From positions 1-35,811 of IMG/VR virus record IMGVR_UViG_3300006875_000061: a DNA stretch of 35,811 bases. The stretch is one strand, 5' to 3'. Shown in pieces: positions 1 to 35,811 of this stretch. This DNA comes from a virus. The notes beneath the pieces are model-generated. The model did not search any database. It was not told the DNA's origin and was given only the letters and a program-made list of their open reading frames with translations. How positions within the stretch are numbered: position 1 is the stretch's first letter; each line of letters opens with the position of its first letter. The position numbers were made by a program, and so were the translations under genes.

Positions 1-111
1 CTATCGCGTTGGGGAAATTGCCGACCATTTTTGCTGATATATAGTATGGCGCGCTGGGGTGCGCTGCAATAGCGGCACAGGTAGAGTAATAGCAATGGTG
101 TTGTGTAATGG
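1..111. other. noncoding end of window, downstream of TerL
   Basis: No gene is supported here. On the minus strand this is the stretch after the large terminase stop. If the molecule is circular it continues into 35811-35643, giving about 280 nt of noncoding sequence between terminase and the gene before the portal. I see GC-rich self-complementary bits around 48-66 but no clear terminator with a T-run. Confidence 0.5.
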
Positions 112-1746
112 CTAGTAAAGCCCGCCCGGATGGGAGGCAATGCTCTTGCCCTTGTCTTTGTTCTTGCCGAAGTTAAGCGTATCCCAGGCATCAGAGAAGT
201 CGGTGGCTTCCTCGCGTGTGGTGAGTAACTTCCACTCGCTGCTCTTGTCTTTTTCAAAGCCGCGCTTGCCTTGTTTAAGTGGCGCTTGGTTCATGCTGAG
301 CAGAAGGTATTTACAGTTTGTTTTATTAAACTGTTGGCGGGCAAATGCAGGGTCTTTACCCTCAAGCGACTTGGCGCTTACCAGGTACTTATCATGGTGG
401 TGGGGTGCTTGCCCTATGTATTTAATAGTTACTGCCCACCCATTTAATGTAAGCACCTTAACCACTTCATCCCTGTAGTTGGTATTCGTGCGACCATCAG
501 CAGGCAAGGCGGTATGGTCGTGCCAGTAGTTTACCTGCTTGCGCCCGTGGTATCGGTAGTAATCACAGAAATCCTGCACCAACTTTTGTATAAGCTCAGG
601 GCGCTTTACATACATACCGTTAAGGGTCCAGTCGGTGTGGTCGTATGTTTGCTGCACGACCAGCGTGTTAATGTAAGAGCCATAGTCAAAAGCAATATCC
701 AGCGGCAGATCATCGCGCAGGTCTGCATCCTTCCGGCAGTGGTTAGTGTCGTTCTGCAGCTTATCCATATCATAGTCAAGGCTGTCAAGATATTGGTAGT
801 TTACAGCATCGTATAAATGTGCATCGGTAATATTATAAAAGCAGTTTTCTACCAGCTCAAAGGCCTTGTTTAAAACTTCCACGGCAAACATGAGGTCGGT
901 CATGGTTCTGCGCAAGCCCTTAACATAATCCCACTTCAGGTGGGTAATATTATCCCAAACATCAGCCTCATTATAATAAACACCCTCTTTGCTTACATAC
1001 CAGCGCACCTCATTCTTTAGCTTAACCATTTCGCGCCAACATTCCTGCTGTTCGTTGCGGTTGCTGCTGTCAATCATTTTAATTCCAAGCGCTACTATCC
1101 GGTTAAGCTTCTCGCGGTAATCGTTGCCATCTTCAGCATAGTATTTACCAAAATCATCAATCCATTTAAACTCAGAGCCAAAGCCTGCGCTGGTGCTTAA
1201 GTGCACGCTATGGTGTAGCTTACACTTGCGAAATATATCGCGGTTGCCACGGTTGGCTGTTAATGAGCCCGTTTCAAGCTTTGTGCGGTCAAGGGTAAGC
1301 GCCTCATCCGCTGTAATACTATCAACGTTCAAGCCACGGGCATCACCCGGGCGGTCTTGGCTTATAATCTGAAAGAGCGCACCCGTAACCCATGCCATTG
1401 TATTATCATAGCTGCCGGGCTTTTCATAGCAGGTGGGCCAGTTCTTTGGTGGCTTTTGATTAAGCACAAAGTGCACGTTTTGATAATAACCAATCCTTTC
1501 AAGCGATGCAATAACCCCTGGCAGCGTTTTAGTAAGCACCTGCTGATAAGTGCGCCCCTCAATAATGTTTTTACTGCGCGGCATTTCAAAGGCAATCTTT
1601 TCTAATCTCCATGCGTGGCCGGTACTTTTACCCGTTCCCCTGCTCCACTTATCTACAGTCATGGGTGCGCTCAATAGCTGGCTAAGCAGCTGCGGGCGGT
1701 TGGGTGTAATAAGCCTGATGGGTAATTTATTCGCTGTCTGCTCCAT
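112..1746 (-). CDS. terL: terminase large subunit
   Basis: This is the ATPase and nuclease that packages DNA into the prohead through the portal. Numbering residues from an in-frame TTG at 1761, a Walker A-like motif SRGTGKST lies at 40-47. A Walker B region VDSITADEA lies at 146-154 with the acidic pair D152/E153, followed by an HLSTSAG coupling-type motif near 187-193. The C-terminal nuclease domain opens with LPLDIAFDYG at about 353-361, where D355 or D359 would bind metal. I place the start at the ATG at 1746 because 1761 is a TTG; this overlaps the small terminase by 20 bp, as expected for coupled genes. Length is in the usual range for TerL. The portal is at the other end of the window, which argues for a circular map. 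Family assignment is confident; the exact start is less so. Confidence 0.9.
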   Translation of the reverse strand: MEQTANKLPIRLITPNRPQLLSQLLSAPMTVDKWSRGTGKSTGHAWRLEKIAFEMPRSKNIIEGRTYQQVLTKTLPGVIASLERIGYYQNVHFVLNQKPPKNWPTCYEKPGSYDNTMAWVTGALFQIISQDRPGDARGLNVDSITADEALTLDRTKLETGSLTANRGNRDIFRKCKLHHSVHLSTSAGFGSEFKWIDDFGKYYAEDGNDYREKLNRIVALGIKMIDSSNRNEQQECWREMVKLKNEVRWYVSKEGVYYNEADVWDNITHLKWDYVKGLRRTMTDLMFAVEVLNKAFELVENCFYNITDAHLYDAVNYQYLDSLDYDMDKLQNDTNHCRKDADLRDDLPLDIAFDYGSYINTLVVQQTYDHTDWTLNGMYVKRPELIQKLVQDFCDYYRYHGRKQVNYWHDHTALPADGRTNTNYRDEVVKVLTLNGWAVTIKYIGQAPHHHDKYLVSAKSLEGKDPAFARQQFNKTNCKYLLLSMNQAPLKQGKRGFEKDKSSEWKLLTTREEATDFSDAWDTLNFGKNKDKGKSIASHPGGLY

Positions 1747-2329
1747 CCTCAATAAAGTCAATAGTATCGGGTGTCATTGCCTTGTAAACATTATCAATAA
1801 CCCGCTGCTTTTCATCTTTGGGCAAGCGTTCAAAATCCTTTAATGAAAGGGCCTTTGCATCCGTATCAGCGCCACCCATGATAATGATAACGTTGTTGTG
1901 CTGCTGCACCATGCTTGGGTCAATTTCCTTATCATCAGGGCGGTTGAGCTGCAAAATATCAATCATGTTTTTGCGCGCCATATTCATGCCGCGCACATCC
2001 TTTCTGAGCTTTGCAAACTCGTAATCGCTTTGTGCACCTTCAAACATCAGCGCCCGCCAGTATTCCTTATTCATCATGGGCATAGCACCCCAAACCTCCT
2101 GCGCAAGTGAGCAGTATCGGTAAGCCGTTGCCTGGCTTATTTCACTAAAATGTGTTTGTAGCATTTTTACAGCCACACTCAGCTTATGCACACGCATAAG
2201 GTTATGCGCCACATCTATACGCTCCCACATTTCGCGCATTTTAGGTGGCAAATCATCGGCTTTGCCCCCAGTAGTAAAGTGCTCAATTAATACATCTTTT
2301 TCTGAGCGGTTTCTTCCGGTTAAAATCAT
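1727..2329 (-). CDS. terS: probable terminase small subunit
   Basis: This 200-aa protein probably recognises phage DNA and recruits the large terminase. Residues from about 28 to 90 are helical, and the segment LQTHFSEISQATAYRY resembles a helix-turn-helix reading head. The rest is charged and helix-rich, fitting a TerS oligomerisation region. The gene sits directly upstream of terL and overlaps its 5' end; its own ATG overlaps the upstream stop as ATGA. The call rests on position and helix-turn-helix character rather than on a strong sequence signature, because TerS proteins diverge quickly. Confidence 0.7.
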   Translation of the reverse strand: MILTGRNRSEKDVLIEHFTTGGKADDLPPKMREMWERIDVAHNLMRVHKLSVAVKMLQTHFSEISQATAYRYCSLAQEVWGAMPMMNKEYWRALMFEGAQSDYEFAKLRKDVRGMNMARKNMIDILQLNRPDDKEIDPSMVQQHNNVIIIMGGADTDAKALSLKDFERLPKDEKQRVIDNVYKAMTPDTIDFIEDGADSE

Positions 2330-2997
2330 GCTTCATTTATTAGGTTTTCAAGCCGTTGCTTTTCTTCCTGCAGGGCAGCAAGCTTTGCGGCATCGCCCCT
2401 TTTTTTGTATTTGCTTATTTGTGCCATAACGTTTGCGTGTTTGCGGACCAATTCAATCCCCCGCCTTACTGCTCCGGGTGCCGGTTTGTCGGGCAGGGCA
2501 GTTTCGTCAATCTTATCGCGCTGCCACCTTTCAAGCGTGCGCCAAATAGCTGCCCGCTCATCCTCAATATCAAGTATGCGCAGCGCAGCCTCCAGCCGCG
2601 CTTCTTTTTTAGGCAAAAGCAAAAGCTGAGCGTGCAGCCTACCTTGCTCACGGCTTAAGTCAGCCTTTTTTATCCATAGTTTTTTTAAACCATCGGTAAG
2701 TCCGTTGTAGTCAATCCACATCTTTTTGTTTTCGCTGTGGCGCTCATAATCTTCGGGTGCTGTTATGTATTTACCGGGTGTTTTCTTTGTTTGGGCAACC
2801 TGTGGTATATCTGCAGCGCTTTGCTCGTCATAGATCTGCTGCAGCGCCCGCGCAAGCTTGCTGCGGGTAAACTCATTTTCACCGCTGCGCAACAGGGTAA
2901 GCATGGTGGCGCTGCCTCCGTGCTCCTGCAATAATTCTATGCCCGCGCTATAATTGCGTGTACCCTTTAGCCAGTGCGCTATTTCAGCGTAACTCAT
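2326..2997 (-). CDS. conserved phage protein upstream of terminase
   Basis: Function unknown. I choose the ATG at 2997 (MSYAEIAHWLKGTRNYSAG), giving 223 residues. A longer frame opens at 3054, but that start falls inside a terminator hairpin and would add a cysteine-rich, unlikely N-terminus. From about residue 100 on the protein is strongly charged and helical (runs of K, R, E and L), so a coiled coil is likely. It starts the terminase transcription unit: a terminator and a phage-specific promoter-like motif lie just upstream, and it overlaps terS by 4 bp. It may assist packaging or DNA recognition, but that is inferred only from position. Confidence 0.7.
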   Translation of the reverse strand: MSYAEIAHWLKGTRNYSAGIELLQEHGGSATMLTLLRSGENEFTRSKLARALQQIYDEQSAADIPQVAQTKKTPGKYITAPEDYERHSENKKMWIDYNGLTDGLKKLWIKKADLSREQGRLHAQLLLLPKKEARLEAALRILDIEDERAAIWRTLERWQRDKIDETALPDKPAPGAVRRGIELVRKHANVMAQISKYKKRGDAAKLAALQEEKQRLENLINEA

Positions 2998-3023
2998 ACC
3001 CAAATTTCCACAACCCCTTCCAA

Positions 3024-3040
3024 CCAAAAAAGGACAAATA
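3024..3040 (-). promoter_or_regulatory. late promoter-like motif, divergent copy
   Basis: On the minus strand this reads TTTGTCCTTTTTTGG, matching the core TGTCCTTTTT of the longer repeat at 6826-6847 and 35671-35691. It lies 27-43 nt upstream of the ATG at 2997 and just after a terminator, where a new promoter for the terminase block would be expected. It also forms part of the T-rich tail after that terminator, so the match could be partly fortuitous. Confidence 0.4.
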
Positions 3041-3041
3041 A

Positions 3042-3069
3042 AAAAGTCCCGCACTGCTGCGGGACTTTT
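3042..3069 (-). terminator. intrinsic terminator before the terminase block
   Basis: The arms AAAAGTCCCGCA and TGCGGGACTTTT are perfectly complementary over 12 bp with a 4-nt loop. On the minus strand a T-rich tract (CTTTTTTATTTG) follows the stem, the form of a rho-independent terminator. It would end transcripts coming from the capsid genes at 3118-6184. The stem is near-symmetric, so it may also act in the other direction. Confidence 0.75.
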
Positions 3070-3117
3070 CCACCAAAACCAATCATGAAAACCTGAGATA
3101 CCCCTACCTCATTGCCG

Positions 3118-3333
3118 TCAATCCGCAGCTTCAGCCTTTTGCTTTTTTGCCTTTTTAGGGGCTTCGGCCTTTGGATTTATATAAGTAAACTTCGGGTTGT
3201 CGGCCAATTTTTGAGCCTGCTCTACGGTCAAGTGAGCCGCTGTAAAATCAATCTGCCCGAAGTTAAACTTTTCAGGTAGAAGAGGCGAAACTTCAAATTT
3301 CGCCTCCACTTCCTGATTTATGCTTTTTGCCAT
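3118..3333 (-). CDS. small hypothetical structural-block protein
   Basis: A 71-aa protein of unknown function. The N-terminal two thirds (FNFGQIDFTAAHLTVEQAQ) could fold as a small domain. The C-terminus is a lysine/alanine-rich tail (PKAEAPKKAKKQKAEAAD), probably disordered. The ATG lies 8 nt after the stop of the preceding gene, and the next feature downstream is the terminator at 3042-3069, so it is the last gene of the capsid block. A comparable Lys/Ala-rich pattern occurs in the small protein at 3873-4154, suggesting that these two small proteins bracket the structural protein between them. Confidence 0.65.
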   Translation of the reverse strand: MAKSINQEVEAKFEVSPLLPEKFNFGQIDFTAAHLTVEQAQKLADNPKFTYINPKAEAPKKAKKQKAEAAD

Positions 3334-3341
3334 TCTAGTTA

Positions 3342-3869
3342 TTAGAAGGTGTTATCAATGGTGCCCTCGTAAAAAGTAAGCGAGTTGGTAAAGCAAGTAA
3401 TCTCAATATCATATCCTGCACCATTTCCGCTGCGGGTATTGCTTTTCCATGTTGCCAAAACTTCGCACTCAGCGCCTGCAGCACCCAACTGCAATACTTT
3501 GCCATCGGCCATCGGCACCAATACAATAGCATCAAGGTTTTTCCAGTTGCGCTCAGCCTCACCAAATATTTTGTTGCTGCCCGGGTGAAACGCTTTGAAC
3601 GTAATTTTTTTGCTTCTGCCATCGCGGCTGCCAATGTTTTCAACCGTTACCTCACCGGTATCATCGGTAATATACACTTTTGCAAATGCTTTACCTGCTG
3701 AAAAAGCGTGGTTGGAGCTGATAGTAACTTCATCACCTGCCGAAGAATATGAATCATACGTTTGCAGCGTAGAAAAATCATTTACATCGGCAATGTGGAA
3801 AAACTTTTTTGTACCACCGTTTTTATCAACTGTGGTGTCTTTGGTTACGTTGGCTAATGAGTATGCCAT
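3342..3869 (-). CDS. putative virion structural protein (tail tube or head-associated)
   Basis: A 175-aa, beta-rich protein lacking cysteine-rich or transmembrane segments; it alternates short strands with Gly/Asn/Asp turns (NVTKDTTVDKNGGTKKFF; TISSNHAFSAGKAF). It lies in the capsid block two genes after the major capsid protein. Size, composition and position fit a tail-tube, head decoration or neck protein, but I see no diagnostic motif. The start at 3869 is the only ATG near the front and lies a few nt after the upstream stop. Confidence 0.6.
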   Translation of the reverse strand: MAYSLANVTKDTTVDKNGGTKKFFHIADVNDFSTLQTYDSYSSAGDEVTISSNHAFSAGKAFAKVYITDDTGEVTVENIGSRDGRSKKITFKAFHPGSNKIFGEAERNWKNLDAIVLVPMADGKVLQLGAAGAECEVLATWKSNTRSGNGAGYDIEITCFTNSLTFYEGTIDNTF

Positions 3870-3872
3870 AGT

Positions 3873-4154
3873 TTATTTAGTATTTACAGGTTTTACAATG
3901 TTTTGCCCTTCCAGCGCCAGTATGGCTGCCGCAAGGTCTTTATCCGTTTCAAGGTCGCTGGCTTTGTAGCTTTGCCCCTCAAAATGAAAAGAAGGAGTTA
4001 CCACTTCAAAATCTTCTTTGCCTATGGTAATCAGTTTTTTGCCCGATGCGCCCGCCTTTTCGGCTGCAGTCACCTTTGCATTAAGTTCGACAATAACTTC
4101 GTGAGCCTCTTCAAGCTCAGTCTTTTCAATCTCGGGTTTAGCTTTTTTAGCCAT
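3873..4154 (-). CDS. small hypothetical protein after the capsid gene
   Basis: A 93-aa protein of unknown function. The first 35 residues are a charged helix rich in Glu, Lys and Ala (MAKKAKPEIEKTELEEAHEV), likely a coiled coil. The second half (ITIGKEDFEVVTPSFHFEGQ ... ASDLETDKDLAAAILAL) looks like a small folded domain. It sits between the major capsid protein and the 175-aa structural protein, separated from the capsid gene by the hairpin at 4171-4209. An assembly or head-completion role is possible, inferred from context only. Confidence 0.65.
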   Translation of the reverse strand: MAKKAKPEIEKTELEEAHEVIVELNAKVTAAEKAGASGKKLITIGKEDFEVVTPSFHFEGQSYKASDLETDKDLAAAILALEGQNIVKPVNTK

Positions 4155-4170
4155 TTTTTATTTTTGTAAT

Positions 4171-4209
4171 GGCTGTTGGCTATCAGCTAAACGCTAATGG
4201 CCAACAGCC
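4171..4209 (-). repeat. hairpin between capsid gene and next gene
   Basis: GGCTGTTGGC at 4171-4180 pairs perfectly with GCCAACAGCC at 4200-4209 around a 19-nt loop. It starts 11 nt after the capsid stop codon. No T-run follows on the minus strand, so it is better explained as an RNA processing or stability element, or an attenuator that keeps capsid mRNA more abundant than the next gene. Similar GCTGTTGGC/GCTGTTAGC words recur in the signal-peptide codons of the fibre gene near 10450-10485. Confidence 0.55.
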
Positions 4210-4219
4210 CGTTTTATTC

Positions 4220-5116
4220 TTAAGCCTGATCGTTTACAACAACTGCACTTAAATCAGCAATCTGGCAACCTACTTCAGTCAAAATACGACCTTCAATCAG
4301 GTTACGGCTTTGTGAAGCTGCTACACGCATTCCGCTTCCGAAACCAACAACCAGGTTGTCAGCAATAGTTGCTATAATTCTGTTTGAAGAGCCCATCCAT
4401 GAAGCCACCTTTAACTTCCAGCTTGGGTAGTTATCAATTTGATACTCGCCATCAGCTGTAGCTTTAAACTGGAAGTTGTAAAGTGAGCGATAACGCTGTA
4501 CATAGTAATTGAATACTGTGCGCGATACTAAAATAACACCACCTTTTTGCACCATCCACTCAGGGAAGGTTGCAATCATAGCATCTACTTTTTCAACTGC
4601 GTTGGCAGAAGTAACCGCTCCTGTTGCTACAGGTGTAATGTTAGTTGCAGTAATCTCGTCAGCCACAATGGTTAAAAACCCATCAGCAATAGCTGCAGCA
4701 GTTGAGCCCGATGCGTTGTAGTTACCTGCACCAAGCACACTGTTATTAATAGCAGCCATAAAAGCCTCGCTTAATACGTTAAGCGAAAACTGATAATAAG
4801 GGTCAGCCGCACCTTTTGCAAGGTAGGTGTTAAAATATAATTCAGGATCATACAAGAAATCCCATTTAGCCTTGCGCGCTGTAAGCGTGCGGTCAGTTCC
4901 CACAACACCTTGCGATGCGCTGTCATCGTTTTCGCGATAAGGGCGCGGGTTACCTGTAGCAGAAAGCTTCGGTAATACTTCCGGCTTATCAAGGTTTTTC
5001 AAAACAAGAATACCTTGCCCATCAAGGTCTAACTTGTTTACATTGTTCATTAAAATCTGCCCGCCAAAGTTTACAAAGTCGGTGGTCAGTGCTGATAAAT
5101 CCGGTGTTGCTGCCAT
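4220..5116 (-). CDS. major capsid protein
   Basis: The 298-aa main shell protein. It lies directly downstream of the ClpP-type protease/scaffold gene, the standard order for HK97-type heads. The sequence has the mixed alpha/beta character of such proteins: an N-terminal segment (FVNFGGQILMNNVNKLDLDG), a central helical region, and a C-terminal block (SRTVFNYYVQRYRSLYNFQF ... GFGSGMRVAASQSRNLIEGR) like the P-domain and spine of capsid proteins. The C-terminal ADLSAVVVNDQA resembles the ends of other Bacteroidota phage capsids. No cleavage site is evident, so whether the N-terminus is trimmed cannot be judged. Identity is inferred from position, size and composition. Confidence 0.8.
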   Translation of the reverse strand: MAATPDLSALTTDFVNFGGQILMNNVNKLDLDGQGILVLKNLDKPEVLPKLSATGNPRPYRENDDSASQGVVGTDRTLTARKAKWDFLYDPELYFNTYLAKGAADPYYQFSLNVLSEAFMAAINNSVLGAGNYNASGSTAAAIADGFLTIVADEITATNITPVATGAVTSANAVEKVDAMIATFPEWMVQKGGVILVSRTVFNYYVQRYRSLYNFQFKATADGEYQIDNYPSWKLKVASWMGSSNRIIATIADNLVVGFGSGMRVAASQSRNLIEGRILTEVGCQIADLSAVVVNDQA

Positions 5117-5155
5117 GGTAATTTATTGTTTTTTGTTTGTTGTTTTTTGTTTAGT

Positions 5156-6184
5156 TTAAATTTGCCCTTTAGCCTTTTTTTCTCTGGCTATTCTGTCGTA
5201 GCTGGTTTCGTTATATGCCGGCTTTACTTTCTCAATGTTATCGGCAGCCTCCTGCACAGTAGCCGCAGGATCTACAGCCTTTGCTTTCAATTCTTCATGC
5301 GCAGCTTTTTCAGCAGCCAAAGCAGCCTGTGCCTGAACCAGCTCTGCCTGAGCAGATACAAAAGCAGCAAGCTCATCATGAGTTAAAATGTTTTTTTCGG
5401 CTGTCATAGCCTCAATTTCAGCCATCACAGCCGCTTTATCCGCATCATTAAGCGCAATTTTGCCCTCGCTGATAGCGTTTTTTAAAGTTGAAAAGTTCAT
5501 TACTTCTTCTTTTTTAGGTTTAAAGTTTACTGCCTCGCGCAAACGGTTTACAATGCCCGCCACAAAATTCTCTTTGTTATCAGTACCGCGTTGTTTAGCA
5601 TAAAAAGCATAAACATCAGTAATACTCATAGCTGCAAGGTTTGCAGGCACGTTTTCTGCCGGGCGGTTAATTACTTCATCAATAAGCTTTGCACCAAGCG
5701 CCTCATCGGCACTTAAAGTATGATCCTGAAAATCCAGCCATTTAGCCATCACTTCCTCAACAGTCATTCCTGTTTTTTCGGCAATTGAAATAGCAAGGCT
5801 GTTATCCAGCTTCTGCATCATTTCAACGGCTCCGGCTAAATCTTTGCTGTTGCCCATGGCACCGCCATAAACATTATGAATAAGGATGGTGGCGTTCTTA
5901 GCCGCTGCAACCTTTTGTCCGGCCAGCGCGATTATACCCGCCATGCTGTAAGCAATACCATCCACAAACGTATTAACAGGCTTTTTAGCCTGTAAAAGCA
6001 TATTATAAATTGCTACACCTTCAAACACATCGCCACCCGGTGAGTTTATACGCACATTAATGGTATCAACAGAAGGGTCAGCCTCCATTGCGCTTAACTG
6101 AGCCTTCACCGATTTAGCAGTTACGCCCTCACCGGTCCAGAAATCAGCACCAATAATATCGTATATAAGTAGCTCGCCTGTCAT
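5156..6184 (-). CDS. ClpP-type prohead protease with C-terminal scaffold region
   Basis: A serine protease of the ClpP/Clp-like head-maturation family that trims scaffold during head assembly. The hallmark RINSPGGDVFEG lies at 45-56, the nucleophile Ser80 in AYSMAG, and His103 in ILIHNVYGG; the acidic member is probably within DFQDHTLSADEA at 151-162. After about residue 225 the protein changes to an Ala/Glu/Lys-rich helical tail with a likely coiled coil at 275-305, typical of a scaffold. An internal ATG at 5500 (M229, MNFSTLKNAISEG) could give a separate 114-aa scaffold protein from the same frame. It overlaps the upstream gene by one base and precedes the capsid gene. Confidence 0.9.
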   Translation of the reverse strand: MTGELLIYDIIGADFWTGEGVTAKSVKAQLSAMEADPSVDTINVRINSPGGDVFEGVAIYNMLLQAKKPVNTFVDGIAYSMAGIIALAGQKVAAAKNATILIHNVYGGAMGNSKDLAGAVEMMQKLDNSLAISIAEKTGMTVEEVMAKWLDFQDHTLSADEALGAKLIDEVINRPAENVPANLAAMSITDVYAFYAKQRGTDNKENFVAGIVNRLREAVNFKPKKEEVMNFSTLKNAISEGKIALNDADKAAVMAEIEAMTAEKNILTHDELAAFVSAQAELVQAQAALAAEKAAHEELKAKAVDPAATVQEAADNIEKVKPAYNETSYDRIAREKKAKGQI

Positions 6185-6777
6185 TATTGTAAAAGCCCTG
6201 CCGCCTGAAGCTTAGCCTCAAGCTCATTAACCTTTGTTTGTAAATTGATAATTACTTTTAAAACACTTTGCCCTTCATCTGCCGAAACAAAACCATAAGG
6301 CGATGAGTTTGTTAAATTCGCAATAGCATAATCGGGTGTGCCCGGTGCCGATGCTGTAACTGTAGTAAGCGATGCTGTTAAAGCAGTTGCTGCCGCTACC
6401 GATATAACCGGAACCCATGCAGTATTATTATATACGTTTAAAGCGTTGGTTGTTGTGTTATAAATAAGTAAACCTTTTGCAGCTGTACTGTCCGCTGTGC
6501 TGGTGCTAACATCCTCCAGAATAGCATTGCGCTGTGTAGTAGTCATGCGCGGAACCAAAACACCACTGGTAGTGCTGTTTACTTCCAGCCCTGCATTTTC
6601 GCTGGTGCCTACAGTTGAAGAAGATATTACCGCCTTGGCTACATAAGCCGAATCGCCAACAACTAAATTTTTTTCAAACTTAGAGTCAACATTAGAAATA
6701 ATCTTTGGATAAGTAATTTGCGCCTGCGTTACAGTTGCAAATAAAACAAGTGTAAAAAGTATAATTATGTTTCTCAT
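6184..6777 (-). CDS. secreted fibre-like protein with signal peptide
   Basis: I start at the ATG at 6777 (MRNIIILFTLVLFATVTQAQ), an evident signal peptide with cleavage after TQA; a longer frame to 6876 has an unconvincing N-terminus that would run through the promoter-like motif. The mature part has VLVPRMTTTQRNAI followed by GLLIYNTTTNALNVYNNTAW, the same segment found in the large fibre at 8856-10499 ([14 protein letters not shown] ... [21 protein letters not shown]). The C-terminus is a short coiled coil (VLKVIINLQTKVNELEAKLQ). A Sec signal is unusual on a virion part, so a cell-surface or adhesin role during lysogeny is equally possible. Confidence 0.7.
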   Translation of the reverse strand: MRNIIILFTLVLFATVTQAQITYPKIISNVDSKFEKNLVVGDSAYVAKAVISSSTVGTSENAGLEVNSTTSGVLVPRMTTTQRNAILEDVSTSTADSTAAKGLLIYNTTTNALNVYNNTAWVPVISVAAATALTASLTTVTASAPGTPDYAIANLTNSSPYGFVSADEGQSVLKVIINLQTKVNELEAKLQAAGLLQ

Positions 6778-6825
6778 TGTATAATTCAGTATTTTGACGA
6801 TACAAATATTGCACGGCACAAAGCC

Positions 6826-6847
6826 TATAAAAAGGACAGGTTTAAAA
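6826..6847 (-). promoter_or_regulatory. phage-specific promoter-like motif, copy 2
   Basis: The minus strand carries TTTAAACCTGTCCTTTTT, identical over 18 nt to the copy at 35671-35691. It lies 50-70 nt upstream of the ATG at 6777, in the only gap of the capsid block (6778-6856). Because each copy precedes a separate late block, a phage-encoded or phage-modified promoter or an activator site is the simplest reading. Confidence 0.5.
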
Positions 6848-6856
6848 CCGCCATTA

Positions 6857-7879
6857 TTACCGCACCTTATAATCAATTATTTTGCGGTTATCCACCACAA
6901 AATCGCCCTCCTTATTAATAAGCTCCACTACAGCAAACCCCTTATTGTGTTTGCTTACCTGTGGGTTATACTCAGGGTTTACTGATGTAAGGCAGCCAAC
7001 ACTCCAGCATCCGGTTACTTTGCCCTTAATATCGGTTTCAATATGCTCACTGCTTCTGTGGCAGTGCCCTATCATTATACTTGCGTTGGCTTTTGTAAAC
7101 GCACCACGGGCAGGATTAACCGGAGCAAATACACCCTTTACAATATGGTTACCATGCGCAATTACCAGCTTGCCGAAATGCATGGTGCGCACATTCTTTA
7201 CATAATCAATATGCATTTTTTTGCAGTCCAGCAGGTTTTCCAGCTCAATAGATGGCAACCCCCAAAACTCAGGCGCTTTTTGTATCAGGTAATTTTCAAC
7301 CCTTATATCATGGTTGCCCTCATGTAAAATAATTTTACAGCCCAGAGCAGCCTTAATGTATTTCAAAATCTCTTTACCCTGCTCAATACTTTCAAGCATG
7401 CGCGGAGCGTTTGGTTTGCTGATGTATTTGCTGATGGTGGTAAAGTCCAGCAAATCACCATTAATAATAACCGCATCAACACTTTCGTTAAATCCATACT
7501 CAAGCGCAATATCCAGCGCCTTCATATCCACATACGGTATGTGAGTATCGCCAATAACCAGCACTTTTTTAAACCGCTGGTTAATAAGGTAAGGAGTTAC
7601 ATCGGCATGGTCGGCCTCCTCTATTTTACTTTCAGCCCTTAGTTTTGCCAGGCGATCAAGAAACGAAACATTAACGGCAGCTTGTGCAATGTGTTTTTTA
7701 CCAACCCCTGCTTTACCCATTACCTGCAAAACCACTTTCCGGGCCCTTTCAATATCCTTAAAAATAAGCGGGTATTTGCTGTGTAGCAATTTACCAAGTG
7801 TGCGGTGCGCGGTTGTTTTTGGGTTGTCTGTTATTACCTTGCGGGCAAGGTCAAATTGCGTCACCTTTTGCTTTGGCAT
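6857..7879 (-). CDS. calcineurin-like metallophosphoesterase
   Basis: A 340-aa enzyme of the binuclear-metal phosphoesterase superfamily. All signature blocks are present in order: GDTH at 110-113, GD at 141-142 (INGDLLD), GNHD at 188-191, AHGNH near 241-245, and GHCH at 271-274. The N-terminal 100 residues are helical and basic (FDLARKVITDNPKTTAHRTL; LLHSKYPLIFKDIERARKVV) and could bind nucleic acid. Substrate cannot be read from the sequence; phage relatives include nucleases and cyclic-nucleotide or DNA-end phosphatases. It lies between the lysis-like genes and the second signal-peptide protein, with one base between its start and the upstream stop. Confidence 0.85.
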   Translation of the reverse strand: MPKQKVTQFDLARKVITDNPKTTAHRTLGKLLHSKYPLIFKDIERARKVVLQVMGKAGVGKKHIAQAAVNVSFLDRLAKLRAESKIEEADHADVTPYLINQRFKKVLVIGDTHIPYVDMKALDIALEYGFNESVDAVIINGDLLDFTTISKYISKPNAPRMLESIEQGKEILKYIKAALGCKIILHEGNHDIRVENYLIQKAPEFWGLPSIELENLLDCKKMHIDYVKNVRTMHFGKLVIAHGNHIVKGVFAPVNPARGAFTKANASIMIGHCHRSSEHIETDIKGKVTGCWSVGCLTSVNPEYNPQVSKHNKGFAVVELINKEGDFVVDNRKIIDYKVR

Positions 7880-8128
7880 TTATTGCTGTTTTGGTTTAAC
7901 TTCCTTTGGTTTATCAAAATACCGCTCAGCCTGTAATTGCCTGAGCATGTAAAGTATATCTTCTGCCTGTTGCGATGCAGTGTCAACCCGCGCTGAAGCC
8001 TCGCGTATGTGTTTTGCCATTATTGCTGTATCAACTAAGGCTGGCTTTGGGCACTGTGCCAGACTAACGGTTGCTATAAATGGTGTAAACCATTTTATAC
8101 ATCTCGCTGTTTTGCTGAGTAAGCACAT
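7880..8128 (-). CDS. small protein, possible outer-membrane spanin partner
   Basis: An 82-aa frame starting at 8128 inside the coding region of the upstream coiled-coil membrane protein, overlapping it by 65 bp. Its N-terminus (TARCIKWFTPFIATVSLAQC) has a basic then hydrophobic stretch ending in a lipobox-like LAQC, which would make it a lipoprotein. The rest is a helical segment (VDTASQQAEDILYMLRQLQA) with a proline/lysine tail. The overlapping pair, membrane-anchored coiled coil then short lipoprotein, is the Rz/Rz1 pattern. Gln at -1 of the lipobox is not ideal. An alternative start at 8020 (MAKHIREASARVD) would remove the signal and give a 46-aa cytosolic peptide. Confidence 0.5.
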   Translation of the reverse strand: MCLLSKTARCIKWFTPFIATVSLAQCPKPALVDTAIMAKHIREASARVDTASQQAEDILYMLRQLQAERYFDKPKEVKPKQQ

Positions 8129-8324
8129 CCACTTTTTTGTTTAGTTCCTCTTGCTGTGTTTGCAGGCGAATAAATCCATCGCGCTCGTCATTCAGTTTTT
8201 CAATATTTGTTTTAAGCTCGCCAATCTGATACTGGCTGACTGCAATATTTGAAACCAAACCAACGGCAACCACTATAATGCCGATGTAGTCCTTTACCTT
8301 AGTTACCGTTATTTGCTGGCTCAT
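8064..8324 (-). CDS. membrane-anchored coiled-coil protein (inner-membrane spanin-like)
   Basis: An 86-aa protein with one N-terminal transmembrane helix at about 12-30 (DYIGIIVVAVGLVSNIAVSQ) followed by a heptad-rich helix at 31-75 (IGELKTNIEKLNDERDGFIR). That is the build of an inner-membrane spanin (Rz type) or a lysis accessory protein. It overlaps the two-helix, holin-like gene upstream by 26 bp and the possible lipoprotein gene downstream by 65 bp, so the three form a compact lysis-like cassette. The M15 endolysin is not here but about 11 kb away by the circular map. Confidence 0.6.
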   Translation of the reverse strand: MSQQITVTKVKDYIGIIVVAVGLVSNIAVSQYQIGELKTNIEKLNDERDGFIRLQTQQEELNKKVDVLTQQNSEMYKMVYTIYSNR

Positions 8325-8571
8325 TATTTTTTAATAATTCGGTTTTATCAGCGCTTGATTTTGAGCTTCCAAAAAAGTAATTAATAATGCCGGCTATAAT
8401 AGTACCCAACACAAAGCCCTGGGTGGTATCTGCTATTCTTACGTTTGGCTCAGGTATTTCACAAAACGTGGTGGTAAATACATAAACAATGGCTGCTATA
8501 CTCCACATAACAGCAAGTAAGGCCTGCACCGTGTTTTTTCCGAAGAAAAGCTTTTTAAAGGTTTCGCTCAT
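8299..8571 (-). CDS. putative holin (two transmembrane helices)
   Basis: A 90-aa membrane protein with helices at about 15-36 (VQALLAVMWSIAAIVYVFTT) and 51-68 (GFVLGTIIAGIINYFFGSS). An N-terminal cationic segment (KKLFFGKN) precedes them and a charged tail ends in KNNEPANNGN. Two helices, small size and a polar tail match class II holins, which time lysis by permeabilising the inner membrane. The downstream overlapping spanin-like genes support a lysis role. The loop between the helices has a Cys-Glu-Ile-Pro stretch that I cannot interpret. Confidence 0.6.
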   Translation of the reverse strand: MSETFKKLFFGKNTVQALLAVMWSIAAIVYVFTTTFCEIPEPNVRIADTTQGFVLGTIIAGIINYFFGSSKSSADKTELLKNNEPANNGN

Positions 8572-8583
8572 GGTTTGCTGTGT

Positions 8584-8838
8584 TTAAAGTTCGCTTACCA
8601 CCTGTTTGGTGCGCGCAATAAGATCACTATCCTCAAACTGACCTATCTCTTCATAGGTAGGCGTTGTTTCGGAACTCCAAAGAGTAAGTGTTTTTTTTTG
8701 CCCTGCTATTTCAACGTGAGCAATTACCTCCGTAAAATCATCTTCGTATTTAAGATATTTAAAGTCGGTGATGTTTTCTTTTTGTTCCTGAACAACCACA
8801 ACCTCTTTAGGTTGGTCTAATGTTAATTCTATTGGCAT
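8584..8838 (-). CDS. small acidic hypothetical protein
   Basis: An 84-aa acidic protein of unknown function. It opens with a beta-prone MPIELTLDQPKEVVVV, then KYEDDFTEVIAHVEIAGQKK and LWSSETTPTYEEIGQFEDSD. No membrane segment or metal site is visible. It lies between the fibre gene and the holin-like gene, 12 nt before the latter's ATG. A chaperone role for the upstream fibre is conceivable from position only. Confidence 0.6.
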   Translation of the reverse strand: MPIELTLDQPKEVVVVQEQKENITDFKYLKYEDDFTEVIAHVEIAGQKKTLTLWSSETTPTYEEIGQFEDSDLIARTKQVVSEL

Positions 8839-8855
8839 GTTAATTTATTTATTGA

Positions 8856-10499
8856 TTAATAATAACGAACTGTTGTTTCAACCCCTACACCGTGCAAGCC
8901 TACGGTTTCGCCTCCGGGAGCTTCGCTTTCTACAATAATGTAGTAAAAGGTTCCTTCCACGGCAGCTTCGTCAGCAAAATTGTAGGTCGTAGTGGTTAAT
9001 CCTGCTCCGGTCATGGTTTGCTGTGCGCCAATAACGGTATAAGCAGTTGCTGCGGAAGTAATACTCTTTTTAACAAATGTAACCAGCACCCCGCCAGATG
9101 CTCCGGAGCTACTCCATTTTACACGCAGACGCGAAAAGTTTGTGCCCGGCTGAAAATTTACCGGAAAGGCTATAATACGCGCATCTGCTGTAGTGTGTAA
9201 ACTATCAGCAGTACCACTCCACGAACCTGATACGGTATGATAATTAGCTACCGATGACCAGTCCTCCCAGCGCGTATAGGTGCTGTAAGTTTGCCCGTCT
9301 GTATTTACGCGAAATCTTTCGGTTGCTGTGTTTAGCGTAGTGCCGCCAGCACCGGCTGCACCTATTTTTACTATTAAAGATGCACCGGTTCCGCTGCCAG
9401 TTCCCAAACTTGGCTGCAACGTTAAATCTGCGGTTGAAGTTTGGTTGGTGCCCGTTTCATTTGTATTTCTAATCAATACACTGGTTGGTGTTGTATTTGT
9501 ATTTCCATTGCCAACTAGTAGTTCATTTACACCTATTGTACTTGCCCGACTTAATGCATCTGCTCCGCCTATGACACATTGATTATTTGCCGATGTAATT
9601 GCTCCTACACCTATAGCTATTGATGCAGTGTGTGCGGGATTACAATCAACACCCACGCCAATAGCTCCTAAACCATGAGTTAAATTACGGCTCACTCCAT
9701 ACCCCATCATTACTCCGTAATTATTGATAGTTCCTCCGCTTCCTGCTCTTTGACCTACAATTGTAACAGCATCAGGCGCAGAAGCGCCTATTCCCTCATA
9801 ATTAATAATTATTCCTGAATTTGGGCTTGCTGTTGTAGCCCCTATAACAATACCACTTGATGAATTTCTAAATGAAGACGCTCCTGTTTTAAAACCAGAT
9901 GTAGATGTTAAAATATTGTTTGTTTTATCCCAAGTCAGATCTGCATCACCGGCAGATGCTCCCGCATCATTAAATATAACCTGTGTAGTGCTTCCTGCTA
10001 CTGGTCCTGTTGCTCCCGTAGCACCAGCGGCTCCTGTTGAGCCATCTGCACCGCTTGGGCCTGTTGCACCCGTTGCACCCGCGCTTCCTGTAGCTCCATC
10101 TGCACCGCTAGGCCCTGTTGCTCCATCTGCGCCACTCGGTCCGGTTGCACCCGTTGCGCCTGTGGCTCCTGTTGCACCAGTTGACCCTACGCTTTGCACC
10201 CATGCCGAGCCGTTGTAGTAATAAAAACCGGTGGTACCATCGGTTTGGTAAATCATTAATCCGGTTGCGGGTGATGCAATGGCTGATTTTTGGGCGGCAG
10301 TCATGCGCGGCACCAGAAATCCTTTGGCGGTGCTTTCCAGTTCCAGTATGGCGCTGGCATCAATGGCTGTGCTTTGGCCTATGGCCATGGTAGCGGTGCT
10401 GGCATAATTCCAGTTGCCCTTCATTAAAGGGTTGGTTTGGGCGGTAGCCCCAACAGCTAACAGCCAACAGCTAACGGCTAAAAAAAATGTTTTTTTCAT
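8856..10499 (-). CDS. large secreted fibre with collagen-like repeat
   Basis: A 547-aa protein, probably a tail fibre or surface adhesin. Residues 1-20 form a signal peptide ([19 protein letters not shown]). A segment [14 protein letters not shown] ... [21 protein letters not shown] (61-100) is shared with the 6184-6777 protein. From 105 to about 166 runs a collagen-like Gly-X-Y stretch of some 20 triplets, mostly GAT, GPS and GAD, expected to form a trimeric stalk. The remainder is Gly/Ser/Thr/Asn-rich and beta-like, as in fibre shafts, ending in a compact domain ([20 protein letters not shown]). It starts one base after the stop of the 101-aa gene. A signal peptide on a structural phage protein is odd. 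Confidence 0.75.
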
Positions 10500-10500
10500 C

Positions 10501-10806
10501 TTATATATATAATACCCTTACCACCGTTCCGGCAGTAAATGCATCGGTTAATGTAAATGTTGTGGTTGCCAGTGAGTAATCCGTATCAGCCAGAAAAGCC
10601 TGCCCAACCTTTACCGCCACTATTGTTTTACCCTCAAGGTTTTCAAGCTCATAAGCAAGGTCGCTGCCCGTAGTGCTGAAAATCTCAACCTTAACACCAT
10701 AAATAGCAGAAAGCTCATCGGTAAATACTACATTATCCAGTATTTCCTCAAATTGTGCCTGCGTTGGCGGGTAATATGTTTTGGCTATGTCACGGTTTGC
10801 ACTCAT
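10501..10806 (-). CDS. hypothetical protein upstream of the fibre
   Basis: A 101-aa protein with a mixed composition: an N-terminal helix ([20 protein letters not shown]) and a beta-rich second half ([32 protein letters not shown]). No known motif is visible. It overlaps the upstream gene by 4 bp (ATGA) and is followed directly by the fibre gene. A small adaptor or baseplate-associated domain is plausible from context, but I cannot name a family. Confidence 0.6.
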
Positions 10807-11345
10807 GCTACTTTTACTTTATTTCCTATGGTTATTAATCCCGCAGTATTTACAAGCGCCTGCGTTGGCGTATAATTATAAGCTGGTGCCGGACGAGTTA
10901 CCGTAAACGAAATCTCAATTTCGTTGCGCTCGTCAAAACTGCCTTTGCTTCCGCGTTTGTTAATACTGAAAAAACAGGGCTGATCCTGGCTGCCTATAAT
11001 TACATTTTTGCCGTTACGGTCTGGCACCACTACTATAAAGCGCTTCTTATCCCACTTCATTAGCTGGTCCATTACAAACGGGCGATACTTGGGCACAATA
11101 GCAGTAACGGTTGATGTATATACAGGAACGCCATCAACCACGCTTACTTCCTCATTAAATACAACGCTGTCGCGTACACCCTCAATATAAGTGGCAGGCG
11201 AATCGCTGTAGTGGCAAATAGCCTCATTTACATAATGGCCTACAGGTTTACCAACCGAAACAACCCGCGCAGCATCCCATGCCAAAAGATAACGGTTGCC
11301 ACCGTTATTATCTTCTTTTAGTTTTATAAGGTTGTAATTACTCAT
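10803..11345 (-). CDS. hypothetical structural protein, first gene of late block
   Basis: A 180-aa beta-rich protein (YLLAWDAARVVSVGKPVGHY; VPVYTSTVTAIVPKYRPFVM; EIEISFTVTRPAPAYNYTPT) of unknown function. It is the first gene after the putative regulator at 11402-11842, with a 56-bp gap in between, so it probably begins the late leftward unit. Size and position suggest a minor tail or adaptor component. It ends with an ATGA overlap with the next gene. Confidence 0.6.
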   Translation of the reverse strand: MSNYNLIKLKEDNNGGNRYLLAWDAARVVSVGKPVGHYVNEAICHYSDSPATYIEGVRDSVVFNEEVSVVDGVPVYTSTVTAIVPKYRPFVMDQLMKWDKKRFIVVVPDRNGKNVIIGSQDQPCFFSINKRGSKGSFDERNEIEISFTVTRPAPAYNYTPTQALVNTAGLITIGNKVKVA

Positions 11346-11401
11346 TTTTTATACCTCGGGACAATCGGGGAAAAAAGTCCGTTATTTTTTTCTTTGCCTT
11401 A

Positions 11402-11842
11402 TCAGTTGCACGTTTCGCGCCTTACCTTTTCTCGGTAAAATGCCTTTTTCATGTTTTCGTAGGTCGTTTCACTATAATCAATGTTGTAGCGTGAGCAAAA
11501 ACTCTCAATCGCATTCTTTTGCCTTACACCCGCAATCATTTGCATTTGAACATAATGAAACAACTCCTCATAAATCTTAGCCGTTACATAGTAAATAAAG
11601 CGTTCCACATCTTTTTCTGTGATGTGAGTTCGCCCTTTTTCAACCATGTCGCTGGGCAGTTTCGCCTGCACAAAACATGGCTCCTTTACTATCATAGGCT
11701 TCTCACCAAAGTTAATGCGCCTGAATGGCGAAAAAAGTACAATACTTAAAGGGTCGGTTATTTTGTAGGTTATTATTTCTGAGCGGTAATAGCTCTGCAG
11801 AAAACTGCGCACCGGAGGAGTAACAGGAATTTTAACAACCAT
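11402..11842 (-). CDS. putative DNA-binding regulator, candidate late activator
   Basis: A 146-aa basic protein. The C-terminal 45 residues (KNAIESFCSRYNIDYSETTY then ENMKKAFYREKVRRE) look like a helix-turn-helix with a following basic helix. The N-terminus (PVTPPVRSFLQSYYRSEIIT) has no recognised family signature. A perfect inverted repeat (11861-11881) lies 19 nt upstream of the ATG, as for an autoregulated DNA-binding protein, and a fair ribosome site (GCAGGAAA) precedes the start. Placed between the replication/recombinase side and the late genes, it could switch on late transcription. The function is inferred from context and this one motif. Confidence 0.5.
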   Translation of the reverse strand: MVVKIPVTPPVRSFLQSYYRSEIITYKITDPLSIVLFSPFRRINFGEKPMIVKEPCFVQAKLPSDMVEKGRTHITEKDVERFIYYVTAKIYEELFHYVQMQMIAGVRQKNAIESFCSRYNIDYSETTYENMKKAFYREKVRRETCN

Positions 11843-11860
11843 GTTAAATATTTCCTGCGA

Positions 11861-11881
11861 ATTTACATAAACTATGTAAAT
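11861..11881. promoter_or_regulatory. palindromic operator candidate
   Basis: ATTTACATA and TATGTAAAT form a perfect 9-bp inverted repeat around AAC, 19 nt upstream of the 11842 start codon. The size and symmetry fit a site for a dimeric helix-turn-helix protein. Confidence 0.5.
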
Positions 11882-11921
11882 ACTTTATATTTTCTTTTGA
11901 TTTATTTTATACACTAAGTTA

Positions 11922-12140
11922 TCAACCACCCATAACATAAACAAGTCGGCCGGTAAAAATGGCCTCCATAAAATCACTCAGTTTATAGCTCAGCTCTTTT
12001 TTATTAACTACACTTTTGCCATCCAAAATTCCACCCGATTCCAACTCGGCAGCCACCACCTTTTCCTGATCGCGGTCCACAACCTTCCAGTGCGTTTCGG
12101 TCTTTTTTGACCTAAAAACCATGTTTTTTTCAATTTTCAT
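11922..12140 (-). CDS. small hypothetical protein downstream of repeat region
   Basis: A 72-aa protein starting at the ATG at 12140 (MKIEKNMVFRSKKTETHWKV). A longer frame to 12296 exists, but its N-terminus is a read-through of the GTTCCAA repeats and is not credible. The sequence has two halves: a beta-prone segment with basic residues, and LDGKSVVNKKELSYKLSDFM leading into a C-terminal FTGRLVYVMGG. No family recognised. It is the first gene after the repeat region, so it may be controlled by it. Confidence 0.5.
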   Translation of the reverse strand: MKIEKNMVFRSKKTETHWKVVDRDQEKVVAAELESGGILDGKSVVNKKELSYKLSDFMEAIFTGRLVYVMGG

Positions 12141-12164
12141 TTTAGCCAAAGCATTTTTGTGAAA

Positions 12165-12383
12165 AACGTTCCAACGTTCCAAAAAAGTATATAACATATT
12201 GATACCTAAAATTATAACCATCAAAAAACCTTTGGAACACCTTTGGAACGTTTGGAACACTTTTGTCATGGTTTTGTCTGCGTTCCAACGTTCCAAAAAA
12301 AATACTATACATTTTACTATACTTATCTATTTGATTTTTACTTATTTATATACTTATTTTTGGAACGTTGGAACGTTGGAACG
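12165..12383. repeat. GTTGGAAC repeat cluster (candidate origin, att or operator region)
   Basis: Ten copies of the word TTGGAAC or its complement lie in four groups. Two are on the minus strand at 12165-12186 and two more at 12281-12300, each followed by an A-run. Three TTTGGAAC copies lie at 12231-12258, and three at 12357-12383 with an exact 9-bp period. AT-rich DNA separates the groups. The stretch 12141-12441 has no gene, directly follows the recombinase gene, and is the natural place for a phage attachment site. Iteron-type replication origins look similar. Confidence 0.7.
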
Positions 12384-12441
12384 CTTTTCACCATATCCTA
12401 AAACCGATTTTTTGAAATATGGGGGTCGTGGGGTGACTGAT

Positions 12442-13275
12442 TTATAGATTAAATCCATTAATCGGAGTTTGTATTTTTGAAATAAATCTATCGCTCAGAT
12501 GCAAATAAATGTTGGTAGTTTTTACTGAGTTGTGGCCCGCCACTTTTTGTATAAGATTTATATCCGTTCCACTTTCAACCATGTGGGTAAAAGAGCAGTG
12601 CCGCATCAGGTGCGCATAAACCTTTTTATTGATCCCGGCTTTGCCTGCCAGCTGCTTTAATACCTCATTTACGCTGCGCGAGCTATATTGCGGCTCAAGC
12701 CGTCCGTTTAATACATACACCTGCGGCTTATAAGTATGATAATACTTTTCCAGCAGCGGAATAAGCTCAGGGGCCAGCGGCACCTGCCTGTCTTTTTTAC
12801 CCTTTGCCTGCAATATGTTTATGATCATACGGCTTCGGTCAATATGCTTCCACTGTAAATTTATCAATTCTGAAACCCGCAACCCGCAGCTGTAAAGCAG
12901 CGCCATAATAACCTTATGCTTGGTATTACTGCAAACAGCAAACATGCGCTGCACTTCGTCTTTACTTAGCACAATAGGCAGCTTTTTACTTCCTCGCGGA
13001 TATTCTACCTTATCAAGCTTATCCGGTTGGTTGCCAACCTTTGCATAAAATAACTTAATAGCACTTAGGTAAGCCCGGTGCGTGTTGGGTTCATTAAACT
13101 GAGTAAGAAACAATTTTATTTTTTCTGCAGATATTTCGCTTGGCTTGGTTGCCTGCCCATCAAAATGCGCCAGAAACTTGCCCAGGCACGAAACATAATT
13201 TTTAACACTTTCAGGGGAGTAGCGTTTGTAATTCATCCAGTCGGTAAGCTGCCGCTGGTATTTTCCGATGTTCAT
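12442..13275 (-). CDS. int: tyrosine recombinase (Xer/phage integrase type)
   Basis: A 277-aa site-specific recombinase with an N-terminal SAM-like core-binding domain (about 1-85) and a C-terminal catalytic domain. The catalytic residues are visible: R133 (CGLRVSEL), K158 in the beta-hairpin (LQAKGKKDRQVPL), H222 and R225 (HLMRH), H248 (AGHN) and Y257 (TNIYLH). The extra helix that marks integron integrases (IntI, normally between the Lys hairpin and HxxR) is absent: residues 165-220 run as in XerC/XerD. It could integrate the phage, move the adjacent cassettes, or both. It is transcribed in the same direction as the cassettes and lies at their 3' side, so this is not the usual divergent intI arrangement. 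Confidence 0.9.
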   Translation of the reverse strand: MNIGKYQRQLTDWMNYKRYSPESVKNYVSCLGKFLAHFDGQATKPSEISAEKIKLFLTQFNEPNTHRAYLSAIKLFYAKVGNQPDKLDKVEYPRGSKKLPIVLSKDEVQRMFAVCSNTKHKVIMALLYSCGLRVSELINLQWKHIDRSRMIINILQAKGKKDRQVPLAPELIPLLEKYYHTYKPQVYVLNGRLEPQYSSRSVNEVLKQLAGKAGINKKVYAHLMRHCSFTHMVESGTDINLIQKVAGHNSVKTTNIYLHLSDRFISKIQTPINGFNL

Positions 13276-13326
13276 GTTGTTTGGTTTTGATTATTAGTTA
13301 TTTATAAGGGTAGTTTACATATAATA

Positions 13327-13359
13327 GTTACGGAAAACCCCTTCGGGCTTTTCCGTAAC
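13327..13359. repeat. 33-bp terminal hairpin of the array
   Basis: On the minus strand it runs from GTTACGGAAAAG to CTTTTCCGTAAC, a near-perfect stem with a short loop. It starts at the GTT of site A and ends in AAC, so it follows the same start/end rule as a cassette with no gene. It could be the insertion (attI-like) end of the array, a mini-cassette, or a terminator before the recombinase gene. Confidence 0.55.
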
Positions 13360-13464
13360 GGAGCGGCTGCTTTGCGACACGTGACAGCCTGAAGGGGCTG
13401 TCCCGTAACAGGTGCTTTGGCGAAATGCCAAAGGCACTGTCGCAAAGCAGCCGCTCCGTTATGT
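13353..13464 (-). repeat. attC-like site A
   Basis: Perfect 24-bp inverted arms at 13356-13379 and 13438-13461 enclose two smaller hairpins (13383-13402 and 13412-13437). The minus strand reads ACATAAC at the gene-proximal end, including the TAA stop of the 89-aa gene, and GTTACGG at the far end. It is more symmetric than the other six sites, with no unpaired base in the main stem, so recombination at it may differ. Confidence 0.65.
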
Positions 13465-13728
13465 TCCAGTTTGCTCTGCCTCCCCACGCAGTAGTTCACC
13501 ATAATATTCCTTTGAGTGTTTGTCAGGATAATAATCCAAATGTCCACTTTCAAGGTATCCAGTTTTGTAAGCTGTAACTATAATCTGTTTCTCTTTTTCA
13601 AGCCATTCATCAAACTTCAAGCGCATTTCTTCGTGGTCTATTGCCACATATTTAGTTCCGTCTTGCCCTTCAATATTAAAGGCGTTTTCAAGTGTCCATT
13701 GGATTAAATCCTGTAATGATGTCGTCAT
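13459..13728 (-). CDS. cassette gene 6, hypothetical
   Basis: An 89-aa protein of unknown function, acidic and aromatic-rich (LQDLIQWTLENAFNIEGQDG; IVTAYKTGYLESGHLDYYPD; HSKEYYGELLRGEAEQTGT). It has its own ATG 49 bp after the crossover of site B. The TAA stop is part of site A, with no spacer, as is common for integron cassettes. The boundary pair is GTTATGTT at the start and AACATAAC at the end. It lies closest to the recombinase, so if insertion occurs at that side it would be the newest arrival. Confidence 0.7.
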   Translation of the reverse strand: MTTSLQDLIQWTLENAFNIEGQDGTKYVAIDHEEMRLKFDEWLEKEKQIIVTAYKTGYLESGHLDYYPDKHSKEYYGELLRGEAEQTGT

Positions 13729-13773
13729 ATTATTTTATTTTTAGTTAGTAAATCCACCCACGCAAACCGAAAA

Positions 13774-13840
13774 CATAACAGCACCTAAATCGCAAGTGGC
13801 TGAAAAAGCCACCAGCGTTTAGCTGCAAAACGTTCTACGC
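13774..13840 (-). repeat. attC-like site B
   Basis: This is the shortest site and shows the attC plan clearly. TAAC (13776-13779) and CGTT (13831-13834) are the outer boxes. CTAAA-T-CGC pairs with GCGTTTAG, leaving T13790 unpaired. GC pairs with GC further out, and GTGGCT/AGCCAC (13796-13801 with 13807-13812) forms the tip. The plus strand ends in GCTGCAAAACGTT, shared closely by sites D, E and F. Confidence 0.8.
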
Positions 13841-14188
13841 AATGCTACTGACTGCTTCTAATGGAGTGTATCGTTCAACTTTAAATAATTTTTTGCCCAC
13901 CCGCTTTAAAAGAAATTTTTGTTCAGTCATATCATAACAATATCCGTAATGCTTGCACCTACCATTTTTTCCATTGTTCGGTTTATACCCATCACAAGCC
14001 CTTCCACATTCACCCGTTTCGCCAATGCAGAAATATTCTTTGCAGAAAAAATATCCTGTGCCCGTTTCTCTTACTGCAAGCACCAGCACAATTTCTTTTA
14101 AATCGTTTTCTATCAAATAGTCCTTGAAGTAATCTATCTGATAACAGTTTTCATCATTGTCATCTGTGAAGTATAGTTTTTTTGCCAT
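13835..14188 (-). CDS. cassette gene 5, Cys-rich hypothetical
   Basis: A 117-aa protein of unknown function with eight cysteines. Most lie in the middle third (FFCKEYFCIGETGECGRACD ... RCKHYGYCYDM), which suggests one or two zinc or disulfide knuckles. The N-terminal third is acidic (MAKKLYFTDDNDENCYQIDY) and the C-terminal third basic. The ATG is its own, 70 bp inside the cassette; the TAG stop is part of the outer box of site B (GTAGAAC). Boundary pair GTTCTACGCA and TGCGTAGAAC, 10 bp exact. Confidence 0.7.
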   Translation of the reverse strand: MAKKLYFTDDNDENCYQIDYFKDYLIENDLKEIVLVLAVRETGTGYFFCKEYFCIGETGECGRACDGYKPNNGKNGRCKHYGYCYDMTEQKFLLKRVGKKLFKVERYTPLEAVSSIA

Positions 14189-14254
14189 CGCTAAAAATTA
14201 TTTAAAGTTGTTTATCGTTTCAATTTAAGTTCATTGTAATTTGACCGCACTGCG

Positions 14255-14334
14255 TAGAACATACGATTAAATGCAACCTGCACCACCGCACAATGCCACC
14301 CTTCGCAGGCAGCATTAATCGTCCATCGTTAGTG
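14255..14334 (-). repeat. attC-like site C
   Basis: Outer boxes are GAAC (14257-14260) and GTTAGTG (14328-14334). ACGATTAA-A-TGC pairs with GCATTAATCGT, leaving one unpaired A as in canonical attC sites, and CCTGC pairs with GCAGG nearer the tip. Its plus-strand end lacks the GCTGCAAAACG word of sites B, D, E and F, so it belongs to a different attC type. Confidence 0.75.
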
Positions 14335-14341
14335 GCAAGTG

Positions 14342-14572
14342 CTACGATAGGTCGTCTATTTCAGCTTTCCAATCCATACAATCTCTTTCCCTAACATTTG
14401 ATGACATCCAATCAGCTACATCGGGGTATTTGTGCATTTCAATTTCATCGCCATTTTCGGCAGCTTTTACCATTTGCTCATAAATTTCTTTAGGCATTTC
14501 TACTCCTCCGTAACCAACTCTATAAGTTACTGTTAGGGAAAGAGATTTTACTTTTTTAGTTCCTTTTGACAT
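14342..14572 (-). CDS. cassette gene 4, hypothetical
   Basis: A 76-aa protein of unknown function: a basic beta-prone N-terminus (KGTKKVKSLSLTVTYRVGYG), a helix (MPKEIYEQMVKAAENGDEIE) and an acidic Trp-rich end (VADWMSSNVRERDCMDWKAE). It has its own start, 29 bp inside the cassette. The TAG stop lies in TCGTAGCACTTGCC just before site C; closely similar words (GTAGCATTG) precede sites B and F, so the gene-proximal flanks of these three sites are related. Boundary pair GTTAGTGGC and GCCACTAAC, 9 bp exact. Confidence 0.7.
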   Translation of the reverse strand: MSKGTKKVKSLSLTVTYRVGYGGVEMPKEIYEQMVKAAENGDEIEMHKYPDVADWMSSNVRERDCMDWKAEIDDLS

Positions 14573-14596
14573 TTTCGTTTAATTTACCGCACCAGC

Positions 14597-14699
14597 CACT
14601 AACAGTGGTTTTGTGCTATTATTTTGCCTATTAATTTTATCTAAGGCTTGAAATGTCTGCAAGGCAAAATAACAGACACAAAGCCGCAAAACGTTAGCA
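14597..14699 (-). repeat. attC-like site D
   Basis: Boxes CTAAC (14599-14603) and GTTAGCA (14693-14699). GTGGTTTTGTG pairs with CACAAAGCCGC using G-T wobbles, and TATTTTGCCT pairs exactly with AGGCAAAATA after an unpaired internal segment. The plus strand ends in GCCGCAAAACGTTAG, close to sites B, E and F. Confidence 0.75.
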
Positions 14700-14719
14700 G
14701 TAATAAACCGCCAACGCAC

Positions 14720-15118
14720 CTAAGCAAATCCTTCTCCTTTCTCAATCAGCACCCAAGTATTATCTCCATGTCTTTGATATGTTCCTGAACGCAACGGGAG
14801 GTTCAAATCAGCCAGCCACTCAACATTCGGTTCTTTCTTTGCCAATCGCTCAAACTTCATCAGCGTTGGGTATTCCTCAAATTCCAAGTTGCTATCTCCC
14901 ATATAAAATTGCTTTCCGTCTTTCAGTATTACCCACCCGCCAAATCCGTTATACATTCTCGTATTTAATGGGAGTTTATCAACTGTGGCTGGACAGCAAA
15001 GGCAACCTCCCGTTCCTCCCTCAATAGCAGGCTTCCACCACGCAGGGTTACTACTGCTAACAGCAGCCTTATGCAATGCGGGGGTCGGTGCTTCGTTTGA
15101 TACTTTTTTCTTTGTCAT
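14720..15118 (-). CDS. cassette gene 3, ORF whose start lies in the previous attC
   Basis: A 132-aa protein of unknown function with a possible metal or disulfide motif (GGTGGCLCCPA) and a compact C-terminal domain (LNLPLRSGTYQRHGDNTWVL). The start codon and first 20 residues (MTKKKVSNEAPTPALHKAAV) lie in site E, upstream of the crossover at V20 (GTT, 15059-15061). They therefore belong to the neighbouring cassette; only residues from about V20 on belong to this one. The next in-frame Met is residue 55, after the WWKPAIEGGTGGCLCCP region, so the cassette seems to need the borrowed start. Boundary pair GTTAGCAGTA and TACTGCTAAC, 10 bp exact. Confidence 0.7.
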   Translation of the reverse strand: MTKKKVSNEAPTPALHKAAVSSSNPAWWKPAIEGGTGGCLCCPATVDKLPLNTRMYNGFGGWVILKDGKQFYMGDSNLEFEEYPTLMKFERLAKKEPNVEWLADLNLPLRSGTYQRHGDNTWVLIEKGEGFA

Positions 15119-15187
15119 AAAATTCGTTTTTCAAATTAAGGTCTGTGCTATTAAGCCCGCACTGACATAAGGCTGCAAACCGTTATC
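15055..15187 (-). repeat. attC-like site E carrying a start codon
   Basis: TAACAGCAGCCTTATG (15058-15073) pairs with CATAAGGCTGCaaaccGTTA (15166-15185), then TGCGGG with CCCGCA further in. The long terminal loop holds the ATG at 15118 of the gene at 14720-15118. Inner sequence is shared with site G (GCGGGGGT, then GTGCTTCGT), so E and G are related and both encode a similar leader. Confidence 0.8.
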
Positions 15188-15271
15188 GGCAAGCGGGTGC
15201 AGTCCTTCGTATCAAGTGCAGAGAGGAAAATTTGAATTAAAAAATCCTCCCCGCAAATGATTGAATTATGA

Positions 15272-15334
15272 TTACTTCTTCGGCTTTTTTGGCTTCGGTT
15301 TTGGCATCGGCATTGTCATTGGTTTCTTAGCCAT
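15272..15334 (-). CDS. possible 20-aa Lys/Pro-rich peptide
   Basis: A 20-codon frame encodes MAKKPMTMPMPKPKPKKPKK, a very basic proline-alternating peptide. It lies in the same cassette as the gene at 15385-15777, between that gene and site E, in a stretch that is otherwise noncoding. The regular Lys-Pro pattern is unlikely from random AT-rich sequence, and I recall similar short Lys/Pro peptides in Bacteroidota genomes, but there is no strong ribosome site. It could also be a remnant. Confidence 0.4.
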   Translation of the reverse strand: MAKKPMTMPMPKPKPKKPKK

Positions 15335-15384
15335 GATATTTGCGTTTAATTGTTATGCTGAAATTTATAGGCGTTCAGCTTCTC

Positions 15385-15777
15385 CTATTTTAATTTTACT
15401 TCATCATTAGTCAGCCATTTGTGATTTGTCATCTTCATTCCGTCTTTCATCACCACATCTGAAAGCATTGCAGGAAGTGAGTAACTTTTTACAGTTGCCG
15501 TTCCTCCTTTCATTCCGTCCATGTGATTTACAAGCACTTCAATATTACTCCCTTCTTTGATTACTTTTGATTTTGCATCATCCTTATTGTAATCAATTGA
15601 AAAATTGTCTTTCAATTTCTTCTTTGCATCATCCCTGTTTGATTGTGCTTCTAAAGAGCGGTCAACCGCCCATTGTTTAAGTGCTTCATCATCATATAAT
15701 GCTTGAGCCGATTTTACTACTTGGTCGTAACTCTGTATCAGGTTAGCCAGTTTTTGTTTTGATGTATCTTTTGCCAT
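15385..15777 (-). CDS. cassette gene 2, hypothetical
   Basis: A 130-aa protein of unknown function. The first half is a long charged helix (LANLIQSYDQVVKSAQALYD; AQSNRDDAKKKLKDNFSIDY), probably a coiled coil. The second half is beta-like (SNIEVLVNHMDGMKGGTATV; LSDVVMKDGMKMTNHKWLTN). It has its own ATG, 114 bp after the cassette start, and its stop is about 200 bp from site E, leaving room for the small peptide at 15272-15334. Boundary pair GTTATCGGC and GCCGATAAC, 9 bp exact. Confidence 0.7.
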   Translation of the reverse strand: MAKDTSKQKLANLIQSYDQVVKSAQALYDDEALKQWAVDRSLEAQSNRDDAKKKLKDNFSIDYNKDDAKSKVIKEGSNIEVLVNHMDGMKGGTATVKSYSLPAMLSDVVMKDGMKMTNHKWLTNDEVKLK

Positions 15778-15886
15778 TTTATTTTATAATTTAATTGTTA
15801 ATGATTTAATGATTTGCCCACGCTATTTTTAATTCAAATTTTCTTTCCGTCTTCGTATCAACTTTTGTCGTGAGAAGTCCGCCAGC

Positions 15887-16019
15887 CGATAACAGCACCT
15901 AAAACGAAGGCGGGGGTTCTCTGCCTCTTATAAAAATTTGTAGTAGTTTGAAATTCATTGCTTCGTATTTAGTTTAGTGGTTAATCTCCCCGCCTTCGTT
16001 TAGCTGCAAATCGTTATAG
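15887..16019 (-). repeat. attC-like site F
   Basis: TAACAGCACCTAAA-A-CGAAGGCGGGG (15890-15916) pairs with CCCCGCCTTCG-TTTAGCTGC followed by TCGTTA (ends 16016), with one unpaired A. The central part contains a short frame (MNFKLLQIFIRG...) that runs into the arm but stops at TAG before the crossover, unlike sites E and G. It retains the GAACCCCCGC word of site G. Confidence 0.8.
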
Positions 16020-16025
16020 CCAATG

Positions 16026-16598
16026 CTACGACAGCGATACAGCGGACACTTCATAAGGCTTTGGCTTTAGGTGTTTCGGTAAATACAATGGATGCTTTGG
16101 CGTTCCATCGTTTGACAATTCAATGTAGTGAAGTGGTTTGCTAATCCACGACAAAGGCTTCCAATTATGGTCTAATCGCTTTTGCAATTTGTCCACTATT
16201 GCACTATTCCCCCATGCACAAACAACCAAGTGTGCAAGTGCCGACATTCTTCTAAACCACTTTTCATTTTCAACGCCTACAACAAATGGAGCCTTCAGTA
16301 AGTCTTTCGGGTTTGTGGCTCTTAATGCAAACAAGTTCACAACGTAAATTCCACCATATCCCCAATCCTTGGCAAAGCCCATACATCTTCGAATAGTCGG
16401 GTCGTCTTTTTCTGCATCAGCCGTTGAAGGATTTAGCATTATGAATAATACTCTCGGTTTATTTTCATCCCAAACACGACAAAGGGAATAGCGATACTTT
16501 TCGCAATCAGACAGAACAGCACTGGCTATAACAGCACCCTTGCAAAAGCGGGGGTTCTGTGCTTCGTCTGATACATTTGTGGTTAAATCATTGTTCAT
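16026..16598 (-). CDS. cassette gene 1, DUF1643 family protein with attC-borne start
   Basis: A 190-aa protein of the DUF1643 family; the core SDCEKYRYSLCRVWDENKPR and FIMLNPSTADAEKDDPTIRR, then CMGFAKDWGYGG and VNLFALRATNP, is characteristic. The biochemical role of the family is not established. The start codon and residues 1-22 (MNNDLTTNVSDEAQNPRFCK...) lie in site G; the crossover falls at V23 (GTT, 16530-16532). The family domain begins only a few residues later with no intervening Met, so initiation must occur in the attC. The leader resembles that of the gene at 14720-15118 (VSNEAP.PAL.KAAV against VSDEAQNPRFCKGAV). Boundary pair GTTATAGCCA and TGGCTATAAC, 10 bp exact. Confidence 0.85.
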   Translation of the reverse strand: MNNDLTTNVSDEAQNPRFCKGAVIASAVLSDCEKYRYSLCRVWDENKPRVLFIMLNPSTADAEKDDPTIRRCMGFAKDWGYGGIYVVNLFALRATNPKDLLKAPFVVGVENEKWFRRMSALAHLVVCAWGNSAIVDKLQKRLDHNWKPLSWISKPLHYIELSNDGTPKHPLYLPKHLKPKPYEVSAVSLS

Positions 16599-16655
16599 CT
16601 TTCTAATTCAATTTTGTGGTTAAGTTCCCCGCCTTCGCAAGGCTGCAACTATTAT
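16526..16655 (-). repeat. attC-like site G at the primase stop codon
   Basis: TAACAGCACCCTTGC (16529-16543) pairs with GCAAGGCTGC (16637-16646), and GCGGGG pairs with CCCCGC, with unpaired AAAA and CTTC opposite each other. The primase-proximal box is degenerate (GCAACTATTA in place of the usual CGTTA) and overlaps the TAA stop of the primase. This is the outer boundary of the array. The loop contains the ATG of the DUF1643 gene. Confidence 0.75.
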
Positions 16656-19600
16656 ATCGCCCCCTCCATCTCCATTTCCATTTGAGGATCATTATTTTTA
16701 AGGTTTACACCTAGCTCATCATATTTAAAAACATAAGCGCTGCTTACACCATCCTCAAAGCCGGTGGCTTTAATAAGCCCAACAAAAGCCTTGTGCCCGT
16801 GTATGTATGTTTTTAGTGAGCTCATGGCCATACCATTATGCCCGTGCTGCTTGCGGTGCATTTCCATATAAAGCGGATGCACCTTGGTAAACCTCATATA
16901 AAGCAGGCGGGTTGGTTTGTCAAGCACCACCGTTTTTTGCTCGGTGCGGTTAAGCATAATTTTAATCTCCTGGGCAGTATCAACCTTAAAATCAGTTTCA
17001 ACAGAGCGCAAGCCATCCCAGTTAATGCGCTTATCACGAAACAAAAACTCAATCATCATCCAGAACTGGCTCAACGCTTCACTTTCACTTATCTGTGCGC
17101 TCTGCTCAATAATCATGGCTTTACTTAGCTTGTAAATTTCCTTATAAGTAAAAGGCAGTGGCAGCACATCTTCCAGCACCTTGGCCGCAGTAATAACAGT
17201 AATAAAGTTGCGCAGTATCCGCTCATTATAATCTTCCAGCTCCTCCTTCATGGCGGTAAACTGCTCCTGAAAAACGGTGGCAAACTTCGCCTCCATCAAA
17301 TCGCGGTATTTGATCACATCAGCTATAACCCCGCTCAGTCCGCTTTCCTCCATCTGCTTAAGCTCGCTGTAAGCCTTTGTTGTATCTGTTTTACCTTGCC
17401 AGTCCTCTCTGCGAAAGGTAAGCAGCAGCGAGCGGGTAAAAAGCGCATTATCATCAAGCGTTGGCAGGTATTGCCCCGAAATAACACAGGCGCTGTTTAC
17501 CTTGGTGCTTTCGGTGCGGTTATCGCGGCTCATTACACCCTTCTCGTGCCCGATACCATCATAAGCAGATTTCAAAGCCTGAAAGCGCTTCTGGTCAATC
17601 ATGTCATTATACTCATCAAACCAAACAATGCTGTTGCGGGCGCGGGCAAGCTTGCGGTAAAAACCTACATTGGTTCCTGCTGTAAGGTTAAAGCCCGGCT
17701 GCGAGTTCCAGAAAATATTATTTAAGCTCCAGCCAAGCTGCGATTTACCACTACCCTTCTCACCAAACAAAAACAGGTGCGGGAAAATCTTGTATTTGCT
17801 GTAAATCATATCCCTGAAAAGCGCTGCCAGCAAAAAAGCAACTCCAAAGCGCCCCTTATCGCCATACGCCTCAACCATTAGCTTAGCCCAGCGCTCAAAA
17901 TTGTTTTTAGGGGTGTGGGTAAACTTAAACCATCTGTCATTTTCATATTGATCATCCTCCTCACGCACATCGGCATAAATGGTAGAAAAGGCAGGCAAAA
18001 AGAAGTGCTTATCCTTATGCATAACCACCCCGTGCTGATTTACGCGCATAAAAGCACCATTATAAATACCATCGCTAAAGGCATAAAAACCTTCCGGCTG
18101 CCAGCCAAGCGTTTTTAACTCCTCGCAAAGCGGAAACTTATCTGCTATTTTAGCCACTATTTTATTTAAGTGTGCAGCGTTGCCCTCAAAGAGATAGTTG
18201 CCTTCATTAAAAACGGTTTCTTTAAATTGCTGCACGCCAACAAGCGCCTTGCTTTGTAAGTCCAGTACTTTATTAAGCCTGCCATTATCAATCTCAACAA
18301 GGCGCTTATTATCCATCTTGCTGTAAATATGGTGTAATGGCTTCATTATAAAATTGCTTACCGGCTTAAAGTCTATTGCGCCCACATTCCAAAAATAATA
18401 GCCCGCGTTACCCTTCTCAGAAAGCTCGTAAAAACCATTCTTTTCGAACTCCTCACGGTTTACACCCTTTGGTAATGGCTTATCAGTTGGGGCAATAACT
18501 TCGTCAAAAATTTCGCTTTTGTGGTTAAACACCTCGCGCTTAAAATCTTTTGAATCAAGTGCGCATATTTTAGCAACGCTTTTGCAGTAATCATTTACAA
18601 TAATATCATCATCAATACGGCAAATCAGGTCAACCATTTCGTTAAAGAGTTCGCTTTTTTCGCGTATGTTTTTAATCAGTTTTGTTTTTACATCGGCAAA
18701 GTGCAGGATGGCATCGGTATGCATACCATGTATCTGAGCATACACATCTTCTGCCGGTGCTGTGGATCTGAAAAAATCATCCGGATCTAATCCTTCAGGT
18801 AAAATAACACACTCGGCAGTAAAGCCTGCCGCAATGGCAATGGGCAGGTTTTTAATAAGTGCGTTGCGCCCTGCCTTGTCGGCATCGTAAATAAAAACAA
18901 GGTGGTTGCAGTATTTTTTGAGCAGGCGGCACTGGGCAGGAGTTAAAGCGGTGCCGCAGGGAGCCACTGTATTTTCTAATCCAAAGCCGTGCATGCTTAC
19001 CACATCCCAGTTACCCTCTGCAACATAGGCAAAACCCTTTTCGCGTATTTTGCTTTTGGACAAATTGAGTCCAAAAAGTTCGTTTCCCTTTATAAATACA
19101 GATGTTTCGCCTGTGTTTAAATATTTGGCGGCTTCCTTTTCTCCGCTCAGGTCGCGGCCGCTAAATCCAACCACCATATTTTTCTCATTGTGTATTGGAA
19201 ACATAAGGCGGTTGCGGAATACATCGTATTTTTTCCCCTTACTCTCGCGTATAAGATCAAGGTCCTGCAACTGCTGCGCATTTTGACCGGCAAGCTGTGC
19301 CGCTTTAATCAGGTTATCCCAACCATCGGCAGCAAAACCAAGGTTAAACTTTTCAGCAAGTTCTTTAGAGCAGCGCAGTGCACCCTTTGGCGCATCAATC
19401 AAACGCTCATGGTAGTAGTTAGATGCCCATGCGTTAATATCGGTAAGGCGCTGGGTGCTTTCCATCTTTGCTTTGTAGGCAACAGCCTGCTCACTTTCAT
19501 CATACTCAACAACAATATTGTGGTTGTGTGCCAGTATTTTTATAGCCTCCAGCCACTCAACACCCTCTTTGTGCATTACAAAATTAACAGGGCTGTTACC

Positions 19601-19795
19601 ACCTTTGCCGCAGCCAAAGCATTTATAAATCCCTTTGGCTATGCTAACATTAAAGCTTGGTGTTTTCTCATCATGAAAAGGGCAGCAGCTTCCATAGTTG
19701 GCTCCCTTCTTTTTAAGGTCAACTCCATAGCGGTTTATTACCGTTACAAGGTCTAATTCATAAACTTTATCAATAGTGGAAGGCGAAATGAGCAT
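16652..19795 (-). CDS. primase-helicase (CHC2 zinc finger, TOPRIM, P-loop helicase)
   Basis: The 1047-aa main replication protein. Zinc finger of the CHC2 type: C38 and H41 (CCPFHDEKTPSF), C59 and C62 (YKCFGCGKGG). The bacterial-type primase core spans about 120-250 and the TOPRIM domain 255-335, with E260 (YVAEGNWD) and the D304/D306 pair (IYDADKAGR). The C-terminal half is a helicase-like ATPase: Walker A GEKGSGKS at 678-685, Walker B IVWFDEY with D727/E728. A following SRDNRTESTKVNSACVISGQ resembles sensor segments of SF3/D5-like or MCM-like phage helicases. It makes primers and probably opens the fork. Upstream is a small TM protein; downstream the stop codon merges into the first attC site. 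Confidence 0.9.
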   Translation of the reverse strand: MLISPSTIDKVYELDLVTVINRYGVDLKKKGANYGSCCPFHDEKTPSFNVSIAKGIYKCFGCGKGGNSPVNFVMHKEGVEWLEAIKILAHNHNIVVEYDESEQAVAYKAKMESTQRLTDINAWASNYYHERLIDAPKGALRCSKELAEKFNLGFAADGWDNLIKAAQLAGQNAQQLQDLDLIRESKGKKYDVFRNRLMFPIHNEKNMVVGFSGRDLSGEKEAAKYLNTGETSVFIKGNELFGLNLSKSKIREKGFAYVAEGNWDVVSMHGFGLENTVAPCGTALTPAQCRLLKKYCNHLVFIYDADKAGRNALIKNLPIAIAAGFTAECVILPEGLDPDDFFRSTAPAEDVYAQIHGMHTDAILHFADVKTKLIKNIREKSELFNEMVDLICRIDDDIIVNDYCKSVAKICALDSKDFKREVFNHKSEIFDEVIAPTDKPLPKGVNREEFEKNGFYELSEKGNAGYYFWNVGAIDFKPVSNFIMKPLHHIYSKMDNKRLVEIDNGRLNKVLDLQSKALVGVQQFKETVFNEGNYLFEGNAAHLNKIVAKIADKFPLCEELKTLGWQPEGFYAFSDGIYNGAFMRVNQHGVVMHKDKHFFLPAFSTIYADVREEDDQYENDRWFKFTHTPKNNFERWAKLMVEAYGDKGRFGVAFLLAALFRDMIYSKYKIFPHLFLFGEKGSGKSQLGWSLNNIFWNSQPGFNLTAGTNVGFYRKLARARNSIVWFDEYNDMIDQKRFQALKSAYDGIGHEKGVMSRDNRTESTKVNSACVISGQYLPTLDDNALFTRSLLLTFRREDWQGKTDTTKAYSELKQMEESGLSGVIADVIKYRDLMEAKFATVFQEQFTAMKEELEDYNERILRNFITVITAAKVLEDVLPLPFTYKEIYKLSKAMIIEQSAQISESEALSQFWMMIEFLFRDKRINWDGLRSVETDFKVDTAQEIKIMLNRTEQKTVVLDKPTRLLYMRFTKVHPLYMEMHRKQHGHNGMAMSSLKTYIHGHKAFVGLIKATGFEDGVSSAYVFKYDELGVNLKNNDPQMEMEMEGAI

Positions 19796-19811
19796 ATAGG
19801 GGTTTTGTATA

Positions 19812-20201
19812 TTAAAGGTTTATAAATAATAGTGCCGCGGCTATAGCCACAATAATTACTACCGCACTTACGGTAATAACCTCGGCAATAAAATCGCGGG
19901 GCGCATTTTTCTGCGCATTAATAGCCGCAAGCTCTGCAGCCTTATCAGCAGCAGCCTGATGGGCAGCCTGCACCATTTTCTCCACTCTTCTTTTAAAGCT
20001 GTCCGGGTCAAGATTATAAGGGCGGTTGCCCTCATTTACAAAGCGGGCGGTGCGCCTCCATGCTTTATCAAGTTGTGTGTAAATCTCGTCAAGCTCGTGC
20101 TCAGGAGTTTTGGCAAGTATTGCCTGTTTAAATTGCTCAACATAAATGGCAAGCTGGTTGCCATATTTTTCTGCTGCCCTTTCTGTAATTCTGCTATTCA
20201 T
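19812..20201 (-). CDS. hypothetical protein with C-terminal transmembrane anchor
   Basis: A 129-aa protein with a helical, charged N-terminal region (AAEKYGNQLAIYVEQFKQAI; LDEIYTQLDKAWRRTARFVN) and a single C-terminal membrane helix at about 107-128 (VITVSAVVIIVAIAAALLFI). It would be tail-anchored with its bulk in the cytoplasm. It lies in the replication operon directly upstream of the primase. A role in tying replication to the membrane or in host control is possible but not shown. Confidence 0.7.
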   Translation of the reverse strand: MNSRITERAAEKYGNQLAIYVEQFKQAILAKTPEHELDEIYTQLDKAWRRTARFVNEGNRPYNLDPDSFKRRVEKMVQAAHQAAADKAAELAAINAQKNAPRDFIAEVITVSAVVIIVAIAAALLFINL

Positions 20202-20240
20202 TTATTTTTAATTATGAGCGCAAATACACTGCGCTGTGGT

Positions 20241-20492
20241 TTATATCTGGTAAAGTGCGCGGCCTCCGCGCAGGTAAATTTCCTGCAGCTTATTTATTAC
20301 TAGCTGAGCGCGGCTGTGGCTTTCAATATTCACAGCAAAATCAATCATATTAAGCTTGCCCTGCTTTTTATTAAATTGTATTATTTTACAGGTTGTTTTT
20401 CCTTCCTCCTGAGTAATTGTAAATATTCCGGCAGCAGGATCTCCGTTTAGTATTTGCATAATGCTGGTTTCGCTTTTTTCTACTGCGCGCAT
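20241..20492 (-). CDS. small early hypothetical protein
   Basis: An 83-aa protein starting at the ATG at 20492 (MRAVEKSETSIMQILNGDPA), two nt after the stop of the 53-aa gene (TAATTATG). An earlier in-frame start at 20528 would run through that gene and is less likely. It looks alpha/beta (GIFTITQEEGKTTCKIIQFN; SHSRAQLVINKLQEIYLRGG); the last part has a helical, Arg-containing end. No family recognised. A short AGCGCA/TGCGCT hairpin lies after it at 20217-20235. Confidence 0.6.
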   Translation of the reverse strand: MRAVEKSETSIMQILNGDPAAGIFTITQEEGKTTCKIIQFNKKQGKLNMIDFAVNIESHSRAQLVINKLQEIYLRGGRALYQI

Positions 20493-20494
20493 AA

Positions 20495-20656
20495 TTATTG
20501 CTGTGTTTGGTATGCATAACGGCCCCATCCGGTTGCCTTCTTTTTTTCAAATAGCTTTTTGCGCAGCTTTTCTATATCTGCACCGGGCTTAGCAAATACC
20601 ACTGTTTTTTCATCCAAGCGATATGGCACAAGATTTTCGGGTTGCGGGTTTTTCAT
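20495..20656 (-). CDS. 53-aa early protein, tightly overlapped
   Basis: A 53-codon gene: MKNPQPENLVPYRLDEKTVV ... then FAKPGADIEKLRKKLFEKKK and ATGWGRYAYQTQQ. Its ATG overlaps the stop of the upstream gene (ATGA at 20653-20656), and the next gene starts 2 nt after its stop. It fills an otherwise empty interval, and its composition is that of a real protein, with a basic helix and a Trp/Tyr-rich end. Function unknown; the basic C-terminal half could bind nucleic acid. Confidence 0.7.
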   Translation of the reverse strand: MKNPQPENLVPYRLDEKTVVFAKPGADIEKLRKKLFEKKKATGWGRYAYQTQQ

Positions 20657-20874
20657 TTGTTGCGGGTGTTAAAGTTTGGGCTCTCAAATGTTTCAATGGT
20701 AGCATCGTGCTCATCGTGCAAGGCAACTCTGTAATCGCTTTGCTTATGCTTAAGCCCGATAATAAGAGCGGGGATGTCTGCAATCATATCCATGTATTTA
20801 TCAAATGTGCGCTCGCCATACAGTTTATCGGGGCGGGCTTTTGTGTACTCGGTAATTTTTAGTTTGTAAGGCAT
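20653..20874 (-). CDS. small early hypothetical protein
   Basis: A 73-aa protein (MPYKLKITEYTKARPDKLYG ... MDMIADIPALIIGLKHKQSD ... YRVALHDEHDATIETFESPN) of unknown function. A helix with a hydrophobic face around residues 27-42 is flanked by polar, charged parts. It lies after the DUF4406 gene with a 38-bp gap and overlaps the next gene by 4 bp (ATGA), so they are translationally coupled. Confidence 0.6.
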   Translation of the reverse strand: MPYKLKITEYTKARPDKLYGERTFDKYMDMIADIPALIIGLKHKQSDYRVALHDEHDATIETFESPNFNTRNK

Positions 20875-20912
20875 TTGGGGTATTGTTTTTGGTTTGGAGG
20901 TTTTGTTTAGTG

Positions 20913-21269
20913 CTATAAATCAGCAGTAGCCCGCGAGTTTGCATAAGCAGCAAGATCGTTGCAGGCAAATCTTACAGGTATTCCAAGCTCATCAGCCAGC
21001 TCAATTTCCATTTTTGCGCCTTTGCTGTTTTGCCAGCCATCCAGCACCATAAGATAATCTACATTTTGAGTGCGTATAGCTTTAAGGCACTCATCCATAT
21101 AATCATCGTGAGTAAAGCCTGTGGTATCTATTCCTTCAAATAAATCGTGCGGAACAATGGTATCATAACCCATTTCAGTTAAAATAACTTCCACTGCCCT
21201 GAACTCATCAAGGTTAAGCCCCGGCATATCGGTAATAGGTCCGCAGATGTATGCTTTAAGTTTGCTCAT
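20913..21269 (-). CDS. DUF4406-family protein (nucleoside deoxyribosyltransferase-like)
   Basis: A 118-aa protein. The opening KAYICGPITDMPGLNLDEF, then FRAVEVILTEMGYDTIVPHD and the closing VDYLMVLDGWQNSKGAKMEI with ELADELGIPVRF are the signature of DUF4406, a phage-associated branch of the nucleoside 2-deoxyribosyltransferase-like fold. Relatives may act on nucleotides or NAD-derived ligands; the exact reaction is not known. Glu94 within AKMEIELA would correspond to the catalytic Glu of the deoxyribosyltransferases. It lies in the early operon, consistent with nucleotide metabolism or counter-defence. The ATG overlaps the upstream stop. Confidence 0.8.
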   Translation of the reverse strand: MSKLKAYICGPITDMPGLNLDEFRAVEVILTEMGYDTIVPHDLFEGIDTTGFTHDDYMDECLKAIRTQNVDYLMVLDGWQNSKGAKMEIELADELGIPVRFACNDLAAYANSRATADL

Positions 21270-21526
21270 GCTGATAGTATTTGGTTTAATTGGTTTAATT
21301 GTTTTTGATTGTGCCCGTTTTTGGGTATAAGCAGCGCTACCTTTTCGGCATTTTTGCGCACCCAGTTTTTTAGCACCTGCTCGTTGCTGTAATATGTTGC
21401 GTATTTTTTTACTTCTTCATAAGCGCTGCGCACCTGCATTGTAGTATTGCCTTTGCAGCTGTTAAGCAACATGGCTCTCTGCTTTAAAAGCGAGCACAAA
21501 AACTGAGATGTGGAGTTGGTTGCCAT
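21266..21526 (-). CDS. small early hypothetical protein
   Basis: An 86-aa protein from the ATG at 21526 (MATNSTSQFLCSLLKQRAML). The triplet three codons upstream in the same frame is a TTG overlapping the previous stop and is not chosen. The sequence is helical with polar linkers (AYEEVKKYATYYSNEQVLKN; WVRKNAEKVALLIPKNGHNQ) and ends QLNQLNQILSA. It follows the Cro-like gene with the stop and start nearly touching (TAATATG). Function unknown. Confidence 0.6.
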   Translation of the reverse strand: MATNSTSQFLCSLLKQRAMLLNSCKGNTTMQVRSAYEEVKKYATYYSNEQVLKNWVRKNAEKVALLIPKNGHNQKQLNQLNQILSA

Positions 21527-21527
21527 A

Positions 21528-21761
21528 TTAATCAAGTTGATCTATTGCAATCTCCAGCGCTTTTGCTTTTTTCTGGTCGGCAGCCGCTTTTTCGGTTACC
21601 AGTTGAATTATGCGGGGTATAATATCATGATGGTCGGGCGCGATTCCGTTTAATACCCGCTCAATCCATGCAATGCTTTTACCCTTTTCATCTGCCACCA
21701 CCGCTTTAATTTCGGGGGTGGTTTTGGCTTTCAGTTTATTAAGTTTTGCTTTGGTTATCAT
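21528..21761 (-). CDS. Cro-like small DNA-binding protein, first early gene
   Basis: A 77-aa protein whose middle (TPEIKAVVADEKGKSIAWIE then RVLNGIAPDHHDIIPRIIQL) has the arrangement of a short helix-turn-helix followed by 'VLNG' and a helix, as in many small Bacteroidota phage and mobile-element regulators. It is the first gene downstream of the early leftward promoter and divergent from the repressor, the position of Cro in a lambda-type switch. The last 20 residues are charged (KAAADQKKAKALEIAIDQLD). The DNA-binding call is by pattern only. Confidence 0.55.
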   Translation of the reverse strand: MITKAKLNKLKAKTTPEIKAVVADEKGKSIAWIERVLNGIAPDHHDIIPRIIQLVTEKAAADQKKAKALEIAIDQLD

Positions 21762-21832
21762 TTATGGCACGCTTTTAGATTAGTTTGTATTTACTTTTTA
21801 AAATGTGTTGTTTTTGCTTTTAAAAAACTTTG

Positions 21833-21863
21833 CAAATGTTTAATTAATGTTTGAAATATCAAA
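21833..21863 (-). promoter_or_regulatory. early leftward promoter (Bacteroidota type)
   Basis: Read on the minus strand, TTTG (21863-21860) is followed after exactly 19 nt by AACATTTG (21840-21833), close to the Bacteroidota -33 TTTG and -7 TAnnTTTG. Transcription would start near 21826, about 65 nt before the ATG at 21761. The spacing equals that at 22457-22487 and 23474-23504. Confidence 0.65.
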
Positions 21864-21875
21864 AGAAAAGCAAAG

Positions 21876-21894
21876 GTTTTATTAAACATAAAAC
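21876..21894. promoter_or_regulatory. inverted repeat in the divergent control region
   Basis: GTTTTAT and ATAAAAC flank a 5-nt centre (TAAAC). The repeat lies between the divergent Cro-like and repressor genes, just upstream of the early promoter, where an operator is expected. The AT-rich sequence lowers its weight. Confidence 0.4.
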
Positions 21895-21919
21895 ACAACT
21901 ATTTGATTTACAAACGGAT

Positions 21920-21927
21920 TAATTTTG
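21920..21927 (+). promoter_or_regulatory. -7 element of the repressor promoter
   Basis: TAATTTTG matches TAnnTTTG and lies 28 nt before the repressor ATG. The nearest upstream TTTG (21902-21905) is only 14 nt away instead of 19, so the -33 element is poor. A weak or activator-dependent promoter would suit a maintained repressor. Confidence 0.45.
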
Positions 21928-21954
21928 TAAACACAATTTTTAAATACCCCCAAA

Positions 21955-22347
21955 ATGAAAACTACCCCAGAAGAGCATCGCGGCAAAATTGTTTTGCAGC
22001 GCATTAACGATTGCGGTTTTAGTAAAAAAGCTGTTTATAAAGCCTTAAAAAAATCACAGGTAACGCTTGACGCTTGGCTTGAAAACCCTCGCCTTGGCTA
22101 TGAACAAATAAGAAAAATAGGGAAAATTATTAATTATGACTTTGCTCGCGACTTTCCGCAAATGGCTCCATTAACACATAATGAGTTAATTTCGGGCACG
22201 GCAAACAAAACTGCAGTTGTATATGAAAAGCCTGAAACAAAGGTCAAGTGCTGGCAAATGCTGGAGGAAATGCGCGGCAAATACATTCACCTCCTGGAAG
22301 AAAACAAGGCATTATCATCAGCCTATATTTCACTGCTCAACAAATAA
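21955..22347 (+). CDS. CI-like repressor, helix-turn-helix protein
   Basis: A 130-aa regulator, one of only two plus-strand genes. Residues 10-55 (KIVLQRINDCGFSKKAVYKA; LKKSQVTLDAWLENPRLGYE) form a helix-turn-helix, followed by a typical 'QIRKIGKIINYDFARDFPQM' segment seen in Bacteroidota phage and mobile-element regulators. The C-terminal 50 residues are helical (LEEMRGKYIHLLEENKALSS), probably for dimerisation. There is no LexA/CI-type protease domain, so induction by RecA self-cleavage is unlikely. It faces the early operon across a 193-bp control region and probably maintains lysogeny. Confidence 0.7.
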   Translation: MKTTPEEHRGKIVLQRINDCGFSKKAVYKALKKSQVTLDAWLENPRLGYEQIRKIGKIINYDFARDFPQMAPLTHNELISGTANKTAVVYEKPETKVKCWQMLEEMRGKYIHLLEENKALSSAYISLLNK

Positions 22348-22375
22348 TTTACAACAGCCGGAAACGGCTTGTAAA
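22348..22375 (+). terminator. hairpin after the repressor
   Basis: TTTACAACAGCCG and CGGCTTGTAAA pair around GAAA, with one bulged C, directly after the repressor stop codon. No strong T-run follows, so termination would be modest; the fold may instead stabilise the transcript end. Confidence 0.5.
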
Positions 22376-22392
22376 TAAAATGACTATCTATT

Positions 22393-22431
22393 TAATAAAC
22401 AGTAAGTAAGTTGTTTACTTACTGTTTATTA
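22393..22431. repeat. 17-bp perfect palindrome between the plus-strand genes
   Basis: The arms at 22393-22409 and 22415-22431 (core AACAGTAAGTAA with TTACTTACTGTT) are fully complementary around GTTGT. It lies 26 nt upstream of the -33 element of the next promoter. It could be an operator for a dimer, or a terminator/processing hairpin. The AGTAAGTAA word also gives it internal 4-nt repeats. Confidence 0.6.
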
Positions 22432-22456
22432 TAGGCACTTTAAAAAACATTAATTA

Positions 22457-22487
22457 TTTGATTTTCAAATAATTACAAATATATTTG
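22457..22487 (+). promoter_or_regulatory. consensus Bacteroidota promoter for the 185-aa gene
   Basis: TTTG at 22457-22460 and TATATTTG at 22480-22487 are separated by exactly 19 nt. This matches the Bacteroidota consensus fully and is the best promoter in the window. The start site would be near 22494, about 10 nt before the ATG at 22505, so the leader is very short or nearly absent. Confidence 0.75.
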
Positions 22488-22504
22488 CAATTCATTTCTA
22501 ACAA

Positions 22505-23062
22505 ATGAAAGTAATAACATTCCGAAACTACCAACACCCCAACCTTGCATCAAGGTTTACCCGCGACAGAAAATACCACTTCTGGATACCAGGCAAAACG
22601 TTTTATTTTGGCAGTGAGCGCAAATGCCTTGCGTTTATGGCTGAAACAAGCCGCTTTTTCTCAGATAAGTTTATTGAGTTAAACGACCTGTATGGCGAAA
22701 TATTTACAATGTGGCGCGGATTGTGGCTTTACGACCTTGGCGCTGATGAGCGCAGAATAGTTGAAAGCATTAACACTATTGAGTTATATATGAACCGTGC
22801 CCACAATTACGGCACATCTCACGATAATAGCCTGCCCGTGCGTGCCCTGCTTACCGTATGCGATACTATGGTGCAAACTTGCGAGCTTATGCGCCAGCAG
22901 CACGATAAGCGCAGCAGCACCGCATTAAAAAAGAAAGCGCGATCTTTTCAGATACGCGCCATCTCTATCAAATACCAGTTTGAAAACTACAAAGGCCCCG
23001 ATGAGCTTACAATACCTGATGAGTATTTAATTGAGCAGGAACTGGAAGCCGCAAACATTTAA
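22505..23062 (+). CDS. lysogeny-region protein of unknown function
   Basis: A 185-aa cytosolic protein, plus strand. No family recognised. The N-terminus (VITFRNYQHPNLASRFTRDR) is basic. The centre contains helical repeats with many aromatic residues (MAETSRFFSDKFIELNDLYG; FTMWRGLWLYDLGADERRIV) and the rest is helical (VCDTMVQTCELMRQQHDKRS). A perfect host-type promoter drives it independently of the repressor, so it is probably expressed in the lysogen. That makes superinfection immunity or host-benefit functions reasonable guesses. Its 3' end overlaps the convergent minus-strand gene by 4 bp. Confidence 0.65.
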   Translation: MKVITFRNYQHPNLASRFTRDRKYHFWIPGKTFYFGSERKCLAFMAETSRFFSDKFIELNDLYGEIFTMWRGLWLYDLGADERRIVESINTIELYMNRAHNYGTSHDNSLPVRALLTVCDTMVQTCELMRQQHDKRSSTALKKKARSFQIRAISIKYQFENYKGPDELTIPDEYLIEQELEAANI

Positions 23063-23322
23063 TCCTTGCTTATGTGCCTGGAAGAAGAAAACTCCTCCAT
23101 ATCACTTACAAAATCGCCAAGCAGCTTTACTGTAGTTACTAGCTCGGCTCTGTCTGTACCTGTTATGTGTGCCATATCCGGGCTTTGCATAGCATAGGTA
23201 AGCAAATCAAATAATGCGGTGCGTGTTGTTTTTGAATTACTCCAGAAATAAAATTCATTAATTCTTTTCTGCAAATCTGCCAGGTCTGGCATTTGTTGAT
23301 TGTGTTTTTTTGCGTTCTGCAT
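23059..23322 (-). CDS. small hypothetical protein with structured leader
   Basis: An 87-aa, mostly helical protein (PDLADLQKRINEFYFWSNSK; TTRTALFDLLTYAMQSPDMA; VTTVKLLGDFVSDMEEFSSS). Function unknown. It is the only gene of its unit: a promoter at 23474-23504 and the folded leader at 23348-23469 precede it, and it ends convergently with the 185-aa gene. The long folded leader suggests regulated expression. An alternative in-frame start at residue 11 (MPDLADLQ) is possible. Confidence 0.6.
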   Translation of the reverse strand: MQNAKKHNQQMPDLADLQKRINEFYFWSNSKTTRTALFDLLTYAMQSPDMAHITGTDRAELVTTVKLLGDFVSDMEEFSSSRHISKD

Positions 23323-23347
23323 TTTATTATGTATTTATTTAGAATCA

Positions 23348-23469
23348 GAAAGGGGCTGCAGAACGCTCACCAGCCGTAGCTAGCGATAATTACCGGTCTG
23401 GTTACCCGGCTCCCCTTTCCTTTTCGTTAAGTTATATTAGTAGTGCTACAAAGAACGATGAGCGTCTGC
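23348..23469 (-). ncRNA. candidate structured leader RNA with pseudoknot
   Basis: Read on the minus strand from the predicted start near 23468, the RNA opens with GCAGACGCTCA (23469-23459), which pairs with TGAGCGTTCTGC at 23369-23358, one bulge allowed. GAAAGGGG (minus, 23419-23412) pairs with CCCCTTTC (23355-23348), and AGCCG with CGGCT (23411-23407 with 23376-23372) stacks directly on it. The 5'-end helix uses the bulge of the second, so together they form a pseudoknot. The ATG at 23322 lies 26 nt beyond. It may be a cis-regulatory leader or a separate small RNA. Pairing is seen; function is not known. Confidence 0.5.
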
Positions 23470-23473
23470 ACTG

Positions 23474-23504
23474 CAAAGATTAGAATAGTTTTTGAATTGG
23501 CAAA
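23474..23504 (-). promoter_or_regulatory. promoter for the structured leader and 87-aa gene
   Basis: On the minus strand, TTTG (23504-23501), 19 nt, then AATCTTTG (23481-23474). It has the same spacing as the early promoter and differs from the consensus -7 element only in its first base, as that promoter also does. Its predicted start coincides with the 5' strand of the leader's first helix. Confidence 0.6.
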
Positions 23505-23506
23505 AT

Positions 23507-24175
23507 TTATTTTTTTAAAGAGCTACCATCATTAAAAATAATTGCGTTTGGAAACCAACACGGTTTCATTGTAGCAGTATCCTTTTTTATGATTTCAGCA
23601 ATGGTTTCAGGTGTCTTAAATCCTGATTTCACACTAATATAAACACTTGCTTGAGGCTCAATATCCTGCTCTGTTTCTACTCTAATAAAATCAATTTGCC
23701 TGTCAAATATATCATCAAGCCCAAACCTGCCATCTACGCCTATAATTTTTTTATTTGTATTGTTTGTAATGGTAAGTTTATAAATAAGATCTGGGTAGTA
23801 TTTGTCATTTGTTTTGGTTATTTCAATAATCCTAATTGCAACTGCCGCCTTTAATTTTGCCTCATTCTCCTTTTCCGCAATAGCAATCGAATCGGCCACA
23901 AATGCTTCTCTTTCTTTTTTTATTTTTTCTACTGCAAGTAATTTGTTTGCATCATCTATGATTTGCCTATATGTTTTCCCATCCACTACATCGCCAAATA
24001 TAGCAGATCTAAGCAAATACATATTTATAATGTAAGCTGCGCTGTCAACTTCATTGTCCGCGCTTATGTCTTGGAGGTCTTTTGGCAGTGTTGTAGCGTT
24101 ATAATTTCTATCAAGCGGCTTTTTACACGATATCAAAACTACTACTGTAAGCAATAAAAATATGATTTTTCTCAT
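23507..24175 (-). CDS. lipoprotein, probable lysogenic-conversion or exclusion protein
   Basis: A 222-aa protein starting at the ATG at 24175 (MRKIIFLLLTVVVLISCKKP). The N-terminus is a clear lipoprotein signal with lipobox LISC; a longer frame to 24229 is rejected because it would bury the signal. The mature part has a charged helix (VEKIKKEREAFVADSIAIAE) and a C-terminal beta-domain (LTITNNTNKKIIGVDGRFGL; VYISVKSGFKTPETIAEIIK). It is membrane-bound, outside the cytoplasm. Its position after the tape measure, at the end of the tail operon, is typical of accessory 'moron' genes. Superinfection exclusion is a reasonable guess, not demonstrated. It overlaps the small upstream gene as ATGA. Confidence 0.7.
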   Translation of the reverse strand: MRKIIFLLLTVVVLISCKKPLDRNYNATTLPKDLQDISADNEVDSAAYIINMYLLRSAIFGDVVDGKTYRQIIDDANKLLAVEKIKKEREAFVADSIAIAEKENEAKLKAAVAIRIIEITKTNDKYYPDLIYKLTITNNTNKKIIGVDGRFGLDDIFDRQIDFIRVETEQDIEPQASVYISVKSGFKTPETIAEIIKKDTATMKPCWFPNAIIFNDGSSLKK

Positions 24176-24330
24176 GTTTTTTTGGTTATTCGTTTCAGCA
24201 AATCTATTGCAACTGTTTTTAATAACCAAAAGGGTGCAAGAATTAACCGCGAGCGCGGATGTATGTAATGGCGGTTACACCATTGCTCATATGTTTCTTC
24301 ATCTTCCTGCGAGTGTTTTAATTTCGTCAT
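24172..24330 (-). CDS. 52-aa linker gene between tape measure and lipoprotein
   Basis: A 52-codon frame beginning inside the tape-measure gene (ATG at 24330, overlap 32 bp) and ending in an ATGA overlap with the lipoprotein start: MTKLKHSQEDEETYEQWCNR ... HYIHPRSRLILAPFWLLKTV ... AIDLLKRITKKT. It has a hydrophobic segment (LILAPFWLLKTVAIDLL) between charged ends. It fills the interval exactly, which supports a real, translationally coupled gene. Function unknown; perhaps a membrane-associated small protein. Confidence 0.6.
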   Translation of the reverse strand: MTKLKHSQEDEETYEQWCNRHYIHPRSRLILAPFWLLKTVAIDLLKRITKKT

Positions 24331-26794
24331 ACTCTGCCTGTTTTTGTACTAATCCGCTGCGCCCCGTAAGGCTTACTTCTGCTTTTAATACGTTTTGTTT
24401 TTTAGCAACCGTTTTCTTTAGGTCGGAAACTTCCGCAATAAGCGCATCAAATTTTTTATACATCATTTTATCTGCACCGCCCATAGCGCCTGCAGCGCCA
24501 CCGCCTGCCCTCGCAACCGATGCATTTGCCACATCAAAGTTAAGCAATTTAGGTAATAACCGATTTGGTATGCCTCCCAGCTGTGCGTTTACATCAGCCG
24601 GCACTATGCGCTCGCCCTCGTTCAAATATGCCGGTATGGTATCAACGCCTCGCGGATTTTTACCCCTGTCAACATACTCAACACCCTTTTCAAACTCGGG
24701 CATAGGCTGGCTTTCAATAGCTGCAATTTGCACCGCACCGGCAGCTGCAGCAAGGGCAGCAAATACAGCGCCAACTATAAAGTTGGGAGCTGTGGCAAAT
24801 GCATTCACAACTGATAAGGCTGTGTTTATTATGGCGGTGGCAATAGCTGCGTTTTGCTGCTTTTTCCACTGATCTTCTTTTATGGCCTTCTCCTTTATCC
24901 TTTTTTCCTCATCAAGCGCAGCCATTTTTTTATCAAACTCAGCTTGCGTTATAAGATGGTTGTTAAATTGCTTCTGAAGTGCGGCCTTTTTTGCATCCGT
25001 TTGCCTATTTATATTATTGATTTCGGTTTCAGTATTATTGTCTGAAACCTGTTGCAGCCCGCCCATAATTCCTGCAATCTCGCTATACAAGCTACTTATA
25101 AGGTCGTGTATTTTTTTAAGTTTTGCCTTCCACGCAGCTAGCTCTTTTTTATCGTGCTTTCCCTGAGCTAATAGTGCATCAGCGTTTTGCTTTTCTATAA
25201 TTGCCGCAACCTCAATACCCATTGCCGCCCGCAGCATCTCGGTGTCTAATCCATTCTTTTTAGCAAGGTCAATAAGCGTTTGCCATTTCTTTTTAGCGGC
25301 ATCAATTTCGGCATCGCCCTCACTGAGCAGCGCCACCCTTATTTCCTCCTGAGCATCTGCGCGGCTTTTTACTTCTTCATCCTCATATTTTTTGCGGATG
25401 GCAGCCAACTCCTCACCTCTGAGCAGTTCTATTTCTACCAGTTGCTCGGTATGGCCTACAGCATCTGCCTTTAATTTATCGTATTGTAAATTGGTTTCCG
25501 CTTCCTCTTTTGCCTGCTCACTCATGCGGCTCATGGCAATATTACTGCGCAACTCATTAAGCTTTTCTTCCAGCGCCATCAGGTCCTCAATAGCCTTTTG
25601 CTTTTTTGCTTCGCGCGCAGCCGCTTCTTTATCTTCTTTTACATCAAGCTTACTGCCCTTGTTTTTTATTTCCTGCAGTTTAAGCTGGTGGTCAACCTGT
25701 AGCTGAGCTACAACGCTTTCTTGGTCGGCTATTTTTTGTTGCTCCTCTTTATTATCATCTACAAATTTGCTTTGTTCCTGCATTAAGCGCAGTTTTTCTT
25801 GCTGCAGCTTAAGCGTTTCTTCGCTCATGGCAATTTCAATGGCGTTGGCTTCTTCCAGCGCCTTTTGCCGCTCACCAATAGCAAGGTTTAAATCCTTTGT
25901 TTTTGAAATCAATAAATCTACCTGCCCGGCTCTGGTAATATTTAGCGTTTGCAGCCTGCGCTCCTCTTTAGCCACTTTTTGCAAAGCCTCAGTAATTTCA
26001 TATTGAGCTTTTGCCATTTCTCCAAAACCTTTGGCAGCCTGCACAGTTTTATCGTATAGGTTTTCAACTCCTGTGCCTGCCTGTATTGCACCATCCCTTA
26101 TTTTCTTCCAGTCGCGGTTTAAAATTCCTTCCAGTATTAGCCCAAAAGCAGTAAACCTGTTTATAAGGTTTTGTTTTACAAAATCAGCAAGGTCGCTAAG
26201 AGCCTGCCTTGGGTTACTGAATGCGGCAATCATTGCTTTGCCAACACCCACCAGCTTATCCATTAAAAAGCCCACAGCCGTGCCCAACACAGCTGTTATG
26301 CGCTCCATCAGCTCCATTACTGTATTGTTTTGCTTAAAAGCCTCCCACAACGCAAGTAATATGGATGCTAAGAACAGCAGAGGGTTTGTTTCAATTATTT
26401 TGCCCAGCGACTTAAACGCGCCACCAAGCAAACCGGTGCCACCCTTTACTTCGGCCATGCGGTCTTTTACATCTGCTATTGCTTTTGCGTTATCTTTAAA
26501 AGCTTTAGTTCCGGGTGTTAAATCCTTTTGAATAGAGGTAAGTTTTTTTAACTCATTACCAAGCTGGCGCAAGGTAAGCCCGTTTAAACCTATCTCGTTG
26601 CGCAAGGCGCTCATTTTATTCTCTACATCCTTAAGCTTATTGTTGGCTGCAATGTATTCCTCCGTGCCTTTTTTAAGGCCTTTCATTTTATCTCGCAGGT
26701 TAAACGCTTCCTGATCAAGTGCCGCCAGTTGTTTTTTTGCAGCACTGCCGTTAATAGTTACCCTTAGTTGTACTTCATCTGTTTTTACGCTCAT
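24299..26794 (-). CDS. tape measure protein
   Basis: The 831-aa protein that sets tail length and fills the tail tube. The N-terminal third is a long coiled coil (QLAALDQEAFNLRDKMKGLK onward). A hydrophobic helix occurs near 135-155 (NPLLFLASILLALWEAF) and a cluster near 645-700 (AAIATAIINTALSVVNAFAT; GAVFAALAAAAGAVQIAAIE), the usual membrane-active segments. Between them lie long Glu/Lys/Gln-rich coiled coils. The C-terminal part has a Gly-rich stretch (ARAGGGAAGAMGGADKMMYK). At roughly 1.5 A per residue this length implies a tail of about 120 nm, a siphovirus-like value (inference). It overlaps the upstream gene by 4 bp. Confidence 0.85.
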   Translation of the reverse strand: MSVKTDEVQLRVTINGSAAKKQLAALDQEAFNLRDKMKGLKKGTEEYIAANNKLKDVENKMSALRNEIGLNGLTLRQLGNELKKLTSIQKDLTPGTKAFKDNAKAIADVKDRMAEVKGGTGLLGGAFKSLGKIIETNPLLFLASILLALWEAFKQNNTVMELMERITAVLGTAVGFLMDKLVGVGKAMIAAFSNPRQALSDLADFVKQNLINRFTAFGLILEGILNRDWKKIRDGAIQAGTGVENLYDKTVQAAKGFGEMAKAQYEITEALQKVAKEERRLQTLNITRAGQVDLLISKTKDLNLAIGERQKALEEANAIEIAMSEETLKLQQEKLRLMQEQSKFVDDNKEEQQKIADQESVVAQLQVDHQLKLQEIKNKGSKLDVKEDKEAAAREAKKQKAIEDLMALEEKLNELRSNIAMSRMSEQAKEEAETNLQYDKLKADAVGHTEQLVEIELLRGEELAAIRKKYEDEEVKSRADAQEEIRVALLSEGDAEIDAAKKKWQTLIDLAKKNGLDTEMLRAAMGIEVAAIIEKQNADALLAQGKHDKKELAAWKAKLKKIHDLISSLYSEIAGIMGGLQQVSDNNTETEINNINRQTDAKKAALQKQFNNHLITQAEFDKKMAALDEEKRIKEKAIKEDQWKKQQNAAIATAIINTALSVVNAFATAPNFIVGAVFAALAAAAGAVQIAAIESQPMPEFEKGVEYVDRGKNPRGVDTIPAYLNEGERIVPADVNAQLGGIPNRLLPKLLNFDVANASVARAGGGAAGAMGGADKMMYKKFDALIAEVSDLKKTVAKKQNVLKAEVSLTGRSGLVQKQAEYDEIKTLAGR

Positions 26795-27210
26795 GGTTTC
26801 TCGGCTTGTTTCATTTTATTAATTACTTCCTCCTGATAATTGCTGGCAAGGCGCATCAGCAATCGGTTAATGGTTCCGTAAGCGGGCTTTGCATACCAGC
26901 GTTTTGGCTTGCGCCCGTTGGCTATTTTGCGCCCGCTTTGGTTTGCTATTGCTGTTGAGCGTTTGCCTTTATGGTATCCGCGCCCGGCACCCATATCTGT
27001 AAATCTGCCACGGGTTAAAAAGCTAAGCTCATAAACACCCATGCTGTTATCGCTTGCGGCTTTAGCCTTACCCATAAGCGACTGCATCAGCTCATCGGTA
27101 ACACCCACCCCGTTTAATCGCAGCGCTTTTTCAAGGCTTTGGCGCAGGTAGTTATCATACCAATCCAGCTCAGCCTGTACAAATTTTTCTTTATGCTCGC
27201 TGCGTGCCAT
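26791..27210 (-). CDS. putative minor tail / head-tail protein
   Basis: A 139-aa basic protein. The N-terminus is helical (EHKEKFVQAELDWYDNYLRQ). A central Gly/Arg-rich loop (FLTRGRFTDMGAGRGYHKGK) is followed by KPKRWYAKPAYGTINRLLMR and a C-terminal helix. Loops of this kind occur in small tail-completion and adaptor proteins, but no definite family is visible. It sits between the 711-aa tail protein and the tape measure, whose start overlaps its stop. Confidence 0.6.
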   Translation of the reverse strand: MARSEHKEKFVQAELDWYDNYLRQSLEKALRLNGVGVTDELMQSLMGKAKAASDNSMGVYELSFLTRGRFTDMGAGRGYHKGKRSTAIANQSGRKIANGRKPKRWYAKPAYGTINRLLMRLASNYQEEVINKMKQAEKP

Positions 27211-29346
27211 TTACAGTATTTTACAAAGTTCGGCTTCCGCTACCTCAGTCTTTTCACTGCTTACCTCAATGGTTAGCTTTTTTACAATGTGCTCAACATT
27301 TCTTACGCTTTTTTTACGCGAAAAAAGGTAGTTAAACGCATCGTTTATATTTAAATTAAAGTTCCGGATAATGGTTTCGGTATTCATAAGAAACGGAATC
27401 CATTTGCTCCAGCAGAATTTGTAAAGCCCGTAAGTATCTTCATCAAGTCTTAAAGACAAATCGCCAACCAAGTTACCCTCATAATCGTAATTATAAGAGC
27501 TGGCAAACGGGTATGGCCTTGCGCCCGAATCGTTATAGAGCCCATGCCATATGAATAAACGTATTGGTGAATTGTTAAGCCCAACGTCAAAAGCGGCTGA
27601 GCTTCCGGACTGCTCGATGGCTGGAGCAAGTATTGTAACCCCATCCCTTGTTTTTTCTCTTGCAAGCAAAGGTGCAGCAGCTGTTATAATCTCGTTTCCT
27701 CCACTGCCTTTAATTATGTCATAATAATTATCACACAGGCGCTGCCAAACAAAATCAGAATCCGAAACATAAACGCTGTTGTTATTTGAAATAATTGCAA
27801 GCTGATTAATTTCGGTTGCAGTAGGCAGGTCTGCAGCTGTTGCATACTCACCTATTTGTGTGTATTGACTAAGGTTTATAAAATTGTTGTCGGCAAGCGC
27901 ATCGTTATCAAACGTAAAGTTTAATTTATAGCCCTTACCATCATTCACATCAATTTCATAGGATTTAAGTGCTTTTGTTGTAAGGTCGTCTGTAGTTGCA
28001 TCAAGTACATCCTCGCAAAAGTCCATGCGCACCGTTTTATCGGTAGGGTTATAATCAATACGGAGGTTGAAAAATTTGCGGATAGCCACAATAAAATCCC
28101 TTACCGTAACATCAGGAACGTGATTAGAATAAGTAATGCTTGGGTTATAGGCATTAAGCGCTTCGTCAGAAAGGTTGCGGAAGGTTGCGTTACCGGTAAT
28201 GGTGAACGGGTCAAACTGTGTTTGCATCCCCACTGTTAAATACCATATCCGCACAGTTACTTTTTGCGCAGCCGTTTTTGCAACCGTAGCGAATGTGTAG
28301 CTGTAATCCAAATTGGGACCAGAGTGGTTAAATGTATTATAAGCCTCTTCCGATGAATCAACATAAATACTTACCCGCAACTGGCCAAGAGTATATAACT
28401 GAGCAAATTCAAAATGAAGATTAACGCTAACTTGTATCATGCCAGCCGTTGCCGCGCTATTGTATTCAAATGTGGATGTGTTAAAAGCGTTGCCTAAATC
28501 TGAAAAATCACCGGTTGTATCATCATTAAACTCAATTATTGCGGGAGCCATCAGCCCAACACCGCCCGCGTTTATTTGCTGCGTTGTTAGCCTGCCAACA
28601 TAAGCCATGTATCTATCTTCGCCCATTTTATCGAGCGCATAATTGTTGTACAGCAATACCTTTTTTATCTGGGCATTATTTACAAATGAGCCACCTAGCG
28701 TATAGCCCAAATATGAAAACAGATTTTTTAAAACAAATACAAGGTAAAGCTGCGGGCTTAAGTTATTGTTATTATAGGGCAGGTAATCGCTGTCACTTGT
28801 TTGGTTTTTCATAAAACTTTGAGCCACACCCGCCCAAAAATTTACAACACCCCAAAAATTGTCGTTACTACTTCCGTAAAATACGCTGTTTATAATAGAT
28901 GGGAAATTGTAGTTTACTTCCGGATATGTTTTTGTAACCACATCGTTCGCATGGTCAACTATGGTATCGGAGTCGGGTATTCCAATAAAATCAACTCCTC
29001 CAGAAATTACTTCAGGCAGTCGCTTATCAAGCGCATCAACAGGGAAGCCATTTACTACAAAGGAGCAAGTGATTTTTTCGCTACCCGTTTTTGTCGTTAC
29101 CAGTTTACCTGACAATTCCTTACCATGCAAAACCACAGTTGCATCATACGCTCTGCGCTTGTTTTTTATATCAATAAAGTGGCAATAGTCAAGCACCTTG
29201 CCGTTTTCATCCGCGGGTAAATCAAAATTCCAAACCAAGCCCGCAGCTATGTTTTCAAAATCAAATGCCGAGTTTACAAGCTCAAACTGCAGCTTTATCC
29301 CTGGCGGTAGTGTCAGCGATTGTTCGTTTACTTTTATCTCTATCAT
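27211..29346 (-). CDS. large tail / baseplate protein
   Basis: A 711-aa protein, probably the distal tail or baseplate hub. The N-terminal 110 residues (IEIKVNEQSLTLPPGIKLQF; VWNFDLPADENGKVLDYCHF; VLHGKELSGKLVTTKTGSEK) form a beta-rich domain like those of tail-tip proteins in Bacteroidota phages. Near 430-470 VRDFIVAIRKFFNLRIDYNP and DKTVRMDFCEDVL resemble hub-type domains. Long Asn/Tyr-rich beta segments follow. It overlaps the 518-aa gene upstream by 4 bp. By position it is more likely tail-tip than fibre. Confidence 0.65.
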   Translation of the reverse strand: MIEIKVNEQSLTLPPGIKLQFELVNSAFDFENIAAGLVWNFDLPADENGKVLDYCHFIDIKNKRRAYDATVVLHGKELSGKLVTTKTGSEKITCSFVVNGFPVDALDKRLPEVISGGVDFIGIPDSDTIVDHANDVVTKTYPEVNYNFPSIINSVFYGSSNDNFWGVVNFWAGVAQSFMKNQTSDSDYLPYNNNNLSPQLYLVFVLKNLFSYLGYTLGGSFVNNAQIKKVLLYNNYALDKMGEDRYMAYVGRLTTQQINAGGVGLMAPAIIEFNDDTTGDFSDLGNAFNTSTFEYNSAATAGMIQVSVNLHFEFAQLYTLGQLRVSIYVDSSEEAYNTFNHSGPNLDYSYTFATVAKTAAQKVTVRIWYLTVGMQTQFDPFTITGNATFRNLSDEALNAYNPSITYSNHVPDVTVRDFIVAIRKFFNLRIDYNPTDKTVRMDFCEDVLDATTDDLTTKALKSYEIDVNDGKGYKLNFTFDNDALADNNFINLSQYTQIGEYATAADLPTATEINQLAIISNNNSVYVSDSDFVWQRLCDNYYDIIKGSGGNEIITAAAPLLAREKTRDGVTILAPAIEQSGSSAAFDVGLNNSPIRLFIWHGLYNDSGARPYPFASSYNYDYEGNLVGDLSLRLDEDTYGLYKFCWSKWIPFLMNTETIIRNFNLNINDAFNYLFSRKKSVRNVEHIVKKLTIEVSSEKTEVAEAELCKIL

Positions 29347-30899
29347 CTGAAGCCTGCATTAACTTGGTTATAAGCCGGGCGGTAAACAAATTTTAAACCG
29401 TAAGCATAATTATCATCTCGGTGTATTGAAAAGCTGCCCTTATCAATAAGCACCGGAACGTGTTTGCCTCCCACAATTTCAAAACAATACTTACTGTTTA
29501 TAAAATCAATAAGCTCAATAATTTGCGCCTTTGTTTTAAATCCGGTAAACACTTCGGTGCCCTCTCTATACATGCTGTCACTGCTTACAATATCGCTGTC
29601 GGTAGCGCTGTAAGTTAGTCCGGGCATCAGCTCAAGCTCTTCTTTGTTTACTTCAACGCCATACTCAGCCTGCCCCTGTGTGCGCAAAGTTTCCCACCCT
29701 GCCCCTATTGAGTTCTCGTATAAAAAGAAACGATCAAGCGCGGTGGCATCCTGTATCTCAAAGCAAACCGTTTCCGCTTTTTGTATGCCCGATGTGTTAT
29801 CAATCCAAACGTAATAACGCACAGGAGTTAATGCCGGGTAAAGTAAACCAAGCCCTAGTTGCGTAAATCCTGCAGGCAAAATATAGGTTAAACCCATGCC
29901 CAGAATACTGTAAGAAGCAACCGTTGTAGTTGTATTGCTTCCATCACTGTAATATACCCGCGCTCTTAGCCGCGCATTACTGATAGCAGATGCAGGGCAA
30001 AAATATAAATACTCGTGCTGCGTAGTAGTAACTGTTCTGCCTTTAGTATTTCGGGTTGTAAAAAACTTGCCAGCGTTCCCGCCTGTTGGTAATCCTAAAT
30101 ATAATGTGCGGAAGTTGGATGAGTACGATGGCCAAAGCTCACGCTTAACTCCTCCCTTTACTACTCTTTTTACAGCAGAAGAAGTTACTGCATAAGGTAT
30201 TGGTGTGCTGCCATAACTTTCGTTATAGGTAATGTAATAGCGTTTATTGTTATTGGTGGGGTTACTGTAGGCTGTTTGGTTATAGCTTGGCGGCTGTATT
30301 TGATTGCGTATAAATCCATGCAACTGGTCTGCAATATCAATCTCGGCAGTTTGGTCAGCATCAGGTTTAAGGTAGCGCGAAAAAAGGCGGGTGTAGTTAC
30401 CGCTCAGGTGGGTTTCTTCCACATATACATCTACCTGAATAAAAAAGTTTTCGTTGTAGCTCAAATCAACTCCGCTCGTATCAACAGTCCAGCTTCCGTT
30501 TGCAAAGGTATCGGTGCCGGCAATGGTGTAATCGGTGCCAACCTCGCGGGCAGTAAAAATAAAATCGTTGCCAACCAGCGTAATTTCAAAATCGCGGTTA
30601 AGGTAATAGTTGGCTAAAAAGTAAAGCAGCATAGTACCCTTGTGCGTTGTGCCGCCATCGCCTGTGGGCATATTATATCCTGTTGCTGCTGATGGTGAGT
30701 TTACAGCGGTAATGGTAAAATCCTGATCACCATAAACAAAGCGTATGGTTTCAAAGGCGCTTACCGCTCCTGTTACTGCAAATTTATTTACAGCAGCAAC
30801 ACCAGCGCTGCTTATATAGTTGTTTGTTGAAAAAGCAAATCTTACCGGGTTTTTGCTCGGTGTTATAGATGATGGTTCTGCTGTAAGTGTTATAGCCAT
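29343..30899 (-). CDS. tail structural protein
   Basis: A 518-aa beta-rich protein of unknown specific role. The N-terminus (LTAEPSSITPSKNPVRFAFS; YISSAGVAAVNKFAVTGAVS) looks like stacked Ig or jelly-roll domains, with further beta-strands throughout (FFIQVDVYVEETHLSGNYTR; YAYGLKFVYRPAYNQVNAGF). No enzymatic motif is seen. It precedes the baseplate-like 711-aa gene and follows the 170-aa tail-terminator-like gene with a 10-bp overlap. It might be a tail tip, upper baseplate or receptor-binding support protein. Confidence 0.6.
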   Translation of the reverse strand: MAITLTAEPSSITPSKNPVRFAFSTNNYISSAGVAAVNKFAVTGAVSAFETIRFVYGDQDFTITAVNSPSAATGYNMPTGDGGTTHKGTMLLYFLANYYLNRDFEITLVGNDFIFTAREVGTDYTIAGTDTFANGSWTVDTSGVDLSYNENFFIQVDVYVEETHLSGNYTRLFSRYLKPDADQTAEIDIADQLHGFIRNQIQPPSYNQTAYSNPTNNNKRYYITYNESYGSTPIPYAVTSSAVKRVVKGGVKRELWPSYSSNFRTLYLGLPTGGNAGKFFTTRNTKGRTVTTTQHEYLYFCPASAISNARLRARVYYSDGSNTTTTVASYSILGMGLTYILPAGFTQLGLGLLYPALTPVRYYVWIDNTSGIQKAETVCFEIQDATALDRFFLYENSIGAGWETLRTQGQAEYGVEVNKEELELMPGLTYSATDSDIVSSDSMYREGTEVFTGFKTKAQIIELIDFINSKYCFEIVGGKHVPVLIDKGSFSIHRDDNYAYGLKFVYRPAYNQVNAGFR

Positions 30900-31402
30900 T
30901 TGCTTGCGTCATATTCAAGGTTTACATTGCTGGTAATCTTATATTCAAACATATACCCATACCAGTTTGCCATCAGCGGACCAACGCGCTCGCCTGAGTA
31001 GTCGTTTATTTTTACATAACGCGCAACGTTTTCGCTTTGTAACTCTTCTGCATCATACTTAATGCGGCTCAGCAGGTCGCTCTGTATCTGCTCGCAACTG
31101 TTGGCAACTGCATCAATAGCAGGAAAATCATTTTTATCACAGTTCATCAGCACCCACACCCAAATCCTGCGCTCGCGTTTGTTGTAATCGGCATTATCGC
31201 CCTCGCCTCTCAGGTCGGGTTCATCCACTATCATAATGCCTTTACCCGAAACGTTGGCAACCTTACCCTTTTTCTCCAGCGCCTCATCCCAGCTGCGAAA
31301 AAAGCGGGGCGCATTACTGGTGTGTAAAATTGTTTTGTGTTGTGTTGCCAGTATTTGAAAAAAGTCTGCAACCTGTGTAAATGTGATATTTGTCATGCTC
31401 AT
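30890..31402 (-). CDS. possible tail terminator or completion protein
   Basis: A 170-aa protein with an N-terminal helix (FTQVADFFQILATQHKTILH) and strands (GKGIMIVDEPDLRGEGDNAD; RRIWVWVLMNCDKNDFPAID), then a helical stretch (AVANSCEQIQSDLLSRIKYD) and a final beta segment. That alternation and the size resemble tail terminator or head-tail joining proteins. Position, early in the tail genes, supports this. I use the first ATG (31402), which overlaps the upstream stop as ATGA; a second Met two codons later is equally possible. Confidence 0.55.
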   Translation of the reverse strand: MSMTNITFTQVADFFQILATQHKTILHTSNAPRFFRSWDEALEKKGKVANVSGKGIMIVDEPDLRGEGDNADYNKRERRIWVWVLMNCDKNDFPAIDAVANSCEQIQSDLLSRIKYDAEELQSENVARYVKINDYSGERVGPLMANWYGYMFEYKITSNVNLEYDASKWL

Positions 31403-32103
31403 ACCTCAAGTGTTTGGGTTGTTTGTGGTTGTTTTGCAGCTTCAATAGCGTTTAATTCAAGGTCTTTAAGCACATCGTGCAGCAGTGCGCGCTTGGTTTG
31501 GTTGTAATTTCCAAATTTTTTACCCGAAATATTAAGAATAAGGGCGTGGTAATCCGGGGCTTTGCTGCTTTTGGAAGCAGGAAGAGCGGGATACATAGCC
31601 GATAAATTACCCCTTGCCGCCTCATAATTAAGGCGTAAAGCGTATTTTTTTGCTGTTCTGATGGGTAAAAAGTCAAATATTCCGCGCTTGTAGATGGTTC
31701 CGTAAAAGGCTTTTTGGTTTTCGGGTGCATCAAAATAGCTCAGGCACTGCTCACAAATACTGAAATCCTCAATATTCATATCCATAAGCCTGTCATCAAC
31801 ACCCATCCAGCGCGTGCCAAACAAAACAAATCCTTTGTAATGGCTTTTCTTTAATACAGGGAAAGTGGTCAGCCATGCAAACCCGTGGCTCAGCTCGTCT
31901 ATATTCTCATCGCCTGATATTTGCTTAAATAATTTTTTGCCAAGCACCTTATAAATAAACCGAGCCATCATGCTAACTACATTGGTGCTGTAAACCAATG
32001 GAGCAAGTGAAGCAAATTGTTTTTTGCTTAACTCATCCCAGCTTTCTGGCACATCCATTTCTAATGTAGCGCCATCAGCGTATGTAGCCTCCAGCGTGTT
32101 CAT
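31399..32103 (-). CDS. hypothetical tail-region protein
   Basis: A 234-aa protein. The start MNTLEATYADGATLEMDVPE and SWDELSKKQFASLAPLVYST is distinctive, with later helical and aromatic-rich segments (LTTFPVLKKSHYKGFVLFGT; QCLSYFDAPENQKAFYGTIY). No known domain is visible to me. It lies between the spanin-like gene and the tail-terminator-like gene and is coupled to both by 4-bp overlaps. An assembly chaperone is conceivable. Confidence 0.55.
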   Translation of the reverse strand: MNTLEATYADGATLEMDVPESWDELSKKQFASLAPLVYSTNVVSMMARFIYKVLGKKLFKQISGDENIDELSHGFAWLTTFPVLKKSHYKGFVLFGTRWMGVDDRLMDMNIEDFSICEQCLSYFDAPENQKAFYGTIYKRGIFDFLPIRTAKKYALRLNYEAARGNLSAMYPALPASKSSKAPDYHALILNISGKKFGNYNQTKRALLHDVLKDLELNAIEAAKQPQTTQTLEV

Positions 32104-32675
32104 TTCAGAAAAGGAATGTTAATTTTTGCGTAAACCTTAAGCAGTTTGGCAGCTACAAAACCAACTATCAGCGCCAGCACTATCCAGAAAAACCAATTTG
32201 TAAACTTGTCAAATTTTGTCTTGACAAAATTTGTCAAAACCTTTGTCTGCTCCTGCTGTTTTAAGGTAGAAATTGTTTTGTCTTTTATAACAATAATGGC
32301 TTTAAGGCTGTCGGTTTTGCAGTCGGCTATCAGTTTACCATCTTTTACAGCAACGGTAAGCGCCCCGTTTTTGCTTTTTACCTTTTTTACAGGCAGCTGA
32401 GCCTTGTTATTTTCATCACAAGGAATAGAATCGAAAATAATATAGCTTTCACCGGGTATGTAAATAGTAGTATCTCTCAGTTTTTCAATTTCAATATAAG
32501 CAACGCTGTCTTTTCGCTCCACTGTTGGCGCAAAGTTTTTAGCACAATATTTCTCCATGTTGCAGGAGTTTAACCCAAATAAAATAAAAACCATTAAAAA
32601 TATAGCCACCATATAAAGCACATAATCCAATTGTGGCTTTCCATTGGTGTTTGAGGTGTGGTAGTTAGCTGTCAT
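32100..32675 (-). CDS. two-membrane-anchor protein, possible unimolecular spanin
   Basis: A 191-aa protein with an N-terminal hydrophobic segment at 18-37 ending in a lipobox-like LNSC (C38), a periplasmic-type domain with Tyr, Asp and Lys (DSVAYIEIEKLRDTTIYIPG; ALTVAVKDGKLIADCKTDSL), and a C-terminal transmembrane helix at 161-178 (WFFWIVLALIVGFVAAKLLK). An N-terminal lipid anchor plus a C-terminal helix is the build of unimolecular spanins, which link the outer and inner membranes at lysis. It is adjacent to the M15 endolysin, which supports this. Asn at -2 of the lipobox is unusual; if it is not a lipoprotein, a plain two-helix membrane protein remains. Confidence 0.55.
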   Translation of the reverse strand: MTANYHTSNTNGKPQLDYVLYMVAIFLMVFILFGLNSCNMEKYCAKNFAPTVERKDSVAYIEIEKLRDTTIYIPGESYIIFDSIPCDENNKAQLPVKKVKSKNGALTVAVKDGKLIADCKTDSLKAIIVIKDKTISTLKQQEQTKVLTNFVKTKFDKFTNWFFWIVLALIVGFVAAKLLKVYAKINIPFLK

Positions 32676-33091
32676 TTTATTTCTTTTACTTCTTGTTTCA
32701 GGTTGCTTGGGTCATAACTAATGTGCACCCAGCTAAAATTATACTCTTGTATCAGTTGAGTAAACTTTACATTGTTTTTAAGCCACTCAAATATTTCGGC
32801 ATTACTTGGCGAGCCGTAAACATCGCCATCAATATCTATTGCCATACCACGCATGTGGTGGCTGGTATCACTGCCGCCAGCAAGATGATTTACTTTCGGG
32901 CTGCGGTAAAAGCTGCTGATATAAATAGGCTTGCCAAAATGCTCACGCAAGGGGTCAAAGCATTTAGTAGCCACCATAATCATGTTTTGCAGTTCCTCCT
33001 CACCGGGTGTATTATCAATATTGTAGCGGGCAGCAATTGTGCTGCGCGTTGCCTCTTTAAGGCTTACATATTTGCTTATTACCTGTATCAT
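32672..33091 (-). CDS. M15-family peptidase, probable endolysin
   Basis: A 139-aa zinc peptidase of the M15 (VanY/DD-carboxypeptidase, peptidase M15A-like) fold. The motif SSFYRSPKVNHLAGG is followed by S-H-H-M-R-G-M-A-I-D at 77-86, the SxHxxGxAxD pattern with zinc ligands H79 and D86. The third ligand is H123 in SWVHISY. It would cut the peptide stems of peptidoglycan at lysis. There is no signal peptide, so export by a holin is expected; the two-helix candidate is at 8299-8571. It overlaps the spanin-like gene by 4 bp. Confidence 0.9.
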   Translation of the reverse strand: MIQVISKYVSLKEATRSTIAARYNIDNTPGEEELQNMIMVATKCFDPLREHFGKPIYISSFYRSPKVNHLAGGSDTSHHMRGMAIDIDGDVYGSPSNAEIFEWLKNNVKFTQLIQEYNFSWVHISYDPSNLKQEVKEIK

Positions 33092-34074
33092 ATAAACGCA
33101 ATCCCTGAAGTTGAATCATTTTCAAATGCTGTTGGAGTTGCACTGGTGTCAACAACAGTGTAAAGCGGATAATCATCAGCGTTTGCTTCCAGATATTCGC
33201 GCAACTTATCAAGCGTTTGCTCTGCCAGCTTCTTTTCTTTTTTGTATAGATCACTTATAATAGAGCTAGATGCAGGGTTTCTCGATTGAGAAGTCGGCAT
33301 ATTTACTGCATTAAAAGATGAAATAACAGTAATACCAAACTCATTTATCTGAATACTTAACTCAGTAAGCGCATCAGCCATGGTAAGGTGTACTAACGCG
33401 GGGCGTATGTAATTTGCAAGCAGTTCGTTATTATTAACGCTTATATCCTCATCAATAACCTGCTCTTTAATTTCGTCATACAAATCATCGCCAAGCAAAG
33501 CCTTAATTGTATCATCGTTGTGGCGCTTAAGGATGTGGCGCATTGCCAAAAAAGTTCTGCGCGAAGTATTAATATTAAAGTGTGTGCTAAATTCTTTGGG
33601 CGTATTTAAAAACAACTCTTTGCTTTCGGTATAAGCAGTTGAAGTAGCCCATGTTTCAAAATCATCTTTGTGCGCATCCAGATAAGCCTGTAAATTATCT
33701 AAATCCTCATACCCTCCATCCAAATAGCTTTGCATCATCTGGTCAACCGACCATTGAAAGGCGGGCTTTGCATTATCGCTGTGCGTTTGCTGTATGCCTG
33801 AGCTGCTTACATTCACATTTCCCTTGGGTGCATAAAGAAAAAAAGCAAGCTGAGCCAAAGGTTTGCGAACTTTGGCAAGCAATTCCTCCTGATCATCGCT
33901 AAGCGTATTAGCATCATAAGCAGCAAAAAGCTCATCATACATAGCCTGACTAAGCATAGGTATAATCCAGCGCCCTTCAGCACGCTCAATATCAGGGCTT
34001 ACAAGATTAAAGTCAAAGCTTTTCATTATAGGAACAAAAAGCGCCAGCTCGTCAATAGTTTTAAATAGTGCCAT
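33088..34074 (-). CDS. head-region protein, possibly head-tail connector
   Basis: A 328-aa mostly helical protein with the opening MALFKTIDELALFVPIMKSF. Later helices include LLAKVRKPLAQLAFFLYAPK and LLANYIRPALVHLTMADALT, with LYKKEKKLAEQTLDKLREYL near the end. The internal likeness of the two middle helices suggests a duplicated fold. It lies immediately after the portal gene, 3 bp from its stop, and precedes the endolysin. Proteins of this look (DUF6712-like) are common in Bacteroidota phages beside portals; an adaptor/connector role is inferred from that. Confidence 0.6.
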   Translation of the reverse strand: MALFKTIDELALFVPIMKSFDFNLVSPDIERAEGRWIIPMLSQAMYDELFAAYDANTLSDDQEELLAKVRKPLAQLAFFLYAPKGNVNVSSSGIQQTHSDNAKPAFQWSVDQMMQSYLDGGYEDLDNLQAYLDAHKDDFETWATSTAYTESKELFLNTPKEFSTHFNINTSRRTFLAMRHILKRHNDDTIKALLGDDLYDEIKEQVIDEDISVNNNELLANYIRPALVHLTMADALTELSIQINEFGITVISSFNAVNMPTSQSRNPASSSIISDLYKKEKKLAEQTLDKLREYLEANADDYPLYTVVDTSATPTAFENDSTSGIAFI

Positions 34075-34077
34075 TGT

Positions 34078-35373
34078 TTATACCTGTTGAGTTTTTTGCA
34101 TATTGCTTTGAGTAGTCATAAGCGAGTTGCGGAAGCGGAAAACATAATCCTCATCCCACCCGTTATAATCGCGCATCAATCCAAATGGCTGAGTAAGCAA
34201 ATCTTGTCTAATGCGTATGGTGCTCATCTTAATATTAAAGGCCATACCCTTATCACTTCCGCTTCCAGCGCCATACTGTTTACCGGGTCCGTTACCGCTC
34301 AGCGTTGGGTCTTCTGCTAAAGCAGTAAGCAGGTGTGTACTTGCCTCCTGGCTATCCTCAATATAAACACCTTCTTTAAGCTTATCATCAATCGCCTCAA
34401 TCGTTATACCCGGTATGCTTTCGCCCGATGGCGTTACAGATGTAAGGGAAAGTAAAGACTTACCGGTGTTATCCTCACCCTTCAGGTTATTAAACTCGCC
34501 AACCAAAGCGGCCTGCCTTTCAACCTTTTCGGTATCCTTCATGTCATTATAACCCGGATATTTCCAGTTCATATACTCATCCGTTACACGGATCATATAC
34601 TTAAGCGTAATCTGGTTAATCATCAGCGCCTTTTTAAACGCAGGTATTGAAAGCGATAAGTCCAGCCATCCACTTTGGCGGGCACCATCCCAAGGCGCAA
34701 GCTTATAATACTTGTTATCAAAATCAGGCAGCTGCAGGCAAAGCATAAAGTTGTAGCCCTTGGCTTCCTTTATTGCGGTTACTGCATCATATTCCACATC
34801 AATAAATGGAAGTTTTACGGCTTTTGTGCCAGATGCATCATTTGCCCAGTTAGCATTTATATAAACGTTTTTTATTTTACCTGTTTTAGGGTCAGGCCAC
34901 TCAAATCTGCACTCGCGGGATGGGTGCACCTTTAGCCCCATAATCTTTGTGCGGTCCAGCGAAAGGAAAACTTCCACAAATACGCTCCAGCTCCAAACCA
35001 TCTGCAGCGAAGCCTCCATACAATAGCGCTCAAAATTAAGCTTGCGTAAATGCGCCCGCACCTCTTTATCTGTAAAAATATAGGGGGTAAAAACTTCCTC
35101 ATTATCACTACCAAGCCCAAGCTTTCCAAAAGTAAGCCCGCCAGCATAAATCATTTCTGCAGCAGCGTTAAGCCTGCTTGGTATAATGGTGCTTTTTCTG
35201 CACTCTTCCGCTACCCTTTGCGGAAAAAGGTTATCACTGCCCCATGGTATATGTTTACCCGTTGAAGATGTTTGAGTTTCAACAGTTTCAGTTGGCTTTT
35301 TTGTTTCGCTAAACTCAACAACCGCGTTACTTACTACATAAACGCTGCCTTGTGGTGTTTTAAATTTCTCCAT
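34078..35373 (-). CDS. portal protein
   Basis: The 431-aa ring protein through which DNA enters the head. Portal-like features: an N-terminal region with PWGSDNLFPQRVAEECRKST, then RLNAAAEMIYAGGLTFGKLG, a helical stem zone (IPAFKKALMINQITLKYMIR), and a late segment with SQEASTHLLTALAEDPTLSG and KQYGAGSGSDKGMAFNIKMS. These match Bacteroidota portal proteins in layout. The C-terminal NSLMTTQSNMQKTQQV is Gln-rich. It is downstream of a small gene that starts the block after the noncoding gap. The terminase is at the other end of the window. Confidence 0.8.
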   Translation of the reverse strand: MEKFKTPQGSVYVVSNAVVEFSETKKPTETVETQTSSTGKHIPWGSDNLFPQRVAEECRKSTIIPSRLNAAAEMIYAGGLTFGKLGLGSDNEEVFTPYIFTDKEVRAHLRKLNFERYCMEASLQMVWSWSVFVEVFLSLDRTKIMGLKVHPSRECRFEWPDPKTGKIKNVYINANWANDASGTKAVKLPFIDVEYDAVTAIKEAKGYNFMLCLQLPDFDNKYYKLAPWDGARQSGWLDLSLSIPAFKKALMINQITLKYMIRVTDEYMNWKYPGYNDMKDTEKVERQAALVGEFNNLKGEDNTGKSLLSLTSVTPSGESIPGITIEAIDDKLKEGVYIEDSQEASTHLLTALAEDPTLSGNGPGKQYGAGSGSDKGMAFNIKMSTIRIRQDLLTQPFGLMRDYNGWDEDYVFRFRNSLMTTQSNMQKTQQV

Positions 35374-35375
35374 TA

Positions 35376-35642
35376 TTAGTAAGTGATAATTATTCCATTA
35401 ATGTGAGTAATCAACCGGCAATGAATAGCGGTTGGTTTACCGCCCGCGTCCGGTGTTTTTACACCAATCATAAACTTATCTTTAAGGCTGTATGGCAATC
35501 CTGTTTTTACAACCTGTTTTAATTCTGCAAACTCGCCCCCTGTTTTCTTTTTTCTGTCTGCTTTTAAAAATTTTACATCAAATAGTATTGGCTGCCCGTT
35601 TACTTCTGCATCAATAATCCGCATACCATCTTGTAAAGTCAT
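35376..35642 (-). CDS. small hypothetical protein before the portal
   Basis: An 88-aa protein (MTLQDGMRIIDAEVNGQPIL ... FDVKFLKADRKKKTGGEFAE ... INGIIITY) of unknown function, beta-prone with a basic centre (KADRKKKTGG). It is the first gene of the portal block, preceded by the promoter-like motif at 35671-35691 and followed by the portal gene after 2 bp. If the genome is circular it lies just beyond the terminase. A role in connecting or regulating the portal is possible from position only. Confidence 0.6.
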   Translation of the reverse strand: MTLQDGMRIIDAEVNGQPILFDVKFLKADRKKKTGGEFAELKQVVKTGLPYSLKDKFMIGVKTPDAGGKPTAIHCRLITHINGIIITY

Positions 35643-35670
35643 ACCTCAAAAGTCCATCAATTTACCCCCC

Positions 35671-35691
35671 TAAAAAAGGACAGGTTTAAAC
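35671..35691 (-). promoter_or_regulatory. phage-specific promoter-like motif, copy 1
   Basis: On the minus strand GTTTAAACCTGTCCTTTTTT, sharing 18 identical nt with the copy at 6826-6847. It lies 29-49 nt upstream of the ATG at 35642 and would drive the portal, lysis and tail block. It does not match the TTTG/TAnnTTTG host pattern, which suggests a separate late promoter class or an activator site. Confidence 0.5.
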
Positions 35692-35811
35692 ACAATTTTG
35701 ATTTTACTTCTTTGCCGCTCTTTTTTTATCATATTTTTTTGCTTAATTAATTTTTATTTAGCCCTTTATACCATGAAAATCAGCGTTTTTTGTCTTTTTT
35801 TGGTAAAATAG
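35692..35811. other. noncoding AT-rich end of window
   Basis: No gene is supported. The stretch is rich in T and A. It contains TTTTTTGTCTTTTTTTGG (35785-35803) in plus orientation, similar to the minus-strand motif at 3024-3040. If the molecule is circular, this joins positions 1-111 to form the gap between terminase and the portal block. Confidence 0.5.

Follow-up and report, generated by a model that had tools for sequence, protein, structure and literature searches.

Does the region 13319-16657 of this phage genome, with a primase gene on one side and a recombinase gene on the other, constitute an integron, and which enzyme would move its cassettes? The DNA analysed (IMGVR_UViG_3300006875_000061, 35,811 nucleotides, hereafter the window) had been presented in a preliminary description as an integron-type cassette array in a Bacteroidota phage, and the sequence supports this. 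That description knew of no array embedded in a phage replication operon; integrons and integrase-less attC clusters (CALINs) in phages are however already published (PMC9892861). IntI with its extra domain serves both to define integrons and to search for them. By this definition the window array is a CALIN, yet it is flanked by a conserved recombinase. The preliminary description left this recombinase and the adjacent attI-like site out of account; with them, the locus looks like a complete, non-IntI integron with inverted cassettes. We consider it likely that the phage harbours an integron that is complete but not of the IntI type, and whose recombinase acts at attI and attC.

Organisation of the array and its attC sites

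On the + strand the array forms a chain of seven units, six of them with an ORF, and seven attC-type sites (Table 1). The six ORF-bearing units and the seven sites had been recognised before, but the ORF-less unit had been missed. Each unit has its site, as described. The orientation of the mobile unit is the reverse of that of the ORFs, with a hairpin at the 5' end of each ORF. The six GTT starts with their exact reverse complements are all present at the lengths reported (8-10 bp), and six pairings out of six can hardly be due to chance: none of 300 dinucleotide shuffles of 13301-16700 gave a chain longer than 1 (291 gave no chain), and the maximum was 1 in 16 control pieces of 3.4 kb, taken on both strands at 8 other places.

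Table 1. Features of the recombinase-array-primase region of the window
Feature	Coordinates	Strand	Description
Tyrosine recombinase, 277 aa	12442..13275	-	Proposed non-IntI cassette integrase; PF00589 1e-36
attI-like site	13276..13329	+	Core CATATAATA followed by GTT at 13318-13329; counting upstream from the recombinase gene, the G of GTT is base 52
Unit 1, ORF-less	13327..13457	+	Inverted repeat GTTACGG...CCGTAAC (terminator-like) and attC
Unit 2	13458..13831	+	ORF 13459-13728 on -, function unknown; attC 13773-13840
Unit 3	13832..14327	+	ORF 13835-14188 on -; attC 14254-14334
Unit 4	14328..14692	+	ORF 14342-14572 on -; attC 14597-14699
Unit 5	14693..15181	+	ORF 14720-15118 on -; attC 15055-15188
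Unit 6	15182..16012	+	DUF1541 ORF 15385-15777 on - (PF07563 2e-7); attC 15887-16019
Unit 7	16013..16649	+	DUF1643 ORF 16026-16598 on - (PF07799 4e-43); attC 16526-16657, without outer GTT
Primase-type replication gene	16652..19795	-	TIGR01391 1.6e-103; distal array end

The window sites meet the integron criterion for attC, namely an imperfect palindrome that folds, with R''/R' boxes and an exchange point at GTT. The covariance-model check that had been suggested was positive: a model built on 21 sites from other phages (R2) detects 6 of the 7 sites at E<0.01, led by that of unit 5 (78.2 bits, E 5e-15) and including those of units 6, 7, 4, 2 (E 2e-4) and 1 (13403-13464, E 0.006). The site of unit 3 is matched only weakly (E 1.4), and the best match outside the array reaches 11.5 bits. 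A second model, R1, trained solely on bacterial IntI arrays, places two window sites, in the same orientation, at ranks 1 and 2 over the 35.8 kb; at E<1 it does not detect the other five. Covariation in attC was 0.524 versus 0.150 (sd 0.019) in shuffles, none of 500 of which reached the observed value. RNAalifold gave no structure for 30 Flavobacterium phage sites, probably because of shifted gaps, and the arms were then paired in frame.

The canonical asymmetry of 3-4 unpaired bases was found in 31/32 sites of IntI arrays, 25/38 of the phage family and 4/7 of the window. We had also considered a special phage attC architecture (one-sided unpaired bases, 1 versus 5), which was dropped because IntI arrays are equally asymmetric.

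The attC of unit 1 is unusual in having a long perfect stem, with its left end at 13353 or 13403; its chain link is 11 bp with a stem score of 22, and the region folds with a z of -11.5. The distal attC on the primase side has no outer GTT (GCTGCAAC adjoining TATTATAT), its folding alone is not significant (z -0.8), and the listed start of the unit 7 ORF falls within it. At each end of the array the 11-mer ATATAATAGTT is present, pointing inward. Rfam and tRNA scans of the window returned nothing. The sites missed by R1, the 4/7 asymmetry and the distal site without GTT stand as observations against our preferred explanation.

Turnover of units in related phages

The check proposed earlier, whether entire units are gained, lost or reordered at GTT points, was positive in relatives. 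In one pair of loci (L131 and L132), the recombinase and attI regions are 99.4% identical and the arrays differ wholly between the same GTT points. Between the near-identical Flavobacterium phage isolates lillamy9-1 and lillamy9-3, a 439-bp unit, 100% identical, has moved GTT-to-GTT to the backbone boundary. More broadly, the array boundary is constant in the Flavobacterium phages, with 7 different first units among 14 genomes. The breakpoints sit at GTT and share few bases. Neither of the outcomes that would have refuted the array, a fixed gene order with drifting sites or scores no better than shuffled sequence, was obtained. The evidence on turnover comes from relatives only, the one near relative of the window phage available being a shorter contig; this contig, IMGVR_UViG_3300007363_000098, was rejected as an independent sample since it is 100% identical where compared (2445-24646) and uninformative on turnover.

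These data bear on the possibility that the repeats arose by chance, or are terminators of an accessory region shuffled by homologous recombination. The first unit is hardly more than hairpins, phages are mosaic, and relatives of the DUF1541 gene (70-74%, in three viral contigs) exist without any visible attC in the adjoining 330 bases inspected; the shuffles, the covariation and the GTT breakpoints with few shared bases already contradict such an origin, which we find hardly credible. A tyrosine recombinase was found in none of the 7 Flavobacterium phage genomes with turnover that were searched; another enzyme can therefore move such cassettes, which counts against our preferred explanation.

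The recombinase and its attI-like site

The window recombinase scores below the IntI model cut-off (TIGR02249, 170 bits versus 265, matched in two stretches) and below the curated Xer cut-offs (NF040815, 187.6 versus 220; TIGR02224, 155.3 versus 335.2; TIGR02225, 157.5 versus 329.6). Residues R133, K158, H222, R225, H248 and Y257, which we take to be the catalytic positions, are invariant across 18 relatives. The phage members of the family share 43-73% identity. The IntI insertion is absent from 7/7 aligned family members and present in 6/6 IntI; the spacing from K to HxxR is 65-67 residues versus 106-107 in IntI, and trees place the family in its own clade apart from IntI. The criterion of an IntI with extra domain is thus not met. 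A fold search was led by XerA 5hxy (Z 22.5, rmsd 7.0) and IntI4 2a3v (Z 21.0, rmsd 11.3), from which no family conclusion was drawn. Xer recombinases act on dif sites. XerA 5hxy is the best solved relative by both sequence and fold, and the length is Xer-like, but the window family adjoins attI-like sites and cassette arrays, and in the trees it falls apart from E. coli XerC/D. Against our preferred explanation, the available part of one report ties folded-site recombination to the IntI extra domain (PMC9024848), a domain missing here.

An attI-like motif, YATATA.. before GTT, lies 50-54 nt from the recombinase start codon in 21/24 family loci (duplicates included; in 3 of the 21, T or A replaces the first C, as read from the printed sequence). 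From this GTT a chain of 2-6 units begins in 11/16 relatives; as a control, 400 GTTs elsewhere in these stretches were examined, of which 382 start no chain and 4 start at least 2 units. Against our preferred explanation, no chain was found at L116, L123 (833 nt upstream) and L129 despite the motif; L114 has one unit only and L120 lacks the motif. The criterion of an attI site beside the integrase gene is consequently met, on position and sequence only, without an assay.

The same arrangement might be expected if the enzyme were a lysogeny integrase and the attI-like site its attP, whose resemblance to attI would have led cassettes to accumulate there. In favour of this, the enzyme is a tyrosine recombinase from a phage and matches phage integrases, and integrases too usually have their own site adjoining the gene. 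However, phage cassettes are confined to one side of the motif, and bacterial relatives occur near attC arrays with a similar motif (loci picked for nearness). On this evidence we regard the reading as improbable.

We infer that the window recombinase is probably the cassette-moving enzyme, no activity having been assayed. It would act at the attI-like site and on the folded attC of each unit, with single strands as the presumed substrate, and cut between G and TT, which would allow capture, excision and shuffling of small gene cassettes.

Cassette orientation and cargo

The longest ORF per unit is forward in 1 case and reverse in 35 over 11 family loci (window, 0/5), versus 26 forward and 6 reverse in the 7/10 IntI loci that yielded a chain; the other 3 gave none. 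The criterion that cassette ORFs read away from attI, with attC at their 3' end, is not met. Because attI and the recombinase lie downstream in the reading direction of the ORFs, a promoter Pc driving them is unlikely, and we infer that they would be read within the primase operon rather than from an integron promoter.

The 30 family cassette ORFs scanned include C5 and MT-A70 methyltransferases and a TET-associated glycosyltransferase. PADLOC found nothing in the six window ORFs. Only the unit 3 ORF has a relative, a weak one, in the fetched loci (L129, 38% over 90 aa), and a search with the unit 5 ORF matched only the identical contig. The best-ranked phage relatives of the primase are from Porphyromonas and Cellulophaga phages (~30% identity).

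Distribution in bacterial genomes

Among 118 bacterial genomes, R2 sites occur in 59, some of which may be prophage. They are present in 38/44 genomes with recombinase relatives versus 21/74 without (p 9e-10), and in 17/39 with IntI versus 42/79 without (p 0.43). IntI itself was found in 93/345 genomes sampled from one phylum, chosen because a member bacterium has an attC site of this kind. Chromosomal cassette ORFs are forward in 44/46 cases, with the recombinase reading towards attI. The layout counts of the bacterial loci (L193-L208) are not a sample because these loci were picked for closeness of matches: L207 gave no chain, and in 9 of the other 15 there is no recombinase that reads towards the best chain and ends 50-110 nt before its start. 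A phage-specific attC family, suggested by 73 viral stretches versus 5 in bacterial genomes, was abandoned in view of the 59 genomes above; the pattern was derived from phage sites, and several viral matches look like same-isolate copies. Of the pattern loci, 31/77 have no chain of at least 2 units.

Cassettes could also be moved by an integrase, IntI or other, of the host or of a co-infecting element, the neighbouring recombinase being incidental. The Flavobacterium phages without a tyrosine recombinase agree with this, as do the frequency of IntI in the phylum and, in the available part of PMC9892861 (section 3.4), the ability of IntI1 to use phage attC sites. Nevertheless, attC presence does not track IntI in the 118 genomes, and the recombinase-to-GTT distance is fixed, with a conserved motif at which arrays begin; we judge this alternative unlikely, without setting it aside.

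Returning to a dedicated recombinase, we lean, with less assurance than for the window itself, towards the view that Bacteroidota and their phages share a second class of integrons, independent of IntI. In this class, Xer-like recombinases lacking the insertion would have evolved, or kept, the use of folded attC at a conserved YATATA.. GTT attI; in phages, both the recombinase gene and the cassette ORFs would be flipped, bringing the cassettes into the replication operon, and phages would trade DNA-modification and other accessory genes.

Comparison with known systems

The window shares with classical integrons (IntI, attI, Pc and attC cassettes) the attC boxes, the exchange point between G and TT, GTT-to-GTT turnover and an attI-like site beside a tyrosine recombinase; it differs by its insertion-less recombinase in a separate clade, its attI placed 50-54 nt before the recombinase gene and its inverted ORFs. 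The CALINs that Qi et al. 2023 (PMC9892861) reported, such as that of Polaribacter phage P12002L, likewise consist of clustered attC sites in phages, Bacteroidota phages among them, and carry methyltransferase genes, but are defined by the absence of IntI, and no dedicated non-IntI recombinase is described in the available part of that paper. At E<=0.1, R2 finds no site in P12002L, Leef_1 or four IntI arrays, a further point against our preferred explanation. The Flavobacterium phage arrays (Muminvirus, Lillamyvirus, Hattifnattvirus) have inverted ORFs and R2-detected sites, one of their attC being 78% identical over 142 bp to that of unit 4, but lack a tyrosine recombinase in 7/7 genomes searched; the main text of PMC7077304 uses neither the word integron nor the word cassette. 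As far as we found, the following are unreported: a non-IntI recombinase clade with an attI-like motif at 50-54 nt and arrays starting there, inverted cassette ORFs, array swaps at GTT, and co-occurrence of attC with recombinase relatives rather than IntI.

If this is correct, a class of integrons escapes IntI-based searches, both in phages and in a major bacterial phylum, the IntI insertion is unnecessary for cassette recombination, and phages own a ready route to exchange anti-restriction genes. In Flavobacterium phages, according to the available part of PMC7077304, methyltransferases are among the cassette genes, and phages without one were associated with reduced efficiency of plating on a second strain. 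Near-identical isolated phages differing by one cassette move make the proposal testable now. Finally, for Bacteroidetes proper the accessible part of the IntegronFinder 2.0 report (PMC9024848) gives a single complete integron; IntI does occur in the broader phylum that we sampled.

Organisation of the cassette array

The window is a viral record of 35,811 bases from a tailed phage, whose primase ranks closest to Porphyromonas and Cellulophaga phage primases (about 30% identity). Every unit opens with GTT plus the bases after it (8 to 11 in total), and the exact reverse complement of this stretch comes before a hairpin. The next GTT then follows in all but one of the seven units; the seventh unit ends at the primase and has no outer GTT. 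The preliminary description, which had reported these paired starts, was confirmed for all six of them, and its view that the pairing is not due to chance is supported by the absence of more than one link in any of 300 dinucleotide shuffles. Its seven sites were recovered together with six ORFs, but the units number seven and not six. Single-strand DNA folding, proposed there as a check, gave z <= -2.0 at all seven sites except the distal one, where it was not significant (z = -0.8). The cassette cargo comprises DUF1643, DUF1541 and four of unknown function.

Positions of features in the window
Feature	Position	Strand	Remark
Primase	16652-19795	-	first in minus-strand order
Six small ORFs	between primase and recombinase	-	minus-strand order
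Recombinase	12442-13275	-	last in minus-strand order, after the six ORFs
Chain of units	13327 to 16013	+	six links
Distal attC	16526-16657
R1 match	15887-16019	+	E 0.0016, exact ends
R1 match	15055-15188	+	E 0.012, exact ends
Tiny lysine/proline-rich ORF, DUF1541 unit	15272-15334	-	read by eye as MAKKPMTMPMPKPKPKKPKK
Imperfect inverted repeat, about 35 bases (92%)	12165-12198 / 12343-12377		downstream of recombinase gene
ORF	11922-12296		encloses one arm of the repeat
547-aa ORF	8856-10499		collagen-like GATGPSG repeats
Repeated DNA in the 547-aa ORF	10002-10179

The ATG listed as the start of the DUF1643 ORF falls within the distal attC, which may be the source of this protein's start. Sequence like the tiny ORF occurs 3' of the DUF1541 gene in three fetched stretches (L185-L187), with no attC seen beside that gene. 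The inverted repeat may act as a terminator or be a further recombination site, and the 547-aa ORF is probably a tail or fibre protein. Six 'Bacteriophage' records with a Helicobacter host match some part of positions 12200-19900 and are not among the matches listed.

Identity of the attC sites

The window does carry a genuine integron-type array. Compared with 1000 permutations of the 3' arms, observed arm pairing was 0.77 for the seven window sites (permutation maximum 0.75), 0.73 for 41 sites of the recombinase family (against 0.52) and 0.83 for 44 Flavobacterium phage sites (against 0.60). Among 21 family sites, the window being left out, 83.8% of cells were paired, the covariation score was 0.524 (against 0.150, sd 0.019), and both sides had changed in 18 of 22 pairs; the three outermost R-box pairs paired poorly, as expected when these come from different cassettes. 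An attC covariance model had been suggested as a check; the one built from these sites (R2) recovered six of the seven window sites at E<0.01, the last one only at 1.4. A second model (R1), trained on 21 sites from seven IntI arrays of bacterial genomes, gave its two best window matches as tabulated and missed the remaining five sites at E<1. Asymmetry was scored by a simple stem measure, the surplus of unpaired bases on the 3' side: 3-4 extra bases were counted in 31/32 IntI-array sites, 25/38 family sites (9 further ones having 2), 33/42 Flavobacterium phage sites and 4/7 window sites.

A conserved recombinase-attI-array unit

Among the loci selected by attC pattern (L030-L107), tblastn detected, besides the window's twin, a single recombinase relative (L086, 43% identity), which adjoins a six-unit array at the same 52-nt distance as in the window. 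Searching with both proteins yielded 26 loci, namely 25 of the family (43-100%) and a distant one. In 21/24 loci, duplicates included, the distance between the start codon and the attI-like motif YATATA..|GTT is 50-54 nt (one locus has A as first base); the motif is absent from L120 and L125, and L119 is cut. Excluding duplicates (L111, L113, L117, L122), loci that are too short (L115, L119, L125, L127) and the distant L133, a chain of at least two units starts from the attI-like GTT in 12 of 17 loci with upstream sequence, or 11 of 16 without the twin. L114 has one unit only, no chain was obtained in L116, L123 (833 nt) and L129, and L120 lacks the motif. The loci L131 and L132, 99.4% identical in recombinase and attI and 94% in the far backbone (over 2.1 kb), are wholly different between the two GTTs. 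Recombinase, attI and array are conserved as one unit within this phage family; that the recombinase moves the cassettes is the best inference and a probable one, not a demonstration.

With the integrase side at left and the longest ORF per unit, ORFs of the family arrays at 11 loci run forward in 1 case and in reverse in 35 (window 0 and 5), whereas the same script counted 26 forward and 6 reverse at IntI loci (chain obtained in 7/10). Cassettes in these phages therefore face attI, along the primase operon direction. A scan of 30 of the 35 cassette ORFs listed for the family gave seven with a Pfam match at E<=0.001, six of these above Pfam's cut-off (PF00145, MT-A70, TAGT, YopX, DUF4326, GTP_EFTU and a weak zinc ribbon).

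Repeats of 117-473 bp (88-92% identity) inside one phage array (L112, 1489-6949) are perhaps duplicated cassettes. Polaribacter phage Leef_1 (3630-4949) has a possible short array between primase and related integrase, laid out as in the window, where R2 finds no sites at E<=0.1.

Comparison of the recombinase with IntI and Xer

The window recombinase falls below the IntI and Xer model cut-offs. The K-to-HxxR spacing is 65-67 residues in the phage family (7/7 aligned members) and 66 in two bacterial relatives, against 106-107 in IntI (6/6) and 69-73 in E. coli XerC/D. In two quick trees the phage family forms one clade (SH-aLRT 99 and 97) and IntI another (100 and 99), bacterial relatives lying on the phage side (92 and 83); Leef_1 and Freya have long branches and unsure placement. 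Six residues (R133, K158, H222, R225, H248 and Y257) do not vary among 18 members. The predicted structure (mean pLDDT 83.5, pTM 0.58) has a normal tyrosine recombinase fold, led in the fold search by XerA (Z 22.5) and IntI4 (Z 21.0), both with large rmsd.

The IntegronFinder 2.0 article sets IntI apart by an extra domain and mentions one complete integron in Bacteroidetes proper (PMC9024848). The preliminary description knew of no described array in a phage replication operon; this needs qualifying, as integrons and 17 CALINs in phages, with IntI1 using 5/6 tested phage attC sites, are already published by Qi et al. 2023 (PMC9892861). No published report of a non-IntI integron, or of related phages that share a dedicated attI and recombinase, was found in a search that did not cover preprints, most subscription papers and supplementary tables.

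Cassette turnover in Flavobacterium phages

With one attC region of the window as query, 37 Flavobacterium phage records were retrieved, from which 14 different genomes were compared; in all 14 the array begins at the constant boundary AATATTGTA|GTT. Whole-cassette gain, loss or reordering at GTT, the comparison advised earlier, is shown in these relatives. Between the equal-length records lillamy9-1 and lillamy9-3, a 100% identical 439-bp unit, in which the hairpin is on the 5' side of the ORF, lies at position 6 or at the boundary, all junctions being at GTT. snork6-1 and snork6-2 differ by a single 342-bp unit at the boundary, mumin6-1 and mumin6-4 by a single internal unit (about 506 bp), and lillamy9-1 and snork6-1 by the moved 439-bp unit plus an insertion. 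First units are of seven different kinds across the 14 genomes, and the far end is mostly common where the chain reaches that far, as would be expected if new units enter at a primary site. PF00589 was detected in none of the seven genomes searched. Annotated cassette genes include methyltransferases; the source paper reports isolation of these phages on Flavobacterium LMO6/LMO9, and that those plating poorly on LMO6 lack a particular methyltransferase (PMC7077304).

Related arrays in bacterial genomes

The bacterial sample was the phylum of G005, a genome with one of five bacterial pattern matches. R2 attC were present in 59/118 of its genomes (prophage origin being possible for some), recombinase relatives at E<=1e-50 in 109/345 and IntI above cut-off in 93/345. 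Over 118 genomes (taken as G005-G122, lists transcribed by hand), attC occurred in 38/44 with recombinase relatives and 21/74 without (p 9e-10), but showed no association with IntI (17/39 with, 42/79 without, p 0.43). Two chromosomes carry 23 (G062:C1:115566-141935) and 21 (G064:C1) R2 matches without IntI above cut-off.

Of 16 stretches picked for nearness of matches, 15 had a chain; the ORFs in them run forward in 44 cases and in reverse in 2. In 7/10 such genomes the Por secretion tail family, which is typical of Bacteroidota, was found at E<=1e-13. Among the 12 stretches with an array-direction recombinase, the attI-like motif lies 50-91 nt past the recombinase stop codon in seven and 13 nt past it in one more, and is absent from four. 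The most striking of the patterns observed, and one not sought in advance, is a common attI motif combined with recombinase and ORF senses that are opposite between phages and chromosomes.
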